Assembly (NCBI RefSeq): GCF_007830295.1
Contig: NZ_VLKC01000002.1
Span: 1,858,513 to 1,922,512, forward strand
Direction of reading: 5' to 3'
DNA: 64,000 nt
DNA from: Sporomusa sp. KB1
GTDB lineage: Bacteria; Bacillota; Negativicutes; Sporomusales; Sporomusaceae
Made by a program: the position numbers and the translations under genes. Positions 1-64,000 of the stretch are shown here, in pieces (position 1 is the first letter of the stretch; each line of letters starts with the position of its first letter). Below the pieces are notes generated by a model. That model made no database searches. It was not told the origin of the DNA and saw nothing but the letters and a program-made list of their open reading frames with translations.

Positions 1-1024
1 TTTTAATATATTTAGGAATACTACTATCTGATGGATCATAGTAAGCCGAATCAAAAAATACCCGTTTATCTTCAAGCACTTTTAACAGCTTGTTTTGCAG
101 CATAGGATCCATTTCACCAATTTCATCAATAAACAAGATACCGCCATGGGCATCGGTAACCAGGCCTGGCTTTGGTTCAGGCACCCCGCTGTCTGCCAAA
201 TCGCGACGAGCCCCTTGGTAGATAGGATCATGAACTGAGCCTAACAATGGATTCGTGACATCGCGGGGGTCCCAGCGCAAGGTCGTGCCATCGACCTCCA
301 CGAAGGGTGCTTCTTGGGCAAAAGGTGTCCCTTTTGTCTTTTTGGCCTCTTCCAATACCAGTCGGGCCGCCGTAGTTTTGCCAACTCCGGGTGGCCCATA
401 AAGAATAAGATGCTGAGGGTAGGGAGATGCCAGTTTGGCTCTTAGAGCCTCGACCGCCCGCTCCTGACCAATAATTTCATCAAGAGTAGTCGGACGCAAC
501 AGCTCCATAGCCGAACAGGTTAATTTGCGGGTCTCAAGCTTTTCCAATTGTGCGTATTTTTTGAGTGTCTGGGGATTTTCCACATTAGCAGGGCTTTCTT
601 CCTTAATAACCTGGGTGCGGATTTCCTGTACATATTCTTGATGGCGCTCTTCCATTTTTTCTGCAATTTTCTTTTCGATACGGTCTTCTACCGTACGGCG
701 GGCGCAGAGGTCTGCTAACTCGTCTTCAATTTCACTAAGTATCTCGGGAATATTCTGCAGGGCCGGCAGTTGATCAAGGGTAGGATCCTCAAATACCAGC
801 TTTTGCAGCGCCAACACCCGCTCATCAAGGCGGGCAGAACGCATAAGGTCCAACGCACCCAGCTTTCCGGCTTTAAGCACGACTTTTTCTGCACCTAGAA
901 CACCGGTGTACAAACCGTACAGTGCGGCTACCTGGCGTTTAAGTTGATCTTCCTGATTGCTGCAACCGCTGGCAGCGCGGTCAGATTTACCGCTGCGTAC
1001 TAGTTTGTTAAAAAAATCTTTCAT
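1..1024 (-). CDS. lonC: Spore-type Lon family ATP-dependent protease LonC, N-terminal part
   Basis: This is the N-terminal ~341 codons of a AAA+ protease; the C-terminal protease domain lies beyond the left edge. The ATG at 1024 is followed by a charged helical region of about 170 residues. Then come a Walker A motif (GPPGVGKTTAARL) and a Walker B motif (GILFIDEIGEM) with sensor-type residues. The layout, a short N-region instead of the large LonA substrate domain and insertion of the chain between Walker A and B, resembles the LonC family found in endospore formers, where the gene commonly lies beside rplI and dnaB. LonC proteins are soluble quality-control proteases. LonB is the main alternative, but it normally starts with a membrane segment and none is seen here. 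Confidence 0.8.
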   Translation of the reverse strand, partial: MKDFFNKLVRSGKSDRAASGCSNQEDQLKRQVAALYGLYTGVLGAEKVVLKAGKLGALDLMRSARLDERVLALQKLVFEDPTLDQLPALQNIPEILSEIEDELADLCARRTVEDRIEKKIAEKMEERHQEYVQEIRTQVIKEESPANVENPQTLKKYAQLEKLETRKLTCSAMELLRPTTLDEIIGQERAVEALRAKLASPYPQHLILYGPPGVGKTTAARLVLEEAKKTKGTPFAQEAPFVEVDGTTLRWDPRDVTNPLLGSVHDPIYQGARRDLADSGVPEPKPGLVTDAHGGILFIDEIGEMDPMLQNKLLKVLEDKRVFFDSAYYDPSDSSIPKYIK

Positions 1025-1049
1025 GGTAGTACCTTTCTAATAGTAAAAC

Positions 1050-1496
1050 TTACTCTGCTTTAAGGGTCACTTGAATCTGAGTACTAACTTCCGGATGCAG
1101 TTTAATGGGTACAGTAAAGGTTCCTAATGACTTGAGCGCATCTTTAAGCTCAATTTTGCGTTTGTCAAGCTCAAGCTTATGCTCTTTAACCAAAGCATCA
1201 GCAATATCCTTTGCCGTAACTGAGCCAAACAAGCGACCGCCTTCTCCCATCTTTACAGGAATACTGACAGTAATTTTAGTCATCTGCGCTGCCAGTAGCT
1301 TAGCCTCATCAAGTGCACGCTCTTTCTTGCGCTCCTCGGCAACCTTTTGCAAATTGGCATTATTCACGTTATTGGCAGTAGCCATAATGGCCAGTTTTTG
1401 CGGCAAAAGATAATTGCGGGCATAACCCTCTGATACTTCAATTATATCACCTTTTTTACCGAGTTTTTTCACTTCTTGCTGCAGAATTACTTTCAT
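1050..1496 (-). CDS. rplI: 50S ribosomal protein L9
   Basis: The product is a 148-residue L9, which binds 23S rRNA domain V through its N-terminal domain and reaches across the ribosome with a long helix. The N-terminus MKVILQQEVKKLGKKGD is diagnostic, followed by the glycine/tyrosine-rich rRNA-binding loop (EGYARNYLLP). The ATG at 1496 is chosen over the GTG three codons upstream because it gives the canonical MKVIL start and has GGAG ten bases upstream. The first 41 bases lie inside the 3' end of gdpP in another frame, so the two genes are probably translationally coupled. Confidence 0.97.
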   Translation of the reverse strand: MKVILQQEVKKLGKKGDIIEVSEGYARNYLLPQKLAIMATANNVNNANLQKVAEERKKERALDEAKLLAAQMTKITVSIPVKMGEGGRLFGSVTAKDIADALVKEHKLELDKRKIELKDALKSLGTFTVPIKLHPEVSTQIQVTLKAE

Positions 1497-3462
1497 GTGT
1501 TGCACTCTCCTTTATATAACTATCAACAATCTCTATCAGCTTGGCTTTAGCCGTTTTAGCATCCATATTTTTCATTTTAGCACCAGCTACCGATTGATGA
1601 CCACCGCCACCTAGCTGTTCCATAATGACTTGGACATTAAGATCGCCGGTAGACCTGGCACTGATACCAATGCCATCTTCGATATTAAACAAAACAAAGC
1701 TTACACGTACTCCCTCAATATTTAGCAGCATATCTGCTGTCTGAGCGGCAGTTACCTGAGCATTTCTTATATCAACCGGACAGACAGCAATCACTACCCC
1801 GTCATGTGGCATTTCGGTATTTTCAATAATAGTTGCCTGGCTCTTCATAGTCTCAAAATCAACTCGGAATAAATGCCGAACCAGCGTGGGGTCAGCCCCG
1901 GACCGTCGCAGGTAAGAAGCAGCTTCAAAGGTCCGAACTCCGGTCTGAACAGCAAAGTTTTTGGTGTCTACGACCAGACCGGCATACAGCGCCGATGCCT
2001 CCAGTCGGTTTAATTCGATTTTATCATCAAAATAACCTAACAGCTCTGTGACCAGCTCACTTGTCGAAGAAGCTGACGGTTCCAGGTAAATCAGCAGGGT
2101 ATTGGCAATAATCGTCTCAGCCCGGCGGTGATGGTCAATAATAACCGTTCGCTCCGCTCTGGCTAAGACATCCGGCGCTGCCGCCAGCTCAGGGCGATGG
2201 GTATCAACAACAAACACCAGTGCTCTGGAATTAACTAAAAGCCCTGCCTGCATCGGCGATATGAATAGATCCCGGTATTCCTCATAGTCAAGCAGTAACT
2301 CCGACAATTTGTCAATAGCCATCCCTGGCTGACTAACAACAATTTTCACTTGTTTACCCATATGGCGAACCATTTTGGCTACACCTAGGGCTGCCCCCAG
2401 GCTGTCAAAGTCCTCACCCGTATGGCCCATAACCACAATACTATCCGATTGGTCAATAAGTTCCCTAATGGCCTGCGCTACAATTCTGGCTTTAACTCTA
2501 GTATTTTTTTCAACCGCCTTGGCTTTGCCCCCAAAGAACTGGACTTTCCCGCTAATATTGACAGCTGCCTGATCCCCGCCACGGCTTAAGGCCAAATCCA
2601 ACCCAGCCTGCGCCCGCTGGCCCAGTTCTGCCATTGAGTTTTCCCCGGTTGCTGCGCCAATACTTAAGGTCACAGGGATTTTGTTGCCTGCCTGTATGCC
2701 GCGAATTCTGTCTAAAATCTCAAACTTATCACCAGTCATTAGGCGGTCAAGTGCATAGCGGGTTACAACAGCGATATACGTATCTTCCGTATACTTTTTC
2801 AGATGACCATCCAGCTCTGTCATCCACTCTGCCAGCATCCGGTTAACCTCGCCTAGGATAGCCGTACGCTGACTTTCTGTCAGCCCAGTTAATGCATCAC
2901 TATAATTATCAATCTGAATATAGGCTAAGACTGTCTGAATGCGGTTACCTGCTTCCTTGTCAGCCTCAAATTCAGTAACATCTGACAGATATAGCGCCGT
3001 AAGAGCTGTTGGCTCAGCCACGCGGTAGATAATCTCATAATGACGCATGCCTACCGAAAACTTAATCTGTCCATCTTTACCTACAATTTTATCAAGTGGC
3101 AGTGTTGGCCAGATTTTTAGTAACGACTGACCGGGTTCTACCGGTTCTGTCACCCATTCTGTCAGCAATTTATTACGCCAGTGAATACTTCCTTGATCAT
3201 CAATAATTACAATGGCTAGCGGCAACTTATTAAAAACCTGGGCGGCGGCGGTGTCCACACAACGTCCCATCGTTTCCAAGTAATTCTTTACTTCCCGTTG
3301 CCTGGCCGAATAGCGTTCCCGTCCATATAGATAAAGCATATATAATAGAACCGCACCCAATGCGGCCGCGTAGGGATTATAATAGCTGATAATCAGCACA
3401 AAAACAGTAGTTACGGCCAGGTAGATACGAGTATCAAACCAAAATGAGGGTCCCTGCGGCAT
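1456..3462 (-). CDS. gdpP: Cyclic-di-AMP phosphodiesterase GdpP
   Basis: GdpP hydrolyses c-di-AMP to pApA at the membrane. The 668 residues show two membrane segments (about 12-45), a PAS domain (about 75-165), a degenerate GGDEF domain (about 170-300) and a DHH/DHHA1 phosphodiesterase. Metal-binding motifs are intact: GHTGEDFD (346-353), DTH (420-422), DHH (443-445) and GGGGH (618-622). Length and order match B. subtilis GdpP (YybT). The start has AGGAGG eight bases upstream. It sits between yybS and rplI, as in many Firmicutes, and its 3' end overlaps rplI by 41 bases. Confidence 0.95.
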   Translation of the reverse strand: MPQGPSFWFDTRIYLAVTTVFVLIISYYNPYAAALGAVLLYMLYLYGRERYSARQREVKNYLETMGRCVDTAAAQVFNKLPLAIVIIDDQGSIHWRNKLLTEWVTEPVEPGQSLLKIWPTLPLDKIVGKDGQIKFSVGMRHYEIIYRVAEPTALTALYLSDVTEFEADKEAGNRIQTVLAYIQIDNYSDALTGLTESQRTAILGEVNRMLAEWMTELDGHLKKYTEDTYIAVVTRYALDRLMTGDKFEILDRIRGIQAGNKIPVTLSIGAATGENSMAELGQRAQAGLDLALSRGGDQAAVNISGKVQFFGGKAKAVEKNTRVKARIVAQAIRELIDQSDSIVVMGHTGEDFDSLGAALGVAKMVRHMGKQVKIVVSQPGMAIDKLSELLLDYEEYRDLFISPMQAGLLVNSRALVFVVDTHRPELAAAPDVLARAERTVIIDHHRRAETIIANTLLIYLEPSASSTSELVTELLGYFDDKIELNRLEASALYAGLVVDTKNFAVQTGVRTFEAASYLRRSGADPTLVRHLFRVDFETMKSQATIIENTEMPHDGVVIAVCPVDIRNAQVTAAQTADMLLNIEGVRVSFVLFNIEDGIGISARSTGDLNVQVIMEQLGGGGHQSVAGAKMKNMDAKTAKAKLIEIVDSYIKESATHESNSAARSEKTR

Positions 3463-3477
3463 TGTTTTTTCCTCCTG

Positions 3478-4437
3478 TCACTCCATTTTTGGAGTACGCA
3501 GTTGACGATAGTCGAAAATAAGATCAAAGGCACCACCAATAATCAGCGCCTGCATGAATATAGGGTTAGACAGTATCAAGAATAGTATAATACCGCGGAC
3601 AATTCTTGACAAATTGTATTTATCGGTAAGAAAGTAAACCAGCGCCATCCCCTGCACAAATAAAAGCATGGTGGTAATTACCTGGAGGTTCATGCCGGTA
3701 TTAGACAATAACTCAAGCTCCCTGGTTTTACCCCAATAGATAGCAACAAAGGACACTGCTAAAGCATAGACAGTGGCACGAGGCATCGACCAATGCCGAA
3801 AAGGGGGAAATGATTCGATACGCTGACCCAGTCTAGCCAGCACAGCTTTCGCTACTTGGAAGTTTAAGAAGGTGTCAACAAACGCTGCTAACACAAAGCC
3901 CGCAGGCAAAATAACTTTCATAAGCTCCAGCATGGGCTTCATGGTAGCCTCCATGCGAGCCAGTTCTTCTGCCGGCATGCCCATCCCCCGGTAAAAAGCC
4001 ATAGCCTGCTCAAGACCTGTGGCCATGGCTTCGGTCTGCAGATTAAGGGGATTAAATCCCATTACAGCAGCTGTGACAGCAAGTACTGCAAGCTTGGAAA
4101 TTAGGGATGCTGACGCCCCAAGGAGCAGTGTCTTGATAGGAGAAAAACCCTGCCTTAGACCATATCCCAAGGCAATACCGATTAAGCCAAAACCTACCAC
4201 TACCGATACAGCCGTAAGCGGGTGCATGATAAGGGCAATAATAGCGCCTGAGGCAGCCACAGCCATAATACTCCATTTATAGCCATGCCGCACACCCAAA
4301 AGCACGATCGGCACAGGCCAAAGTAAATTGACGAAAGCACCAATTATTGGCAAATAGGTGCTGATGAGCGCAAACAGTATAGCAACTGCGGTAAGTACAC
4401 CGCCTTCGACAACTGGTCTAACCGGACTTTTTTGCAT
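3478..4437 (-). CDS. yybS: DUF2232 membrane protein, YybS family
   Basis: This is a 319-residue polytopic membrane protein with about eight hydrophobic segments, assigned to the YybS/DUF2232 family by its position directly before gdpP and its overall layout. A short GV/GI-rich pair of helices is followed by a loop containing many Met and Glu residues near 150-175. Family members resemble S-components of energy-coupling transporters, but substrate and role are unknown. Only 15 bases separate it from gdpP and 3 bases from the upstream MazG-like gene, so the three are probably one transcript. Confidence 0.8.
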   Translation of the reverse strand: MQKSPVRPVVEGGVLTAVAILFALISTYLPIIGAFVNLLWPVPIVLLGVRHGYKWSIMAVAASGAIIALIMHPLTAVSVVVGFGLIGIALGYGLRQGFSPIKTLLLGASASLISKLAVLAVTAAVMGFNPLNLQTEAMATGLEQAMAFYRGMGMPAEELARMEATMKPMLELMKVILPAGFVLAAFVDTFLNFQVAKAVLARLGQRIESFPPFRHWSMPRATVYALAVSFVAIYWGKTRELELLSNTGMNLQVITTMLLFVQGMALVYFLTDKYNLSRIVRGIILFLILSNPIFMQALIIGGAFDLIFDYRQLRTPKME

Positions 4438-4440
4438 AGG

Positions 4441-4749
4441 TCACCTCTTCTGGCGAAGATAGCGGCGATATTCGCTCATATCTCCAAACCAACGTTCTGT
4501 TTCTGTTTCCTGTTTTATATTGTGTCCAAGCCGAGTATTTACAATCTCCTCCATCTCGGGATACTCAATCCCCAGACGCCGCCCGAGAACAAAGGCTGAA
4601 ATTATTAGTTGAGCCAGCGCGTCCCCAATAGCCTCTCGCTTATTATGAGCCATCGCCTGATATAGTTTTCCCACTTCAGTCAACAGATCTGCTTTGAGTC
4701 CCTCAATTAGCCTTAGCTTGTGCAAGATATCCGATTCCTGGGAGAACAC
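4441..4749 (-). CDS. MazG-like family protein
   Basis: This small helical protein of 102 residues has an acidic/His pattern (LTEVGKLYQAM...KREAIGDALAQLIISAF...RRLG) typical of all-alpha NTP pyrophosphohydrolase-like (MazG-like) folds. The usual ExxE...ExxD metal-binding set is only partly visible (E26, then E39 to D43), so catalytic competence is uncertain. The GTG start has AAGGAGG seven bases upstream. It leads the likely mazG-like/yybS/gdpP/rplI operon. It could instead be a non-enzymatic helical adaptor. Confidence 0.6.
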   Translation of the reverse strand: MFSQESDILHKLRLIEGLKADLLTEVGKLYQAMAHNKREAIGDALAQLIISAFVLGRRLGIEYPEMEEIVNTRLGHNIKQETETERWFGDMSEYRRYLRQKR

Positions 4750-4902
4750 GCGACCGCCTCCTTATTCCACCTTACTATATTCTAAAAGCAATTGCATATT
4801 TCCTGCTTTAACTTTAGATAAAGTAAGATGAGAGCTTCCGATGGGGCTTAAACCCAATTTGCAGCTAAATCTCATTTGGCCATCGGTGAAAATAGTAGGA
4901 AA

Positions 4903-4922
4903 CCCCGGCTATAAAGCCGGGG
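4903..4922 (-). terminator. Hairpin terminator after the PAS histidine kinase
   Basis: An 8-bp GC-rich stem (4903-4910 with 4915-4922, loop ATAA) lies 24 bases past the stop of the kinase. On the minus strand it is followed by GTTTCC and a later TTTT, so the U-tract is weak. The 4750-4946 gap holds nothing else that I recognise. Confidence 0.55.
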
Positions 4923-4946
4923 CCAAAGTAATGTGTTATCATTAAC

Positions 4947-6434
4947 TTACTGACTAAATCGAATATAGAAGGTTGTACCTTCAGCACCAGTAGCTACCTC
5001 AATTTTACCCTTATGGCGTTCAACAATACCATAGCATACCGTCAAACCCAAGCCTGTGCCATTATTCTTGCTGGTTAAAAACGGCGTACCCAGCTTGGCT
5101 AAAATTTGAGGTGGAATACCTATGCCCTGATCCTGTATTGCCAGTACAACCTGATCCTCTTCCTCGTATGTCCTAACCGTCACTACCCCTGGTTGTTCCA
5201 TCGCTTCAAGGCCATTGCGAACTAAGTTGAGTAAAAGCTGCCTTATTTCCTTATCATCTAAAAGAAGGCAGCGTATCTTCCCCAGTTCCAATACAACAGT
5301 ACTGCCTGATGCTACAGCAGCTGTTGCCAGCAAAGGCTCTATCGCTTTAATAATCGTATTTAGGTCTGTTTCAACATGACAAGACGGCTTGTTCTTGACT
5401 ACTGCCAAAAACTCGGAGATAATCGAATTGGCACGATCTAGTTCAGTAATCATAAGCTCAAAATATTCCTGATAGGGCTTACATTCCTCTTTCTTGAGCA
5501 ACATCTGCAGAAAACCCCGGACAGTAGTCATTGGATTCCGGACTTCGTGGCTAATGCCTGCCGCCATTTGGCCCACAAGATCCAGACCGTCCAGGCGCAT
5601 CATCTCACTTTTCATAAGTTTGGCATCTGTGACATCAGTTGCCATCCCTAATATTTGAGTATCTCCGTCAACAACTATCTTTTCCGCTGAAAACAACGCA
5701 GACCGGATCTGCCCAGCTTTGGTCATAAGGGTTATCTCCATATTGCGGACATACCCCTCCTGCCAAAATTTATACTCAATATCTTCAAATACCGCCTGCG
5801 ACCATAAACCAATTTCGACAGGAGTACGCCCGATAACCTCTTCTTTTTTCCAACCTGTTACTTTCACGAAACTGCTATTGGCATTAAGAATCCGCCCCTG
5901 CTGGTCACTAATGCTCATTAAGCTGGGCATAACATTGAAAGCGGCATAAAACTGTTCATTAGCACGACGCAGCTCAGCGGTATTTTTCGCAACTAAATGG
6001 GCTAACTGTTGCTGGTAAGTCTCTACTTCCCGTCGCAATTGGACATGCTTTGATACATCCGCTATTGTCACAAGTAAGGCAATAGCCACCCCATCGAGTT
6101 CCAGTCGTTTTAGCGTCCAGTCAATATACTGCCAACCATTCAGTGATTTCCACTCATTTATAGTATAACATCCGCCAGTTGTGATAATTTGCTTAGCAAT
6201 ATTCGTTAGCTTTTCTGCCTGAACAGCCCCGAATTTTTCGCACATAACCTCATAGATCGTGCGTCCAATCAGTCTTTCAGAATCCATTTCCATTATATTG
6301 CTAAACAGCTTATTGATCTGCACATATCTTTGTCGGGTATCAACTACAGCAATGCCTAGCGTCGCTTGATCAAGAGCGGCAGCAAGAATAGTCGCTTTAA
6401 GTTTGCACGAAACATCTTTATCCTCATACTGCAC
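4947..6434 (-). CDS. PAS-domain sensor histidine kinase (cytoplasmic)
   Basis: This is a two-component sensor kinase of about 495 residues with no membrane segment. It has two PAS domains (about 15-125 and 165-275), a short coiled coil between them, a HisKA domain with H-box GISHEVRNPMTT (His about 296) and a HATPase_c domain with N-box LLNLVRNGLEAM, G1 DQGIGIPP and G2 NGTGLGLTVCYG. This architecture resembles KinA/KinE-type or NtrB-like kinases; in a spore former it could feed Spo0F, but no response regulator is adjacent. GTG 6434 is chosen because GGAGG lies exactly eight bases upstream; an in-frame ATG at 6488 would add 18 residues but has only a weak ribosome binding site. Confidence 0.85.
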   Translation of the reverse strand: MQYEDKDVSCKLKATILAAALDQATLGIAVVDTRQRYVQINKLFSNIMEMDSERLIGRTIYEVMCEKFGAVQAEKLTNIAKQIITTGGCYTINEWKSLNGWQYIDWTLKRLELDGVAIALLVTIADVSKHVQLRREVETYQQQLAHLVAKNTAELRRANEQFYAAFNVMPSLMSISDQQGRILNANSSFVKVTGWKKEEVIGRTPVEIGLWSQAVFEDIEYKFWQEGYVRNMEITLMTKAGQIRSALFSAEKIVVDGDTQILGMATDVTDAKLMKSEMMRLDGLDLVGQMAAGISHEVRNPMTTVRGFLQMLLKKEECKPYQEYFELMITELDRANSIISEFLAVVKNKPSCHVETDLNTIIKAIEPLLATAAVASGSTVVLELGKIRCLLLDDKEIRQLLLNLVRNGLEAMEQPGVVTVRTYEEEDQVVLAIQDQGIGIPPQILAKLGTPFLTSKNNGTGLGLTVCYGIVERHKGKIEVATGAEGTTFYIRFSQ

Positions 6435-6614
6435 AGATTTATCCTCCATGTCTGACAGGTATCTGTACCATCCTTGGTATCTATTCATTCTATCTTTATC
6501 AGTATATTCTCAATACATCTTTTCCCTATATATTCCATGCAAATTGAAATATTCCTTTTTTACAAAATAAAAACAGTAGGACAAAAGTCTTATTTTGTAC
6601 CCTACTGTAAAAAA

Positions 6615-6654
6615 AAAAGGGCAAAAATCCCTCATATAGGATTTTTGCCCTTTT
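6615..6654 (-). terminator. Strong intrinsic terminator of the rpsF-ssb-rpsR operon
   Basis: A perfect 16-bp stem (6615-6630 with 6639-6654) encloses an 8-base loop. On the minus strand it is followed by a run of U from the A-tract at 6609-6618. It lies 7 bases after the rpsR stop and could also work for plus-strand transcription. Confidence 0.9.
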
Positions 6655-6661
6655 CTATTTG

Positions 6662-6898
6662 TTATTCTGCAGTAAACGGCAGCAAGGCGATATTACGCGC
6701 CCGTTTTACAGCCAGTGTCAATTGACGTTGATGTTTAGCACAGTTGCCTGAAATGCGGCGCGGCAGAATTTTGCCCCGCTCGGTGGTATACCGGCGCAAT
6801 TTAGGAACTTCTTTATAATCAATATCAGTTGCTTTATCAACACAGAAACTACAAACTTTTTTCTTCGGTTTGCGGCCTCTTTCGCGTTTCATAGCCAT
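6662..6898 (-). CDS. rpsR: 30S ribosomal protein S18
   Basis: This 78-residue S18 joins S6 on the platform of the small subunit. It shows the typical basic N-terminus and the conserved core [19 protein letters not shown]-like segment followed by [16 protein letters not shown]. The N-terminus carries a CSFC pair plus the downstream Cys, as in zinc-ribbon-containing S18 variants, though only some of the ligands are obvious. The ATG has AAGGGGGG upstream. It is the last gene of the rpsF-ssb-rpsR operon, an order conserved across bacteria. Confidence 0.97.
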
Positions 6899-6913
6899 TT
6901 ATTTACCCCCCTT

Positions 6914-7309
6914 TTAAAATGGGATTTCCTCATCAGGGAAGACATCTTTGCCGAATGAATTTACATCTATATTCCCGGCATCCCCACTGGGCGCCTGTTT
7001 GCGTTCCAGGAATTCGATGGACTGCGCTACGACTTCGGCGACGCGACGCTTCTGACCATCATTAGCTTCATAAGAACGAATCTGTAACCGGCCATCGACA
7101 AGTACCTTCTGGCCTTTTGTCAAGTTGTTACCACAAGTCTCGGCCAATTTTTCCCAGGCCACAATCGGAATAAAATCTGCGTTATTTTGTCCCTGGCCGC
7201 TACTGAAGCGGTTAACTGCCAGATTAAATGAAGCTACCGCTTTGCCGCTCTGAGTATATCTTACTTCAGGATCTTGTGCCAAGCGGCCGACAAGGATGAC
7301 TTTATTCAT
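6914..7309 (-). CDS. ssb: Single-stranded DNA-binding protein
   Basis: SSB coats single-stranded DNA in replication and repair. The 131-residue protein has the OB fold (MNKVILVGRLAQDPEVRYTQ at the start, then the conserved W in VAWEKLAETC) and the C-terminal partner-binding tip ending DEEIPF. The linker is short for a Firmicute SSB, though the tip is intact. It lies between rpsF and rpsR with 27- and 15-base gaps and is co-transcribed with them. Confidence 0.97.
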   Translation of the reverse strand: MNKVILVGRLAQDPEVRYTQSGKAVASFNLAVNRFSSGQGQNNADFIPIVAWEKLAETCGNNLTKGQKVLVDGRLQIRSYEANDGQKRRVAEVVAQSIEFLERKQAPSGDAGNIDVNSFGKDVFPDEEIPF

Positions 7310-7336
7310 ATATCCTCACACCTCCTGGCTCAAGAA

Positions 7337-7621
7337 TTAGTCTTCCAATTTAATAACCATGTGTTTCAGAACATCATCGGTAATTTTAAGCACACGCTCA
7401 AGTTCGAATACAGTTGCCGGCTCAGATGTAAAGTTAATTAGGGTGTAATACCCGTCTATGAAGTCTTTTACTTCATAGGCCAAACGTTTTTTACCCCAAC
7501 GGTCAATCTTTTCCACGTTGCCGCCTGTGTTTTTAATAATGTTTTCAAACTTGGCGATAGTAGTATTAATTGCTTCTTCTTCACCAGGCTTAACAATAAT
7601 CACGACTTCGTATTTTCTCAC
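7337..7621 (-). CDS. rpsF: 30S ribosomal protein S6
   Basis: S6 binds S18 on the 30S platform. The 94-residue sequence starts MRKYEVVIIVKPGEEE and has the family core GGNVEKIDRWGKKRLAYEVKDFIDGYY. The GTG start follows GGAGGAGGTGATTTC, a strong binding site. It is the first gene of the operon. The ~100-base leader between the promoter and the gene may carry the S6:S18 autoregulatory site known in many bacteria, but I could not verify its loop motif. Confidence 0.97.
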   Translation of the reverse strand: MRKYEVVIIVKPGEEEAINTTIAKFENIIKNTGGNVEKIDRWGKKRLAYEVKDFIDGYYTLINFTSEPATVFELERVLKITDDVLKHMVIKLED

Positions 7622-7719
7622 GAAATCACCTCCTCCTATGGACTATTGGCCCCCGACAGTGAGAGCAGGGAAGGTCTTGCATAACAAAACCAATGTCACA
7701 TTATGTATGCGACTAAATT

Positions 7720-7749
7720 ATTATATCATTAATTATCCGGTAAATGCAA
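7720..7749 (-). promoter_or_regulatory. Likely sigma-A promoter of rpsF-ssb-rpsR
   Basis: On the minus strand TTGCAT (7744-7749) and TATAAT (7720-7725) are separated by 18 bases. The predicted start is about 90 bases before rpsF. The -35 part overlaps the terminator hairpin of the upstream MFS gene. Confidence 0.65.
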
Positions 7750-7766
7750 GCAAAAACACTTGCATT
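7743..7766 (-). terminator. Hairpin at the end of the MFS transporter gene
   Basis: An 8-bp inverted repeat (7743-7750 with 7759-7766) begins at the stop codon of the MFS gene. It is followed by TTTA on the minus strand, so it is a modest terminator. It shares bases with the rpsF -35 region. Confidence 0.5.
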
Positions 7767-8992
7767 CAATTAAGTTTTGATGCTTTTATAGTAACCTCAG
7801 TCAGATTAAGCGATTTCTGCCCTGGTTGAGGAATGGCAAAGGCAATAGCAATAGCAATGACAATGGAAAGAAGTGACCACAGCAGTGCCCCCTCAAGACC
7901 AATATAATCTCCTAAAGCACCGGTAATAGCTGCGCCCACACCGCCCAGACCAAAAGACAGACCTAACATCATTCCTGAGGCCATCGCGGCATTATCAGGA
8001 ATGATTTCCTGTGCCCACACAACCGAGGTTGGAACAGTGCTCTGGATCAGTACACCACTGGCAGCTAATAATAAATAGCTTACTGGCGAAGGACTCATAT
8101 TTACTAAAAATAAATACGTAACAGGCAAACTCAATACTAATGCACCAAGCACGGCATTCTTGCGCCCAACCTTATCTCCTACCCAGCCGCCAAGCAATGC
8201 ACCGCCCGCTCCGCTCATCAGAAATATTGTCAGCATACTGGCAACCACCGCCGGCGGCTGTCCTGCCTTCGCAAGAGCCACTGGCAAAAAAGTAGGCAAC
8301 GCAACTTGCATCCATGACCTAAGCGCATTAACGCAATTTAAAAGAATAAGCCCGCGTGATTTGTACCAGCACTCTCCTTGCTGGCCAACCTCAGTTTGAC
8401 TATGTTTTGCTGCCGGACTAATATCTACTTTATGAAGACCGGCCAAATAGGACGCCCCAGTTACGATAAATCCTGGGATTATCAGCCATATCAAGCTGGC
8501 CGTACCGCCCGCATTCAAACAGTATAGAATAATAGCCGGAGCTAGGGCAAAGCCAGCATTACCGCCAAATATAAATACTGACATGGCAGTTCCCTTTGTC
8601 TCCTCTGTTACCACCTTCCCCATCAGACTGGCAGCCAACGGATGGAAAATAGAAGCCCCCAGACCTGCTAGGCCAACCAATAGGAATAACGCAAACTTGC
8701 TATTTGCTAGTCCTGCCAGGCAAATAAATACCGCGCTTACCGGTGTTGTAACAAGAATAAGCCAGGCATAACCATATTTGTCAATCAGATAGCCGCCTAG
8801 AGGCTGCAGCATACTGGATATAACTGAATAAGCCATAACCAGCATACCGCTCAAGGTCAGCGACATCTCTAGCTGTGTCATAACAAGCGGCAATAATGCC
8901 GGTAAAAAATTAGCATAAAAATCGCTAAAAAAGTGTCCGGCTCCTAATAACGATACATTAAATACAATGGAACTTCTAAACTTACTGCCCAC
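7766..8992 (-). CDS. MFS transporter, fosmidomycin-resistance (Fsr)-like
   Basis: A 408-residue major facilitator protein with 12 hydrophobic segments. The N-terminus GHFFSDFYANFLPALLPLV is characteristic of the Fsr family, which exports fosmidomycin in E. coli; the native substrate in anaerobes is usually unknown. The MFS loop motif DKYG (after TM2) and GDKVGRKNAVL (after TM8) are visible. The GTG start has GGAGG eight bases upstream. It is a single gene flanked by terminators on both sides, so it is probably a stand-alone unit. Confidence 0.85.
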   Translation of the reverse strand: MGSKFRSSIVFNVSLLGAGHFFSDFYANFLPALLPLVMTQLEMSLTLSGMLVMAYSVISSMLQPLGGYLIDKYGYAWLILVTTPVSAVFICLAGLANSKFALFLLVGLAGLGASIFHPLAASLMGKVVTEETKGTAMSVFIFGGNAGFALAPAIILYCLNAGGTASLIWLIIPGFIVTGASYLAGLHKVDISPAAKHSQTEVGQQGECWYKSRGLILLNCVNALRSWMQVALPTFLPVALAKAGQPPAVVASMLTIFLMSGAGGALLGGWVGDKVGRKNAVLGALVLSLPVTYLFLVNMSPSPVSYLLLAASGVLIQSTVPTSVVWAQEIIPDNAAMASGMMLGLSFGLGGVGAAITGALGDYIGLEGALLWSLLSIVIAIAIAFAIPQPGQKSLNLTEVTIKASKLN

Positions 8993-9061
8993 TATGCTAT
9001 CCTCCTATACATACTACACATTAATACCTTGCTATACTTTTTTTATGTGGAATATAGTAAA

Positions 9062-9100
9062 AGAAAAGAGCGGCTTTTTGAGCCCGCTCCGCTCTTTTCT
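9062..9100 (-). terminator. Terminator after ychF
   Basis: A 12-bp perfect stem (9062-9073 with 9089-9100) surrounds a 15-base region that can pair further inside. It lies 3 bases after the ychF stop. The minus-strand tail is U-rich but mixed. Confidence 0.75.
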
Positions 9101-9103
9101 ATA

Positions 9104-10210
9104 CTATACATTAAACCTGAAATAAGTGACATCGCCATCCTGCATAACATACTCCTTGCCCTCCAGGCGCACCAGGCCTTTTTCCTTGGCAGCAGCATGC
9201 GATCCGTTAACCATTAAGTCATCATAAGAGACAATCTCGGCCCGAATAAAGCCGCGTTCGATATCACTGTGGATTTTTCCAGCTGCTTGCGGCGCTTTGG
9301 TCCCACGCACAATCGTCCAGGCTCGTACCTCAGGCTCGCCGGCGGTAAAGAAGGTCATCAACCCCAGAAGTGTGAAGCTGGCACGAATAAGTTTATCCAG
9401 CCCTGATTCCTCCAGCCCCAGATCAGCTAAAAACTCTCTGGCTTCATCATCAGGCAGCTCGGCAATCTCAGACTCAACCTTGGCAGATACGACAATGACC
9501 TCAGCCCCCTCGCGGGCGGCATACTCGCGCACCTTAGCAACATGCGGATTGCTACCGGCATCGGCGGCTTCCTGCTCACTAACATTAGCCACAAATAAGG
9601 TGGGTTTTAATGTCAGCAGAAACAGTTCTCGTATCGCATCGGCCGTATCGTCATCGTTGACAACGCGTCGAGCGGGTTGTCCATCGCTAAGAGTCTGCTG
9701 TACCAGCTTTAAGATTTCTAATTCAGTCAGCGCTTTTTTGTCGCCGCCTTTTATCATTTTCTGCACCCGGTCGATGCGCTTTTCTACTGTTTCTAAGTCA
9801 GCTAGGCAAAGCTCTGTATTGATAATCTCGATATCTCTGATGGGATCAATGCTGCCAGCAACATGGGTAATATTATCATCGGTAAAGCAACGAACCACCT
9901 GCGCTACCGCATCCACTTGCCTGATGTGCGCTAAAAATTTATTGCCAAGGCCCTCGCCTTTAGCTGCGCCCTGCACCAAGCCTGCAATATCAACAAAACG
10001 CATAGCCGCAGGCATGGTCCGCTTAGGTTTATACATTTCTGTCAATTTCTCCAACCGCGCATCAGGAACATCGACAACTCCCACATTGGGTTCGATGGTA
10101 CAAAACGGGTAATTAGCCGCCTCGGCCCCCGCTTTGGTAATAGCATTAAATAATGTGCTTTTGCCGACATTAGGCAGGCCGATGATACCTACTTCCAGAT
10201 TAGTACTCAT
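9104..10210 (-). CDS. ychF: Redox-regulated ATPase YchF (Obg-related)
   Basis: YchF is a ribosome-associated P-loop ATPase of the Obg family. The 368 residues open with IGLPNVGKSTLFNAITKAG (G1), have the G3 region DIAGLVQGAAKGEGLGNKFLAHIR and end with a TGS domain (FFTAGEPEVRAWTIVRGTKAPQAAGKIHSDIERGFI). In this family the G4 NKxD is altered, which gives ATP rather than GTP preference; here the region reads NVSEQE. Synteny with rpsF/ssb/rpsR matches Bacillus yyaF. Its upstream neighbours are the DUF951 gene and mscS. Confidence 0.97.
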   Translation of the reverse strand: MSTNLEVGIIGLPNVGKSTLFNAITKAGAEAANYPFCTIEPNVGVVDVPDARLEKLTEMYKPKRTMPAAMRFVDIAGLVQGAAKGEGLGNKFLAHIRQVDAVAQVVRCFTDDNITHVAGSIDPIRDIEIINTELCLADLETVEKRIDRVQKMIKGGDKKALTELEILKLVQQTLSDGQPARRVVNDDDTADAIRELFLLTLKPTLFVANVSEQEAADAGSNPHVAKVREYAAREGAEVIVVSAKVESEIAELPDDEAREFLADLGLEESGLDKLIRASFTLLGLMTFFTAGEPEVRAWTIVRGTKAPQAAGKIHSDIERGFIRAEIVSYDDLMVNGSHAAAKEKGLVRLEGKEYVMQDGDVTYFRFNV

Positions 10211-10308
10211 GTAATATTACTCCACCTTTAAAGCTGTTATTGTCTACAGCCCGATTGTTTAAGTTCTAAATATTAACTTATCTATTTTAAAATAATGCCG
10301 GCCAAAAT

Positions 10309-10512
10309 TCAACCTTTTCCCTCCGAAATAACGGCCTTGACCCCTTTTTCAAACTTAGGTCGTGGAATCATAACCTGCCGACCACATTGCAAACATTTAA
10401 GCCCAAAATCAATACCTGTACGAGTTATCACCCAGCGGTCACCGCCACAAGGATGCGGCTTTTTCATTTTTACAACCTCGCCAACCTTATAGTTGTATTT
10501 TTGTTGATTCAT
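10309..10512 (-). CDS. DUF951 family small zinc-binding-like protein
   Basis: A 67-residue protein of the YyzM/DUF951 type: an SH3-like start (YKVGEVVKMKKPHPCGGDRWVI) followed by CLQCGRQVMI, with three Cys and a His that could bind zinc. The function is unknown; the family sits near ychF and mscS genes throughout Firmicutes. The ATG has GGAGG upstream. Only one base separates it from the mscS stop, so the two are co-transcribed. Confidence 0.85.
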   Translation of the reverse strand: MNQQKYNYKVGEVVKMKKPHPCGGDRWVITRTGIDFGLKCLQCGRQVMIPRPKFEKGVKAVISEGKG

Positions 10513-10513
10513 A

Positions 10514-11365
10514 TTAACCTCCTGCTTTGGATACTCTTATTTCAGGTAAACCCGCCTGATTAAACAGCTGCGGCGGTGGAATCTTTGCTTCGGTAAACTT
10601 TTCTCTTATTAATCGGCGCAACGCGGTTTCTACTTTGATCTGTTGCAACGGCACAGTTTTGGCAATTATACGAATGACGATCTCGCCTGGCTTGAGATCA
10701 ACTACACCTAGTACACTGGGACCGTCAATTACCTCGGGTGCAGTCTGTCCGATAGTAACACAGACCGCATTTAAAAGACTAAACACTTGCTCCATGTCAG
10801 CCTCATAAGGAACAGGCACATTAACAATAGCCTGCATATGCCCCCTGGTATAATTACTTACCTTAGTAATCGAGCCGTTAGGAACAATATGAAGTATACC
10901 ATTGGCATCCCGCAGTCTGGTAACCCTAAAGCCAATTTCCTCCACCGTACCGGCCATATCACTAATGACTATATAATCACCGACTCCATACTGATCTTCT
11001 AAAATGATAAAAAAACCAGTGACAAAATCCTTAATCAAACTCTGGGCGCCAACACCTAATGCCAAACCAATAATACCAGCCCCGGCAACAATGGAGGTAG
11101 TATCAATCTTGAATTCCTGCAGCAGCATCACAATCACAAAAAAATAGATAGTATACCGAATAACACTGTGTAAAAGCCCACTTAGAGTCCTGGCACGTTG
11201 CTCCTCCAGGTAAATTGTTTTACTTCCCGGCTTAGGAATGAAAAATTGCTCTATCAGTAGATTGGTAAAGCGCAACACAAGCGAGCCACCAATCGCAATG
11301 GCCGCCAAACGAATAATTTTTATAGTCATCCCCAGCCAAAAATCAGATGTCAGCAGCTGTTCCAT
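10514..11365 (-). CDS. mscS: Small-conductance mechanosensitive channel, MscS family
   Basis: MscS channels open under membrane tension and protect against hypo-osmotic shock. The 283-residue protein has three hydrophobic segments, and the pore-lining TM3 reads AGAGIIGLALGVGAQSLIKDFVTGFFIILEDQ in the family pattern. A beta domain (EEIGFRVTRLRDANGILHIVPNGSI) follows. ATG 11365 is preferred over ATG 11377 because GGAGG lies five bases upstream. Its 5' end overlaps the DUF3343 gene by 23 bases. Confidence 0.95.
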   Translation of the reverse strand: MEQLLTSDFWLGMTIKIIRLAAIAIGGSLVLRFTNLLIEQFFIPKPGSKTIYLEEQRARTLSGLLHSVIRYTIYFFVIVMLLQEFKIDTTSIVAGAGIIGLALGVGAQSLIKDFVTGFFIILEDQYGVGDYIVISDMAGTVEEIGFRVTRLRDANGILHIVPNGSITKVSNYTRGHMQAIVNVPVPYEADMEQVFSLLNAVCVTIGQTAPEVIDGPSVLGVVDLKPGEIVIRIIAKTVPLQQIKVETALRRLIREKFTEAKIPPPQLFNQAGLPEIRVSKAGG

Positions 11366-11624
11366 GTGAACCTCCATACTCGGTAATCTTTTCGTAAAGA
11401 TACGTCTGGCCTACCGCTATCCGGCGGAATAGTTTTGACCAACGCACCTTGCCTACCGCAAATAACTGCATAATGGCTGCTTGCTGAGATGTCTTAAATA
11501 GTAAACATTGCCCACAGCTAATATCAATTTCCCGCGGTGTTGGCAAGGCATAGAAGGCCATGCCGTTTTGTCCTAAAACCTTTTCTGCCTTTATGGACTG
11601 ATGCACCGAATCAAAAGAAATCAG
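11343..11624 (-). CDS. DUF3343 (putative Se/S carrier-like) protein with a non-standard start
   Basis: This protein of about 93 residues belongs to the DUF3343 family, described as Se/S carrier-like and usually found beside yedF and selD. The hallmark is PREIDISCGQCLLF with a CGQC pair near the middle. No ATG lies in a sensible place. The GTG at 11606 would cut off the first beta strand. CTG 11622-11624 (reading MISFDSVHQSIKAEK) restores it and has GGAG nine bases upstream. The same frame continues upstream without interruption to the UGA stop of yedF. It overlaps mscS downstream. The start is the uncertain part; the family call is fairly sure. Confidence 0.7.
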   Translation of the reverse strand: MISFDSVHQSIKAEKVLGQNGMAFYALPTPREIDISCGQCLLFKTSQQAAIMQLFAVGKVRWSKLFRRIAVGQTYLYEKITEYGGSHGTAADI

Positions 11625-11660
11625 CCGCTCATACTCCGGATAAATAATAAGATCACCTGC

Positions 11661-12260
11661 TCATAAGGTCACAGTTTTGTTCTGAGTGATTGTCTCTATA
11701 ATAGTGTACATGTTGGTTATCTCACCAACTGCCACTTTAGTCTTAAGCTGGTAATAATCAAGGCAGGTGCCACATGACAGAATGGTCACTCCCCGGCTGG
11801 CAAGGGTTGTCAGTTGATCCAGCACAGGTGAGCCTTGCACCGTGAGCTTGACCCCGGCATTAAGCAGCAAGATTGTCGCCGGCAGCGGCTTGACCTCTAA
11901 TAAAGTTGTCATAAACGCCTTGATAAGTACAGCCCCCAGTTCAGGTGAACCATGTCCCAAGGTATCCTGGGTGATTAAGTAGACCTGATTGCCAGCGTCA
12001 GTAGTAGTGGCTTGGCTTTTATCAACCTCTAAAAGCTGGCCTGCTCCCTTAACAATGCTAATATAGTAGTGCCCGTCCTTGACTTCCACGGCGGCCCCCA
12101 GTCCATTGGCTGCAGCAAATTTGGTAACATTGGTCTTGGCTACCTCATTATCAACAATAATGGTAATCCGCCCGGAGCTAGTCTCCTCAATCGCCTTTTT
12201 CGTAGTAATAACCGGCCCAGGACAAGCCATGCCCCGGCAATCAACAATTCTATCTGACAT
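11661..12260 (-). CDS. yedF: Selenium metabolism protein YedF
   Basis: YedF couples a TusA-like domain (residues 1-70, with CRGMACPGP holding the conserved Cys-Pro-x-Pro) to a C-terminal DsrE-like domain (about 95-199, with SCGTCLDYY). It is linked to selenium mobilisation by constant association with selD, but its exact reaction is not established. ATG 12260 has GGAG six bases upstream and is preferred over GTG 12272. It overlaps the end of selD by 11 bases and is followed in the same frame by the DUF3343 gene. Confidence 0.88.
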   Translation of the reverse strand: MSDRIVDCRGMACPGPVITTKKAIEETSSGRITIIVDNEVAKTNVTKFAAANGLGAAVEVKDGHYYISIVKGAGQLLEVDKSQATTTDAGNQVYLITQDTLGHGSPELGAVLIKAFMTTLLEVKPLPATILLLNAGVKLTVQGSPVLDQLTTLASRGVTILSCGTCLDYYQLKTKVAVGEITNMYTIIETITQNKTVTL

Positions 12261-13278
12261 AAATTTCTCCACTCCCCTTGCTAGTTACATATCCAATCCT
12301 ACTGGCTGGTACTACTCCGGCTGAATGCAGCGCCAGCATCAGTTCGTCAGCCTCTGCTTCGGGTACTGCAAACAATAGCCCGCCTGATGTTTGCGGATCA
12401 CTGCAAATATCTCTAATCGATTCCGGCACACTCTCTGCAAAAGTGACTGTTGTTAAATAACTCCTGTTAGCATATGCCCCGCCTGGCACTAATCCCATGG
12501 CCGCAGCCTCAGCGGCCTCCGGCAACAGTGGTAGTGCCCCGCTGTCAATAACGATCCTTACCTTACTGCCAGCCGCCATCTCATAGGCATGACCAATAAG
12601 ACCAAAACCAGTAATATCTGTACATGAATGAATACTAAAACCTTCTGCCACCTTGGCAGCCACCGCATTGAGGGTTGCCATACTGGTTATAGCTGCAGCT
12701 ACTCCGTGAAGAAATAGATCAGCCCGCGCGGCCGACGCTAAAATACCAGTTCCCAACGCTTTCGTTAGAATTAAGCAATCTCCAGGCTGAGCCCCCGCAT
12801 TTGTCCAAACCTTATCCGGATGTACAATCCCGGTAACTGCCAATCCATATTTAGGCTCATTATCGTCAATGGTGTGACCGCCAATAATTACGGCTCCGGC
12901 CTCAGCTACTTTATCCTGTCCCCCTTGCAAAATTGCTAATAAAACTTCCCCCGGCAATTTACAGTTGGGAAATTCTACTAGATTTAGTGCCGTCAACGGC
13001 GTTGCCCCCATAGCATAAATATCACTCAGGCTGTTGGCGGCCGCTATTTGTCCAAACAGATAGGGATCGTCGACTATAGGTGTAAAAAAATCAACCGTCT
13101 GTACCAAAGCCGTTGTTGCGTTCAGTTTATATACTCCGGCATCATCCGATGTAGTAATGCCCACAAGCACATTAGAATTCTGCATCACTGGCAGCTTACT
13201 CAATACTCCGGCCAGGTCCCCTGGCCCCACCTTAGCCGCTCACCCACCACGCTGGGTATATTCTGTAAGTTTTACCAC
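12250..13278 (-). CDS. selD: Selenophosphate synthase SelD, itself a selenoprotein (UGA-encoded Sec13)
   Basis: SelD makes selenophosphate from selenide and ATP. A reading that stops at the UGA starts at GTG 13230 (MGPGDLAGVL) and lacks the catalytic N-terminus. Reading through UGA at 13240-13242 gives VVKLTEYTQRGGUAAKVGPGD, which matches the family's CGG(C/U)xAK active site with Sec at residue 13. GTG 13278 has AAAGGAGG ten bases upstream. Downstream features are typical: DDAGVY, TVDFFTPIVDDPYLFGQIAAANSLSD and the C-terminal SDPQTSGGLLFAV. Total length is 342 residues. The first Cys of the usual CGG is Arg here, as tolerated in some members. selA and selB lie 12 kb away. Confidence 0.92.
13210..13226 (-). 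promoter_or_regulatory. Predicted bacterial SECIS hairpin in selD
   Basis: Starting 14 bases after the UGA, a perfect 7-bp GC stem (GGCCAGG with CCUGGCC) closes a GGA loop. Bacterial SECIS elements lie directly 3' of the UGA in the reading frame and present a G at the top of a short apical hairpin for SelB. Position, stem and loop all fit. Confidence 0.75.
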
Positions 13279-13345
13279 AAGTAATGCACCTCCTTTGCTA
13301 CTATCTTTGCTATATATTATACCCTGAATAGCTTATACCCTGCTG

Positions 13346-13375
13346 AAAAAAAAATCTTTATGGTTTTCATATAGA
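13346..13375 (-). terminator. Weak-stem terminator with long U-tract after the CDF exporter
   Basis: A short stem with one mismatch (13355-13362 with 13368-13375) is followed on the minus strand by nine U. It lies just past the CDF stop and before the selD leader, which also shows a TATAAT around 13314-13319 without a clear -35. Confidence 0.5.
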
Positions 13376-13381
13376 GGCTAT

Positions 13382-14308
13382 TTACTCAAACTTGCAGTTT
13401 TCGCTGCATTCTGACGGACAAGTGCTAAAACCATCAAGATAATCACACGGTTCCAGATGGATAACAACATCACACGGAGAAAATTGGCTCTTTATCTTTG
13501 CCTCAATCTCATCACACACAGCATGTGCGGTGGCAAGATTCATATCTTTTTGCAGCACCAGATGCATGTCAATCTGTCGATTGCTGCCTGACCGCCTGGT
13601 TCTCAGCTGATGAAAGGCCATAACTGCCGGATGAGTTTTAACAATGTCTCTGATTGCTGCTGCCTCTTCTTCTGGCAAACTAACATCAGTCAACTCATAA
13701 ACGCTCTTCATGGTCATACTGAAGCCAGCCTTAAATACAACTAAAGCTACAACGATAGCAATAACCGGATCAAGCCAGTATAGCCCAGTCATTCTGATAA
13801 TTCCAAGCCCGATAAACACGCCAGCACTTGTCCAGATATCGGCTCTCAGATGTAACGCGTCAGCCTCTAGGGCATGCGATCCGGTACTCTTAGCTACATC
13901 ATAAAGTTTTCTGGATACCCAATAGTTTACAATCATCGATATTGCCATTATCAGCAATCCATACTCCAAATATTCCGGAATATGCGGCGAGTTTATCTTT
14001 TGTACTGATTCATATACAATCCAGAGTGCAGCCATTACAATGAGTACAGCTTCAAAGGCGGCTGACAGGTTTTCAATTTTACCATGACCATAGGCATGTT
14101 GACTATCTGGTGGCTGGCTGGACTTTTTTACAGCAACATAGGCTACCAAAGCAGCAATCAGGTCAACTGCCGAATGGGCAGCCTCAGAAATAATGCTGAC
14201 AGCCCCAGTAAATATACCGACCAATAATTTAAGTACAACCAGCAGCGTATTAGACACTACCGATAGCCGCGCCGTTTGCTGCTTTAATTGACCGCTCTTC
14301 GCTTCCAA
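13382..14308 (-). CDS. Cation diffusion facilitator metal exporter
   Basis: A CDF-family divalent-metal/proton antiporter of about 308 residues with six membrane segments. The metal-site motifs are HSAVD in TM2 and HLRAD in TM5, and a cytoplasmic ferredoxin-like domain follows (HLVLQKDMNLATAHAVCDEIE). The C-terminus is Cys-rich (STCPSECSENCKFE), unusual for the family and possibly metal-binding. TTG 14308 is chosen because GGAGGG lies seven bases upstream; the in-frame TTG at 14323 overlaps the terminator tail of the leader. The NiCo-type riboswitch ahead of it suggests Ni/Co as the exported metals. Confidence 0.9.
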   Translation of the reverse strand: MEAKSGQLKQQTARLSVVSNTLLVVLKLLVGIFTGAVSIISEAAHSAVDLIAALVAYVAVKKSSQPPDSQHAYGHGKIENLSAAFEAVLIVMAALWIVYESVQKINSPHIPEYLEYGLLIMAISMIVNYWVSRKLYDVAKSTGSHALEADALHLRADIWTSAGVFIGLGIIRMTGLYWLDPVIAIVVALVVFKAGFSMTMKSVYELTDVSLPEEEAAAIRDIVKTHPAVMAFHQLRTRRSGSNRQIDMHLVLQKDMNLATAHAVCDEIEAKIKSQFSPCDVVIHLEPCDYLDGFSTCPSECSENCKFE

Positions 14309-14320
14309 ACTTCTTCCCTC

Positions 14321-14377
14321 CAATAAAACAAAGTAGGTTAAGCCAACGGGACCGCATAGGTCCCGCAGGCTTAACCT
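14321..14377 (-). terminator. Riboswitch-controlled terminator before the CDF exporter
   Basis: A perfect 10-bp stem (14368-14377 with 14335-14344) encloses a second 6-bp hairpin, GGGACC with GGUCCC. On the minus strand it is followed by a U-rich tail that stops just before the ribosome binding site. Its 5' half uses bases of the aptamer's P4 and P1, so folding of the aptamer and of the terminator exclude each other. Confidence 0.85.
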
Positions 14378-14430
14378 GCTGCTTAACTTGCCCGGCTACG
14401 TCGGCAATAGCCGACCGCCTGTTCCTATAC
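14354..14430 (-). promoter_or_regulatory. NiCo (czcD-type) riboswitch aptamer
   Basis: The leader folds as a four-way junction. P1 is GUAUAGG (14430-14424) with CCUAUGC (14360-14354). Then come AACAGGC, a P2 hairpin GUCGGC/GCCGAC, the conserved G-U-AGCCGGGC segment, a short P3, P4 CAGG/CCUG and CGGGA before the P1 closing strand. These strings match the NiCo riboswitch pattern as I recall it from the crystallised RNA (AGGC, P2, GCAGCCGGGC, P4, GGGAC). The aptamer precedes a CDF exporter, its known target class. Binding would block the terminator and switch the gene on. Confidence 0.85.
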
Positions 14431-14487
14431 TTATTATATTAGCACAGCAAAAGAAATGTGTAAAATTTTCACAGCTTTTCCATTCAC

Positions 14488-15132
14488 TTAGCCAATATGA
14501 GCAGTATGGTGCACCGGATATCCCAGTGAGGCCAGCTTGTCGGTAAGTGTTTTTACATCTGTTATGTCGGCGCGAATAATTACTTCATACTTCCCATCTT
14601 CTGTCGGATAGCTGACAAAGCTGCCCATGCTGACACCTTGCTCTTTAAACACACCGGAAATATCATTAACAACGCCCAGCCGATCAGGCACAAGAATCGT
14701 AAGACGAGTTTTGCCCTGAGGCAACCCCATAGCGTCAACGAAAGCTTTAAATATATCGGTTTCCGTTAAAATACCAACAACCTGTTGATTGGCGTCAACA
14801 ACAACTAACCCGCCAATTTTATTGTTATACATTACGAGCGCGGCTTCTTCCACTGCGGCGTCAACACTAATTGTCATTACCTTTTTTGTCATAATATCTT
14901 TAACCTGCATTTTGGACAAAAGGTAGTTTAGTTCAAATACTGACAAAGATGTTGCCGGCGAAGCAGATACTTCCCTCAGATCTCTGTCGGTAACAATACC
15001 AACCAGTTTACCATTATCTACCACCGGTAAGCGGCGAAATTTGTTGTTGCGCATAAGCTGTAAGGCATCAACAACAGTCATGGCTGAGGTAATGGTAGTA
15101 GGATTAGCTGTCATTCGTTTTGATACGATCAT
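14488..15132 (-). CDS. CBS-pair and ACT domain protein (AcuB-like)
   Basis: The 214 residues contain two CBS motifs (about 1-60 and 75-130: RRLPVVDNGKLVGIVTDRDL and IGGLVVVDANQQVVGILTETD) and a C-terminal ACT domain (about 143-210: LTILVPDRLGVVNDISGVFKEQGVSM). Such proteins sense adenine nucleotides and amino acids; AcuB of Bacillus has this layout, but a specific role cannot be read from sequence. It lies upstream of, on the same strand as, the CDF exporter and downstream of livF, with 54 bases to livF and no terminator between, so it may be read from the liv transcript. Confidence 0.85.
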   Translation of the reverse strand: MIVSKRMTANPTTITSAMTVVDALQLMRNNKFRRLPVVDNGKLVGIVTDRDLREVSASPATSLSVFELNYLLSKMQVKDIMTKKVMTISVDAAVEEAALVMYNNKIGGLVVVDANQQVVGILTETDIFKAFVDAMGLPQGKTRLTILVPDRLGVVNDISGVFKEQGVSMGSFVSYPTEDGKYEVIIRADITDVKTLTDKLASLGYPVHHTAHIG

Positions 15133-15186
15133 AGCATAACACTCCCCTACTTATGAAATTTGAGATAATCTATATTCCGCGGCAGA

Positions 15187-15897
15187 TTAGCCGCCAAGAT
15201 ATGCTTTTCTAATTTCCTCACTTGCGGCCAACTCTTTGGCGTCGCCGGACAGTATAACCCGTCCAGTCTCAAGCACATAAGCCTTATTGGCAATGGATAA
15301 CGCCATATGAGCGTTTTGCTCAACCAAAAGGATAGTTGTACCGTTCGCATTAATATCTTTAACAATAGAAAAAATCTCTTTCACTAACAGCGGTGCCAGG
15401 CCCATTGACGGCTCATCTAACAGTAGGATACGTGGACGGCTCATTAGCGCCCTCCCCATGGCCAGCATTTGCTGTTCACCACCGGAAAGCGTACCGGCAA
15501 GCTGACTACGACGTTCGGCTAACCGTGGAAAACGACCAAACACCAGATCCATATCAGCCTTGATTTCTTTAGTATCAGAACGTAGATAGGCACCAAGATC
15601 CAAGTTCTCCAGCACCGACATATGAGCAAACACCCGTCGGCCTTCAGGAACCTGGGAAATTCCCAATTTAACAATGTTCTGGGCTGCTGTGCCAGCAATA
15701 TTTTGACCCTCAAACATAATGTGTCCTGTTTTGGGCTTCAAAAGCCCTGAGATGGTACGCAGTGTTGTGCTCTTGCCTGCACCATTGGCACCAATCAAGG
15801 TTACAATCTCTCCCTGATTTACCTCTACACTAATGCCCTTTAGAGCGTGAATAGCACCGTAATATACATTTATATCATCAACTTTTAACATTGCCAT
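15187..15897 (-). CDS. livF: Branched-chain amino acid ABC transporter ATPase LivF
   Basis: This is the second ATPase of a Liv-type importer, 236 residues. It has Walker A (GANGAGKSTT), signature TLSGGEQQMLAMGRALMSRP, Walker B (ILLLDEPSMGLAP) and the H-loop (LLVEQNAH). VPEGRRVFAHMSVLENLDLGAYLR is diagnostic of LivF. It is the last gene of the livJHMGF operon, 3 bases after livG. Confidence 0.95.
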   Translation of the reverse strand: MAMLKVDDINVYYGAIHALKGISVEVNQGEIVTLIGANGAGKSTTLRTISGLLKPKTGHIMFEGQNIAGTAAQNIVKLGISQVPEGRRVFAHMSVLENLDLGAYLRSDTKEIKADMDLVFGRFPRLAERRSQLAGTLSGGEQQMLAMGRALMSRPRILLLDEPSMGLAPLLVKEIFSIVKDINANGTTILLVEQNAHMALSIANKAYVLETGRVILSGDAKELAASEEIRKAYLGG

Positions 15898-15900
15898 GAG

Positions 15901-16665
15901 CTAAACCTCCTCCCCGAGGTAGGCCTCGATAACCCGCGGATTATTTTTGATTTCCATCGGCGTACCTTGCGCAATTATGCTACCATAGTCAAGCACGTAA
16001 ATCCGCTCACATACACCCATAACAAGACTCATATCATGCTCAATTAAGAGAATGGTTAGGTTAAACTCATTCTTAATCCAGCGAATCATTTCCATTAGCT
16101 GCTGCGTTTCCTGTGGATTCATCCCAGCAGCAGGCTCATCTAAGAGCAACAACTTGGGTTGAGCCGCCAAAGCCCGGGCAATCTCTAACCGTCGTTGCTC
16201 TCCATAGGGGAGATTTTTTGCAATTTCATCTTTTTTATCGGCCAGTTGGAATATTTCCAAAAACTTAATGGCCTTTTCTTCTATTTCAGCTTCTTCTTTA
16301 TGGTACCGGCCAACGCGCAACATTGATTCCAGCAACCCATATTTAACATGAAAGTGATAGGCAATCTTAACATTATCAAGCACACTCAGATCAGCAAACA
16401 GACGAATGTTCTGGAATGTACGCGCTATACCCTTTTGGGTAATTTGATAAGGTTTAAGACCAACAATGCTTTTGCCATCAAACTCAATTTGCCCTTCTGT
16501 TGGTTCATATACGCCAGTTAACAGATTAAAAGCCGTTGTCTTACCCGCACCGTTAGGGCCGATTAGTCCAACCAACTCGCCAGGAGCAATTTCAACATCG
16601 AAATTAGAAACTGCCCTCAGGCCGCCAAAAACTATTGACAGCTTAGTTGCCTTGAGTAGAGCCAT
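15901..16665 (-). CDS. livG: Branched-chain amino acid ABC transporter ATPase LivG
   Basis: The 254-residue ATPase has Walker A (GPNGAGKTTAFNLLTGV), the LivG-specific GIARTFQNIRLF, the signature LPYGEQRRLEIARALA and Walker B (LLLLDEPAAGMNPQE). It pairs with LivF to power the LivHM pore. The start codon lies inside the 3' end of livM (23-base overlap), with GGAGG upstream, suggesting translational coupling. Confidence 0.95.
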   Translation of the reverse strand: MALLKATKLSIVFGGLRAVSNFDVEIAPGELVGLIGPNGAGKTTAFNLLTGVYEPTEGQIEFDGKSIVGLKPYQITQKGIARTFQNIRLFADLSVLDNVKIAYHFHVKYGLLESMLRVGRYHKEEAEIEEKAIKFLEIFQLADKKDEIAKNLPYGEQRRLEIARALAAQPKLLLLDEPAAGMNPQETQQLMEMIRWIKNEFNLTILLIEHDMSLVMGVCERIYVLDYGSIIAQGTPMEIKNNPRVIEAYLGEEV

Positions 16666-17611
16666 GTTTCTTACCTCCTGTCCAGCGGCTTAACATCTTC
16701 ATGCTTAATTCTTTGTTACCAAACAAGCCCTGTGGCCGATACAACATTAAAATAATCAACATCAACGAATAAATAATCATCCGCCACTCCGGGTAGCTAG
16801 CCAGCGCTGCCGAAACAAAGGTCAGTAAAACTGCGGCAGTAATGCTCCCGCTTATGCTGCCAAGCCCCCCCAATACCACCATGGTCAAAATATCAAAAGA
16901 CTTCATGAATGTAAAGGAGGCGGGATGGGCGATATAAAAGTAGTGAGAAAATAGAGAACCGGCTACACCGGCAAAGGCTGCTCCAATCGTGAATGCTAAT
17001 ACTTTGTATTTTGTCGTGTCAACCCCCATAGCTTCGGCGGCAATCTCATTTTCCCGGACGGAGATGCAGGCCCGGCCATGTGTCGAGTCAATGAAGTTCT
17101 TAATAACAAACACCGTAAACACCGTGAAGGCAAACATCCAGGTAAAATCAGTATAACGGGGGATTCCCATAAAGCCTGACGCACCACCGACATACTGAAT
17201 GTTGAGAATAGTGATCCGAATAATCTCACCAAGACCCAAGGTTGCAATCGCAAGGTAATCACCATTTAACCGCAGTGTCGGCAAGCCAATCGCAAAGCCT
17301 AAAGCCCCGGCTCCAAGTGCTCCACCAGCAATAGCAATTATAAATGGCAATTGAAATTTAACTGTGAGCACCGCGCTAACATAGGCACCTATTGCCATAA
17401 ATCCAGCATGGCCAATAGAAAATTGACCAGTAAAACCATTAATAAGGTTCAAACTTACTACTAATATAATATTAATCCCAATTAATACTATATTAAGTTG
17501 CCAAAAAGGACCAATGACATCAGTCAATATCAAACCCTGAATAGTGGCATACACTATTAAGCAGGCTACCAATGCCATTATGTCTGATTTAGTTTTTTGC
17601 AATAATTTCAT
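16643..17611 (-). CDS. livM: Branched-chain amino acid ABC transporter permease LivM
   Basis: The 322-residue permease has about nine hydrophobic segments and the family stretches NLINGFTGQFSIGHAGFMAIGAY and LNGDYLAIATLGLGEIIRI. It forms the membrane pore with LivH. The C-terminal cytoplasmic tail (RPQGLFGNKEL) is typical. The gap to livH is 10 bases. Confidence 0.95.
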   Translation of the reverse strand: MKLLQKTKSDIMALVACLIVYATIQGLILTDVIGPFWQLNIVLIGINIILVVSLNLINGFTGQFSIGHAGFMAIGAYVSAVLTVKFQLPFIIAIAGGALGAGALGFAIGLPTLRLNGDYLAIATLGLGEIIRITILNIQYVGGASGFMGIPRYTDFTWMFAFTVFTVFVIKNFIDSTHGRACISVRENEIAAEAMGVDTTKYKVLAFTIGAAFAGVAGSLFSHYFYIAHPASFTFMKSFDILTMVVLGGLGSISGSITAAVLLTFVSAALASYPEWRMIIYSLMLIILMLYRPQGLFGNKELSMKMLSRWTGGKKHGSTQGN

Positions 17612-17621
17612 GGCCTGTCAC

Positions 17622-18518
17622 CTACACTTTCTCCCGGATATTTTTACCCAACAGGCCTGCCGGTTTCCACAATAAAATAATAATCAAAATGGCGAAGGCC
17701 GCCGCATCCCGGAAAGTCGAAGACCAAAAACCGCTGACTAAAGCTTCAATAATGCCCAGAATCGTGCCACCAAGCATGGCGCCCGGAAGACTGCCAATAC
17801 CACCAAGTACTGCGGCAACAAAAGCCTTGAGACCTGGCATAATGCCCATCAGTGGGTCAATCGAATTATAATAAATTCCTACAAGTACACCTGCTGCGGC
17901 AGCCAATGCCGAGCCAATACCAAAAGTAAAGGAAATTACCTTATCCACGTCAATACCCATAAGCTGAGCGGCTTCGGTATCAAATGATACCGCACGCATG
18001 GCTTTGCCCATCTTGGTCTTATTTACGACATAGGTCAGAATGACCATTAGTAGCAGGGATACCACTAAAATAATAACTTGCTGACTATTTATCACCATAC
18101 CGGCAATATTATATACCTCGGACTCAAAAAGCACGGGGAAGGTACGCGGTTGTGGTGATACCAGCAGCATTCCGCCGTATTCTAAAAAGAGTGATACACC
18201 AATTGCTGTAATTAATATGGCAATTTTAGGTGCATTTCGTAGTGGCCGATAGGCCACTCTTTCAATGACCATACCAATAACACCTGCTGCAGCCATCGAA
18301 AAAATCAGTGCGGGAATAAAAGAAAACTTAAACATTGTAGTGGCAAAAAAGCCTGCATACGCACCCACCATGTAGATATCACCGTGGGCAAAATTGATCA
18401 GCCTGATTATACCGTAAATCATCGTATAACCCAGCGCAATGAGCGCATAAATGCTGCCCAGAGAAATACCGTTAATTAACTGTTGTCCGATTTGTATCAG
18501 TAAACTTGAGGAATCCAC
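17622..18518 (-). CDS. livH: Branched-chain amino acid ABC transporter permease LivH
   Basis: The permease of about 298 residues contains QQLINGISLGSIYALIALGYTMIYGIIRLINFAHGD, the LivH hallmark, and a C-terminal KPAGLLG tail. GTG 18518 has GGAG six bases upstream and is preferred to GTG 18530, whose binding site would be too close. A stable intercistronic hairpin separates it from livJ. Confidence 0.93.
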   Translation of the reverse strand: MDSSSLLIQIGQQLINGISLGSIYALIALGYTMIYGIIRLINFAHGDIYMVGAYAGFFATTMFKFSFIPALIFSMAAAGVIGMVIERVAYRPLRNAPKIAILITAIGVSLFLEYGGMLLVSPQPRTFPVLFESEVYNIAGMVINSQQVIILVVSLLLMVILTYVVNKTKMGKAMRAVSFDTEAAQLMGIDVDKVISFTFGIGSALAAAAGVLVGIYYNSIDPLMGIMPGLKAFVAAVLGGIGSLPGAMLGGTILGIIEALVSGFWSSTFRDAAAFAILIIILLWKPAGLLGKNIREKV

Positions 18519-18580
18519 TGCGCTCTCCACTCTCCATTTCTAAAATAGTATTATATGTTGAAGGGCCGGTTGGTCCGGAT

Positions 18581-18605
18581 GGCCAGGGCAGAAACTGCCC
18601 CGGCC
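18581..18605 (-). other. Intercistronic hairpin between livJ and livH
   Basis: An 11-bp GC-rich stem (18581-18591 with 18595-18605) with a 3-base loop and no U-tract lies in the 112-base livJ-livH gap. Such stems often protect the 3' end of binding-protein mRNA and give it higher expression than the permease genes; here that is inferred from position only. Confidence 0.6.
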
Positions 18606-18629
18606 ACAGAGGACGCACCATAGCCTTAG

Positions 18630-19808
18630 CTAGGGATTTACCTTTTCCCTAAAGGTTTGCTTGCCGTCTTTCATTTCAATAATTACAGCACTCTTAACCG
18701 GATCATGCGAAGCATTAAAACTAATTAAACCTGATACGGCTTGATAATCTTTGGTCTTAGCCAATTCGTCTTTAATTTTAACAGGGTCAGCGCTGTTCGC
18801 TCTTTTCATGGCATCAATAACCATCATAGTAGCATCATAGGATAATGCTGCAAAGGCATCTGGTGTCTGATTGTATTCTTGCTTATAGGCTTCAACAAAG
18901 TCCTTTACTGCTGCACTATTATCATCAGGTGAATAGTGGTTGCTGAAGAACGTATTATTTAAGGCTGTCGGGCTGCCGATTTCGGGTAATTTAGCTGAAT
19001 CCCAGCCGTCGCCACCCAAAAACGGAACAGTTAGGCCAAGCTCGCGGGCTTGTTTTATGATCATACCCACTTCCTGATAATAGCCAGGTACAAATACCAC
19101 GTCAGGATTTTGCGACTTAATTTTAGTCAAGGTAGCTTTGAAATCGGTATCTTTGGCCAAATAAGCTTCGTTAGCTACAATTATACCACCATTTTTTTCA
19201 AAGGTCTCTTTGAAAAATTGGCCTAAGCCTTTAGCATAGTCACTGGTGTTATCAATATATAATGCAGCCGTTTTAGCTTTAAGTGACTTTTGCGAGAAAG
19301 TAGCCATTACTGAGCCTTGGAATGGATCAATAAAGGCAGCCCGGAAATTAAAGTCACGAACCTTACCAGTGCTAGGATCAACGGTAACTTTGGGGTTAGA
19401 GGCTGTCGGGCTAATAGCCAGTACTTTGTTATCGGCATTCACCTGAGCCGCTGCAATAACACTTGAGGAGGCAATCGGTGCAATAACGGCTACTACTTTA
19501 TCCTGAGTTACAAGCTTTTGCATGGCATTAGCTGCTTCTGCGGCCTCACTCTTATTATCAGCTACAACCAAGGTAAGTTGTTTGCCAAGAACACCGCCTT
19601 TGGCATTAATTTGTTTAATTGCCAGTTTTGCACCATTAGTCGCTGATTGGCCGAAGGTAGCATTATTACCAGTCATTTCCAAATTGGCTCCCAGTTTAAT
19701 TACATCTGCCTGTTGGCCACCACTGCCACCGCAGCCTGCTACTAAACCTGCCACCATAAGGCTACTAACCACAACACTGAATAGCTTGGTGAATCTTGTC
19801 TTTAACAT
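18630..19808 (-). CDS. livJ: Branched-chain amino acid ABC transporter substrate-binding lipoprotein
   Basis: A 392-residue periplasmic-binding-protein-like (type I, Leu/Ile/Val) protein. It has a lipoprotein signal peptide ending VAGLVAGCGG (lipobox Cys at 26), then IKLGANLEMTGNNATFGQSATNGAKLAIKQINAKGG, typical of LivJ. The specificity (Leu/Ile/Val or another amino acid) cannot be fixed from sequence. The ATG follows GGGAGGGG. It is the first gene of the operon, with a clear promoter about 165 bases upstream. Confidence 0.93.
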   Translation of the reverse strand: MLKTRFTKLFSVVVSSLMVAGLVAGCGGSGGQQADVIKLGANLEMTGNNATFGQSATNGAKLAIKQINAKGGVLGKQLTLVVADNKSEAAEAANAMQKLVTQDKVVAVIAPIASSSVIAAAQVNADNKVLAISPTASNPKVTVDPSTGKVRDFNFRAAFIDPFQGSVMATFSQKSLKAKTAALYIDNTSDYAKGLGQFFKETFEKNGGIIVANEAYLAKDTDFKATLTKIKSQNPDVVFVPGYYQEVGMIIKQARELGLTVPFLGGDGWDSAKLPEIGSPTALNNTFFSNHYSPDDNSAAVKDFVEAYKQEYNQTPDAFAALSYDATMMVIDAMKRANSADPVKIKDELAKTKDYQAVSGLISFNASHDPVKSAVIIEMKDGKQTFREKVNP

Positions 19809-19971
19809 GGTTTTTCCCCTCCCAAATACATAACTCTACATAAAAATAACGCCGATTTAGTATGTACATTATCGCCCCCCATAATGTAGAGGACTTGCCT
19901 GACAGTACGCCACCAATCCTCCCGCCGTTAGTACTCCATGTCCACTAACAACACATAGGTGTATGCCATAC
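19809..19971 (-). promoter_or_regulatory. Structured 5' leader of livJ, unassigned
   Basis: Between the promoter and livJ lies about 165 bases of leader. It can form GGAC/GUCC and AGUAC/GUACU pairs closing a GGCGGGAGGAUUGG-rich loop, followed by an 8-bp hairpin UACAUUAU/AUAAUGUA (around 19866-19891). No terminator is obvious and I do not recognise a known riboswitch family. Confidence 0.35.
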
Positions 19972-19977
19972 AGTGTA

Positions 19978-20006
19978 ATTATAGGGGGCTTGTCCATTGC
20001 TGTCAA
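19978..20006 (-). promoter_or_regulatory. Consensus sigma-A promoter of the liv operon
   Basis: The minus strand carries TTGACA (20001-20006) and TATAAT (19978-19983) with exactly 17 bases between, a perfect match to the vegetative consensus. Confidence 0.85.
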
Positions 20007-20075
20007 TACTTCCAGCATAGTACATCATTTTAAATGTCCACACCATACAGACATTTGCTATATTGTTCCATGTAA

Positions 20076-20105
20076 AAAGGGGTAAGGTTATAACCTTACC
20101 CCTTT
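20076..20105 (-). terminator. Palindromic terminator after the glutamate synthase operon
   Basis: A 30-base perfect palindrome (20076-20105) lies 45 bases past the last glutamate synthase gene, followed on the minus strand by UUUUU. It separates that operon from the liv promoter. Confidence 0.85.
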
Positions 20106-20149
20106 GCTGGTAGTGTACCGTACTCAAAAGCTACTATTTCATTGTTTCG

Positions 20150-22459
20150 CTATCTGTAAAAAAGGGTAGGCTCGGCATTAGTTTCCATATTCCAGACACC
20201 GCAAGGACAGATACCGGCACAAATGCCGCAACCGATACATTTATCAGGATCTGAAGTATACTCGACACCATTCTCACCCAAAGTACGAGTAATAGCATTC
20301 TCCGGACAGGATTTGAGACACATATGGCAATCACGACATGTACCACAACTGATACAGCGGCTATAGTCGCTATTTGCCTCCGGGACATCGCAGCTATGGC
20401 ATTTTTTAAAGTAGGCTGTGCTTATCCTGCTTGCCGGAATTTTTGCTTTCTCTACCGGAGTAAAATCGCTCTGGTTTAAATAAGCATTAGCAGCAAGCGC
20501 GGCCTGACGTCCAGCACCAATAGCATCAACCAACCTGCCTGGACGGATAGTGTCACCAGCAGTAAAGATACCAGTAGCAACACTATTGTCACTGGCTGGT
20601 TTTAAGCAACCACGTTCAAGCGCAATCCCTTCAGGTATAAAACTGAGGTCAGGCGTTTCACCAATGGCAATTATTACCGTGTCGCCTTTAATCAACTGCC
20701 CCTCTTGGGTAATAATGCCCTGTTCTGTGACCTCTTTAGTAAATACCGGCCAAAGGATTTCGGCCCCCAATGCCTTAACATGGGCAATCTCTTGTTCAAA
20801 AGCTGCCGGACGCTGAACATCAATGCAGGTAACCTGCTCTGCCCCAAGGCCATAAGCACCTACTGCTACATCCATTCCTGAATTGCCGCAGCCGATAACA
20901 ATAACTCGTTTACCGATAGCCGGCTTTTGGCCTTGATTGATAGCCTTGAGAAAATCAAGACCTTCAACAATTCGCTCATGTCCCGGCCAGGGGATGACTT
21001 TGGTAACATGAGCACCGGTAGCAATTACAACTGCATCATGACTGTCTTTTATTGTGGCAAATTTTGCTTTATCAACGCTAACTCCTGTTTTGAAAGCAAC
21101 ACCCATCTCAGCGATCCGGGAAATTTCCCGGCTTAGCGTTTGTTGCGGCAGACGGGAACGGGGGATAACCTGTTCCATTTTACCGCCCATTTTTTCATCA
21201 GCTTCAAACACGGTTACCTCATGTCCCAGACGAGCTAACTGCCAAGCAGCGGTTAAGCCGGCAGCACCACCGCCGATAATAGCCACATGCTTGCCGGTTT
21301 TGGCTCCGGCTTTAGGCAGCTCAGCTTGACCGGAATATTGACCCAATTTACCAATTTGAGCTGAAATATCCACTGTTTTACGAGTGCAATCATCCATACA
21401 CAGGTTGGGACAAACCGCGCCGCACACCGAGCCTGGAAAAGGTGTGTATTCAAGCACCAGCCTGTAGGCTTCATCAATCTTACCATCTCTCAGCAGGTTA
21501 AAGCGCTGCTGTGACGGGATAGAGGCAGTACAATTGAATTCGCAAGGTGCACTGTATTTTCCGTTTTCCCATACAGGTACACGCCGACGGTATTTGCCAG
21601 TGGTAATAGCACCAATTACTGCAAAGTCATCCTCACATACATCACCAAAAATACTGCCAGGCACCCACTTCTCCGTACGGAAGTCACGTATATTAGTATT
21701 AGCTTTTTTGGGCCGTTCTTCATAGGAAAGCGGTACTACCTTCTGCCACTGACTCCAATCAGTCAATTCATTCCGTAGCTCTGAGCGACCAACAGCGCCC
21801 AGAAAGTCCTCCATTTTGCCATCAAGATACGCAATATCCTCCGCATCCAGCGTTAGTATCTTGGTATCCTTAGCCGATATACCGCCGGCAGCACCCCGGA
21901 AATAGACAATGCCACCAACCATACCGGTACAAGCACGATCACCTAATACGGATTCAAATTGCTCACTATCATAGCCGCATACTACTGCAGTACCGCCACC
22001 CATAAATTCAAAGGCAAAACTGCCGACATTTTTTAATACCCAGAATTCTGGCGCTTCATAGTATGGGTCATGTTTCATCAGTGATCCGGAACGGGTTCCT
22101 GCCCGACCACCTACATAGATCGTGCCTGCAGCCGCACAATGAGCAGTTGTATCACCGCCATCACCTTTTATTACAATGCGGCCACCGGCATTAAGCCAGC
22201 CAACATCAGCGGAAACCGAACCTTCAACAATAATTTCTGTTCCGGGCAAGCACATGGAACCCACACGCTGACCGGCATTTTTTATATAAAATTTTAAAGG
22301 CTTTCCTTCCGGATGCCAAAGCGGACCACCAATATCATGCTGACCTGCTGCTTCAATGTGAAACTCGGTTTCTCCTTGTGCCAACGCCGCATTGATACGC
22401 TCTAAGAGGTCCTGCGTTGACATCCGATTATTACCGTCGATAGTATTTATTTTAAACAT
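20150..22459 (-). CDS. Fused GXGXG + glutamate synthase small-subunit-like flavoprotein with [4Fe-4S] ferredoxin domain
   Basis: The 769 residues combine three parts. Residues 1-270 form a GXGXG beta-helix like the C-terminus of the GltB large subunit (repeated VxGSVSADVGWLNAGGRIVIKGDGGDT-type turns). Residues 285-690 are GltD-like, with a Cys cluster (CxxxCPNLCxxxC), FAD GGGAAGLTAAWQLA and an NAD(P) site VIGCGNSGMDVA. Residues 690-769 hold a Cys-rich region and two [4Fe-4S] motifs (CxxCxxCxxxCP, CIGCGICAGICPCG). It would pass electrons to the glutamate-forming FMN subunit encoded next to it. It is the last gene of the operon, 12 bases after its partner. Confidence 0.88.
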   Translation of the reverse strand: MFKINTIDGNNRMSTQDLLERINAALAQGETEFHIEAAGQHDIGGPLWHPEGKPLKFYIKNAGQRVGSMCLPGTEIIVEGSVSADVGWLNAGGRIVIKGDGGDTTAHCAAAGTIYVGGRAGTRSGSLMKHDPYYEAPEFWVLKNVGSFAFEFMGGGTAVVCGYDSEQFESVLGDRACTGMVGGIVYFRGAAGGISAKDTKILTLDAEDIAYLDGKMEDFLGAVGRSELRNELTDWSQWQKVVPLSYEERPKKANTNIRDFRTEKWVPGSIFGDVCEDDFAVIGAITTGKYRRRVPVWENGKYSAPCEFNCTASIPSQQRFNLLRDGKIDEAYRLVLEYTPFPGSVCGAVCPNLCMDDCTRKTVDISAQIGKLGQYSGQAELPKAGAKTGKHVAIIGGGAAGLTAAWQLARLGHEVTVFEADEKMGGKMEQVIPRSRLPQQTLSREISRIAEMGVAFKTGVSVDKAKFATIKDSHDAVVIATGAHVTKVIPWPGHERIVEGLDFLKAINQGQKPAIGKRVIVIGCGNSGMDVAVGAYGLGAEQVTCIDVQRPAAFEQEIAHVKALGAEILWPVFTKEVTEQGIITQEGQLIKGDTVIIAIGETPDLSFIPEGIALERGCLKPASDNSVATGIFTAGDTIRPGRLVDAIGAGRQAALAANAYLNQSDFTPVEKAKIPASRISTAYFKKCHSCDVPEANSDYSRCISCGTCRDCHMCLKSCPENAITRTLGENGVEYTSDPDKCIGCGICAGICPCGVWNMETNAEPTLFYR

Positions 22460-22471
22460 GCGCAGTTCCCC

Positions 22472-24109
22472 CTAGCATACATATTGAATGCCTAATTTAT
22501 CGGCAATGGCTTTATCTGTAGTTACCAACGCGTCAGAACGGCCAACCGGTAATGAGCTGTTACCAACCGGTGCCATCAGTTTTTTGAGTTCGCTGTTCAA
22601 GGCTAACATATATTCGACAATATTCTGGGCCGCTTTATCAATATCAAGGCGCTTAACCAGCCGCGGGTTTTGCGTACAAATTCCCGCCGGGCAGTTGCCG
22701 GTATTGCAGGCGTTACAGCGTCCATGCTCATTACCGACACAGCCGCATAATTGAATTAGTAGTTTACCTAAAAATACGCCGTTAGCACCCAAACAAATGA
22801 GTTTGAAGGCATCGGCAGCTGCATTGCCGGTTAAACCGACACCACCACCGGCCCATAGAGGAATCTGACCCTGTCGTCCCTGTTTAACAGCGGCCAGGTA
22901 ACACTCCCGAATTTTTGCTACAATCGGGTGACCGGTATGATCCAGTGATACTTCATTAGCTGCGCCGGTACCGCCTTGAATACCATCAATAAAGAATCCG
23001 CCACAGATTTTGTATGGATCACGTATTAGGTTATTGTATACTGAAACCGAAGTTGCCGAAGCCGCACATTTAATGGCAACAGGCACCCGGAATTTGAAAG
23101 CTGCGTTCATAGACATAAACATCTTTTGTACCGACTCTTCAATAGAGTACAAACCCTGATGATTAGGCGGTGATAAAAGGTCGGCCTTAGGTACACCCCG
23201 GATGGCCTGAACGGGTTTAGAAACTTTTGCCGCTGGCAGGAGACCACCATCGCCGGGTTTAGCTCCCTGCCCGATTTTAATCAAAATACCGGCCGGATCC
23301 ACTTTCATGTGAGGCATGGCCTGAATGATCCGGTTCCAGCCAAAGTGCCCTGAGGCAATCTGCAGAATCATATATTTTAGATGTTCTGACTGCATTAGCT
23401 TAATCGGCATACCACCTTCGCCAGAACACATTCTCACAGGCATATTATGTTTTTCATTCAGGTAAGCTGTCGCCAAAGCAACCGCTTCCCAAGCCCTGGT
23501 TGATAACGCCCCGATGGACATATCACTAAAGATTACCGGATAGATCCAGTTTACCGGCGGTGTTTTCCCTGACAGCTTAAGTTCCTGCCCATCAGAGGTA
23601 AGCGGCAGCTCATTCGGCAGAAGTACCCGCCCAAAGGGTGCTAAGATATCAAAGGTATGCCGTTCTGAATCTAACGCAGGGTCAGTCATCTGCGAAATAC
23701 GCCCAACAACAATTTTATCCAATGTCCGTTCGCTACCAAAAATACTATTACGGCCACCACGCTTAACTGGTGCACCACCACTGCGATTCAGACAATTGAT
23801 CCGAGAGTCAAGGTTGCGGGCAGGCTTAATGGCATTATTGGGACAGACCTTCTCACACATACCGCAGCCAACACAGGCGTTAGCTACTACTGCTCTCTGT
23901 CTAATAACAGGCACTGCCATGTGACGTTGACTGGGTTCAGGCTGGTGTCCTGTGGAAACAGTAACTGACCGGCGTTCCATGGCCGCTTCAATAGCATTAA
24001 AGCTGCAAGCAGCAACACAACTGCCGCACATGGTACAGCGCTCGTGCGTATATTGTATTTTCCACGGCAAATCATTAACGCTAACATCTTGTATGTTTAT
24101 TGCTTCCAT
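22472..24109 (-). CDS. Glutamate synthase FMN-domain protein with N-terminal ferredoxin domain
   Basis: This 545-residue protein carries the FMN-binding synthase domain of GltB (about 170-500: GEGGMPIKLMQSEHLKYMILQIASGHFGW, then KIGQGAKPGDGGLLPAAKV, and GGFFIDGIQGGTGAANEVS). It is preceded by two [4Fe-4S] clusters (CTMCGSCVAAC, CVGCGMCEKVCPNNA). It resembles archaeal/clostridial split glutamate synthases, which make glutamate from 2-oxoglutarate and ammonia supplied by the amidotransferase. Additional Cys (CGCVGNEHGRCNACNTGNCPAGIC) match the GltB Fe-S region. The start overlaps the upstream amidotransferase gene by 13 bases. Confidence 0.88.
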   Translation of the reverse strand: MEAINIQDVSVNDLPWKIQYTHERCTMCGSCVAACSFNAIEAAMERRSVTVSTGHQPEPSQRHMAVPVIRQRAVVANACVGCGMCEKVCPNNAIKPARNLDSRINCLNRSGGAPVKRGGRNSIFGSERTLDKIVVGRISQMTDPALDSERHTFDILAPFGRVLLPNELPLTSDGQELKLSGKTPPVNWIYPVIFSDMSIGALSTRAWEAVALATAYLNEKHNMPVRMCSGEGGMPIKLMQSEHLKYMILQIASGHFGWNRIIQAMPHMKVDPAGILIKIGQGAKPGDGGLLPAAKVSKPVQAIRGVPKADLLSPPNHQGLYSIEESVQKMFMSMNAAFKFRVPVAIKCAASATSVSVYNNLIRDPYKICGGFFIDGIQGGTGAANEVSLDHTGHPIVAKIRECYLAAVKQGRQGQIPLWAGGGVGLTGNAAADAFKLICLGANGVFLGKLLIQLCGCVGNEHGRCNACNTGNCPAGICTQNPRLVKRLDIDKAAQNIVEYMLALNSELKKLMAPVGNSSLPVGRSDALVTTDKAIADKLGIQYVC

Positions 24110-25203
24110 CGTTCTACCTCCAGCTCTGGAGTAATAACCACAACTTCACGTTCATTTGGATAAATATCAAGTTCCTGATTGCGATTGGGTAATATCTGAT
24201 TAAGACCGCAAACCTCAGACGAGATGGCAATGGTAGTACCATCTCCACCTACAACCACTGGTCGCAACTTTTTGGAATCACAGCAGGTCATCATGCGACC
24301 ATTTGGCAGCATTGCAATAATAGTGTTTGGCCCGTTTATCTCTAAATGCCCCATTGATTGACGAATAGCTATCAATTCGCGCTGGTCGGCGCGTTGAACA
24401 ATCTCATCAAACGGCAATGGAGTAATAACATGCTTGTAATATTTTATCGGCCACTTGAGCACATTAAGAACATAGTGTAACGTATAAAGAAAGTTTTGGG
24501 AATCAGATTCAAAGCCAATATAACCGCGATGCAGCGATTTTTGATATTCTTTGTTTTTGGTATAAAAAGTGTTTTCCCCATTAGCACATAGCGTATAGCC
24601 TTGCAAGAAGAAGGGATGGGCGGCATAGCGTACAATATCATAGTTAGTATTTTGCCGACACTGGACAACGACGTTTTTGGCCATCAAATCTCCATTATTA
24701 TCCCAAAGCTTAAAATAGACGGCAATATCGCGAGGATCGCCAATCTCTTTCAAAGTTAATATATCCGGCCAAAATGAATATACATAACCTTGGTCTTCGG
24801 CCTCTAATAGCGTCCTGAGCGCTAAACGGGTATCTAATAATAGTTCCTCTTTGGCCTCCTGCGTAGCTGTACGATAATACTCCGGATAATCGTAGGCCCG
24901 GAAAATATAATAGGGCATGGCCTTAATATCAAGGCCCGGTTGGCGAACCCCCCGCGGAATCCACTCGTGAACAGGGACAAAGTTATTTGTTTCCATAAAA
25001 TGCTCTACCATGGTTGCACCTTTTTGTGTGCAGGCTAATGACAATAACGGCTTATCCTTGCAATTGGCAAAAACCCCATCCAAATCTTGCATAACCATGG
25101 CAAATCCTGAGTTGTCATGTCCCTCTTGCTGGGGCAACATTAAATGCAACGCCAGTGACGGATGAAATGCTATTTTGCTCTTTATAGCTCCGATTCTACA
25201 CAT
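24097..25203 (-). CDS. Class II glutamine amidotransferase subunit of split glutamate synthase
   Basis: The 368-residue protein starts Met-Cys (MCRIGAIKSK), so Cys2 becomes the N-terminal nucleophile after Met removal, as in Ntn amidotransferases. Further family features are GHDNSGFAMVMQD and NGENTFYTKNKEYQ. It corresponds to the N-terminal domain of GltB and would release ammonia from glutamine for the FMN subunit. It is the first gene of the three-gene operon and is preceded by a 430-base structured leader. Confidence 0.88.
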   Translation of the reverse strand: MCRIGAIKSKIAFHPSLALHLMLPQQEGHDNSGFAMVMQDLDGVFANCKDKPLLSLACTQKGATMVEHFMETNNFVPVHEWIPRGVRQPGLDIKAMPYYIFRAYDYPEYYRTATQEAKEELLLDTRLALRTLLEAEDQGYVYSFWPDILTLKEIGDPRDIAVYFKLWDNNGDLMAKNVVVQCRQNTNYDIVRYAAHPFFLQGYTLCANGENTFYTKNKEYQKSLHRGYIGFESDSQNFLYTLHYVLNVLKWPIKYYKHVITPLPFDEIVQRADQRELIAIRQSMGHLEINGPNTIIAMLPNGRMMTCCDSKKLRPVVVGGDGTTIAISSEVCGLNQILPNRNQELDIYPNEREVVVITPELEVERWKQ

Positions 25204-25249
25204 CCTACTCTCCCATCCTCTCCAATAATTGCTCAGAACTACTTTCTAA

Positions 25250-25297
25250 GTAAAGAAAACACGGCTTGCTTCGAACCCTAGGCGAATACACAAGCCG
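25250..25297 (-). terminator. Second terminator in the glutamate synthase leader
   Basis: A 7-bp stem (25291-25297 with 25262-25268) encloses an inner UUCG/CGAA pairing, followed on the minus strand by UGUUUUCUUU. It stands 47 bases before the first gene. The loop contains CCUAGGGUUCGA, which resembles the 5' conserved string of the upstream riboswitch. Confidence 0.65.
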
Positions 25298-25440
25298 CTG
25301 TTTCCCTTATCCTGTTTTTTATAAAGTTACGCTTTTTGTTGAGATAAGATAAGACTTGGCTTGTACCAAGTCCTTTCCTTTAGGACGCTGGCAGAAGCCT
25401 TAATCGTTCTATCCAGGGAAAGTTAACCTTTCCAGCTGGA
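25298..25440 (-). promoter_or_regulatory. Unassigned structured segment between two leader terminators
   Basis: After the first terminator the leader shows a bulged 12-bp hairpin (25411-25441) and a 7-bp hairpin (25353-25372). A GUCC/GGAC pair lies between them, and a U-rich, AUCUUAUCU-type tail follows. This may be a second sensing module controlling the second terminator. I do not recognise it as a T-box, glnA-type or SAM element. Confidence 0.4.
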
Positions 25441-25492
25441 TAAAAAAAGACCTGGCGAAGAACCCCTACCATTGGGACCTTCCGCCGGGTCT
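25441..25492 (-). terminator. Riboswitch-overlapping terminator in the glutamate synthase leader
   Basis: A long stem of about 18 pairs (25474-25492 with 25448-25466, with G-U pairs) is followed on the minus strand by seven U. Its 5' strand contains the conserved 3' end of the ykkC aptamer (AGACCCGGCGGAAGG), so ligand binding should prevent termination. Confidence 0.88.
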
Positions 25493-25580
25493 TTTATTCC
25501 CACGGTGTAGTGCTGTGCCACGCTGCACTTGTGTCGCTTGGTCCAGCCGCATTGCTGCGCGGAACCCTAGACACGCTCCC
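25474..25580 (-). promoter_or_regulatory. ykkC-family riboswitch, subtype 2 (ppGpp or PRPP type)
   Basis: Conserved ykkC strings occur in order on the minus strand: CUAGGGUUCCGCG (25570-25558), a CGCA/UGCG P2 hairpin, GGACCAAGCGACACA, an AGUGC/GCACU hairpin, UACACCGUGGGAAUAAAAGACCCGG-type 3' core (shown in part) and a closing GGGA/UCCC. GGACCAAGCG and ACACCGUGGG match the PRPP/ppGpp subtypes more closely than the guanidine subtype. ppGpp riboswitches are known upstream of glutamate synthase and branched-chain amino acid genes, which favours ppGpp here. The A at 25498 before AUAAAAG also fits. Confidence 0.8.
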
Positions 25581-25641
25581 TCAAAAGAACATTTATACTT
25601 TATAAAAACACACTAATGTACACATGCTGCTTTTGAGTCTA

Positions 25642-25670
25642 ATTATAAAAACTTATTAACACATTGTCAA
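25642..25670 (-). promoter_or_regulatory. Consensus sigma-A promoter of the glutamate synthase leader
   Basis: TTGACA (25665-25670) and TATAAT (25642-25647) on the minus strand are 17 bases apart. Transcription would start near 25634, about 55 bases before the riboswitch. The promoter begins 20 bases after the selB stop. Confidence 0.88.
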
Positions 25671-25690
25671 TATGCATATTTAAAGTAAGT

Positions 25691-27571
25691 TTATTCTGAC
25701 AAATTCAGCATTCTGCTGCTTGGGCGGCGCAAATCGCCTTCCCTGTATGTATATTTATGCATATCCATATATTCCATTATCGGTAAGGCCATTTTGCGTG
25801 AAGTATTCAATAAATCTCGCAACTCTGCCACTGTTAATGTCTGTTTTCCTTGGAAGTGCTTATGAATAACTTGAACAATGTATTGCATTGTTTTGCTGTA
25901 TACAAAATTATCACCGACCTTAATTAACGCACCAGCCCGGACTAGTAAATCATGAGTTGACCTGGCCTTGTCAGGTGTCAATGTCATTTTTTGCGCTAAT
26001 AACACCATATCTATACTTGTTAAACCAATATCACTAAGAGCATTCTCGGCCCTATCCAATAGTTCTTGTCTCCAATCCCCATGTTGAGCTGCATGAACTT
26101 TTAGTGCAAGATCACCGCCATTACTGACAAGAACCCCTTTTTCCAACCATTGCGCCAGGAAAATTTCAAAACTTTTTTCATTGATACCTAATTTTTGTCG
26201 TACGATGTCTTTTGCCAGGCCGCTCCTGTCAGGTTGTGCTTTATGAAAGCTGCCAATAATTGTTGTCGCCATAGTAGTCAGCCAATCAAGCATCTCAGCG
26301 GCAATATAGGTTTTATCCAGACAATACAATCGCTTAGCTGCTATCAATTTGTCAACAGCCTGATCTACTGCTTTATCTGGCAAATAACCACTCTGCCGCC
26401 TAATATCTTCTCTAGTTAATACCTGTCGGCTTTCTGCCAGGCGATAATACAGTGCATTTAACTCATCAGCCTGGCCCTTAGCCTCAGCAAGTGCCGCCCG
26501 CACGGCAGTCAGGCGTCTGCTATTGCGCCCTGGAGCCACTAAAGTCACGCCGCCAAGTAAATGCTGCGGCGAATACAGTCTGATTATTCCTCTGTCTCCA
26601 GCCCCAGCTGCCAGCGGCTGTTCCAGTATAAGCCGCATATTATGATAATCTGTATCCTTAAATGAATAGATACGACCTAAAAATTCACCAGTTCCTAAAT
26701 GCAGGCGAACACGCAGGCCGCTCTCTACCGGTTGCTGCCATTCAGCTACGATATCCCATATCGTACTTACTTCGCCCCGTTCAACTGCACTAATCGCCAT
26801 ACCACGCGCTACTTGTTCTATCTCAACCCCGGCTAAATTAATGGCCGCCCGCTGTCCTGCTGAAATTTTTTCCACTTTCTCACCATGCCACTCTAAGCCA
26901 CGCACCCTAACAATAGCATCTGCCGGATATAGCCGGAAACTGTCGCCAACTTTGGCTCGGCCGCTTAGTACTGAACCGGTGACGACTACCCCATAGCCTT
27001 TAATGGAAAATACCCGGTCAATCCAGAGTCTAAACGGCGCATTACTATCCCTGACCGGTACCTTGTCAGCCAGGGATAGTAATGTAGTTTTTAGCTCAGC
27101 AATTCCTGCCCCTGTCACAGCTGATACCTTACAACAAGGCGCATCATTTAAAAAGGTATCGTCTACATAGTCGCGTATTTCACGCTCTATTAGTTCCAGC
27201 CATTCTTCATCCACTTTGTCAATTTTATTTATTACGATCAAACCATTCTTGATTCCGTATAGCTGGAGCATAGCTAAATGCTCTTTGGTCTGCGGCATAA
27301 TTCCTTCATCAGCAGCAACCACCAGCATAGCCAAATCAATGCCGCCGGTTCCGGCCAGCATGTTTTTTAAAAATCGTTCATGACCAGGTACGTCAACAAC
27401 CCCGGCAATAATCTTATCTCCCAAAGGCAGCGAAGCAAACCCCAAATCAATAGATATTCCCCGTAATTTTTCCTCCTTTAGACGGTCAGTGTCAACACCA
27501 GTCAAAGCTTTAATGATGGCCGACTTGCCATGATCAACATGTCCGGCTGTACCAATAATAACATGTTTCAT
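25691..27571 (-). CDS. selB: Selenocysteine-specific elongation factor SelB
   Basis: SelB is a GTPase that brings Sec-tRNA to UGA codons marked by a SECIS hairpin. The protein of about 626 residues begins [17 protein letters not shown] (G1), with G3 DVPGHERF and G4 VINKID. EF-Tu-like beta domains follow, then C-terminal winged helices (about 390-626) that bind the SECIS RNA. ATG 27571 has GGAGG eight bases upstream and is preferred to ATG 27595, which directly touches the selA stop. It is co-transcribed with selA. Its probable target in this window is selD. Confidence 0.96.
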
Positions 27572-27595
27572 TAGAATATCCTCCGTATGGTTCAT

Positions 27596-28975
27596 TTAGA
27601 AACTAGTACTAAGAGCTGAAGCAATGACCGCTAAATCCTGCTCAAGCAAGCAGCGTACATCAAAGATCACCTTGTCCTCCTGGATGCGGGCCACGATAGG
27701 TATCTCTTGTTGCCTTAGATAGTTTTCCATATGAGCAGCACTCATATCTTGTCGACAGACAGTCACTCCATAGCCAGTTAATACTGCCGCAGGCAGTGCT
27801 CCGCCGCCAGCTGGCGAGTTGAGCGTTATTACCTCGGCTGTAATCCCGGTATTTTGTTCCAGAATTAATTCTTTAAGATAGTTGGCACGTTCCTTTAGTA
27901 TGGCATTGTCGCTATGTAACATAGCCAGTACCGGTATATCCTGGACGGGATTACCCACGATATATTCCATAAGGGTTCCTTCCAACGCAGCCAGTGACAG
28001 TTTATCAATACGAATAGCCCGCAGCAATGGGTGTTTTTTCAGTGGGCCAATATACTGCCTTTTCCCAGCAATTATACCAGCCTGACCAGCTCCTAACAGC
28101 TTATCGCCGCTAAAGGTAACTAAGTCAAAACCCAGCTGCAACCGCTGGGCTGCAGTCGGTTCACGTTGCCCACCTGTAGTTAATGGTACTATTGTTCCAC
28201 TACCTAGATCTTCAATCACCGGCAAACTATGTTTATGTGCCAATGCGGCCAGTTCCACTCCGCTGGGCTGTGAAGCAAAACCAATAATGCAATAGTTACT
28301 GGTATGCACTTTTAAAATAGCTGCCGTATTAGGTCCAATAGCCTGTTCATAATCAGATAGATGTGTTTTGTTAGTTGACCCTACCTCCACAAGCGTAGCA
28401 CCACTTTGCCTAAGTACATCAGGAATACGGAAAGAACCCCCAATTTCCACAAGTTCCCCGCGACTGACAATAACCTCCTGGCCGCTAGTCAAAGCCGATA
28501 AAACTAACAGCACGGCGGCGGCGTTATTATTTACTACCAGCGCCTCTTCTGCCCCCGTCAATCGGCAAAGCTGTTCCTCCACATGGGTATACCGGCTTCC
28601 TCTTTCCCCTAATGCCACATTATATTCGAGAGTGCTGTACCCTTCCATAATTCCAGTCACACATTTTCTGGCCCGCTGACTTAATGGCGCCCGTCCCAAA
28701 TTAGTGTGTAACACTACGCCTGTAGCGTTAATTACTCGCCGCAAACTGGGTTGATTATGTTTTTTCAATAAAACTTTGGCCTGACTTATGAGCGCTGCTT
28801 GACTAGCAGCACTATCATCACCTTTTCGCAGTGCATCCCGCGCACTAGTAACAGCCTGCCGCAGACAATTGATTACCAGTTCACGGGGATATTGCTTTAT
28901 CTCTAGGTCAGTTGTGACAGCTGACAAAAGACTGTCTATGGCCGGCAGTGACCTTAGTTTGTCATTAATTTCCAT
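27596..28975 (-). CDS. selA: L-seryl-tRNA(Sec) selenium transferase SelA
   Basis: SelA converts Ser-tRNA(Sec) to Sec-tRNA(Sec) with selenophosphate and PLP. The 459 residues show RRVINATGVVLHTNLGRAPLS near 79-99, GSRYTHVEEQLCRLTGAE and the PLP lysine in TFSGDKLLGAGQAG (Lys292). The ATG has GGAGGG ten bases upstream. It leads the selAB operon. No tRNA-Sec gene was seen nearby. Confidence 0.97.
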   Translation of the reverse strand: MEINDKLRSLPAIDSLLSAVTTDLEIKQYPRELVINCLRQAVTSARDALRKGDDSAASQAALISQAKVLLKKHNQPSLRRVINATGVVLHTNLGRAPLSQRARKCVTGIMEGYSTLEYNVALGERGSRYTHVEEQLCRLTGAEEALVVNNNAAAVLLVLSALTSGQEVIVSRGELVEIGGSFRIPDVLRQSGATLVEVGSTNKTHLSDYEQAIGPNTAAILKVHTSNYCIIGFASQPSGVELAALAHKHSLPVIEDLGSGTIVPLTTGGQREPTAAQRLQLGFDLVTFSGDKLLGAGQAGIIAGKRQYIGPLKKHPLLRAIRIDKLSLAALEGTLMEYIVGNPVQDIPVLAMLHSDNAILKERANYLKELILEQNTGITAEVITLNSPAGGGALPAAVLTGYGVTVCRQDMSAAHMENYLRQQEIPIVARIQEDKVIFDVRCLLEQDLAVIASALSTSF

Positions 28976-29143
28976 ATACTAGCAACCCTCCCTCTTTTTT
29001 GTTTGACACACTAGCACTTAAGTAAATTAAATATTTCACTTTATTATTCCTGTTAGTTGCTAAAAAATCCTGTTGTCATGTATAGACTGGTTCGTTTTTA
29101 CACATAATGGTAACACAAATCATGTAACAGGAGCTTACCTACT

Positions 29144-29782
29144 ATGTTAAATAACATTTTTAACTTTCCCGGAATTAATAAACTATCGCCGCTAAAATAT
29201 CAACCTGTCCCTGAACCGGCACGAGAACTGAAATTTAATGTTAGTCATCCCAATGTCATTTATGACTTAGCCGTCTCTATCCGCAATATAGTTCAAACAG
29301 CGACAACCGATGGGTATGAGCTTGTTGTCTTATGCATTGGCACTGACCGGTCTACCGGCGATGCCCTCGGACCACTAACAGGTACTAAATTGAAAATGCT
29401 TAACCTATTCCCCCATATTTATGGTACCCTTGACGAACCTGTTCATGCCACCAATCTTGAAAGCAGGCTAGCCTCAATTAACACGTCATTTTCCCATCCC
29501 TTTGTCATTGCCGTTGATGCCTGTCTTGGGAAATTAGAAAATGTTGGTTGCGTGACTTTGGGGCATGGGGCGGTTAAACCCGGTGCAGCTGTTAATAAGG
29601 ACCTACCTGCTGTTGGTAATGCCTATATCACCGGCATTGTCAATGTCGGCGGATTTGTCAATGTCGGCGGATTTATGGAACATATGGTATTGCAGAGTAC
29701 GCGCCTAAACTTGGTCATGAAGATGGCAGACACCATTGCGCATAGTATCTCCTTTGGTTTAGGCCGTAATCACAATTCTTGA
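29144..29782 (+). CDS. yyaC: Spore protease-like protein YyaC (DUF1256)
   Basis: A 212-residue YyaC-family protein related to the germination protease fold. It carries VLCIGTDRSTGDALGPLTGTKL and VIAVDACLGKLENVG, the DUF1256 hallmarks. The family is restricted largely to spore formers and is made during sporulation in Bacillus; its target is not known. A 9-residue GIVNVGGFV-type stretch is repeated near 166-180. AGGAG lies ten bases before the ATG. A TGTATA...ACATAAT pair near 29079-29107 could be a sporulation promoter, but this is weak. It opposes both flanking operons. Confidence 0.9.
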   Translation: MLNNIFNFPGINKLSPLKYQPVPEPARELKFNVSHPNVIYDLAVSIRNIVQTATTDGYELVVLCIGTDRSTGDALGPLTGTKLKMLNLFPHIYGTLDEPVHATNLESRLASINTSFSHPFVIAVDACLGKLENVGCVTLGHGAVKPGAAVNKDLPAVGNAYITGIVNVGGFVNVGGFMEHMVLQSTRLNLVMKMADTIAHSISFGLGRNHNS

Positions 29783-29813
29783 CAATAGTAATTGCAAGCT
29801 CTTATATAATAGA

Positions 29814-29843
29814 AACCAGGATACCAATCATAGTATCCTGGTT
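29814..29843 (+). terminator. Terminator after yyaC
   Basis: A perfect 11-bp stem (29814-29824 with 29833-29843) ends in six T on the plus strand, 31 bases after the yyaC stop. It may also serve the convergent bactofilin operon. Confidence 0.88.
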
Positions 29844-29864
29844 TTTTACACTAACTCACTTACT

Positions 29865-30242
29865 TCAGTTGTTACTCTCATCTATTGTATCCTTGCTCAT
29901 ATGACAGGCACCACGAAATACTGCGCCTTCACCAATGGTTAGTGTGCCAGCTTTAATATCACCATACACTTTAGCACTAGATAAAAGTTCTAATTTATCC
30001 GAAGCCTCAATATTGCCCTTAACGATCCCGGCAATCAACGCACTACGAACCTTAACCTGAGATGTTAATTTCCCGCTTTCACCGACTACAAGATCACCGT
30101 CAGTTGTAAGTTCACCTTCATGCTGTCCATCAATCCGAATAGTCCCTTGGGACGTAATATTGCCTTTAAAAGAAGTTTCCTTTCCAATAATAGTGGCTAC
30201 TTGATCACCAATGGGGGCGGCTTGTTTCTTGCTGCAAAACAT
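29865..30242 (-). CDS. Bactofilin family polymer-forming protein
   Basis: Bactofilins self-assemble into filaments that scaffold cell-wall enzymes. The 125 residues contain the beta-helical DUF583 core (SFKGNITSQGTIRIDGQHEGELTTDGDLVVGE in part, then NIEASDKLELLSSAKVYGDI). GGAGG precedes the ATG. It lies 13 bases after an M23 peptidase gene, a very common pairing in which the bactofilin localises the peptidase. Confidence 0.93.
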   Translation of the reverse strand: MFCSKKQAAPIGDQVATIIGKETSFKGNITSQGTIRIDGQHEGELTTDGDLVVGESGKLTSQVKVRSALIAGIVKGNIEASDKLELLSSAKVYGDIKAGTLTIGEGAVFRGACHMSKDTIDESNN

Positions 30243-30255
30243 TAGCTCTTACCTC

Positions 30256-31179
30256 CTACAAAAAACTGGATGGATTAACAGCCGTACCGTTAACACGGAT
30301 TTCATAATGCAAGTGTGGCCCGGTACTATAACCAGTACTTCCCATACGGGCAATTAATTGTCCTTTTTTAACCTGCTGCCCGGGAGTAACAAGATTTTGG
30401 GAATTATGACCATAAATAGTTACAATACCATTACCATGATCAATTTCTACCATATTGCCATAACCTCCATACCAACTGCTGTTTACAACTGTTCCATCAG
30501 CGGCGGCGGTAATCGGTGTACCTATATCATTCGCAATATCAATTCCAGGATGCCAATCGCCGCTCCCTGAACCCCAAGGTGAGCTACGCCAGCCAAAACG
30601 TGAGGTCACTTCACCATTTGTCGGCCAAATAGAAGGAGTCGAGGCTAAACGTTCTTTTTTTTCGGTTAAAGAACTCTTCAGGTTAATCAAACTATTTTCT
30701 CGTTCATTGGCTGCTGCTTTAAGCTCTTTGACTAAGTTCTTCAAATCAGCAGCATTTGGTTGTATACCAGGACCGCCTTGACCATTATAGTTTGTTAGTC
30801 TAGGCGGAGCCGAACGGGATGTGTCTACAATCTCCTCACTACTCACAATGCGACGAAGGTCATTATCCAATTGATTAAGACGATTCATGTCCTGCTGAAG
30901 ATCTGCTGTAGCTTTCGATAGTTCTTGCAACTCGGCATTCTGTTTGCTGTTGACTACCCGCAATTGATTCAACTCATATTTTTCCTGGGCGGCGATATTG
31001 GTTTGATAACGATAATTTAGCATTGTTCCGGAAAGTATTGTTAGACAAATACCCAGTGTCACAGCTGTATATTTGACAAATTTCATCGGTATACGAATAC
31101 TGAATACAGATTTGCCATGGTGAGGCACAATCATCAAAGTATATTCGCGTCTGTCAGGTTTTGGCGTGCTTTGCTTCAA
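30256..31179 (-). CDS. M23 family (LytM-type) cell-wall metallopeptidase
   Basis: The 307-residue protein has an N-terminal membrane anchor (about 34-54), a coiled coil (about 70-170) and an M23 domain (about 200-307). Zinc-site motifs are HPGIDIAND and PHLHYEIRVNG, with the usual YGHNS between. It would cut or regulate peptidoglycan crosslinks outside the membrane. The start is TTG with GAAGGTGA upstream. It is co-transcribed with the downstream bactofilin. Confidence 0.92.
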   Translation of the reverse strand: MKQSTPKPDRREYTLMIVPHHGKSVFSIRIPMKFVKYTAVTLGICLTILSGTMLNYRYQTNIAAQEKYELNQLRVVNSKQNAELQELSKATADLQQDMNRLNQLDNDLRRIVSSEEIVDTSRSAPPRLTNYNGQGGPGIQPNAADLKNLVKELKAAANERENSLINLKSSLTEKKERLASTPSIWPTNGEVTSRFGWRSSPWGSGSGDWHPGIDIANDIGTPITAAADGTVVNSSWYGGYGNMVEIDHGNGIVTIYGHNSQNLVTPGQQVKKGQLIARMGSTGYSTGPHLHYEIRVNGTAVNPSSFL

Positions 31180-31259
31180 ATGATCACCTTCTCTTATATT
31201 CTTACACGTTATATACGCCGAACTATGGTTATATTCGCCAAAACCTACAAAATTCCTGC

Positions 31260-31772
31260 CTATTTATGATTTTTTTCCAAAGATTTGCTTAAAGCTGCTT
31301 TTTCTTCCGCTGTAAGATGATAGGTAGACTGACCATCCAAAATAGGCTTAGCATATACCCTGGATTCATTGCGCCCATAAATGCTTGATAATACTACGCC
31401 ATTCTTATTTTGGTCAAGCAATGCCAAGGCAAAACTAAGATCACTACCAGTATCTTCAAAGGCATTAAATCGCACTATTCCCAGGTTTTGAATAGCCGTT
31501 GTTGTAACAACATCCAGATGGCGACATTTTTCGTCCAGATTTTTTACCTTAGTTACAGCTTGACGAACCTCTTCGATATGTTTTAATAGCAGACTTTCGA
31601 TATTTGCGTTTTCCATTCCAAACATCATTTTACGGTAGCGTTTATTAAGCCTGCTCATTTTAATACTAACACTAATAAATATAATTAATGCTATAAAAAT
31701 CAATATTGTCAAAACTGCTAATATATATGGTAAATTAGCAGTAATAAATAATGTATACTGTGACAAGTCCAT
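31260..31772 (-). CDS. DUF4446 membrane-anchored protein
   Basis: A protein of about 170 residues with one N-terminal membrane segment (about 8-35), a coiled-coil linker (KHIEEVRQAVTKVKNLDEKC) and the DUF4446 C-terminal domain (LGIVRFNAFEDTGSDLSFALALLDQNKNGVVLSSIYGR in part). The family is frequently encoded near parAB in Firmicutes and has no established function. ATG 31772 with AAGGA five bases upstream is preferred to 31796. Confidence 0.88.
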   Translation of the reverse strand: MDLSQYTLFITANLPYILAVLTILIFIALIIFISVSIKMSRLNKRYRKMMFGMENANIESLLLKHIEEVRQAVTKVKNLDEKCRHLDVVTTTAIQNLGIVRFNAFEDTGSDLSFALALLDQNKNGVVLSSIYGRNESRVYAKPILDGQSTYHLTAEEKAALSKSLEKNHK

Positions 31773-31859
31773 ATCTGTCCTTGTACCACCTTTCATTTTT
31801 CACTTATAACAATATATATATAGTGCCGTCACTTTTCTTATGTCTAATATATATATGGG

Positions 31860-32552
31860 CTATATTGGCCAATAATAAGCAATTACAGCTGCTGCTGGTA
31901 TTGCTGGCAATAAATTTGCCAGTTTAATATTCTTTATTTCCAGCATTAGTATGCTCACTCCGACAATAAGAATCCCACCAGTCGCCGTTAGCTCTGTAAC
32001 TACCTGCTCAGACAACACAGCACTAAAAAATCCAGCAAGCTGCGTAATTAGTCCTTGATAGACCAATACACTTACACTGGAAAAGGCAACTCCAATCCCC
32101 ATGCTTGAAGTAAATACTACTGAAATAATGCCATCTAACAAGGATTTCGCATACAAGATACTAGTATCACCTGTCAAGCCGTCTTGAATTGAGCCAACAA
32201 CAGCCATAGCCCCAATGCAGTACACTAGACTAGCCGTAACAAAGCCGCGCCCTATATTACTTTTCCCAGTTTCATCTGGGCCGCTTAGCTTCTCAGACAG
32301 CCATTCACCAATTTTATTTAGTCCGCCGTCAATATTGAGCGCTTCGCCGATAATGGCACCGACAGCTATTCCCAAAATAACAATAAGCACATTTTGTGTC
32401 TTTAATGCCATTTGCAAGCCAATAACCCCTACAGCCAAGGACATGCCGTGGATAAGCGTATTTTGGTATTTTTCAGGAATCCCCTGTTTAAGGGCTAAAC
32501 CTACTCCAGACCCTATGATAACTGCGGCTGCGTTCACTAGCGTTCCTTTCAT
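31860..32552 (-). CDS. DUF554 family membrane protein
   Basis: A 230-residue membrane protein with six to seven hydrophobic segments. The start MKGTLVNAAAVIIGSGVGLALKQGIPEKY and the internal GRGFVTASLVYCIGAMAVVGSIQDGLTGD are typical of DUF554 (YdfK-like). The function is unknown; a transporter is a reasonable guess. It is separated by 3 bases from the upstream cysteine desulfurase gene and so probably ends the hydF operon. Confidence 0.88.
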   Translation of the reverse strand: MKGTLVNAAAVIIGSGVGLALKQGIPEKYQNTLIHGMSLAVGVIGLQMALKTQNVLIVILGIAVGAIIGEALNIDGGLNKIGEWLSEKLSGPDETGKSNIGRGFVTASLVYCIGAMAVVGSIQDGLTGDTSILYAKSLLDGIISVVFTSSMGIGVAFSSVSVLVYQGLITQLAGFFSAVLSEQVVTELTATGGILIVGVSILMLEIKNIKLANLLPAIPAAAVIAYYWPI

Positions 32553-32555
32553 TTC

Positions 32556-33701
32556 TTATCCTCCCTGAGCAACAAGTTCCCTGACTGCAATAATCGTCTG
32601 TCCAATTTCTTCTTCTGTATTGAAATAACCAGGACTAAGCCTTACTGTCCCTGTCTTTACTGTTCCAATTGTTTGATGAGCCCAGGGAGCGCAATGCAGC
32701 CCTGAACGACAGGCAATATTATAGTTTTTGTCAAGGAGATGCGCAATCTGACCACTATCTCTTCCAGCTAAGGTAAAAGACACGACAGAGGTACGGCCAT
32801 GAGCAGTCTGCTGCCCATATACTGTTGCCTCCGGAATCTGTCTCAACCCCTCCAACAATAAGTTCGTTAATTCCATCTCTTTGGCTTGAATTTTACTGCG
32901 CCCAGTAGCCAAAATAAAATCCACTCCGGCTTTAATACCGGCAATACCAGGAGTATTGGGCGTCCCACTCTCCAATCTATCAGGCATAAATTCAGGTTGT
33001 ATATCTGATTCAGACATACTGCCTGTACCGCCTACCCGTAGCGGCCTTATACTAATTGTCTCCTGTACATAAAGGCCGCCTGTGCCTTGCGGTCCCAGGA
33101 GGCCCTTATGGCCGCTAAAGGCCAGGATATTGATACCCATAGCCGTCACATCAATGTCTTCTACGCCTGCTGTTTGAGCCGCGTCAACCAGTAAGGTTAC
33201 ACCTAGTTTTTTAGTTAGTTTACCAACCTCTGTTACCGGCATAATTGTCCCTGTCACATTAGAAGCATGGGTCATAATAACGGCTTTGGGCTTCGCTCTA
33301 ATGGCTGCTTCCATCTCTTCCATCGCTAGTTGACCTGTAGAGGTACAAGGTATAACTTTAACCGTTACGCCTTGGGACTGAGCAACACGAACAGCCCGGG
33401 CTACCGCGTTATGTTCCATCGCTGTCGTTACAATGGTATCTCCAGGACCCACTATTCCGAATACGGCCATGCTGATGGCGTCGGTCGCATTATGAGTAAA
33501 CACTAATTGATTGGCATCGGCAATACCAAACAACTCTGCTAATGCCTCGCGCGTCTCATATACCAGCATACTAGCCGCCCGCGCCATACTATGGCCACCC
33601 CTTCCCGGGTTGGCTCCCATGGTACGCAAGCAGGTATCAACGGCCTGATAAACACACTCTGGTTTGGGCCAAGTCGTAGCCGCATTATCAAGATATATCA
33701 C
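32556..33701 (-). CDS. Class V aminotransferase, cysteine desulfurase-like
   Basis: The PLP enzyme of about 381 residues starts IYLDNAATTWPKP and has the lysine motif AFSGHKGLLGPQGTGGLYV and the catalytic Cys loop SGLHCAPWAH. It matches the group II (SufS/Csd-like) desulfurases that release sulfur from cysteine for Fe-S clusters. GTG 33701 is chosen for AAGGGTGA seven bases upstream; the TTG at 33725 lies inside hydF. Placement directly after hydF suggests sulfur or cluster supply to hydrogenase maturation, which is an inference. Confidence 0.9.
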   Translation of the reverse strand: MIYLDNAATTWPKPECVYQAVDTCLRTMGANPGRGGHSMARAASMLVYETREALAELFGIADANQLVFTHNATDAISMAVFGIVGPGDTIVTTAMEHNAVARAVRVAQSQGVTVKVIPCTSTGQLAMEEMEAAIRAKPKAVIMTHASNVTGTIMPVTEVGKLTKKLGVTLLVDAAQTAGVEDIDVTAMGINILAFSGHKGLLGPQGTGGLYVQETISIRPLRVGGTGSMSESDIQPEFMPDRLESGTPNTPGIAGIKAGVDFILATGRSKIQAKEMELTNLLLEGLRQIPEATVYGQQTAHGRTSVVSFTLAGRDSGQIAHLLDKNYNIACRSGLHCAPWAHQTIGTVKTGTVRLSPGYFNTEEEIGQTIIAVRELVAQGG

Positions 33702-33714
33702 AATTAGTTCACCC

Positions 33715-34938
33715 TTATTCTTCAAGAATCATCTGTGCCAAAGGAAAAGGTGCCAGGGCCCGATACAAAATACCGTGAATTTGAGCAATCAAGAGTCCAT
33801 AATTGACAATAGGTATCCCCGCTTCTCTAGCCATAGCCAGCCGATATAACATCTCTCGCCGGTTAAGCATACAGGCCCCACAATGCACAATCAATTTATA
33901 TTTTGCCAAATCTGCCGGAAAAGTACCACCTGATACCCAGTCAAAGTCAAGTTCACCGCCTACTGCTTGCCTTAGCCAGCGGGGAATCTTCACTTTACCA
34001 ATATCATCTGCCTGACGGTGATGTGTGCATCCCTCTGAAATCAGCACCTTATCACCTGGTTGCAGACTTTCAATAGCTTTAGCACCAGCTACCAAGGTTT
34101 CTAAATCTCCTTTATGACGTGCCAATAATATAGAAAATGATGTTAACATTACCCCTGGCGGAGTATCTGCTCCAACTTTCATAAATTCCTGCGAGTCGGT
34201 AACAACTAAGCGTGGTGGATTTTTTAAATTTTCTAAGGCTTCTTTTAACTCTCGTTCCTTGACTACAACTGCGCATACATCATTATCCAATAGATCGCGA
34301 ATAGTCTGAACCTGCGGTAAAATCAGCCTGCCCTTAGGTGCCGCTAAATCAATTGGCACTACCAAAACAACGGTATCTCCTGGTGATACTAAATCACCAA
34401 TTAGCTGAGGCCCTTCCCAATCATCCGGGGCCAACTTAATCATCATGCGTTTCAGTTCTTCAATGCCCTGCCCTGTTTTAGCACTAATCGTAAGTAGTGG
34501 CAAATCCAAGGCATCACTCCAGGCAGCAACTTTGTCAGGCGCTACTGCCATAAGATCGCTCTTATTGATTACTCCGGCAATAGGCACATTGCGCTTTCTT
34601 ATTTCTTTAATGAGCTCTTCTTCAAAATTTGTCACACCATCTTCTGGCTCAATAACAATTACAGCTAAATCAGTTTTATTTAGCACCTGCATTGTCCGTT
34701 CGACCCTCAATGCACCCAAATCACCGACATCATCAATGCCTGCTGTATCAATGATCATAACAGGCCCTATCGGCAATATCTCCATAGCCTTATATACCGG
34801 ATCAGTAGTAGTGCCAGGAACATTAGAAACCAATGCAATATCCTGACTTGTTAACGCATTAATCAAACTAGATTTGCCGGCATTTCGCCGCCCAAAAATA
34901 GCAATATGCAGCCGTGATCCCTTTGGCGTTTCTTCCAT
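33715..34938 (-). CDS. hydF: [FeFe]-hydrogenase H-cluster maturation GTPase HydF
   Basis: HydF is the scaffold on which the diiron subcluster is built before transfer to HydA. The 407 residues have a GTPase domain (G1 GRRNAGKSSL at 16-25, switch PGTTTDP, G4 NKSD) and a C-terminal cluster domain with CTHH (304-307) and HCGAC (352-356), the CxH...CxxC ligand set. It lies 14 bases after aspA and 14 bases before the desulfurase gene. hydE, hydG and hydA are not in this window. Confidence 0.95.
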   Translation of the reverse strand: MEETPKGSRLHIAIFGRRNAGKSSLINALTSQDIALVSNVPGTTTDPVYKAMEILPIGPVMIIDTAGIDDVGDLGALRVERTMQVLNKTDLAVIVIEPEDGVTNFEEELIKEIRKRNVPIAGVINKSDLMAVAPDKVAAWSDALDLPLLTISAKTGQGIEELKRMMIKLAPDDWEGPQLIGDLVSPGDTVVLVVPIDLAAPKGRLILPQVQTIRDLLDNDVCAVVVKERELKEALENLKNPPRLVVTDSQEFMKVGADTPPGVMLTSFSILLARHKGDLETLVAGAKAIESLQPGDKVLISEGCTHHRQADDIGKVKIPRWLRQAVGGELDFDWVSGGTFPADLAKYKLIVHCGACMLNRREMLYRLAMAREAGIPIVNYGLLIAQIHGILYRALAPFPLAQMILEE

Positions 34939-34952
34939 ACCTTTCCTTCCTC

Positions 34953-36350
34953 CTATTTTGGCATTCCGGCAATTCCCGGTCGGGTCATTGCCCGAGGATT
35001 CAAAGCAGCGTCAATTCTCTCTTCCGGCAAAACAGACAGTTGCATTGCCGCCTCCCGTACGGTAATATTATGCTCCATAGCATTTCGTGCCACCTTGGAT
35101 GCTAAATCATAACCAATGTGTGGCACTAAAGCGGTAACACTTACTTGGCTATGATTTAATAAAGCTGTACAACGCTCACTGTCTGCCATTATCCCTTGAA
35201 TACAAAAATCATTTAAAATTTTGACCGCATTTGTTAAGACAGCTAAACTTTCCAATAAATGATGGGCAATTAACGGCATAAAAGCATTCAATTCCAGTTG
35301 TCCTGATTGTGCAGCCATAGCAATTGCCATATCAGAAGCCATGACATGAAAGGCCACTTGGTTAACCGCTTCTGGAATTATTGGATTAACCTTACCAGGC
35401 ATAATTGAAGAACCCGCCTGGCGTTCAGGCAGTTGTATCTCACCAATACCGGCCCGTGGGCCAGACGACATAAGCCGCAAATCATGGGACATTTTTCCCA
35501 AATTTACGGCTAATGCCTTCAGTAACCCAGATACTTCAACAAAGACATCGGCATTTTGAATGACATCAATCATATTTTCCGCTCTAGCTAAGCCGATACC
35601 AGCATATTGTCGTACCCGGTCATTAACCATAAATATGTATTTCTTATCAGCATTCAAACCTGTGCCAATTGCGGTGCCCCCTAAGGCTGCCTGCCGCAAA
35701 CGTTCTTCAACCTTATACAGTCGCCAGCGGTCACGGGCAATGGCTCCTGCATACGCACTAAATTCCTGACCAAGCATAATTGGCACAGCGTCCTGCATTT
35801 CTGTCCGTCCAACTTTTATTATTCCAGCGAATTCTGCTTCCTTTTCTTGCAAAGACTCTTGTAAAACTGCACATCCATCACTTAATGGTTTGAGCAGCCA
35901 AATAGCGGCAATCCGCAACGCTGTCGGATAAACATCATTAGTAGACTGGTGCATATTCACATGGTTAAGCGGATGCACCAGACTATATTCACCACGTTGT
36001 CCTGATAGCAACTCAATCGCCCGATTTGCCAGTACCTCGTTAACATTCATATTGGTAGAGGTTCCTGCCCCCCCTTGCAATGCATCAACAACAAACTGAT
36101 CCCGCCATTTTCCGTCCATTATCTCATCTGCAGCAACCATTATGGCCTGGGCTAGTTCTTTTGGCAAATACCCTAATTCTGCATTGACCTCAGCAGCAGC
36201 TTTTTTAATTAGTGCAATTGCCTTAATAAGAACAGCCGACACCCGATAGCCTGAGAGAGGAAAATTTTCCAATGCCCGTAAGGTATGGATACCATAGTAT
36301 ACTTCTAACGGTACTTCTCGCTCACCCAACAAATCTTTTTCTATCCGCAC
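34953..36350 (-). CDS. aspA: Aspartate ammonia-lyase (aspartase)
   Basis: The 465-residue protein belongs to the fumarase/aspartase superfamily: MRIEKDLLGEREVPLEVYYGIHTLRALENF in part, GTSTNMNVNEVLANRA, and signature GSSIMPGKVNP near 322-332. It would convert aspartate to fumarate plus ammonia. The GTG has GAGGTGAGG upstream. It precedes hydF in the same transcript, a pairing that recurs in anaerobes and hints that ammonia or a related product is used in H-cluster assembly. Confidence 0.9.
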   Translation of the reverse strand: MRIEKDLLGEREVPLEVYYGIHTLRALENFPLSGYRVSAVLIKAIALIKKAAAEVNAELGYLPKELAQAIMVAADEIMDGKWRDQFVVDALQGGAGTSTNMNVNEVLANRAIELLSGQRGEYSLVHPLNHVNMHQSTNDVYPTALRIAAIWLLKPLSDGCAVLQESLQEKEAEFAGIIKVGRTEMQDAVPIMLGQEFSAYAGAIARDRWRLYKVEERLRQAALGGTAIGTGLNADKKYIFMVNDRVRQYAGIGLARAENMIDVIQNADVFVEVSGLLKALAVNLGKMSHDLRLMSSGPRAGIGEIQLPERQAGSSIMPGKVNPIIPEAVNQVAFHVMASDMAIAMAAQSGQLELNAFMPLIAHHLLESLAVLTNAVKILNDFCIQGIMADSERCTALLNHSQVSVTALVPHIGYDLASKVARNAMEHNITVREAAMQLSVLPEERIDAALNPRAMTRPGIAGMPK

Positions 36351-36387
36351 TTTTCCTCACCTCTGTTACCAAAGAATCCCTGTCAAA

Positions 36388-36403
36388 TGTTTCACGTGGA
36401 ACA
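36388..36403. other. parS site between parB and aspA
   Basis: The 16-bp site TGTTTCACGTGGAACA differs from the parS consensus at one position. It lies just downstream of parB, within the 62-base gap before aspA. Confidence 0.9.
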
Positions 36404-36412
36404 TTTGCAAAT

Positions 36413-37330
36413 TTAGACCACCAGTTGTCCCTGAAACTTAGAAGCAGCGTTCTGCTGCTCCCTCGACAACATTTCCATAATCCGTTCTAAATCTTCATTT
36501 GAATAGTATTCTATTTCAATCTTACTTTTTAATTTACCAGGTTTAATTCTAACCTGCGTACCTAATATTAGCTTTAGTCTATCTTCAAATTCATTCATGA
36601 AAAATTGATTGTCTTCCTCTATTATCTCAGGTTTTGCCTCAACCGGCTTGCTTGGTCGTTTGGATGACAGTCGCCGAACCAATTCTTCCGCATCACGGGC
36701 TGATAAATCTTCATCAATAATTTGATTAGCGGCACTAATTTGCATTTCAGGAGATTCTAAAACTAGTAATGGTCTTACCTGTCCCATCGTCAATGTTCCA
36801 CGTGAAACAAAAGCTTGTACTTCAGGTTGAAGATTAAGCAACCGTACAATATTGGCAACCATGGAACGGCTACGACCAATTTTTTGAGAAACCTCCTCCT
36901 GGGTTAAGCCAAACTCCTCAATCAGCCGCCGAAAGGCTATAGCTTCTTCAATAATATTAAGGTTTTGCCGTTGCAAATTTTCAACTAGCGCTATCTCCAT
37001 CATTTCTGCGTCAGTATATTCACGCACCACAGCCGGGATCTGCTTTAATCCCACTAATTTAGATGCACGCCACCGCCGTTCCCCAGCCACTAATTCGTAA
37101 CAAGTAAGCGTCTTTCGGACAACAACCGGTTGTATAATTCCATGCTGTTTAATCGATTGAGCTAACTCAGCTAGCGCCTCTTCATCAAAATCACGACGCG
37201 GCTGATGTGGGTTAGGAATAATCTCCTGAATAGCAATTTCATTAATAGGTTCACTACTCTCAATAGCTTGCCCCGCATTTGGCTCACCAAACAAAGCATC
37301 TAGTCCTCGTCCTAAGCCACGTTTACTCAT
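36413..37330 (-). CDS. parB: Chromosome-partitioning protein ParB (Spo0J)
   Basis: ParB is a CTPase clamp that loads at parS and organises the origin. The protein of about 305 residues has [14 protein letters not shown] (the ParA-activating N-tip), the CTP-binding GERRWRASK, a helix-turn-helix ([24 protein letters not shown]) and a C-terminal dimer domain. ATG 37330 has GAGGTG seven bases upstream and overlaps parA by 8 bases. The gene carries an internal parS site. Confidence 0.96.
36794..36809. other. parS site inside parB
   Basis: TGTTCCACGTGAAACA matches the parS consensus except for one base. An internal site in parB is also found in Bacillus subtilis. Confidence 0.9.
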
Positions 37331-38084
37331 CACCAATCACCTCACGCGCTAAATCAAAATATACTTCTGTACCCTTAGATTTAGGATCATATTTTATAAC
37401 AGGCTTCCCATGGCTAGGTGCTTCACTTAACCTAACATTCCTAGGAATAATAGTTTGGTACACTTTATGACGAAAATGATTTTTCACCTCATCCACTACC
37501 TGAATGGACAAATTAGTACGAGCATCAAACATGGTTAACACTACCCCTTCCAGAGTAAGAACTGGGTTAAGATTTCTTTGTACCAAATTAATCGTATTCA
37601 TCAACTGTGTCAAACCTTCCAACGCATAAAACTCACATTGAATAGGCACAAGCACTGAATTCGCGGCTGTCAATGAATTGATAGTAAGTAATCCTAATGA
37701 CGGCGGACAATCAATAAGAACAAACTCATAGCTGAATTTGGCCTTATCCAATGCACGCTTAAGTTTGCCCTCACGCGACATCATCGATACCAATTCAATT
37801 TCTGCCCCTGCCAATTGAATTGTAGCCGGCAAAAGCTTAAGATTTGGAATTTCAGTTTGTACAACAATTGATTCCACTGGAACATCATTAATTAACGCAT
37901 CATAAACACAATGTTTAATTGTACCTTTATTACAGCCCAAGCCACTAGTCGAATTACCCTGTGGGTCGATATCAATCAGCAATACCTTTTTTCCTAACTC
38001 TGCCAAACAAGCTGCAAGGTTGACTGCAGTAGTCGTCTTCCCTACTCCTCCCTTTTGATTGGCAATAGCAATCACTTTAACCAA
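37323..38084 (-). CDS. parA: Chromosome-partitioning ATPase ParA (Soj)
   Basis: The 253-residue ParA has the deviant Walker [16 protein letters not shown], switch region [13 protein letters not shown] and Walker [14 protein letters not shown]. It acts with ParB in origin segregation and, in Bacillus, regulates DnaA. The start is TTG 38084 with GAGGTG eight bases upstream. It is separated from noc by the metH pair and the palindromic element, unlike the contiguous order in Bacillus. Confidence 0.96.
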
Positions 38085-38216
38085 ACTATTTTCACCTCAA
38101 AAATAAATTACTTCCATCTTTCCATTCCACATATCTATGTGATTTCCTGCCAAAAAATACAGAAAAATAGCTATGTTAACATAACTATTAATTAAATATA
38201 AAATATACATCTTAGC

Positions 38217-38245
38217 TTTAACTAATTAGAAAAATATACTATAAT
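38217..38245 (+). promoter_or_regulatory. Possible promoter of the split methionine synthase
   Basis: TTTAAC (38217-38222) and TATAAT (38240-38245) are 17 bases apart, 38 bases before the first gene. The -35 match is poor. I see no cobalamin or SAM riboswitch in the 200-base gap. Confidence 0.45.
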
Positions 38246-38283
38246 GCTAATAATACCTCACTTAATTAAGGAGGTTTCCTATA

Positions 38284-38970
38284 ATGCCTTTTTATTATCC
38301 TCGCCTAACCATTGTTGACCTTGATGAAACCAGACGCTATGCTGGTCTAGGCCGTAAAGTAGACTTCTCAGCAACTTTGCTTAGCGAAGCATGTACACAG
38401 GCTCAATTACTATCCATCCCCAAAGGAGTTTGGCAGCTATACACCTATGACCAGGATGCACATACCATTCTGGCAAATGAACCTGTTGTGTTAACCGCTA
38501 ACAGCATCATTAAGCATCTAACCGGAGCAGTCGAAGTAGCCGTAATGGCAGTAACTATTGGTCTGCCATTGGAAGAAGAAGTATCTACTTTGTTTTTGAA
38601 AAATCAATATACATCAGGACTGCTGTTAGATGCCGCTGGAACAACAGCAGTAGAAATGTCTTGCGCCGCAGTCTGTAGCGTAATTGCGCAGCAAGCTGGC
38701 CAAGCCGGTTTAGCAGCCGGCAGACGCTTTAGCCCCGGCTATGGCGACTGGCCGGTCGAGCTTCAGCCTGAGATATTGGAGTTGGCAACAGGAGCAAGTA
38801 TCGGCCTTAGCGTCACCGATACCAAAATGCTCGTGCCACGCAAGTCGGTTACCGCTATTATTGGTTTATACCCTTATCACCATACATTGAACCTATCACA
38901 TCAGCAAGAACTGCCTTGTGACAAATGCAATCAGATTGGCTGTCAAGCACGAAAGGAGACAAATGAGTAG
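38284..38970 (+). CDS. Stand-alone methionine synthase activation-domain protein
   Basis: A 228-residue protein related to the C-terminal SAM-binding reactivation domain of MetH (GLGRKVDFSATLLSEACTQAQLL at the start; RRFSPGYGDWPVELQPEIL is the family signature). It would help reductive reactivation of oxidised cobalamin. The C-terminus ends in a CDKCNQIGCQARK cluster that may bind metal. AAGGAGG lies nine bases before the ATG. Its stop abuts the next gene's start. Confidence 0.85.
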   Translation: MPFYYPRLTIVDLDETRRYAGLGRKVDFSATLLSEACTQAQLLSIPKGVWQLYTYDQDAHTILANEPVVLTANSIIKHLTGAVEVAVMAVTIGLPLEEEVSTLFLKNQYTSGLLLDAAGTTAVEMSCAAVCSVIAQQAGQAGLAAGRRFSPGYGDWPVELQPEILELATGASIGLSVTDTKMLVPRKSVTAIIGLYPYHHTLNLSHQQELPCDKCNQIGCQARKETNE

Positions 38971-41343
38971 ATGATTTATCTATTTGACGGTGCTATGGGA
39001 ACAATGTTGCACCAGGCCGGCCTGAAGCCAGGCCAATGTCCTGAGTTATGGAATATCGAGGAGCCTGCCAAAATAACAGCTATTCACAGCCAGTATGTGG
39101 CAGCAGGCGCCAATATCATTGAAACAAACACTTTTGGTGCTAACCGTATAAAGCTATCTCATTATGGCTTAGAAGCCAAAGTCGCTGCCTTAAATATAGC
39201 AGCCGTAACCGCTGCCCGCAAAGCCGCCGGTACTCATGCCAAGGTAGCCGGGTCAATTGGTCCAACAGGTAAATTTATTGCGCCGCTAGGGGAACTTACC
39301 TTTGATGTCGCTTATGAAGTTTTTTATGAACAGATCACAGCTCTTGACCAAGCCGGTATTGACTACATAATCATTGAAACAATTATTGATATCCAAGAAA
39401 TGCGGGCCGCCCTCCTTGCAGCCAAGGCAGCCACATGTAAACCAATTATCTGCCAGCTATCCTTTGATGCTGACGGCCGGACTGTCACCGGCACTGATCC
39501 CCGCACAGCAGCCATCACCTTGGAAGCCTTAGGAGCCAACGTGATTGGCGCCAACTGCTCATTAGGGCCAGCACAACTCTTGCCAATAATTGAATCATTA
39601 GCACAAAATTGTTCCATCCCCCTTAGTGTGCAACCAAATGCCGGGATGCCACAATTGGTCAATGGACAAACCATTTTCCCCATGACAGCAACAGAAATGG
39701 CTGGCTGGATTCCAAAACTAGCAGCTGCCGGTGCTACCTATATTGGTGGCTGTTGCGGCACCACGCCATCCCATATTAAAGCTATTCGCCAAGCAATTGA
39801 TGCCTTGCCCCAGATAAAGATACAACGAAATTCAGCTTTTACCGCTCTAACGAGCCGCACCCGGGCGATAAGTATCGGCGCACAATTTGCTCCTGTGATT
39901 ATTGGTGAACGCATCAATCCCACTGGCCGTAAAGCATTAGCAGCCGACATAAAAGCTGGCAATTTTATTACCGTAAAAAAAGAAGCCCTAGCTCAGATAA
40001 AAGCCGGTGCCGGTATTTTAGATATAAATATGGGTGTACCAGGTATTGATCAGGCCACTGCCATGAAACAGGTTATTGAGGACTTATCCACTCTAGTTGA
40101 TGTGCCGCTAGCCATTGATACCACCGACCCAATAACGCTTGAGGCCGGTCTAAAAGCCTATCCCGGTCGGGCACTTATTAACTCAGTCACTGCCGAACCC
40201 GAGCGTTTGGAATCCTTCCTCCCGCTTGCCAAAAAATACGGTGCCGCTGTATTATGCCTGCCAATAGCCGACAGCGGAGTGCCATTAACAGCAATAGAGA
40301 GGGTTGCAGTAGCTAAAAAATTAGTAGACCTTACTCAGGAATATGGTTTAAACCGTCATGATCTACTGCTGGATGCGCTGGTTATGACAGTGGCAACTGA
40401 CGCTAAGGCTGCTGCAGAAACTCTGTTAACCCTCAAATTATATCGTGAACAACTCGGATGCCCTGCTGTCATGGGTCTTAGCAATGTCTCATTTGGTCTG
40501 CCGCGGCGCGATCTAATGAATGCATCCTTTTGCGCTATGGCTGTAGATGCCGGCCTTGACGCACCAATCCTGAATCCATTTGATCCATTAATGCAGGATG
40601 TTTGGTCCGCCGCAGTTACATTAAGTGGGCGCAACCCACAAGCCGTTGTTGAATACAGCAAAAAACATGTTGATCTGCCAGCCTTGACAACAAATATCAC
40701 TACTGCTATTGATATATTATCTCAAATTCGCCAGAGCGTCATTAATGGTGAAACAACCGGAGTGGCACCACTAGTGCGCCAGGCACTAACCGAAAACCAC
40801 ACTCCACTGGCTATTACTGACCAGGCATTAACAACTGCCATGAATGAAGTGGGCCAGGCCTTTAGTCAGGGACGTTGCTTCCTGCCCCAGGTGCTGCTAT
40901 CTGCTGAAACTATGCGTACGGCCTTTAACACAATTAAAGAAGTACTACCCGCCCATCAAACCCAAAGCCTTGGCACAATACTCCTCGCTACAGTAAAAGG
41001 AGATATTCATGATCTAGGGAAAAATATTGTGGCAGCCCTAATGGAAAACAACGGCTTTACTGTTATTGATCTGGGTAAAGATGTTGCCCCTGAAACCATT
41101 GTAGCAGCCGCCCAAAGACACCAACCACAGCTTATCGGCTTATGTGCACTAATGACTACCACTCTGCCGCAAATTGATAATACGATTGCAGCTCTCCGCG
41201 CGGATGGTTTTACTGGTAAAATCATCGTAGGCGGGGCTGTACTCACTGATAGCTATTCCCGGCAGGCGGGCGCAGACGCCTACGCTGACAATGGCGTAGC
41301 TGCCGTCAATATTGCCAAACACTTGCTTGCCACCGGTAAGTGA
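38971..41343 (+). CDS. metH: Cobalamin-dependent methionine synthase lacking its activation domain
   Basis: This 790-residue enzyme transfers methyl from methyltetrahydrofolate to homocysteine. It has a homocysteine domain (about 1-290, zinc Cys in GANCSLGP and GGCCGTTP), a pterin-binding domain (about 310-560, GERINPTGRKAL) and a B12 domain (about 590-790) with GDIHDLGKNIV, the His ligand. The activation domain is supplied by the preceding gene, a split common in Clostridia. Relative to neighbours it is on the lagging strand. Confidence 0.93.
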   Translation: MIYLFDGAMGTMLHQAGLKPGQCPELWNIEEPAKITAIHSQYVAAGANIIETNTFGANRIKLSHYGLEAKVAALNIAAVTAARKAAGTHAKVAGSIGPTGKFIAPLGELTFDVAYEVFYEQITALDQAGIDYIIIETIIDIQEMRAALLAAKAATCKPIICQLSFDADGRTVTGTDPRTAAITLEALGANVIGANCSLGPAQLLPIIESLAQNCSIPLSVQPNAGMPQLVNGQTIFPMTATEMAGWIPKLAAAGATYIGGCCGTTPSHIKAIRQAIDALPQIKIQRNSAFTALTSRTRAISIGAQFAPVIIGERINPTGRKALAADIKAGNFITVKKEALAQIKAGAGILDINMGVPGIDQATAMKQVIEDLSTLVDVPLAIDTTDPITLEAGLKAYPGRALINSVTAEPERLESFLPLAKKYGAAVLCLPIADSGVPLTAIERVAVAKKLVDLTQEYGLNRHDLLLDALVMTVATDAKAAAETLLTLKLYREQLGCPAVMGLSNVSFGLPRRDLMNASFCAMAVDAGLDAPILNPFDPLMQDVWSAAVTLSGRNPQAVVEYSKKHVDLPALTTNITTAIDILSQIRQSVINGETTGVAPLVRQALTENHTPLAITDQALTTAMNEVGQAFSQGRCFLPQVLLSAETMRTAFNTIKEVLPAHQTQSLGTILLATVKGDIHDLGKNIVAALMENNGFTVIDLGKDVAPETIVAAAQRHQPQLIGLCALMTTTLPQIDNTIAALRADGFTGKIIVGGAVLTDSYSRQAGADAYADNGVAAVNIAKHLLATGK

Positions 41344-41400
41344 AACAGGCATTAACTAACAAATTACGATAACTATAAGAAAAGCCGCTAACGAGGTCCT

Positions 41401-41690
41401 TTGTCTTACGTTGAGTCATTGAAATACAAGGATAGGGGTTTTACTTTTGGCATTGCCCCGAAAGTAACAAAAGGTCTAGGCCCCAAGCCTCCAAAAGCTG
41501 AAAAGCCGGGCGATATTCCCAAAATCCGTAAACTCGCTACGCTCAAACAGTACGGATTTTTTAACGGAATACCACCCGGCTTTTCTCCTGCGGAACGCTT
41601 TTTCCGGCAAAGGCCGAGGGGTTACGGGAGTTACGAGGGTACTGGCCGCCTGTGCCGGGTTTTATACTTGACACCCCTTATTTTATAAGG
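41401..41690. repeat. Palindromic element of unknown class with an open 95-codon frame
   Basis: The region holds nested inverted repeats: an outer 20-base arm pair (41500-41519 with 41566-41585, a few mismatches) and an inner 10-base pair (41521-41530 with 41551-41560). Another pair around ACTTT/AAAGT lies near 41443-41465. A TTG-started frame of 95 codons runs through it with low-complexity, Pro/Lys-rich content (PKVTKGLGPKPPKAEKPGD), no ribosome binding site and no recognised domain. The frame is probably a by-product of the repeat. It could be a MITE-like or REP-like element, and copies elsewhere would confirm that. Confidence 0.5.
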
Positions 41691-41731
41691 CCACCATAAC
41701 TCTCAAAAACATATACTTCTTATCTTATCAA

Positions 41732-41777
41732 AAAGGGGCTGTGGAAAACTTAGCGCTAAGTTTCCCACAGCCCCTTT
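41732..41777 (-). terminator. Terminator after noc
   Basis: A 23-bp stem with one mismatch (41732-41754 with 41755-41777) lies 17 bases past the noc stop, with an A-tract giving U residues on the minus strand. Confidence 0.85.
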
Positions 41778-41794
41778 ACCGCAATAGTAACCTA

Positions 41795-42733
41795 TTACTT
41801 GTGGCTATTCTTTACCTGGATACTGATATTGACATAATCGCCCTCAATATCTTGCTTTACTTTAATATCCATACCGCTTTTCTTCATTTGGGATACTACG
41901 CTATTAATCGTATTAATGAAAATACGAACATCTTTAATTATCTTAACTAGTGTCTGTTTGGGAGCAGGCTGCTTTTCCTGGGAAATATTATTGGAAAAGT
42001 TCTCAATCAAGTCTTCTGTCTCCCGGACATTCAACCCCTTTTCCTTCACATCAGCAAGTACTTCCAACTGGATTTGGGAATCTTCTATTTTTAAAAGCGC
42101 ACGGGCATGACGCTCTGTCAAGCTCTGACCCACAAGTACCTTGCGCACTTCCGGTGCTAACTTCAATAGCCGCAGTTTATTCGCAATGGTCGATTGATTT
42201 TTCCCCACCCGTCGTGCTAACTCTTCCTGGGTAAAGCTAAAGCTGGCAAGCAAGTGTTGATATCCTTCGGCCTCCTCTAAAAAGTGTAGATCCTCCCGCT
42301 GTAAATTCTCAATCATGGCCAACTCAGCCATTTCTTTGTCATCTAGCTCTCGCACAATAACAGGAACTTCAGTGAGACCTGCTAAACGAGAAGCCCTAAG
42401 GCGACGTTCACCAGCGATTAGCTCATAAGCCTCACCTTGCCGACGTACCAACAGTGGTTGAATTACCCCAAACTCACGAATAGATTCAGCCAACTCTTGC
42501 AACGAATCATCATTAAAAGTTTTACGTGGCTGAAATGGGTTCGGTATAATGATTTCAGGCGAAACTCTATGTACTGATTGCAAATCAACAACATTGACTG
42601 CTTCTGTTGTATTAGAAGCAGTATTAGCTGCAATATTTTGTTCATTCGCAACAACAGAATTACTCTCCGTAATATCCGCGGGAATAGTTGGCGAAGCTTC
42701 TCCAATACCAAACAGCTTAGCCAAATTTCTCAT
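41795..42733 (-). CDS. noc: Nucleoid occlusion protein Noc (ParB paralogue)
   Basis: A 312-residue ParB-like protein: MRNLAKLFGIGEA, IIPNPFQPRKTF, GERRLRASRLAG and helix-turn-helix FTQEELARRVGKNQSTIANKLRLLKL. The start and the position between rsmG and parA are as for Noc in Bacillus, where it stops FtsZ assembly over the nucleoid. The N-terminal amphipathic membrane-targeting region of Noc seems to be present (NLAKLFGI). The C-terminal half diverges from the ParB encoded 5 kb away. Confidence 0.9.
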   Translation of the reverse strand: MRNLAKLFGIGEASPTIPADITESNSVVANEQNIAANTASNTTEAVNVVDLQSVHRVSPEIIIPNPFQPRKTFNDDSLQELAESIREFGVIQPLLVRRQGEAYELIAGERRLRASRLAGLTEVPVIVRELDDKEMAELAMIENLQREDLHFLEEAEGYQHLLASFSFTQEELARRVGKNQSTIANKLRLLKLAPEVRKVLVGQSLTERHARALLKIEDSQIQLEVLADVKEKGLNVRETEDLIENFSNNISQEKQPAPKQTLVKIIKDVRIFINTINSVVSQMKKSGMDIKVKQDIEGDYVNISIQVKNSHK

Positions 42734-42810
42734 GATTCCACCACCTACAAAACAATTAGGTTATCTATGCTAGTTCTTATATTCTGCAGATAATGGTATT
42801 TTCCTTTAAA

Positions 42811-43530
42811 TCACAATGGCTTTTTTTCCGGAGTGCCAGCCTTACGCGGATAGGTTTGCGGCGTAACCGCAATTTTTTTTATATAAATTACCGCCCGCTT
42901 ATCAGTAAGACCAGGCAAATTCACTGGCTTGATATTTTCGATTTTCCCGCCAAGCAAAGTAACAGCTTTAGCGGCTTCCCGCACCTCTTCTTCGTATTGG
43001 GCTCCCTTCAAAGCTATAAAACAGCCACCAACTTTAACAAACGGCAGACATAACTCGCATAATACATTAAGCCTGGCTACAGCCCTCGACACCGCAAGTT
43101 GATATTGCTCCCGGTATTGTTTGTTTTTTCCAGCTTCTTCGGCCCGGGCATGAACAGTATAAACCCCGTCAAGTGATAAATCATCAATAACCGCACGCAA
43201 AAAATTTAACCGCTTATTTAGCGAATCCATCAATGTCAGCTTAATATCCTGCTGAAAGATTTTAAGCGGAATACCCGGAAATCCAGCGCCTGTACCAACA
43301 TCAATTATCCTCACACCAGGAGTAAACAGCTCCTCCTGATAACAAGATAGCGAATCAATCATATGTTTAACAGCCACCTCATACGGCTCAGTAATCGCAG
43401 TTAAATTGACCTTTTCATTCCACACTACTAGCTGCTGGTAGTAACTATCCATGGCGGCCAATTGCTCTGGCACAAGATTTAGCCCATATTCAGCGGCTGC
43501 TTTAGCTAATATATCCTGAAAATGATTCAT
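42811..43530 (-). CDS. rsmG: 16S rRNA (guanine527-N7)-methyltransferase RsmG
   Basis: The 239-residue methyltransferase has the SAM loop IDVGTGAGFPGIPLKI and the RsmG motif NLTAITEPYEVAVKHMIDSLSCY. It methylates G527 of 16S rRNA; loss gives low-level streptomycin resistance in other species. It lies 15 bases after mnmG. Confidence 0.96.
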   Translation of the reverse strand: MNHFQDILAKAAAEYGLNLVPEQLAAMDSYYQQLVVWNEKVNLTAITEPYEVAVKHMIDSLSCYQEELFTPGVRIIDVGTGAGFPGIPLKIFQQDIKLTLMDSLNKRLNFLRAVIDDLSLDGVYTVHARAEEAGKNKQYREQYQLAVSRAVARLNVLCELCLPFVKVGGCFIALKGAQYEEEVREAAKAVTLLGGKIENIKPVNLPGLTDKRAVIYIKKIAVTPQTYPRKAGTPEKKPL

Positions 43531-43545
43531 AGCTAACCCCCTATA

Positions 43546-45417
43546 TTATTGTCTACCCCGCCGCTGCTCCAAATGCACCATCAATATAGAGATATCTGCA
43601 GGTGAAACCCCGGAAATGCGAGCAGCCTGGCCTACTGACAGAGGCTGAATTTTAGTTAGCTTCTGGCGAGCTTCCAGTGATAGCCCGCTAATTTGGCTAT
43701 AATCCATATCTTCAGGCAGACGTTTAGCCTCAAGTTTAGCCGAACGCTCTACTTGCTCAATCTGTTTTTGGATATATCCTTCATATTTAGCAGATATTTC
43801 CACTTGTTCACGTACTACTGATGGTATCTCAGGCAACGAAAACTGCAGGCGCATAGCCTCATAGCCAACCTCTGTACGTTTAAGTAAATCATATAAAGTA
43901 ATGCCTGTCCGAAGTTCAGCCGTACCAAGAGCCATCATTTTTTCCTGTATTTCAGGCAATGGAGTAATTTGTATGCTTTTCAACAATTCTAACGTCTGCT
44001 CAATAGCCTCCCGCTTGCGAATAAAGCGCTCATACCGCTCATCAGTAACAAGGCCAATATCCCGCCCTTTCTCGGTCAGGCGCAGATCGGCATTATCTTG
44101 CCGCAAAATTAGACGGTATTCGGCTCTGGAAGTCATAATCCGGTAAGGTTCACTGGTTCCTTTAGTCACCAGATCATCAATCAATACACCAATGTAAGCG
44201 TCAGCACGAGATAATATAAAGGGTGGTCGCGCTTGTACCTGTAGCGCCGCATTAATCCCCGCTATTAAGCCCTGTGCAGCCGCCTCTTCATAACCGGAAG
44301 TGCCATTAGACTGACCGGCAGAAAATAATCCATATACCTTTTTTGTTTCCAATGTTGGTTTCAGCTCAGTAGGGTCAATACAATCATATTCAATCGCATA
44401 ACCAGGACGCATAATCTCGACCTTTTCCAGACCGGGAATGGTTCGCAAAAAAGCTAACTGAACATCTACCGGCAGACTTGTAGACATCCCTTGAATATAC
44501 ATTTCCGTAGTATTGGTTCCCTCTGGTTCCACAAATACCTGATGCGCTAATTTATCAGCAAAGCGTACTACCTTATCCTCAATTGACGGACAGTAACGCG
44601 GTCCTGTCCCTTCAATAATCCCCATATATAAAGGTGCACGGTGCATATTCTCCCGAATAATAGTATGGGTTTGCTCATTAGTATAAGTCAACCAACAGGG
44701 AATTTGTTCACGAGTAACCGTATCACTAAGAAAAGAAAAATTATGAGCCACATCATCACCAGGCTGAATGGTCATTTTACTGGTGTCCACAGTCCGGGCA
44801 TCCACTCGTGCGGGCGTGCCGGTTTTGAACCGCATCAGTGAAATTTCAAGTACCTTAAGCGCTGTCGACAACTTCTCTGCAGCCCGCTGACCTGCCGGAC
44901 CACCAGGGTAATTAATTTCTCCCAGAATAATTTTCCCCCGTAAATACGTACCTGTCGCAATAATAACACAGCTAGCACTATATATCTCGCCCAGTTCAGT
45001 TACTACCCCGGTGACACGCCCATTTTCCACCAGGATATTATCAATTAATGCCTGTTTAACAGCCAGATTAGGCTGAATCTCCATGGTATGCTTCATGGTC
45101 GACTGATATAGGCGCTTATCAGCCTGAGCCCTGAGAGCATGCACTGCCGGGCCTTTACCAGTATTAAGCATTCGTATTTGAATACAGGTCTTGTCGGTAT
45201 TGATACCCATTTGACCGCCAAGTGCATCAATCTCTCTCACCAGATGGCCCTTGGCCGGTCCACCAACTGCCGGATTACAAGGCATCATTGCAATATTATC
45301 CATATTAAGAGTAGTAATTAATGTCCGACACCCCAGTCGTGCTGCAGCCAGCGCTGCTTCACAGCCAGCATGCCCAGCACCAATTACTACAACATCATAC
45401 TTATCTGCTTGAAACAA
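43546..45417 (-). CDS. mnmG: tRNA uridine-5-carboxymethylaminomethyl modification enzyme MnmG (GidA)
   Basis: MnmG acts with MnmE on U34 of certain tRNAs. The protein of about 623 residues has FAD motif [39 protein letters not shown] and the C-terminal MnmE-binding helices ([23 protein letters not shown] in part). TTG 45417 is favoured because AGGTG lies six to seven bases upstream; GTG 45426 overlaps that site. It is co-transcribed with mnmE. Confidence 0.96.
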
Positions 45418-45454
45418 AATTATCACCTCATTGTACTACCGCTCTTCCAATTTT

Positions 45455-46852
45455 CTACTTACCAATACAAAATTGAGTAAATATCTGATCGATGATATCC
45501 TCACCTACCGTATCTCCTGTTATTTCGCCAAGCTTTTCCCATGCAGCCCGGAGATCGACAACAATACAATCTGTTGGCATTCCTGCCTCAATCGTTGCCA
45601 AAGCTTCAGCCAGCCTCCCCTGGGCCTGTCCCAGAGCATCAGCTTGGCGTACATTGCTAACAAATGCAGCTTCACCCTGACTAACCTGACCACTATACAC
45701 CATATCAGCAATCATCTGCTCCAGCTCAGCCAAACCTTGACCAAGTTCTACCGAAATCCGTAATACCAACCGGCCATCTGTATATTTTTCTACTTCTTCA
45801 GATTCTAACTGGGCAGGTAGATCACTCTTATTGATTAATACAATGGCCTGTTTACCTGATAACAAGGCCAGCACCGCCTTATCTTCAGATGATAATGGCG
45901 CAGACGAATCTAGTAACACCAATATAAGATCAGCCTGACCTACTAACTCGCGCGCCCGCTCCACGCCGATTTTTTCCACCACATCGGCAGTTTCGCGAAT
46001 ACCTGCCGTATCAATAATTTTAAGCGGTATGCCGCGAATATTAACATATTCCTCAATGATATCTCTGGTTGTACCAGGAACATCAGTAACAATGGCCCGC
46101 TTCTCCCGGAGTAAAGCGTTAAGCAAACTCGATTTACCAACATTAGGCTTACCAATAATTACAGTTGCCAATCCCTCGCGTAAAATTCTGCCTGTTTGCG
46201 CAGTCGCCAATAAAGCACTAAGCTGTAGATCAGCCTCTTGTATTAATTTTGCAACATCAGTCGCCGCCACCGCTTCAATATCCTCTTCTGGAAAATCAAT
46301 TGCAGCCTCTAGTTGAGCAATCATTCGCAAAATAGTGTGACGCAATTCTTTTACCTGCTCTGATAACTGGCCTGATAAATTGCCAATTGCCGCTTTAAGT
46401 GAGGTATCAGTCTTCGCCCTGATAATATCAATTACCGCCTCGGCCTGTGCTAAATCCAATCGCCCATTCAAAAAAGCCCGTTTGGTAAATTCACCCGGCT
46501 CAGCCAACCTTGCTCCCACTTTCATAGTAAGTGCCAGCACTCGTTGCAATGGGACTGGTCCACCGTGACAATGAACTTCCACAATATCTTCACAAGTATA
46601 AGAGCGGGGAGCACGCATGATAAGGAGCAATACTTCATCTACCTTTTCACCACTATCAGGATCAATAATATCACCATACAATACTTTATGAGACAGAACG
46701 TCAGCCACCCGTTTGCCTACTTTACTAACAAACAGCTTATCCGCAATAACTAGCGCTTTACTACCACTTACCCTTACAATACCAATACCACCTTCACCGA
46801 TTGAGGTAGCAATTGCGCTAATAGTATCATCACTAGTCAACCCAATCAACAA
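45455..46852 (-). CDS. mnmE: tRNA modification GTPase MnmE (TrmE)
   Basis: The 465-residue GTPase has an N-terminal folate-binding domain (DTISAIATSIGEGGIGIVRVSG), G1 GKPNVGKSSLLNAL, G2 VPGTTRDI and G3 DTAGIR. It ends in the catalytic C-terminal FCIGK. The TTG start has AAGGAG upstream. The first gene of the mnmE-mnmG-rsmG-noc unit, preceded by a structured region. Confidence 0.97.
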   Translation of the reverse strand: MLIGLTSDDTISAIATSIGEGGIGIVRVSGSKALVIADKLFVSKVGKRVADVLSHKVLYGDIIDPDSGEKVDEVLLLIMRAPRSYTCEDIVEVHCHGGPVPLQRVLALTMKVGARLAEPGEFTKRAFLNGRLDLAQAEAVIDIIRAKTDTSLKAAIGNLSGQLSEQVKELRHTILRMIAQLEAAIDFPEEDIEAVAATDVAKLIQEADLQLSALLATAQTGRILREGLATVIIGKPNVGKSSLLNALLREKRAIVTDVPGTTRDIIEEYVNIRGIPLKIIDTAGIRETADVVEKIGVERARELVGQADLILVLLDSSAPLSSEDKAVLALLSGKQAIVLINKSDLPAQLESEEVEKYTDGRLVLRISVELGQGLAELEQMIADMVYSGQVSQGEAAFVSNVRQADALGQAQGRLAEALATIEAGMPTDCIVVDLRAAWEKLGEITGDTVGEDIIDQIFTQFCIGK

Positions 46853-46888
46853 TATTCCACTCCTTACAAGGTTTTACTCGAGTGAACT

Positions 46889-47030
46889 TGTTTCAGCATA
46901 GCTGAAACATCGGCGGGTTCAGGTGGGGAGTCTACCTCACCTGAACAAACGTCGCCTGCAGAGACAGAAGTCTTAACTCGCCGCAAAAGATAAACTACAC
47001 TTAGGACTGTAACTCAGCTAGTCAGTTTTT
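46889..47030. other. Structured intergenic region between mnmE and cheV
   Basis: The 430-base gap contains a 9-bp hairpin (46889-46897 with 46901-46909). Then a multi-branched fold closes with CGGCG (46911-46915) and CGCCG (46979-46983). It holds a 9-bp hairpin (46917-46925 with 46938-46946) and a small AGAC/GUCU hairpin. The mnmE-ward orientation would make it a leader for mnmE, the other a leader for cheV. A 34-codon minus-strand frame without a start (47022-47126, VENVVAIAYEDKQEHGRGQG) looks gene-like and may be the remnant of a lost gene. Confidence 0.4.
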
Positions 47031-47284
47031 ATTACTATGTAAATATATTAATATTCCCTGCCCTCTTCCATGTTCCTGCTTATCTTCATAAGCAATCGCT
47101 ACCACATTTTCAACATACAGCTGCCTCTATCTGCTAGTATTTTAATGCAGAATAGTTATTATTTGCTGAATTAAGTAAAATTACTCAGAAATTTATTATT
47201 AAGCATGAACTTTTAGCAGGTAAACTAACCACAGCCTAGAAATAATAATTATTGATATTATTGAAAAAGAAAGAAGGGATGGCA

Positions 47285-48184
47285 ATGTCTGAGAAGGGGA
47301 TTTTGCTGGAATCCGGAACTAATGAGTTTGAAATAGTTGAATTTTCTATTGGTCCAGTTAGTTATGGCATTAATGTAGCAAAAGTAAGAGAAGTTATTAA
47401 CCCCCTAACAATCACCAAAATGCCCAATGTTCATCCATGGGTTGATGGTATTTTTACTCTACGCGGACGGGTTATGCCTTTAGTCAACCTGCCCCGCTGC
47501 CTGGGTGCAGAGTCATCCACTACTTCACCCAAGGTAATTGTAAGCGAGCTCAATAACTACTTTGTTGCCTTTCTTGTTGATGAAGTATCACGTATTCACC
47601 GTATCTCCTGGACAGCCATGGAGCAACCTCCCAATATTGCCAACTCTGAAATGGTTGTCGGAATAATAAAAATGGCGGAAAAAATGGTAATTTTATTAGA
47701 CTTTGAAAAAATAGTAGCTGACATTAACCCGGAAATGAACGAGAAATTTAATCAGATTACTTCCGCAGCCCCTAATGTTATGGATATTCGCAAAAATAAA
47801 ACCATTTTAATAGCAGAAGATTCCAAACTACTGCGAGATCTATTGCTAGGTACACTGCACAATGCCGGTTATGCCAATATAATTTTAACTGAAAACGGGC
47901 AAGATGCCTGGGAAAAAATCGAGAAACTGGCTGCTAATGGTGAACCTATTGAAAATAAAGTGCAACTGGTAATCACCGATATTGAAATGCCACAAATGGA
48001 CGGTCATCATCTTACAAAACGCATCAAGGAAAATGAAAAACTTAAACATTTGCCTGTTATACTCTTCTCCTCACTAATCAATGAAGAAATGCGTTTAAAA
48101 GGACAGTCTATTGGCGCTAACGGACAAGTTTCTAAGCCAGAAATTGCTGAGTTAATTGATCTAATTGATAAATTCATTCTTTAA
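47285..48184 (+). CDS. cheV: Chemotaxis coupling/response protein CheV
   Basis: CheV couples receptors to CheA and adapts by phosphorylation. The protein of about 299 residues has a CheW domain (about 10-150: FEIVEFSIGPVSYGINVAKVREVI) and a receiver domain (about 170-299) with ILIAEDSKLLRDLL, phosphorylation site VITDIEMPQMDG and the Lys of VSKPEI. ATG 47285 is used because GAAGGG lies just upstream at a usable distance. No other chemotaxis gene is nearby. Confidence 0.94.
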   Translation: MSEKGILLESGTNEFEIVEFSIGPVSYGINVAKVREVINPLTITKMPNVHPWVDGIFTLRGRVMPLVNLPRCLGAESSTTSPKVIVSELNNYFVAFLVDEVSRIHRISWTAMEQPPNIANSEMVVGIIKMAEKMVILLDFEKIVADINPEMNEKFNQITSAAPNVMDIRKNKTILIAEDSKLLRDLLLGTLHNAGYANIILTENGQDAWEKIEKLAANGEPIENKVQLVITDIEMPQMDGHHLTKRIKENEKLKHLPVILFSSLINEEMRLKGQSIGANGQVSKPEIAELIDLIDKFIL

Positions 48185-48219
48185 AAGAAATACTACCCGC
48201 GGCGGGTAGTATTTCTTTT
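48183..48219 (+). terminator. Terminator after cheV
   Basis: An 18-base inverted repeat (48183-48200 with 48202-48219) starts at the cheV stop codon and ends in a T-tract on the plus strand. Confidence 0.9.
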
Positions 48220-48366
48220 TCCCTGCCACTTCACGTTATCAATTCCTATAACTATTTACGTTATATATACCTTCCAAGAAATAGTACGCGATCAATTTTT
48301 CATTTTTCTTATTATTGTCAATAACCGCCAAGCATTGTACAATATTGATGAAAGTGAGGTGTTTGT

Positions 48367-49119
48367 ATGAGCAGTGAGCATAAATATTATAGCGTTATTA
48401 TAAAAGGATGCTATAATCAGGAAAACTTAGAACGTAGCCTGGAAAAAATTTTGCTGCGCGGGCGGTTAGCTATAAAAATGGCTTTGAATACTATGCCTTG
48501 TGTTATTATCTATAAAGGTAATGTAGACACTATTATTCCGATCTTTAAAGCTTTGATAACGGAATACGCAGCTATCACCATTCTTGCAGATGGTGTGCCT
48601 CCTACATTACCTATCGCCAAAAAATACCGGGATTTTTCACATATAAGCCCCGAGCTACAGGCACTACTCGTCGATGTCCCTGAAAACCTTTGGCTGGGCG
48701 AGGCCATCCATCGTATTATTCCAGCAAGCTTTTTAGATGAAACTGGTGCCTTAGTAGTGTCCAGCCATGCAATCTATTTCATTGATAAGCCTGCTGGCAA
48801 TACCAAGTGTCGTTGGTTAATAATCCCTTATGAACAACTTAATGGCTCCCTTAATCTGGGTGAACAGGAAACTCAGTTAATCATACATCATCAAGATGCT
48901 GCTGGTCAGCAAAATGATGTCTTTACAATACCGCAAGAATTTGTAGCTTCTGCCAAAACATCAATAGAACAAGCAAAATTGGCCGAGAGGTATTTAATTA
49001 AAATCAAAACACATTGCATAACCTGTGGCTACAGATCAGAGAATACAATTGCGCATGCACCTACTGAACTACACTGCCAACATTGCGGCAAACCTTATCA
49101 ACGTACCATAACCGTATAA
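48367..49119 (+). CDS. Uncharacterised protein with C-terminal zinc ribbon
   Basis: I do not recognise this 250-residue protein. The first ~200 residues are soluble alpha/beta with no signal peptide (NLERSLEKILLRGRLAIKMALNTMPCVIIYKGNVD). The C-terminus has CITCGY...CQHCGK, a four-Cys zinc ribbon near 216-243. AGGTG lies before the ATG, and a palindromic terminator follows. It is a single-gene unit on the strand opposite to jag. Codon use looks like its neighbours, so it is not an obvious recent import. Confidence 0.8.
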   Translation: MSSEHKYYSVIIKGCYNQENLERSLEKILLRGRLAIKMALNTMPCVIIYKGNVDTIIPIFKALITEYAAITILADGVPPTLPIAKKYRDFSHISPELQALLVDVPENLWLGEAIHRIIPASFLDETGALVVSSHAIYFIDKPAGNTKCRWLIIPYEQLNGSLNLGEQETQLIIHHQDAAGQQNDVFTIPQEFVASAKTSIEQAKLAERYLIKIKTHCITCGYRSENTIAHAPTELHCQHCGKPYQRTITV

Positions 49120-49147
49120 CAACAATAAAGTTTTTATTGGATACGCA

Positions 49148-49181
49148 ATAGTAAAGCCGGGGATATCCCCGGCTTTACTAT
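49148..49181. terminator. Bidirectional palindromic terminator
   Basis: A perfect 34-base palindrome centred at 49164/49165 lies between the convergent zinc-ribbon gene and jag and touches the jag stop codon. T-rich flanks are present on both sides but short. Confidence 0.8.
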
Positions 49182-49822
49182 TTGCTACTATTTTTTAAGG
49201 CAATAACTACTTTGCGATAAGGCTCATCGCCTTCACTGTATGTAACAATTCGATAATCATTCTGCAATGCCATATGGATAATCTTACGCTCCTGCGGACT
49301 CATAGGTTCAAGTACCACCTTTTCGCCACGCCGTTTAACCTTATCTGCCAAGCGCATAGCCAATCTAGATAAGGTTTCTGCCCGCCGTTTACGATAATCC
49401 TCCACATCCAAAATAATCCGACTACGCTCAGTCGCCTCGCGATTGGCTGCCAAATTGGTCAGATATTGCAACGCATCCAGTGTCTGGCCATGTTTACCAA
49501 TAAGCACACCCAAATCTTCGCCGTGAAGATTAATAACCACATGATCATCATGTGTTATCTTCTCCATGGTAACCGCAATATTCATAGCCTCAAATACTTT
49601 TACTAAAAACTGTCTAGCTTCCACTACCGGATCGATAGCACGAACAGTTACGCGTACTCTGGCAAGCTTAGAACCGATAAACCCGAACAATCCTTTACTA
49701 GGAACTTCCAACACCTCATAATCAATTCGATCTCGGGTTTCTTCAAGTTCAGCAAGGGCCAGTTCAATTGCTTCATCAATCGTTTTTCCTGTTTTTTCTA
49801 CAGTATTAAGCTTACCATTCAT
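49178..49822 (-). CDS. jag: RNA-binding protein Jag/KhpB
   Basis: A 214-residue protein with an N-terminal Jag_N domain (TGKTIDEAIELALAELEETRDRI), a KH domain (about 80-140: NLHGEDLGVLIGKHGQTLDALQYL) and an R3H domain (about 150-214: EPMSPQERKIIHMAL). KhpB with KhpA binds RNA and affects cell division or envelope regulation in other Firmicutes. It lies two bases after yidC, the standard order. Confidence 0.95.
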   Translation of the reverse strand: MNGKLNTVEKTGKTIDEAIELALAELEETRDRIDYEVLEVPSKGLFGFIGSKLARVRVTVRAIDPVVEARQFLVKVFEAMNIAVTMEKITHDDHVVINLHGEDLGVLIGKHGQTLDALQYLTNLAANREATERSRIILDVEDYRKRRAETLSRLAMRLADKVKRRGEKVVLEPMSPQERKIIHMALQNDYRIVTYSEGDEPYRKVVIALKNSSK

Positions 49823-49824
49823 CC

Positions 49825-50490
49825 TTAGCGTGCCTCCTCACCAGTAACTGACGGTTTATTTCGATACATAAACCACTGTTGAAAAATCTGAAATAAATTG
49901 CTTACTACCCAATAAAGCACTAATCCACCAGGAAATGACAAGCTAATATAACCAATAAACAACGGCATAAATATCATCATCATCTTAGTCTGCTGGGTCA
50001 TCTCGGTAGTTGTCTGCTTTTGCTGAATATATGTGGTCAAAGCAGATAATATAGGCAATATATATGTAGGATCAGGCTGCGCCAAATCTGTCATCCACAA
50101 AAAGCTTGGTGGCTGTTGCAAATAATGGTAATCGCGTATAGCAAAGAAAATAGCAATCAAAAATGGCATTTGCACGATTAACGGCAAACAACCGGCCAAA
50201 GGATTAACTCCTGCCTCTTTATATAGCGATGCCAATTCCTTATTAAGCTTTTCCGGATTACCTTTATATTTTTCCTGCAATTGCTTCATCTTAGGCTGAA
50301 TGTCCTGCATTGCTTTCATTGACTTTACCTGCTTGACAGTTAACGGATAGAGCACTGCCTTAATTGCGATGGTAAGAAGAATTATGGCAATACCATAATT
50401 CGCAAACCCCATAGTCATTGTCAAATCATAAAAGAAAGTCAATGCAGTTTGCATTATATTGCTTAAAAAACCAAAGTTCATAAAATCCAA
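49825..50490 (-). CDS. yidC: Membrane protein insertase YidC/Oxa1 (SpoIIIJ-like)
   Basis: The insertase of about 221 residues has five hydrophobic segments and the Oxa1 core YPLTVKQVKSMKAMQDIQPKMKQLQEKY, then NPLAGCLPLIVQMPFLIAIFFAI. It assists Sec-dependent and independent insertion; the Bacillus orthologue SpoIIIJ is also needed in sporulation. TTG 50490 is chosen because GGAGG stands nine bases upstream. No lipobox is visible, unlike many Firmicute YidC proteins, so insertion may start directly at TM1. Confidence 0.93.
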   Translation of the reverse strand: MDFMNFGFLSNIMQTALTFFYDLTMTMGFANYGIAIILLTIAIKAVLYPLTVKQVKSMKAMQDIQPKMKQLQEKYKGNPEKLNKELASLYKEAGVNPLAGCLPLIVQMPFLIAIFFAIRDYHYLQQPPSFLWMTDLAQPDPTYILPILSALTTYIQQKQTTTEMTQQTKMMMIFMPLFIGYISLSFPGGLVLYWVVSNLFQIFQQWFMYRNKPSVTGEEAR

Positions 50491-50524
50491 AAAAATTCCC
50501 TCCTGCAAATGGTCGGATGTTTAT

Positions 50525-50743
50525 TTAAACAGGATCATATCCACCAGGATGGAACGGATGACAGCGTAAAATACGCTTAACAGCCATTACCACGCCACGA
50601 CATACCCCATACCTTTCAATAGCCATAAGCGCATACTCAGAACAAGTAGGCACAAACCGGCAGCTAGGCGGCTTCAACGGGGAAATAAACAGACGATAAA
50701 ACTTAATACTACTAATAATAAGCAAAGTAATTATTCGCTTCAT
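50525..50743 (-). CDS. yidD: Membrane protein insertion efficiency factor YidD
   Basis: A 72-residue Yid[33 protein letters not shown] and [11 protein letters not shown] are diagnostic. It assists YidC at the membrane. ATG 50743 is preferred to the 50776 frame start because it gives the canonical MKRIITLL and overlaps the rnpA stop by one base (TAATG). Confidence 0.95.
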
Positions 50744-51102
50744 TATTTTTCCACCAATATTTTTGCTTTTGCACAAAGCTCGATAAAAGCTTTGACAATT
50801 TGATCTTGTCCTGCCTTTAACAGCGGCTGGCGGGCAACCATCACTAGATCAACACCAGTTATAATCTTCTCTTGATGATGTCTATAGGCTTCCCTTAGTA
50901 AACGTTTCAGACGATTACGCATAACAGCCGGGCCCAGCCGTTTACCAGCTGCAAAACCAATCCGGCGGTTGACAGACCGATTAGGCAAGACATATAGCAC
51001 CAAATATTTATTGGCATATGACTTACCTGATCGATAAACAGCCTGAAAACTTCTATTTTGACAAAGTCTACCCATCTTGGGTAAAGTAAACCTTTTGACC
51101 AT
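50743..51102 (-). CDS. rnpA: Ribonuclease P protein component
   Basis: The 119-residue protein binds RNase P RNA and helps process tRNA 5' ends. It shows [23 protein letters not shown] and the RNR motif [28 protein letters not shown]. It lies between rpmH and yidD as usual. The true start could be the Met at residue 10 if MVKRFTLPK is leader, though the given ATG is typical. Confidence 0.96.
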
Positions 51103-51151
51103 AATTGTTAATCATCCGGTTTCATAAATTTTTTTCGTCAATGGAAAAAAT

Positions 51152-51169
51152 AGGCCACGAAAGCGGCCT
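51152..51169 (-). terminator. Attenuator-like terminator between rpmH and rnpA
   Basis: A 7-bp stem (51152-51158 with 51163-51169) closes a GAAA-complement tetraloop and is followed by U residues on the minus strand. It begins one base after the rpmH stop. Partial termination would give more rpmH than rnpA mRNA, as in other species. Confidence 0.75.
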
Positions 51170-51170
51170 A

Positions 51171-51305
51171 CTATGCTGATAATTTTTTTCTGCCTCTAGC
51201 GCGTCTTCTCTTAAGTACAAGACGACCACCATTTGATGACATACGTTCGCGGAAACCATGAGTTCTTTTTTTCCACAACGTATTTGGTTGATAGGTACGT
51301 TTCAT
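51171..51305 (-). CDS. rpmH: 50S ribosomal protein L34
   Basis: A 44-residue L34: [21 protein letters not shown], then [20 protein letters not shown]. The ATG follows AAGGAGG. It is very short and sits in the standard place before rnpA, about 480 bases from dnaA. Confidence 0.97.
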
Positions 51306-51367
51306 TATTACACCTCCTTATATATAAGGGAAAAAACTTTGAAATCTACAAAATTTCACTAGTATAG

Positions 51368-51397
51368 ATTATAGACTAGCGTGAGGCCTAATGTCAA
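51368..51397 (-). promoter_or_regulatory. Consensus sigma-A promoter of rpmH-rnpA
   Basis: TTGACA (51392-51397) and TATAAT (51368-51373) on the minus strand have an 18-base spacer. They lie about 60 bases before rpmH. Confidence 0.85.
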
Positions 51398-51427
51398 GAA
51401 TATCTACCTATAACACCTAAGTATATA

Positions 51428-51723
51428 TGTGGATAATTTAATACCTTTTTGGGTATAAGCAAAATATCTTGTTGATAACTGTCACGTGATTTGTTAATAT
51501 AAACATACTTAGTTATCAACAGACCTCTTGATAACATTACGTAATATCTCTAATTTTATACTTATCCCCAAAGTTTTATACTTATTAACAACTTTATCCA
51601 CAACGGTTAATAACTTGTCAATATACATTTCTCGAAATATTTTAACCATTGTTGTATTTTTTTTTCGCCTAAAACACTATCTGAATAAAAGTTATCAACA
51701 TATGTTAATAACTTTGTGGATAA
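51428..51723. other. oriC upstream region: DnaA-box cluster before dnaA
   Basis: Perfect DnaA boxes (TTATCCACA on either strand) are at 51428-51436, 51594-51602 and 51715-51723. Near matches are at 51470-51478, 51513-51521, 51572-51580, 51582-51590, 51692-51700 and 51703-51711. The region is AT-rich and between divergent rpmH and dnaA. TTGATA (51472-51477) and TAATAT (51495-51500), 17 bases apart, could be the dnaA promoter overlapped by boxes. Confidence 0.88.
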
Positions 51724-51786
51724 CTTATGTTAATTACCCTCTCATTTTGTGGAAAAATATTATACGAGGAAGGACTGAACACTATC

Positions 51787-53406
51787 ATGAGCGCGGATAC
51801 CGCTTATATGGCAAGTATTTGGCAAACAGCTTTGATACATATGAAAAAAGCATTCATCAAACCTCTTTTTGAAACATGGATCAAATCGACAATGCCACTA
51901 TCAATCAATGATAATATCATTGAAATTGGCACACCAAAACAATTCGTGAAAGAATGGCTGGAAAGCCGTTATGTGCCTGTTATTAAGGCTGCCTTAAAAG
52001 CTGCCGCCAATAAAGATTTTGAAGTTATTTTTATCAATATGGATATGGATATCGAAAATGTCGAAGAAGAAACTGCACTCCTAACCATTGAGGATCCGAC
52101 AATTGAAGTTACTTCAGAACTTGAAATACTATCTGAAAAAATAGAGAGCCAACCAATTATTCCTAAAATCACAGAAAAACCTGTTTCTGATAATGATGCT
52201 CTTACGACTACTGATTATTTAAAATACCTTGACGATATTGGTGATATTCCAGAGGCTGCGGCAGCCCTCTCTACCGAAATTTCTCCACCAGAACCTGTAA
52301 ATACAACAGATACTTCAAAAAGCAATATAAAAAAAGAAAAATACCCTAATCGTCCAAACATAAATCTCCCACCAATTGCGGAAGAATTTAATTTAAATCC
52401 CAAATATATTTTCTCTACTTTTGTAATTGGAAATTCTAACCGGTTAGCCCATGCCGCTTCATTAGCGGTTTCTGAAGCCCCAGCCCAAGTGTATAATCCC
52501 TTTTTCATTTATGGCGGCGTAGGTCTGGGGAAAACCCATCTTATGCACGCTATCGGTCACCGTATTAAAGAAAATAACCCCAATAGTAAAGTTGTCTATA
52601 TATCAAGCGAAAAATTTACAAACGAACTTATTAACTCTATTATTAGCGGCAACCCGGAAAGTTTCCGCCAACGATATCGTAATATTGACGTTCTCTTAGT
52701 TGATGATATCCAATTTCTTTCTAAAAAAGAGCATACTCAAGAAGAATTCTTTCATACCTTTAACACATTGCATGATGCTAATAAACAAATCATTATCTCC
52801 AGTGACAGAGCACCGCGAGAAATCCAAACATTAGAAGACAGATTGCGTTCCCGCTTTGAATGGGGTCTCATAACTGACATCCAACCACCTGATTTAGAAA
52901 CACGTATTGCTGTTCTACGAAAAAAAGCCATGATGGAAAGCCTTAACGTTCCTAATGAAGTGATTGTTTATATTGCCAGCCGGATTGAAAACAACATCCG
53001 CGAACTTGAAGGCGCGCTCATTCGCGTAATTGCCTATGCTTCCCTCAACAATCAGCCAATTGATATTGATTTAGCCACCGAAGCTCTTAAAGATATCTTC
53101 CCTGATGGTCGGCCAAAACAAATTACAACCGATCTTATAAAAGATATTGTTGCTGCTTATTTTAAACTTAAATTAGAAGACCTTTCTGCTAAAAAACGAA
53201 CCCGTAATGTTGCATTTCCCAGACAAATTGCTATGTATTTATGCCGTGAATTAACCGAAACATCTTTACCAAAGATTGGTGAAATTTTTGGTGGCCGCGA
53301 TCATACTACAGTAATCCATGCCCATGACAAGATACATAGAGAACGAAATTCGGATGTAAAACTAAATAACACAATAAAAGACCTAATTAAACGCATTGAG
53401 TCCTAA
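51787..53406 (+). CDS. dnaA: Chromosomal replication initiator DnaA
   Basis: The protein of about 539 residues has domain I ([14 protein letters not shown]... near 10-80), a long acidic linker (about 90-190, [19 protein letters not shown]), AAA+ domain III with [10 protein letters not shown] and LLVDDIQFL, and DNA-binding domain IV with [14 protein letters not shown]. The linker is about 60-80 residues longer than in Bacillus. ATG 51787 is used; AGGAAGGA is twelve bases upstream, slightly far. DnaA boxes flank the gene on both sides. Confidence 0.97.
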
Positions 53407-53688
53407 GTGTATAACTATGTTTATAACTACCAATATAAGTTGTACACAAAATGTTGATAACTTTAACCTACACTTTTTATGGTAAAATGTTGATAACTAC
53501 TATATTACTTATCGACATTTTACCAACATACTTTTTCTATGAATAGCAAGCGTTCGACATATTTATCAACATATCAACAGCGCCTACTACTATTACGGCT
53601 ATTTATTACTATATGCATTAACTATTAATAATAGAACCGTCTGTTTTCTTTAAATTTCCCTATTTTATAATTTCAAGGAGGTCTTTCA
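53407..53688. other. oriC downstream region between dnaA and dnaN
   Basis: A 280-base AT-rich gap with DnaA-box-like TGTTGATAA at 53452-53460 and 53488-53496 and TTATCAACA at 53563-53571. Together with the upstream cluster it makes a bipartite origin, as in Bacillus, where unwinding starts in the dnaA-dnaN gap. The dnaN ribosome site AAGGAGG is at its end. Confidence 0.75.
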
Positions 53689-54813
53689 ATGAAAATTACC
53701 TGTTCCAAAGATAAACTTCACCATGCAGTACAAACCGTGCAAAAAGCAGTTTCTGCTAAAGCTACATTTCTCCTCTTATCAGGTATTTATCTATCTGCTG
53801 AGAATAATAAATTACAACTACAAGCAACTGACTACGAAATTGGTATCAGTTGCACGATTGATGCTCAGGTAGATATTCCCGGAAAAATTGTTCTGTCTGG
53901 TCGCTATTTTCAAGAATTAGTAAAACGTCTTCCCGGTGAAACAGTAGAACTTGCTTCTTCTGAAGAAGACCATACAATAAAAATTTCAGCAGGCTCATCT
54001 CAATTCAACTTATTGAGCCTACCTGCTGAAGAATTTCCTGTATTACAATCATTATTTAAAAAAACAAATGGAGTAAATTCATTCACTGTCAAAGATAATG
54101 TTTTACGAGATATTATAAAAAGAACGACTTTCGCTTGTGCTACAGAAGAAAGTCGGCCAATATTTACCGGAGCCTTATTAGAATTAACAAACAATGATGT
54201 CAGAATGGTAGCAACTAATACTCATCGTTTAGCTTTAAAAAAGAGCACTATTGAAAATACAACGAATAGTGCTCTAAAAATTGTAATTCCTTCCAAAGTT
54301 CTAAACGAATTAGCCAGATTATTAACTTCAGAACTTCCAGTTGATGTTTCTATCTGCTGGGAAAAAAGCAAAGTAGCTTTTAGTTTTGATGATGTTTATC
54401 TCGAATCACGCTTAATTGAAGGACAATATCCTGAATATAACCGAGTTATACCACCAGAATTTGGAACTGTATCAACTATTAATACAGCGTTATTTATGGA
54501 TGCTGTAGAACGTGTCTCGCTTATGGCTAAAGATGGTGAATATAATGTAATTAAATTCCAGTTTAATAGCAATGAAGTTATAATAACCTCTAATAACCCT
54601 GATGTTGGCAAAGCTTATGAAACCATTCCCGTAAATACTGAAGGTACTGAGATAGCTATTGCCTTTAATGCCAAGTACGTAACTGATATACTAAAAAATA
54701 TTGGTACAACTGAACTTCAATTTTCGTTAAACACACCCTTGAGTCCAGCAAGGGTTAAACCGCAAAATGATGAAACCTATACCTATATCATAACCCCGGT
54801 TCGGACCAATTAA
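53689..54813 (+). CDS. dnaN: DNA polymerase III beta subunit (sliding clamp)
   Basis: The 374-residue clamp has three repeated domains: MKITCSKDKLHHAVQTVQKAV (start), FTGALLELTNNDVRMVATNTHRLAL in the middle and the C-terminal YIITPVRTN. It forms the ring that tethers the polymerase. AAGGAGG lies before the ATG. Its place after dnaA is standard. Confidence 0.97.
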   Translation: MKITCSKDKLHHAVQTVQKAVSAKATFLLLSGIYLSAENNKLQLQATDYEIGISCTIDAQVDIPGKIVLSGRYFQELVKRLPGETVELASSEEDHTIKISAGSSQFNLLSLPAEEFPVLQSLFKKTNGVNSFTVKDNVLRDIIKRTTFACATEESRPIFTGALLELTNNDVRMVATNTHRLALKKSTIENTTNSALKIVIPSKVLNELARLLTSELPVDVSICWEKSKVAFSFDDVYLESRLIEGQYPEYNRVIPPEFGTVSTINTALFMDAVERVSLMAKDGEYNVIKFQFNSNEVIITSNNPDVGKAYETIPVNTEGTEIAIAFNAKYVTDILKNIGTTELQFSLNTPLSPARVKPQNDETYTYIITPVRTN

Positions 54814-54906
54814 CTGTATGAAAAGCAGGCATGTTTCACATACTAGCGTGACAAATCTTACTCTGTCATTATCCCCTATCAGAAAGTTTAAAATGGAGGA
54901 AAAACC

Positions 54907-55128
54907 GTGGAAGAAATCGAAATACATACTTCAGAAATTAATATTGACCAATTGCTAAAATGGGCAGGTATCATTGACAACGGAGCTCAAATTAAACCAT
55001 TACTAGAAGATAAACTAATAAAACTAAATGGTACGACAGTTACAGAGCGCCGGAAAAAAGTTCGGATTAATGATGTCATTGCTATTGATGGAATTGGCTG
55101 TTGGAGAATAATTACAGGTGAAACATGA
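54907..55128 (+). CDS. yaaA: S4-domain RNA-binding protein YaaA (RlbA)
   Basis: A 73-residue S4-like protein: TSEINIDQLLKWAGIIDNGAQIKPLLEDKLIKLNG in part, then VRINDVIAIDG. It is the small gene always found between dnaN and recF in Firmicutes; it is thought to act in ribosome assembly. The start is GTG with GGAGG upstream. Its end overlaps recF by 4 bases (ATGA). Confidence 0.94.
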   Translation: MEEIEIHTSEINIDQLLKWAGIIDNGAQIKPLLEDKLIKLNGTTVTERRKKVRINDVIAIDGIGCWRIITGET

Positions 55129-56222
55129 GAGTAAATCAACTTGTTTTACATAATTTTCGTAATTATGTAAATATAGATATAAGTTTTACAGCAAATATCA
55201 ATGTCTTTATTGGTCCTAATGCCCAAGGTAAAACCAATCTTATTGAAGCTTTATATTTAGCTGCTATGGGGCGTTCACACCGGACTAATACTGACCAAGA
55301 ATTAATACGCTGGGATCAGTCTGCAGCTAGTATTGAAGTTGTTTTTTTTCGTCAGGACGTCGAAAATTCATTAAAATTTAAATTTATAACTAGTCAAAAC
55401 AAGGAGATACTATATAATAGTCACCCCTTACCTGTAAGGGAAATTATCGGCTCACTTAATGCTATATTATTTTCACCAGAAGATTTACTGTTGATAAAAG
55501 GAGCGCCGGTTTTACGTCGGCGCTTTTTGGATAATGAAATATCACAGGCAAATCCTATCTATTACCGGCAATTATTAAACTATAACCGGATACTGGGACA
55601 ACGTAATAACTTATTGAAAAAGATCAGAGAAGGCAAAGCTGGTATTGATTTACTTTCCCCTTGGGACGAGCAATTGGCAAAGGTTGCTGCTACTATCACT
55701 GAAAAGCGCCTGGAATCTGTAAAAAAGCTTACCATGTTAGCGAATCTTCATCATCGTAAACTTACCAGTAATAGTGAAAATCTTACGGTAAATTATTATT
55801 TGAGCGGGGCAAAAAAAGATAAAATAGATAATCTACATAGATGGTATCATAGCCAGTTTGATCAACAACGTAAGCAAGATATCCTAAATGGCAGTACTGG
55901 TATTGGTCCTCACAGGGATGATCTTATAATTTTAGTTAATGGTAAAAATTTGCGTAATTTTGGCTCACAAGGACAACAACGGACTGGTGTGTTAGCTATG
56001 AAACTGGCAGAATTAGAATTTATTAAATCAGAAACAGGCGAATATCCTATTTTATTGCTTGATGATGTTATGAGTGAACTTGACGCCGCCCGCCGTTCTG
56101 AGTTACTCTTATTTATTAGAGAGCGTATCCAGACTTTTATCACCGCTGCTGATGAACAATATTTTTCCAAAATAAAATTTGGTAAATTTTACCACATACA
56201 AAATGGTATGGTAACGGAGTGA
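55125..56222 (+). CDS. recF: DNA replication and repair protein RecF
   Basis: The 365-residue SMC-like ATPase has Walker A IGPNAQGKTNLIEALYL, signature GSQGQQRTGVLAMKLAEL and Walker B ILLLDDVMSELD. It loads RecA at gaps with RecO and RecR. The start overlaps the S4 gene, indicating coupling. Confidence 0.97.
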   Translation: MRVNQLVLHNFRNYVNIDISFTANINVFIGPNAQGKTNLIEALYLAAMGRSHRTNTDQELIRWDQSAASIEVVFFRQDVENSLKFKFITSQNKEILYNSHPLPVREIIGSLNAILFSPEDLLLIKGAPVLRRRFLDNEISQANPIYYRQLLNYNRILGQRNNLLKKIREGKAGIDLLSPWDEQLAKVAATITEKRLESVKKLTMLANLHHRKLTSNSENLTVNYYLSGAKKDKIDNLHRWYHSQFDQQRKQDILNGSTGIGPHRDDLIILVNGKNLRNFGSQGQQRTGVLAMKLAELEFIKSETGEYPILLLDDVMSELDAARRSELLLFIRERIQTFITAADEQYFSKIKFGKFYHIQNGMVTE

Positions 56223-56226
56223 TAGT

Positions 56227-57093
56227 ATGTTTCGGATAAAGGATATAATGCCAAGTACTCTAAAATCGCTGGGTGTCACTAAGCAATATAATGCTCAGTC
56301 GGTTATTGTTCATTGGCAGGAGATCGCCGGGGAGGAAATTACAAGTCATGCATGGCCCATATCGATTCAACGTGGTATATTGCTATTAGCTGTAAATAAT
56401 CCGGTTTGGAGTCATCACTTAATGATGCTAAAGTCTGGAATTATTAATAAAATCAATGCATTTCTCAATGAAAAAATGGTAATAGATATAAGGTTTCAAG
56501 CAGGAGATTTACGGAAATACCAGAATTGTGAAGAGGATAGGGAAAATACTCCCATATTACAACCTACTAAATTGGATGCCGAAGAATTAGCTACTGTGTG
56601 GCAGGCGACAGAAGCAATACAAGACAATAATTTAAGAAAAAAGTGTTACTATGTATTAATAAAGCAAACTGGGATTAATATAACCAAGAAAAAAGCAGGC
56701 TGGCAATCCTGCAAACATTGCAGTGTATTAGTACCACCAGGACAAAGCTATTGTAGTGTATGTAGTCTTGCATATAAGCAGGAAAGAAAATATGCAGTTA
56801 CTAAGCTGCTAACAGAGGCTCCCTGGCTTACTTATCATGAATCTTGTCAGTTTGTTCCGTGTAGCCCGCGTGAATTCCACACAGGCAAAAAGCGATTAGT
56901 TCATAAACTAATTCATGCCTTGTTTGAACCTGGATGGGACAAGCTTAATGAGGCTACTTTAGTTATGTTAATGACAGGCGTTAAGCCAGATAGAATAAAC
57001 GAAACAATGGTTAATACTGTAATTAGCAAGATAAAAGGGCGAATTGCGGAAAAAGTCAGGAGGAAAAGCTATGTTTCTGCATCTAGGCGCTGA
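56227..57093 (+). CDS. DUF721/DciA family protein with extra C-terminal zinc-ribbon-like region
   Basis: The first ~95 residues match DUF721 (SLGVTKQYNAQSVIVHWQEIAGEEITSHAWP), the domain of DciA, the ancestral helicase-loading factor in many bacteria. The remaining ~190 residues hold CKHCSVLVPPGQSYCSVC (four Cys, near 160-177) and a basic helical tail that I do not recognise. Typical DUF721 proteins are 90-150 residues, so this is an extended form. It lies 4 bases after recF and overlaps remB. Confidence 0.8.
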   Translation: MFRIKDIMPSTLKSLGVTKQYNAQSVIVHWQEIAGEEITSHAWPISIQRGILLLAVNNPVWSHHLMMLKSGIINKINAFLNEKMVIDIRFQAGDLRKYQNCEEDRENTPILQPTKLDAEELATVWQATEAIQDNNLRKKCYYVLIKQTGINITKKKAGWQSCKHCSVLVPPGQSYCSVCSLAYKQERKYAVTKLLTEAPWLTYHESCQFVPCSPREFHTGKKRLVHKLIHALFEPGWDKLNEATLVMLMTGVKPDRINETMVNTVISKIKGRIAEKVRRKSYVSASRR

Positions 57094-57325
57094 TACCGTT
57101 ATTCCCTTGCGGAATGTAATTGCTATTTTTGATTTTAAAATTATTAATTCGGCGATTACTAATCAGTACATAAACAGTATAAAGGCAAATAACAAGATCG
57201 TTGATATTTCTGATAATAATGCTAAAAGTTTTATTATTACCAACGAGAATATTTATTTTTCAGCAATATCGTCGCACACATTAAAAAAAAGAGCTGGTTA
57301 TATACCAGTTGCAGACGAGGAATAA
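57071..57325 (+). CDS. remB: RemB-like regulator (DUF370)
   Basis: An 84-residue protein with MFLHLGADTVIPLRNVIAIFDFKI, the YaaB/RemB N-terminus, and a small C-terminal helical part. The RemA/RemB family are DNA-binding regulators of matrix genes in Bacillus. ATG 57071 with AGGAAAAGCT upstream is preferred to the in-frame ATG 57044, which lies inside dciA. It overlaps the dciA 3' end by 23 bases. Confidence 0.88.
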   Translation: MFLHLGADTVIPLRNVIAIFDFKIINSAITNQYINSIKANNKIVDISDNNAKSFIITNENIYFSAISSHTLKKRAGYIPVADEE

Positions 57326-59275
<1,950 letters not shown>

Positions 59276-59294
59276 GCGATTAGGTTATTTAAAG

Positions 59295-59327
59295 AAAATG
59301 ACTGGCGGTTTTTACGTCAGTCATTTT
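59295..59327 (+). terminator. Terminator after gyrB
   Basis: A 10-bp stem (59295-59304 with 59318-59327) with extra G-U pairs inside is followed by a T-tract, 20 bases after the gyrB stop. Confidence 0.88.
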
Positions 59328-59363
59328 TTTTTGAAAGGAACTTTTTAATAATCTAAAGAATAC

Positions 59364-59393
59364 TTGACTAAAATTAGCCAATAATGATAATAT
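59364..59393 (+). promoter_or_regulatory. Promoter of the c-di-GMP riboswitch transcript
   Basis: TTGACT (59364-59369) and TAATAT (59388-59393) are 18 bases apart, about 20 bases before the aptamer. Confidence 0.65.
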
Positions 59394-59414
59394 ATTACAG
59401 TATCCAAAAAACGT

Positions 59415-59499
59415 CATATTTTGGCAAACTTATCGAAAGGTAAGGACGCAAAGCTATGGATCTAAGGGTTTTAACCTATGATTGCCAGGTTGCCATCGC
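59415..59499 (+). promoter_or_regulatory. Cyclic-di-GMP-I (GEMM-I) riboswitch aptamer
   Basis: The region contains GGCAAAC near 59423, a short stem with GAAA loop (UAUCGAAAGGUA), the invariant GGACGCAAAGC at 59443-59453, and the second arm ending GAUUGCCAGGUUGCC (to about 59495). These are the class I c-di-GMP riboswitch motifs in correct order and spacing. It precedes a gene with GGDEF and EAL domains, a classical target. Confidence 0.92.
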
Positions 59500-59501
59500 G
59501 T

Positions 59502-59539
59502 AATAAGACTAAGCTTTGGCTTGGTCTTATTTTATTTTT
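59502..59539 (+). terminator. Riboswitch expression-platform terminator
   Basis: A 13-bp stem (59502-59514 with 59519-59531) with one wobble is followed by TTTATTTTT, directly after the aptamer and 15 bases before the gene's start codon. Confidence 0.88.
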
Positions 59540-59554
59540 GAGGTGAGAAATAAG

Positions 59555-61252
59555 TTGATTAAAGCTCGTAAGCTAGGCGACCCGGATTATATTTTAAAGA
59601 TTAAAGAAAATATAGTAAAAAAGAATAATAGTAATAATGTGTTGGGAACATATGAAATATTAGCTAAAAGAGCTAGTGACATTATTTTATTTATAAAACC
59701 CAATGGTGATATTTTAGCTGTTAATGATGTGGCATTATATAAGTATGGTTATTCGCGTAAAGAATTATTAGCAATGAATGTTTTTGGACTAAGAATAGAT
59801 GAACAATCTGTTGTAGCGGGTGATTTGAAAACTAGTGAGGAAAAAGGAATTTTGTATGAAACTGTTCACAGGAAAAAAGATGGCAGTTTGATAAACGTGC
59901 AAGTTAATTCTCAAGGTACAACAATTGCCGGAAAAAGAGTTATCATTAGTGTTATTAGAGATATTACTGAACGAAAGAATATGGAAGAACAGCTGCATTA
60001 TGGGGTTAGGCACGATTATCTAACTGGGTTACCTAACCAGTATTACTTAATTGAATATATTTGTCAGATGCGTGAAAAATCAAGTATTAAAACGAGTGCT
60101 ATTCTTTTGGCAAATATCGATAATTTCAAGATAGTTAACGATACCTATGGTTATAGTGCTGGAAATTCGATATTGATTCAGATTGTCAAGTGTTTTCAAT
60201 CTTATTTAAGAGAAAATGATTTTTTTGTTCGTCTTGACAAAGATGAATTTGCTATTATATTGTCTGATATAGACAAAGGAGAAGCAACGCTATTAGCAAA
60301 TAAACTAATAACAGTATTAAAGCAAGAAAATTTTATTTTGGGCGAAAATTTCTTTAAAGTCAGCGTGAGCATTGGAGTAGGATTTATTGAAACAATACAG
60401 GATATAGACAATGCATTTTCCTATGCTGATGCTGCCATGCGTGCTGCGAAGGAACAAGGAAAAAACAGAGTAGTAGTAATTCAAAAAATGGAAGATAGGA
60501 TGAAAGTTATTGAGAATAACCGGATTTTAACTCAGGTTATTGATGCCATCAAAAAAAATAAATTTAAACTATTTTTGCAGCCTATATGTAAAATTGGAAA
60601 TGATATTTTACATTACGAAGCGTTAATTAGGATGATTGACGATCAAGAAAAGATACTTATGCCAGCTGCGTTTATTCCTGTAGCTGAGAGATATGGTCTA
60701 ATGTCTCAGATTGATCAATGGGTCATTGGGACAGCGATTAAGATGCTTGAAAGTCGCAAGGATTTAAACATTTTTGTTAATATTTCAGGTGAAAGTCTTG
60801 GTGATGATTCAATGCTACAGTGTATAGAATCTCACATTCATAACAGTATTATAAATCCATGTAGGATTGGATTTGAAATAACGGAAACAACAGCGATAAA
60901 GAATATTACAAAAGCTGAACAGTGGATTCATAGGTTAAAGGCTTTGGGATGCCGCTTTGCTCTTGATGATTTTGGAGTAGGGTTTTCGTCTTTCTCGCAT
61001 CTACAGAAATTGCCAGTAGATTATTTAAAAATTGATGGGTCATTTATTAGAGATTTGGATTCTGACAATACCAAGCGGGCTTTAGTGCAAGCAATGAATG
61101 TTGTGGCACATACGCTAGGGAAAAAGACAATAGCTGAGTTTGTCGAGAATGCGAGCATTTGGAAAATTCTAAATGAATTAAGTATAGATTATGGGCAGGG
61201 GTATTATCTGGGTATGCCTAAGCCTATTTTTAAAGTCAATTTATTACGATAG
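59555..61252 (+). CDS. PAS-GGDEF(degenerate)-EAL c-di-GMP phosphodiesterase candidate
   Basis: The protein of about 565 residues has a PAS domain (about 28-145), a GGDEF domain (about 150-310) and an EAL domain (about 325-560). The GGDEF signature reads VRLDKDEFAIIL, so the two Gly are replaced and cyclase activity is unlikely. The EAL domain keeps HYEALIR, NISGESLG, EITETTAIKN, DDFGVGFSS and LKIDGSFI, so c-di-GMP hydrolysis is likely. TTG 59555 has AGGTGAG seven bases upstream; upstream in-frame codons lie inside the terminator. No membrane segment is present. Confidence 0.9.
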   Translation: MIKARKLGDPDYILKIKENIVKKNNSNNVLGTYEILAKRASDIILFIKPNGDILAVNDVALYKYGYSRKELLAMNVFGLRIDEQSVVAGDLKTSEEKGILYETVHRKKDGSLINVQVNSQGTTIAGKRVIISVIRDITERKNMEEQLHYGVRHDYLTGLPNQYYLIEYICQMREKSSIKTSAILLANIDNFKIVNDTYGYSAGNSILIQIVKCFQSYLRENDFFVRLDKDEFAIILSDIDKGEATLLANKLITVLKQENFILGENFFKVSVSIGVGFIETIQDIDNAFSYADAAMRAAKEQGKNRVVVIQKMEDRMKVIENNRILTQVIDAIKKNKFKLFLQPICKIGNDILHYEALIRMIDDQEKILMPAAFIPVAERYGLMSQIDQWVIGTAIKMLESRKDLNIFVNISGESLGDDSMLQCIESHIHNSIINPCRIGFEITETTAIKNITKAEQWIHRLKALGCRFALDDFGVGFSSFSHLQKLPVDYLKIDGSFIRDLDSDNTKRALVQAMNVVAHTLGKKTIAEFVENASIWKILNELSIDYGQGYYLGMPKPIFKVNLLR

Positions 61253-61260
61253 TAGCCTCT

Positions 61261-61326
61261 TTTTTGCAAGGAACTTATGTATTTTATCGAACATATACTA
61301 TACAAATAAGTGTAAACTTGCAAAAA
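61261..61326 (+). other. Inverted repeat in the leader of the unknown 61.3-kb gene
   Basis: A 10-base pair of arms (61261-61270 with 61317-61326) encloses a second 6-base pair (61273-61278 with 61306-61311). The 3' arm touches the AAAAAGGAG ribosome site, so it could hide the start of translation. Confidence 0.45.
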
Positions 61327-61339
61327 GGAGATGAGGTAC

Positions 61340-61873
61340 ATGAACAATAAAAAACTTGATAATTGGGAAGGCTGCTGTCAGCTTAGATTTAATATACTGC
61401 CAACAAATAGGCCGCCGACTATTGATGCTGGGTTTTGGGTACAGGCGACGGCGAGCGGCGAGATATGCGGCAATGATAATGGTACCGGTAGTATTTGTTT
61501 ATCAGCCGAGGGATTGCTCCCTCTAGGTGTATATACTGCTTGGTTTCTTACTGACAGAGGTCTAAAACCAGCTGCACCTACTGATGCTATATATACAGCA
61601 GATAGTTTTGATCCTAACCGATTAGTGGTAAACAGTGACGGAGTGTTGAATTATTATATTGCGCCACTTGATTTTAACCCTTTTCGTGGGATACCTTTGC
61701 CGGGAAGCAAGGCAAGGGCGGTAATTCAGGGAGTAGTAATTGGTTATCATAGTAATCGTATGACTAATGGTATTATTCCTGGCGAATTTAATGTAAATTT
61801 TTTTGAACAGCTAACAGCTGAAATTCGTTTTTCCCGCATAGCTGCTGTAGTGACTACTACTATGGAAGACTAA
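61340..61873 (+). CDS. Unrecognised protein of about 177 residues
   Basis: I do not recognise this protein. It lacks a signal peptide and membrane segment, is rich in Gly, Asn and Pro, and is predicted mostly beta (DAGFWVQATASGEICGNDNGTGSICLSAEGLLPLGVYTAWF). Three Cys pairs or single Cys occur in the first half (ECC-like GCCQ, EICG, SICL). GGAG lies nine bases before ATG 61340, which is preferred to ATG 61331. Its last 4 bases overlap the convergent L,D-transpeptidase gene. A secreted or spore-coat protein is possible but unproven. Confidence 0.7.
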   Translation: MNNKKLDNWEGCCQLRFNILPTNRPPTIDAGFWVQATASGEICGNDNGTGSICLSAEGLLPLGVYTAWFLTDRGLKPAAPTDAIYTADSFDPNRLVVNSDGVLNYYIAPLDFNPFRGIPLPGSKARAVIQGVVIGYHSNRMTNGIIPGEFNVNFFEQLTAEIRFSRIAAVVTTTMED

Positions 61874-62205
61874 GCTTCAATAGAAACCGGGGTGCCAATA
61901 GCTACCATTCTTGACAATTCCAGCACATCCCGGTTATACATACGGATACAGCCTTTAGAAACAGCACCGCCAATAGCGGCAGGATTATTAGTGCCATGGA
62001 TACCATAATGTGGTTGGCTAAGCCCAAGCCACATAACGCCAAACGGACCGCCCGGATTGGGAAGTTTGCTAACAATGTGGTACTTTCCGGTCGGGGTAGC
62101 AGTATGTGCTTTGCCAACACCGATAACATAAGTTCTAATTACTGTATTGTTTTTTAATAGAAGTAAGTGTCGTCTGGATAAAAAAATTTTAATTGAATAT
62201 CCCAT
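61870..62205 (-). CDS. L,D-transpeptidase, YkuD type
   Basis: A 111-residue minimal YkuD domain. It has SRRHLLLLKNNTVIRTYVIGVGK, TPTGKYHIVSK and the active site HGTNN...SKGCIRM with the catalytic Cys near 87. YkuD enzymes make 3-3 peptidoglycan crosslinks or attach proteins to it. There is no signal peptide or LysM domain, so it may act on the forespore cortex or be a cytoplasmic-side enzyme; B. subtilis YkuD is spore-associated. AGGTGATAAT lies before the ATG. Confidence 0.9.
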   Translation of the reverse strand: MGYSIKIFLSRRHLLLLKNNTVIRTYVIGVGKAHTATPTGKYHIVSKLPNPGGPFGVMWLGLSQPHYGIHGTNNPAAIGGAVSKGCIRMYNRDVLELSRMVAIGTPVSIEA

Positions 62206-62341
62206 ATTATCACCTCTGTTACCATACTATGACAGGGAACAATGAATGTGAGGCTGGAGAAGGTAATGTTATTATGATTGACATTACTTTTTTGGAAGAT
62301 ACAATAATTTTAAAACGAATAAGGCCACTGGATAATAGAGA

Positions 62342-62372
62342 AACAATAGGTGTTACCAAAACATCTATTGTT
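62342..62372 (+). terminator. Intrinsic terminator of unknown parent transcript
   Basis: A 13-bp stem (62342-62354 with 62360-62372, one G-U pair) is followed by a long T-tract. No convincing gene precedes it on the plus strand since 62206, so it may end read-through or a short transcript. Confidence 0.75.
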
Positions 62373-62522
62373 TTTTTTTATTGAGACAGGCCCAAAAATT
62401 CAATTGTCGTAATAAATTAGTAAAAAGGTGTAATTGCTTTTGGTGATGCTGTGTATATTTTTTATGAATATTTAAAAATAATTTAAGGTTAATCCCAAAA
62501 AAGCAAAAGGAGGCAAGTAAAT

Positions 62523-64000
62523 ATGGCTTATGATTTTGAAAAGCTCATTAAGCAAGATCGCAACGAGCATAAACAATATAAGTTTGATGGTACATTATTA
62601 AACTATTTGGCAATCGTAAAAGATAACCCGGGAATAGCAGTATTAGCCCATCAACGGATGCAGGAACTATTAATTAAGTCTGGTATCGAAATTATTAAGA
62701 CAGAGGAAAATCCACGCCTAAAACGGGTGTATGGCAACGATATCATTAAGCGTTATAGCTTCTTTGTCAATAAATTTTTTGGCATTGATAAAAGCATTAT
62801 GAAGATTATGCGCTATTTTCATTCGGCGGCAATGAAAGGGGAAGAATCCCGCCAGGTACTCTATCTGGTAGGACCAGTAGGCGCTGGTAAGTCTTCTATC
62901 ATGGAAGCGTTAAAGCAGGTGCTGGAAATGAGCCCACCAATTTATATGTTGAAGGATTGTCCGATGCGCGAAGAACCATTGCATCTCATTCCCAAGCATC
63001 TTCGTCCTCAGTTTGAAGAATTACTAGGAGTAACTATCGAAGGAGATTTATGTCCGATATGTCGTTACCGGCTAAAACATGATTTTAATGGTGAATTTGA
63101 ACGGTTTCCGGTTACAACCTCAGAGTTTTCTATCCGCTCACGCAAAGGTATTGGCGTTGTTCCGCCAGTTGATCCTAATAACCAGGATACCTCTGTGTTA
63201 TCAGGCTCTGTCGATATTTCCAAATTGGATCTTTATCCGGAAGATGACCCCCGGGTACTGTCTTTAAATGGCGCTTTTAACGTTGGGAATCGCGGCATAG
63301 TAGAATTTATTGAGGTATTTAAAAATGATGTAGAGTATCTTCATACAATGATCACGGCTACCCAAGAAAAGTCAATTCCCTCACCAGGTAAAGGAGCTAT
63401 GATTTATTTTGATGGCATTATTCTGGCTCACTCTAATGAGGCCGAGTGGAACAAGTTCAAATCAGATCATACCAATGAAGCTATTCTGGACCGGATCGTA
63501 AAAGTTGAGGTTCCTTATTGTTTGGAACTTGATGAAGAAGTTAAGATATACCGCAAGGTTTTGAAAAATAGCAGTTTTAACGCGCATATTGCTCCCCATA
63601 CAATTGAAGTAGCCTCTATGTTTGCTATTTTGACCCGCCTGACACCTTCCTCAAAGGTTGACCCGTTGACTAAATTAAAGATATATAATGGCGAAGAAAT
63701 CGTGGAAAAAGGATCGACAAAACGAATGGATATTGTTGAACTGCGTGACGAAGCGCCTCGTGAAGGTATGACCGGTATATCTACCCGTTTTATTATGAAA
63801 GTCCTTGATAACACATTATCTGAATCTGAATTTAATTGCATTAACCCAATTGCTGTTATTGAAACTATGGTTAAGGCAACCAAAGAGCTAGCCATTGCCG
63901 ATGATGAAAAGAAACGCTATCTTGGTTTTTTGCAAGATACAATAAAAAAAGAATACAACAAAATATTAGAAAAAGAAGTAACCAAAGCGTTTATTCATGG
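62523..64000 (+). CDS. prkA: PrkA serine protein kinase / AAA+ protein, N-terminal part
   Basis: The first ~492 codons of PrkA; the C-terminal end lies beyond the window. Visible are the N-terminal segment MAYDFEKLIKQDRN, RQVLYLVGPVGAGKSSIMEALK (Walker A, near 120-140) and a Cys pair (CPICRYR). The segment IYFDGIILAHSNEAEWNKFK and the beginning of the kinase-like C-terminal part (GMTGISTRFIMKVLDN) are also visible. PrkA is expressed during sporulation in Bacillus and is part of the yeaG family. AAAGGAGG stands nine bases before the ATG. Confidence 0.94.
   Translation, partial: MAYDFEKLIKQDRNEHKQYKFDGTLLNYLAIVKDNPGIAVLAHQRMQELLIKSGIEIIKTEENPRLKRVYGNDIIKRYSFFVNKFFGIDKSIMKIMRYFHSAAMKGEESRQVLYLVGPVGAGKSSIMEALKQVLEMSPPIYMLKDCPMREEPLHLIPKHLRPQFEELLGVTIEGDLCPICRYRLKHDFNGEFERFPVTTSEFSIRSRKGIGVVPPVDPNNQDTSVLSGSVDISKLDLYPEDDPRVLSLNGAFNVGNRGIVEFIEVFKNDVEYLHTMITATQEKSIPSPGKGAMIYFDGIILAHSNEAEWNKFKSDHTNEAILDRIVKVEVPYCLELDEEVKIYRKVLKNSSFNAHIAPHTIEVASMFAILTRLTPSSKVDPLTKLKIYNGEEIVEKGSTKRMDIVELRDEAPREGMTGISTRFIMKVLDNTLSESEFNCINPIAVIETMVKATKELAIADDEKKRYLGFLQDTIKKEYNKILEKEVTKAFIH

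Follow-up and report, generated by a model that had tools for sequence, protein, structure and literature searches.

The window analysed here is a stretch of 64,000 nucleotides from Sporomusa sp. KB1, and its minus strand carries, in this order, a promoter, an aptamer of the ykkC type, a terminator and three glutamate synthase genes. The promoter, TTGACA-17-TATAAT at 25642..25670, matches at 12 of 12 positions and is as perfect as the initial annotation had described it; at a threshold of 9 of 12, one site was found as against 0.7 (sd 0.8) expected in shuffled sequences. The aptamer occupies 25474..25580 and contains helices P0, P1, P2 and P3. By folding prediction, an intrinsic terminator lies at 25442..25495, its 5' arm being the 3' core of the aptamer and its U-run falling at 25448-25442. 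Gene 1 (24097..25203, 368 aa) is the presumed amidotransferase domain of the enzyme, gene 2 (22472..24109, 545 aa) joins Fer4 domains to Glu_synthase (PF01645, 216.6 bits), and gene 3 (20150..22459, 769 aa) combines GXGXG, Fer4_20, Pyr_redox_2 and Fer4 by Pfam. Because GXGXG is fused to the reductase, "rearranged", the earlier term for this glutamate synthase, is fair.

The protein of gene 1 has counterparts in Sporomusa ovata DSM 2662 (99%), S. acidovorans (96%) and S. malonica (93%), and gave no match to Pfam or NCBIfam. Its AlphaFold2 model had a mean pLDDT of 41.2, too poor for use, and a profile search of the PDB returned three matches with E values of 0.93 or worse, none significant, of which two, at E 1.6, were glutamine PRPP amidotransferase. 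A Met-Cys start is invariant in 11 of 11 relatives, as an amidotransferase with an N-terminal Cys would need. GATase_2 (PF00310) had no match in the genome; the same domain was matched in 14 of 14 control genomes, 12 of them over the cut-off. In a genome with no PF00310 match, gene 1 presumably supplies the amidotransferase of glutamate synthase.

The four conserved ykkC strings that had been reported in order were all found on the minus strand, as CTAGGGTTCC (25570-25561), GGACCAAGCG (25544-25535), ACACCGTGGG (25508-25499) and ATAAAAGACCCGG (25497-25485). In a permissive Rfam scan of a 531-base stretch, RF00442 (Guanidine-I) was by far the top match (25480-25581, minus, 48.3 bits, E 1.3e-7; E 3.4e-7 with the whole genome searched), and no other ykkC-type family was reported at E values up to 10. 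The default Rfam scan does not list the aptamer because its 48.3 bits fall short of the family's gathering score (63 bits). A second CCTAGGGTTCG, at 25282-25272, was considered as an extra ykkC copy and rejected; it sits in a hairpin that resembles a repeat and has no ykkC match. Rfam also places a c-di-GMP-I riboswitch at 59413-59497 (plus, 78 bits) and a NiCo riboswitch at 14356-14436 (minus, 49.1 bits) of the window.

Since RF00442 was the sole ykkC-type family reported, we built subtype models of our own. RF00442 was searched against 120 genomes including that of strain KB1, and 58 had a match. One hundred loci among the matches listed (47.7 to 67.2 bits, 5 over the cut-off) were grouped with the five of KB1 by downstream gene. 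These 105 ykkC loci comprised 32 gltS leaders (window included), 26 before azgA-type permease-purE-purC, 20 ilv, 5 leuA, 4 liv, 4 paaK, three small groups of 2 each and 8 others; the names purE, purC, ilv, leuA, liv and TRAP are our reading of protein sequences, Pfam and NCBIfam having been applied to the KB1 proteins only. Model R1 was built from 31 ilv/leu/liv/TRAP leaders (ppGpp context) and R2 from 26 azgA-purE-purC leaders (PRPP context), neither with any gltS sequence, and both were scored on the window plus 99 loci and on 80 named loci. The context labels are independently backed by tandem partners. A guanine aptamer lies ahead of the ykkC aptamer in all 20 purine loci scanned (25 fetched) and in one KB1 locus, L003; of the 20 ilv/leu/liv loci scanned, 10 have a T-box above threshold, as does another KB1 locus, L004. 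Tandems of both kinds are in print (PMC5912903; PMC9481103). Neither a T-box above threshold nor a guanine aptamer was found by Rfam in the 20 gltS loci scanned or in the window.

The window aptamer scored 80.9 bits with R1 and 60.3 with R2, a difference of 20.6 bits that is rough because the two models differ in length (122 vs 138 positions). Its match to the model of ppGpp-context relatives, at E 7.7e-22 by a rough calibration, is not chance. All 32 gltS leaders, the window among them, score higher with R1, down to a near-tie in L108 (82.7 vs 82.2 bits). Guanidine-I loci reach at most 46.4 bits with R1. Of four further leaders used to train neither model, L100 and L101 strongly favour R1 and L153 strongly favours R2; L109 favours R2 by a smaller margin (79.6 vs 65.9).

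Covariation supports the P0 helix. The 5' strand of P0, GGGA (25577..25580), pairs with UCCC at 25474-25477, and in the gltS alignment this 4-bp helix, GGGA/UCCC or AGGA/UCCU, forms in all 31 distinct rows (100% pairing); one pair has 12 two-sided changes and the remaining three are invariant. P1 and P2 likewise covary; a P1b helix as first drawn was only 0-39% paired and was abandoned. P3 (25487..25501), drawn from the sequence and the gltS alignment, consists of GGG at 25501-25499, the loop AAUAAAAGA and CCC at 25489-25487. The ykkC core with its P1-P3 scaffold and the P0 helix are thus both present, as in a ppGpp riboswitch; guanidine aptamers have no P0, the helix formed by the aptamer ends (PMC6031431). 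By our own alignment, C25536 occupies the place of T. mathranii residue 49, which is A in guanidine-I and a pyrimidine in PRPP and ppGpp aptamers (PMC6031431), so that the window sides with the latter two. CACC at 25504..25507 corresponds to residues 75-78, which puts C25507 at position 75, the C that pairs with the ppGpp guanine in the crystal structure of the G96A variant (PMC6031431).

Position 96 is G in >97% of PRPP aptamers; ppGpp aptamers lack the base or have A, C or U in its place and, according to PMC6031431, there citing Sherlock 2018a, never G. An engineered change of G96 to A moved specificity ~40,000-fold (PMC6031431); the initial annotation had referred to a single G-to-A change that separates ppGpp from PRPP binding. 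The primers for that change, CCCGGGAGG to CCCGAGAGG, place position 96 at the second base after the CCC of the P3 3' strand. In the window, the GG that follows CCC (25485..25486) is read as positions 95 and 97 and the sequence reads CCC-G-GCGGAA, with position 96 absent; CCCGG could in principle also be read with 95-96 present and 97 missing. The earlier argument had instead rested on an A at 25498. That base is real, but it opens the P3 loop and is not position 96, and the argument fails for that reason; at the equivalent loop position the 32 gltS leaders have U in 26, G in 4, C in 1 and A in the window only. Position 96 is G in 26/26 purine leaders, absent in 31/31 ilv/leu/liv/TRAP leaders, and in gltS leaders absent in 28/32 (window included) and G in 4/32. 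Among 21 named gltS matches it is absent in 18, A in L179 and L182, and G in L183. With position 96 absent and R1 ahead of R2, the window has the features of the ppGpp-type aptamer that had been proposed for it.

An aptamer that senses PRPP (subtype 2b) would tie glutamate synthesis to the supply of a purine precursor, and we consider it improbable here. The scaffold and the P0-bearing architecture are common to both subtypes, C at 49 and CACC at 75-78 are compatible with both, and the window still scores 60.3 bits with R2; what separates it from the purine-context aptamers is the missing base at 96, G in all 26 of those, together with the 20.6 bits by which R1 exceeds R2 and the lack of a guanine aptamer in the 20 gltS loci scanned and the window, whereas the PRPP-type L003 of the same genome adjoins a guanine aptamer and purine genes. 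A further point for PRPP comes from orthologous gltS leaders that do have G96, namely L093, L103, L108, L119 and L183. R1 scores above R2 in L093, L103 and L119, and R2 above R1 in L183 (71.0 vs 58.7 bits). L183 and the A96-bearing L179 (Anaerospora hongkongensis) are sisters in a tree of GltB proteins (100/99). The G96 leaders contradict the ppGpp rule as given in PMC6031431; either they have switched to PRPP sensing, or the rule is less strict. It is possible, if doubtful, that the gltS riboswitch varies in ligand specificity from one orthologous leader to the next, in which case the G96 leaders would be natural ppGpp-to-PRPP switches of one operon, or ppGpp aptamers that tolerate G.

For the window itself, the observed aptamer, its covarying P0, the subtype affinity, the predicted terminator overlap and the gene order are the basis on which we infer ligand identity, switch direction and cellular effect. 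The glutamate synthase operon is, with a probability of roughly 0.88, controlled by a putative ykkC subtype-2a (p)ppGpp riboswitch through transcription antitermination.

The predicted terminator bears on how such a switch may operate. Its hairpin, which ends in TCTTTTTTTA, folds at -25.4 kcal/mol, compared with -12.9 (sd 3.1) in 500 mononucleotide shuffles, none of which was as low; the earlier proposal that the aptamer 3' core forms part of a terminator is borne out by this predicted fold. In predicted folds of the gltS leaders, a downstream hairpin sequesters most of the 3' core in 28 of 32 by our first rule, which asks for 7 or more of the 11-12 core bases in the hairpin, and in the other four at some longer folding window; in L157 sequestration covers 8/11 bases at 130 nt and less (4/11) at 150 nt. 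Since no T-run was found by our rule in 8 of the 32, what the folds show for those eight is the hairpin, not a complete terminator. A terminator that shares the 3' core is the anatomy of a ppGpp ON-switch, here as predicted by folding. In a described ppGpp switch, bound ligand makes the outer helix of the aptamer more stable, at the expense of the terminator (PMC10687018); we take that helix, named P1 there, as equal to our P0. From this likeness in class and anatomy we infer ON logic, which fits the window. Without ligand, the aptamer 3' core (AAAAGACCC.GGCG) would pair downstream to form the terminator, and transcription would end before the genes. With ppGpp bound, P0, P1 and P3 would be held together and the 3' core kept in the aptamer, so that the terminator would be blocked and the glutamate synthase genes made. 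The genome encodes three proteins with a RelA_SpoT domain, in open frames of 743, 301 and 334 aa.

Two repeats lie between the terminator and gene 1. A copy of a dispersed, palindromic repeat of ~95 nt directly follows the terminator (25340..25442, BLAST), and part of a second repeat, of lower copy number and with the hairpin GGCTTG...CAAGCC, was matched by genome search at 25248..25329. The ~95-nt repeat has 42 BLAST matches in the genome, partial ones included, the best 20 being 82-100% identical, and no Rfam match at gathering score in the copies scanned (window and others); on these two grounds it was rejected as a second riboswitch. A possible alternative, terminator-like hairpin in it is weakened, by eye, in copies such as L020 and L016. 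The copies compared were the window, L006-L025 and L248-L266, the alignment row of L028 being off target and devoid of the repeat. By simple ORF calling, 20 of 39 copies lie between genes running in the direction of the repeat and 4 between genes both opposite to it; a T-rich 5' border occurs in 35/39, a count that stands without a random-position control. The repeat was matched in 25 of 60 genomes, KB1 included, with head-to-tail arrays in G008, and within the 105 ykkC loci it occurs in 3 gltS, 2 purine and 1 ilv leader (a partial copy). The second repeat has 18 matches at E values up to 1 in the KB1 genome, the window included, most of them short or weak; L245-L247 are other loci that carry it.

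These repeats raise the question of whether the aptamer is decayed or disconnected from its genes, as might be suspected from the repeat that the window and its near relatives L081 and L084 carry between terminator and gene, and from the visibly degenerate aptamer of the distant gltS leader L169. We regard such decay as very improbable in the window, where the repeats come after the terminator, outside the switch, and where the aptamer has an intact core, conserved across 9 gltS leaders of the same genus, each with a predicted sequestering hairpin. A guanidine-I riboswitch is scarcely credible, for although RF00442 is the sole Rfam match of ykkC type and the window shares CUAGGGUUCCG and the P1-P3 scaffold with that family, it has C in place of A49, C in place of G78 and a P0 that guanidine aptamers lack (PMC6031431), its 48.3 bits fall short of a gathering score that is itself not cleanly subtype-separating because gltS L108 (66.1 bits) and purine L127 (63.1 bits) pass it, and L001 in the same genome has the guanidine residues, scores 84.5 bits and precedes two SMR-type transporters (assigned by eye).

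R1 matched at E values up to 0.01 in 21 of the best 80 named gltB loci (263 found), and the 59 with no match are mostly Selenomonadaceae as labelled, several carrying little upstream sequence. The GltB tree, of 45 proteins, took in five of the named loci that lack an aptamer, and these five Selenomonadaceae rows form one group (100/100). L103 and L119 were left out of the tree because no start codon was recognised, and the label of L178, which came from a regular expression, was dropped for want of a model match. The degenerate leader L169 (2311-2428; 21.1 bits with R1), which counts among the 21 loci with an R1 match, has lost definition in the 5' half of the aptamer and has kept its terminator region.

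The window has much in common with published ppGpp riboswitches (2a): the core, P0, no G96, C75, the terminator overlap and the glutamate synthase context. The gltS members differ in their short, 4-bp P0 and in having no T-box above threshold in the 20 loci scanned. The gene context does not fit the NUDIX or hydrolase genes named for the NDP riboswitch (2c; PMC7266159). Glutamate synthases, branched-chain amino acid genes and natA are placed together in subtype 2a (PMC5912903), and genes of branched-chain amino acid and glutamate synthesis are activated by ppGpp riboswitches (PMC7266159); the initial annotation, too, had placed such riboswitches upstream of glutamate synthase and branched-chain amino acid genes. 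Because class, gene context and tandem partners are in print, the window is a further example and not a new type of switch; no publication on a ykkC riboswitch in Sporomusa was found in the literature searched.

The RF00442 search found five ykkC RNAs in the KB1 genome, that of the window being L002. Besides the guanidine-type L001, L003 lies before a protein of the Xan_ur_permease family and overlaps a guanine aptamer (RF00167, 86.7 bits), the guanine-PRPP tandem known from the literature. L004, upstream of ilvN-ilvC (identified by eye), comes with a T-box at 110 bits, the ppGpp-T-box tandem likewise in print. Downstream of L005 is a protein resembling phenylacetate-CoA ligase (TIGR02155, 601 bits, slightly under the model cut-off of 646). 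Separately, L005 (1490-1607), L112, L128 and L136 have a ppGpp-type aptamer before genes of the phenylacetate-CoA ligase cluster, a gene context for ykkC that was not found in the literature searched, insofar as its text was available; three of the four have A96, the natural form of the engineered G96A.

Orthologous gltS leaders with A96 and G96 provide a natural test of the single-base rule that was shown with an engineered change (PMC6031431). A single genome with predicted guanidine, PRPP and ppGpp forms of one fold likewise allows a test of how ligands are divided among them. If the ligand assignment holds, glutamate synthesis in this acetogen would be placed under the stringent alarmone through RNA.
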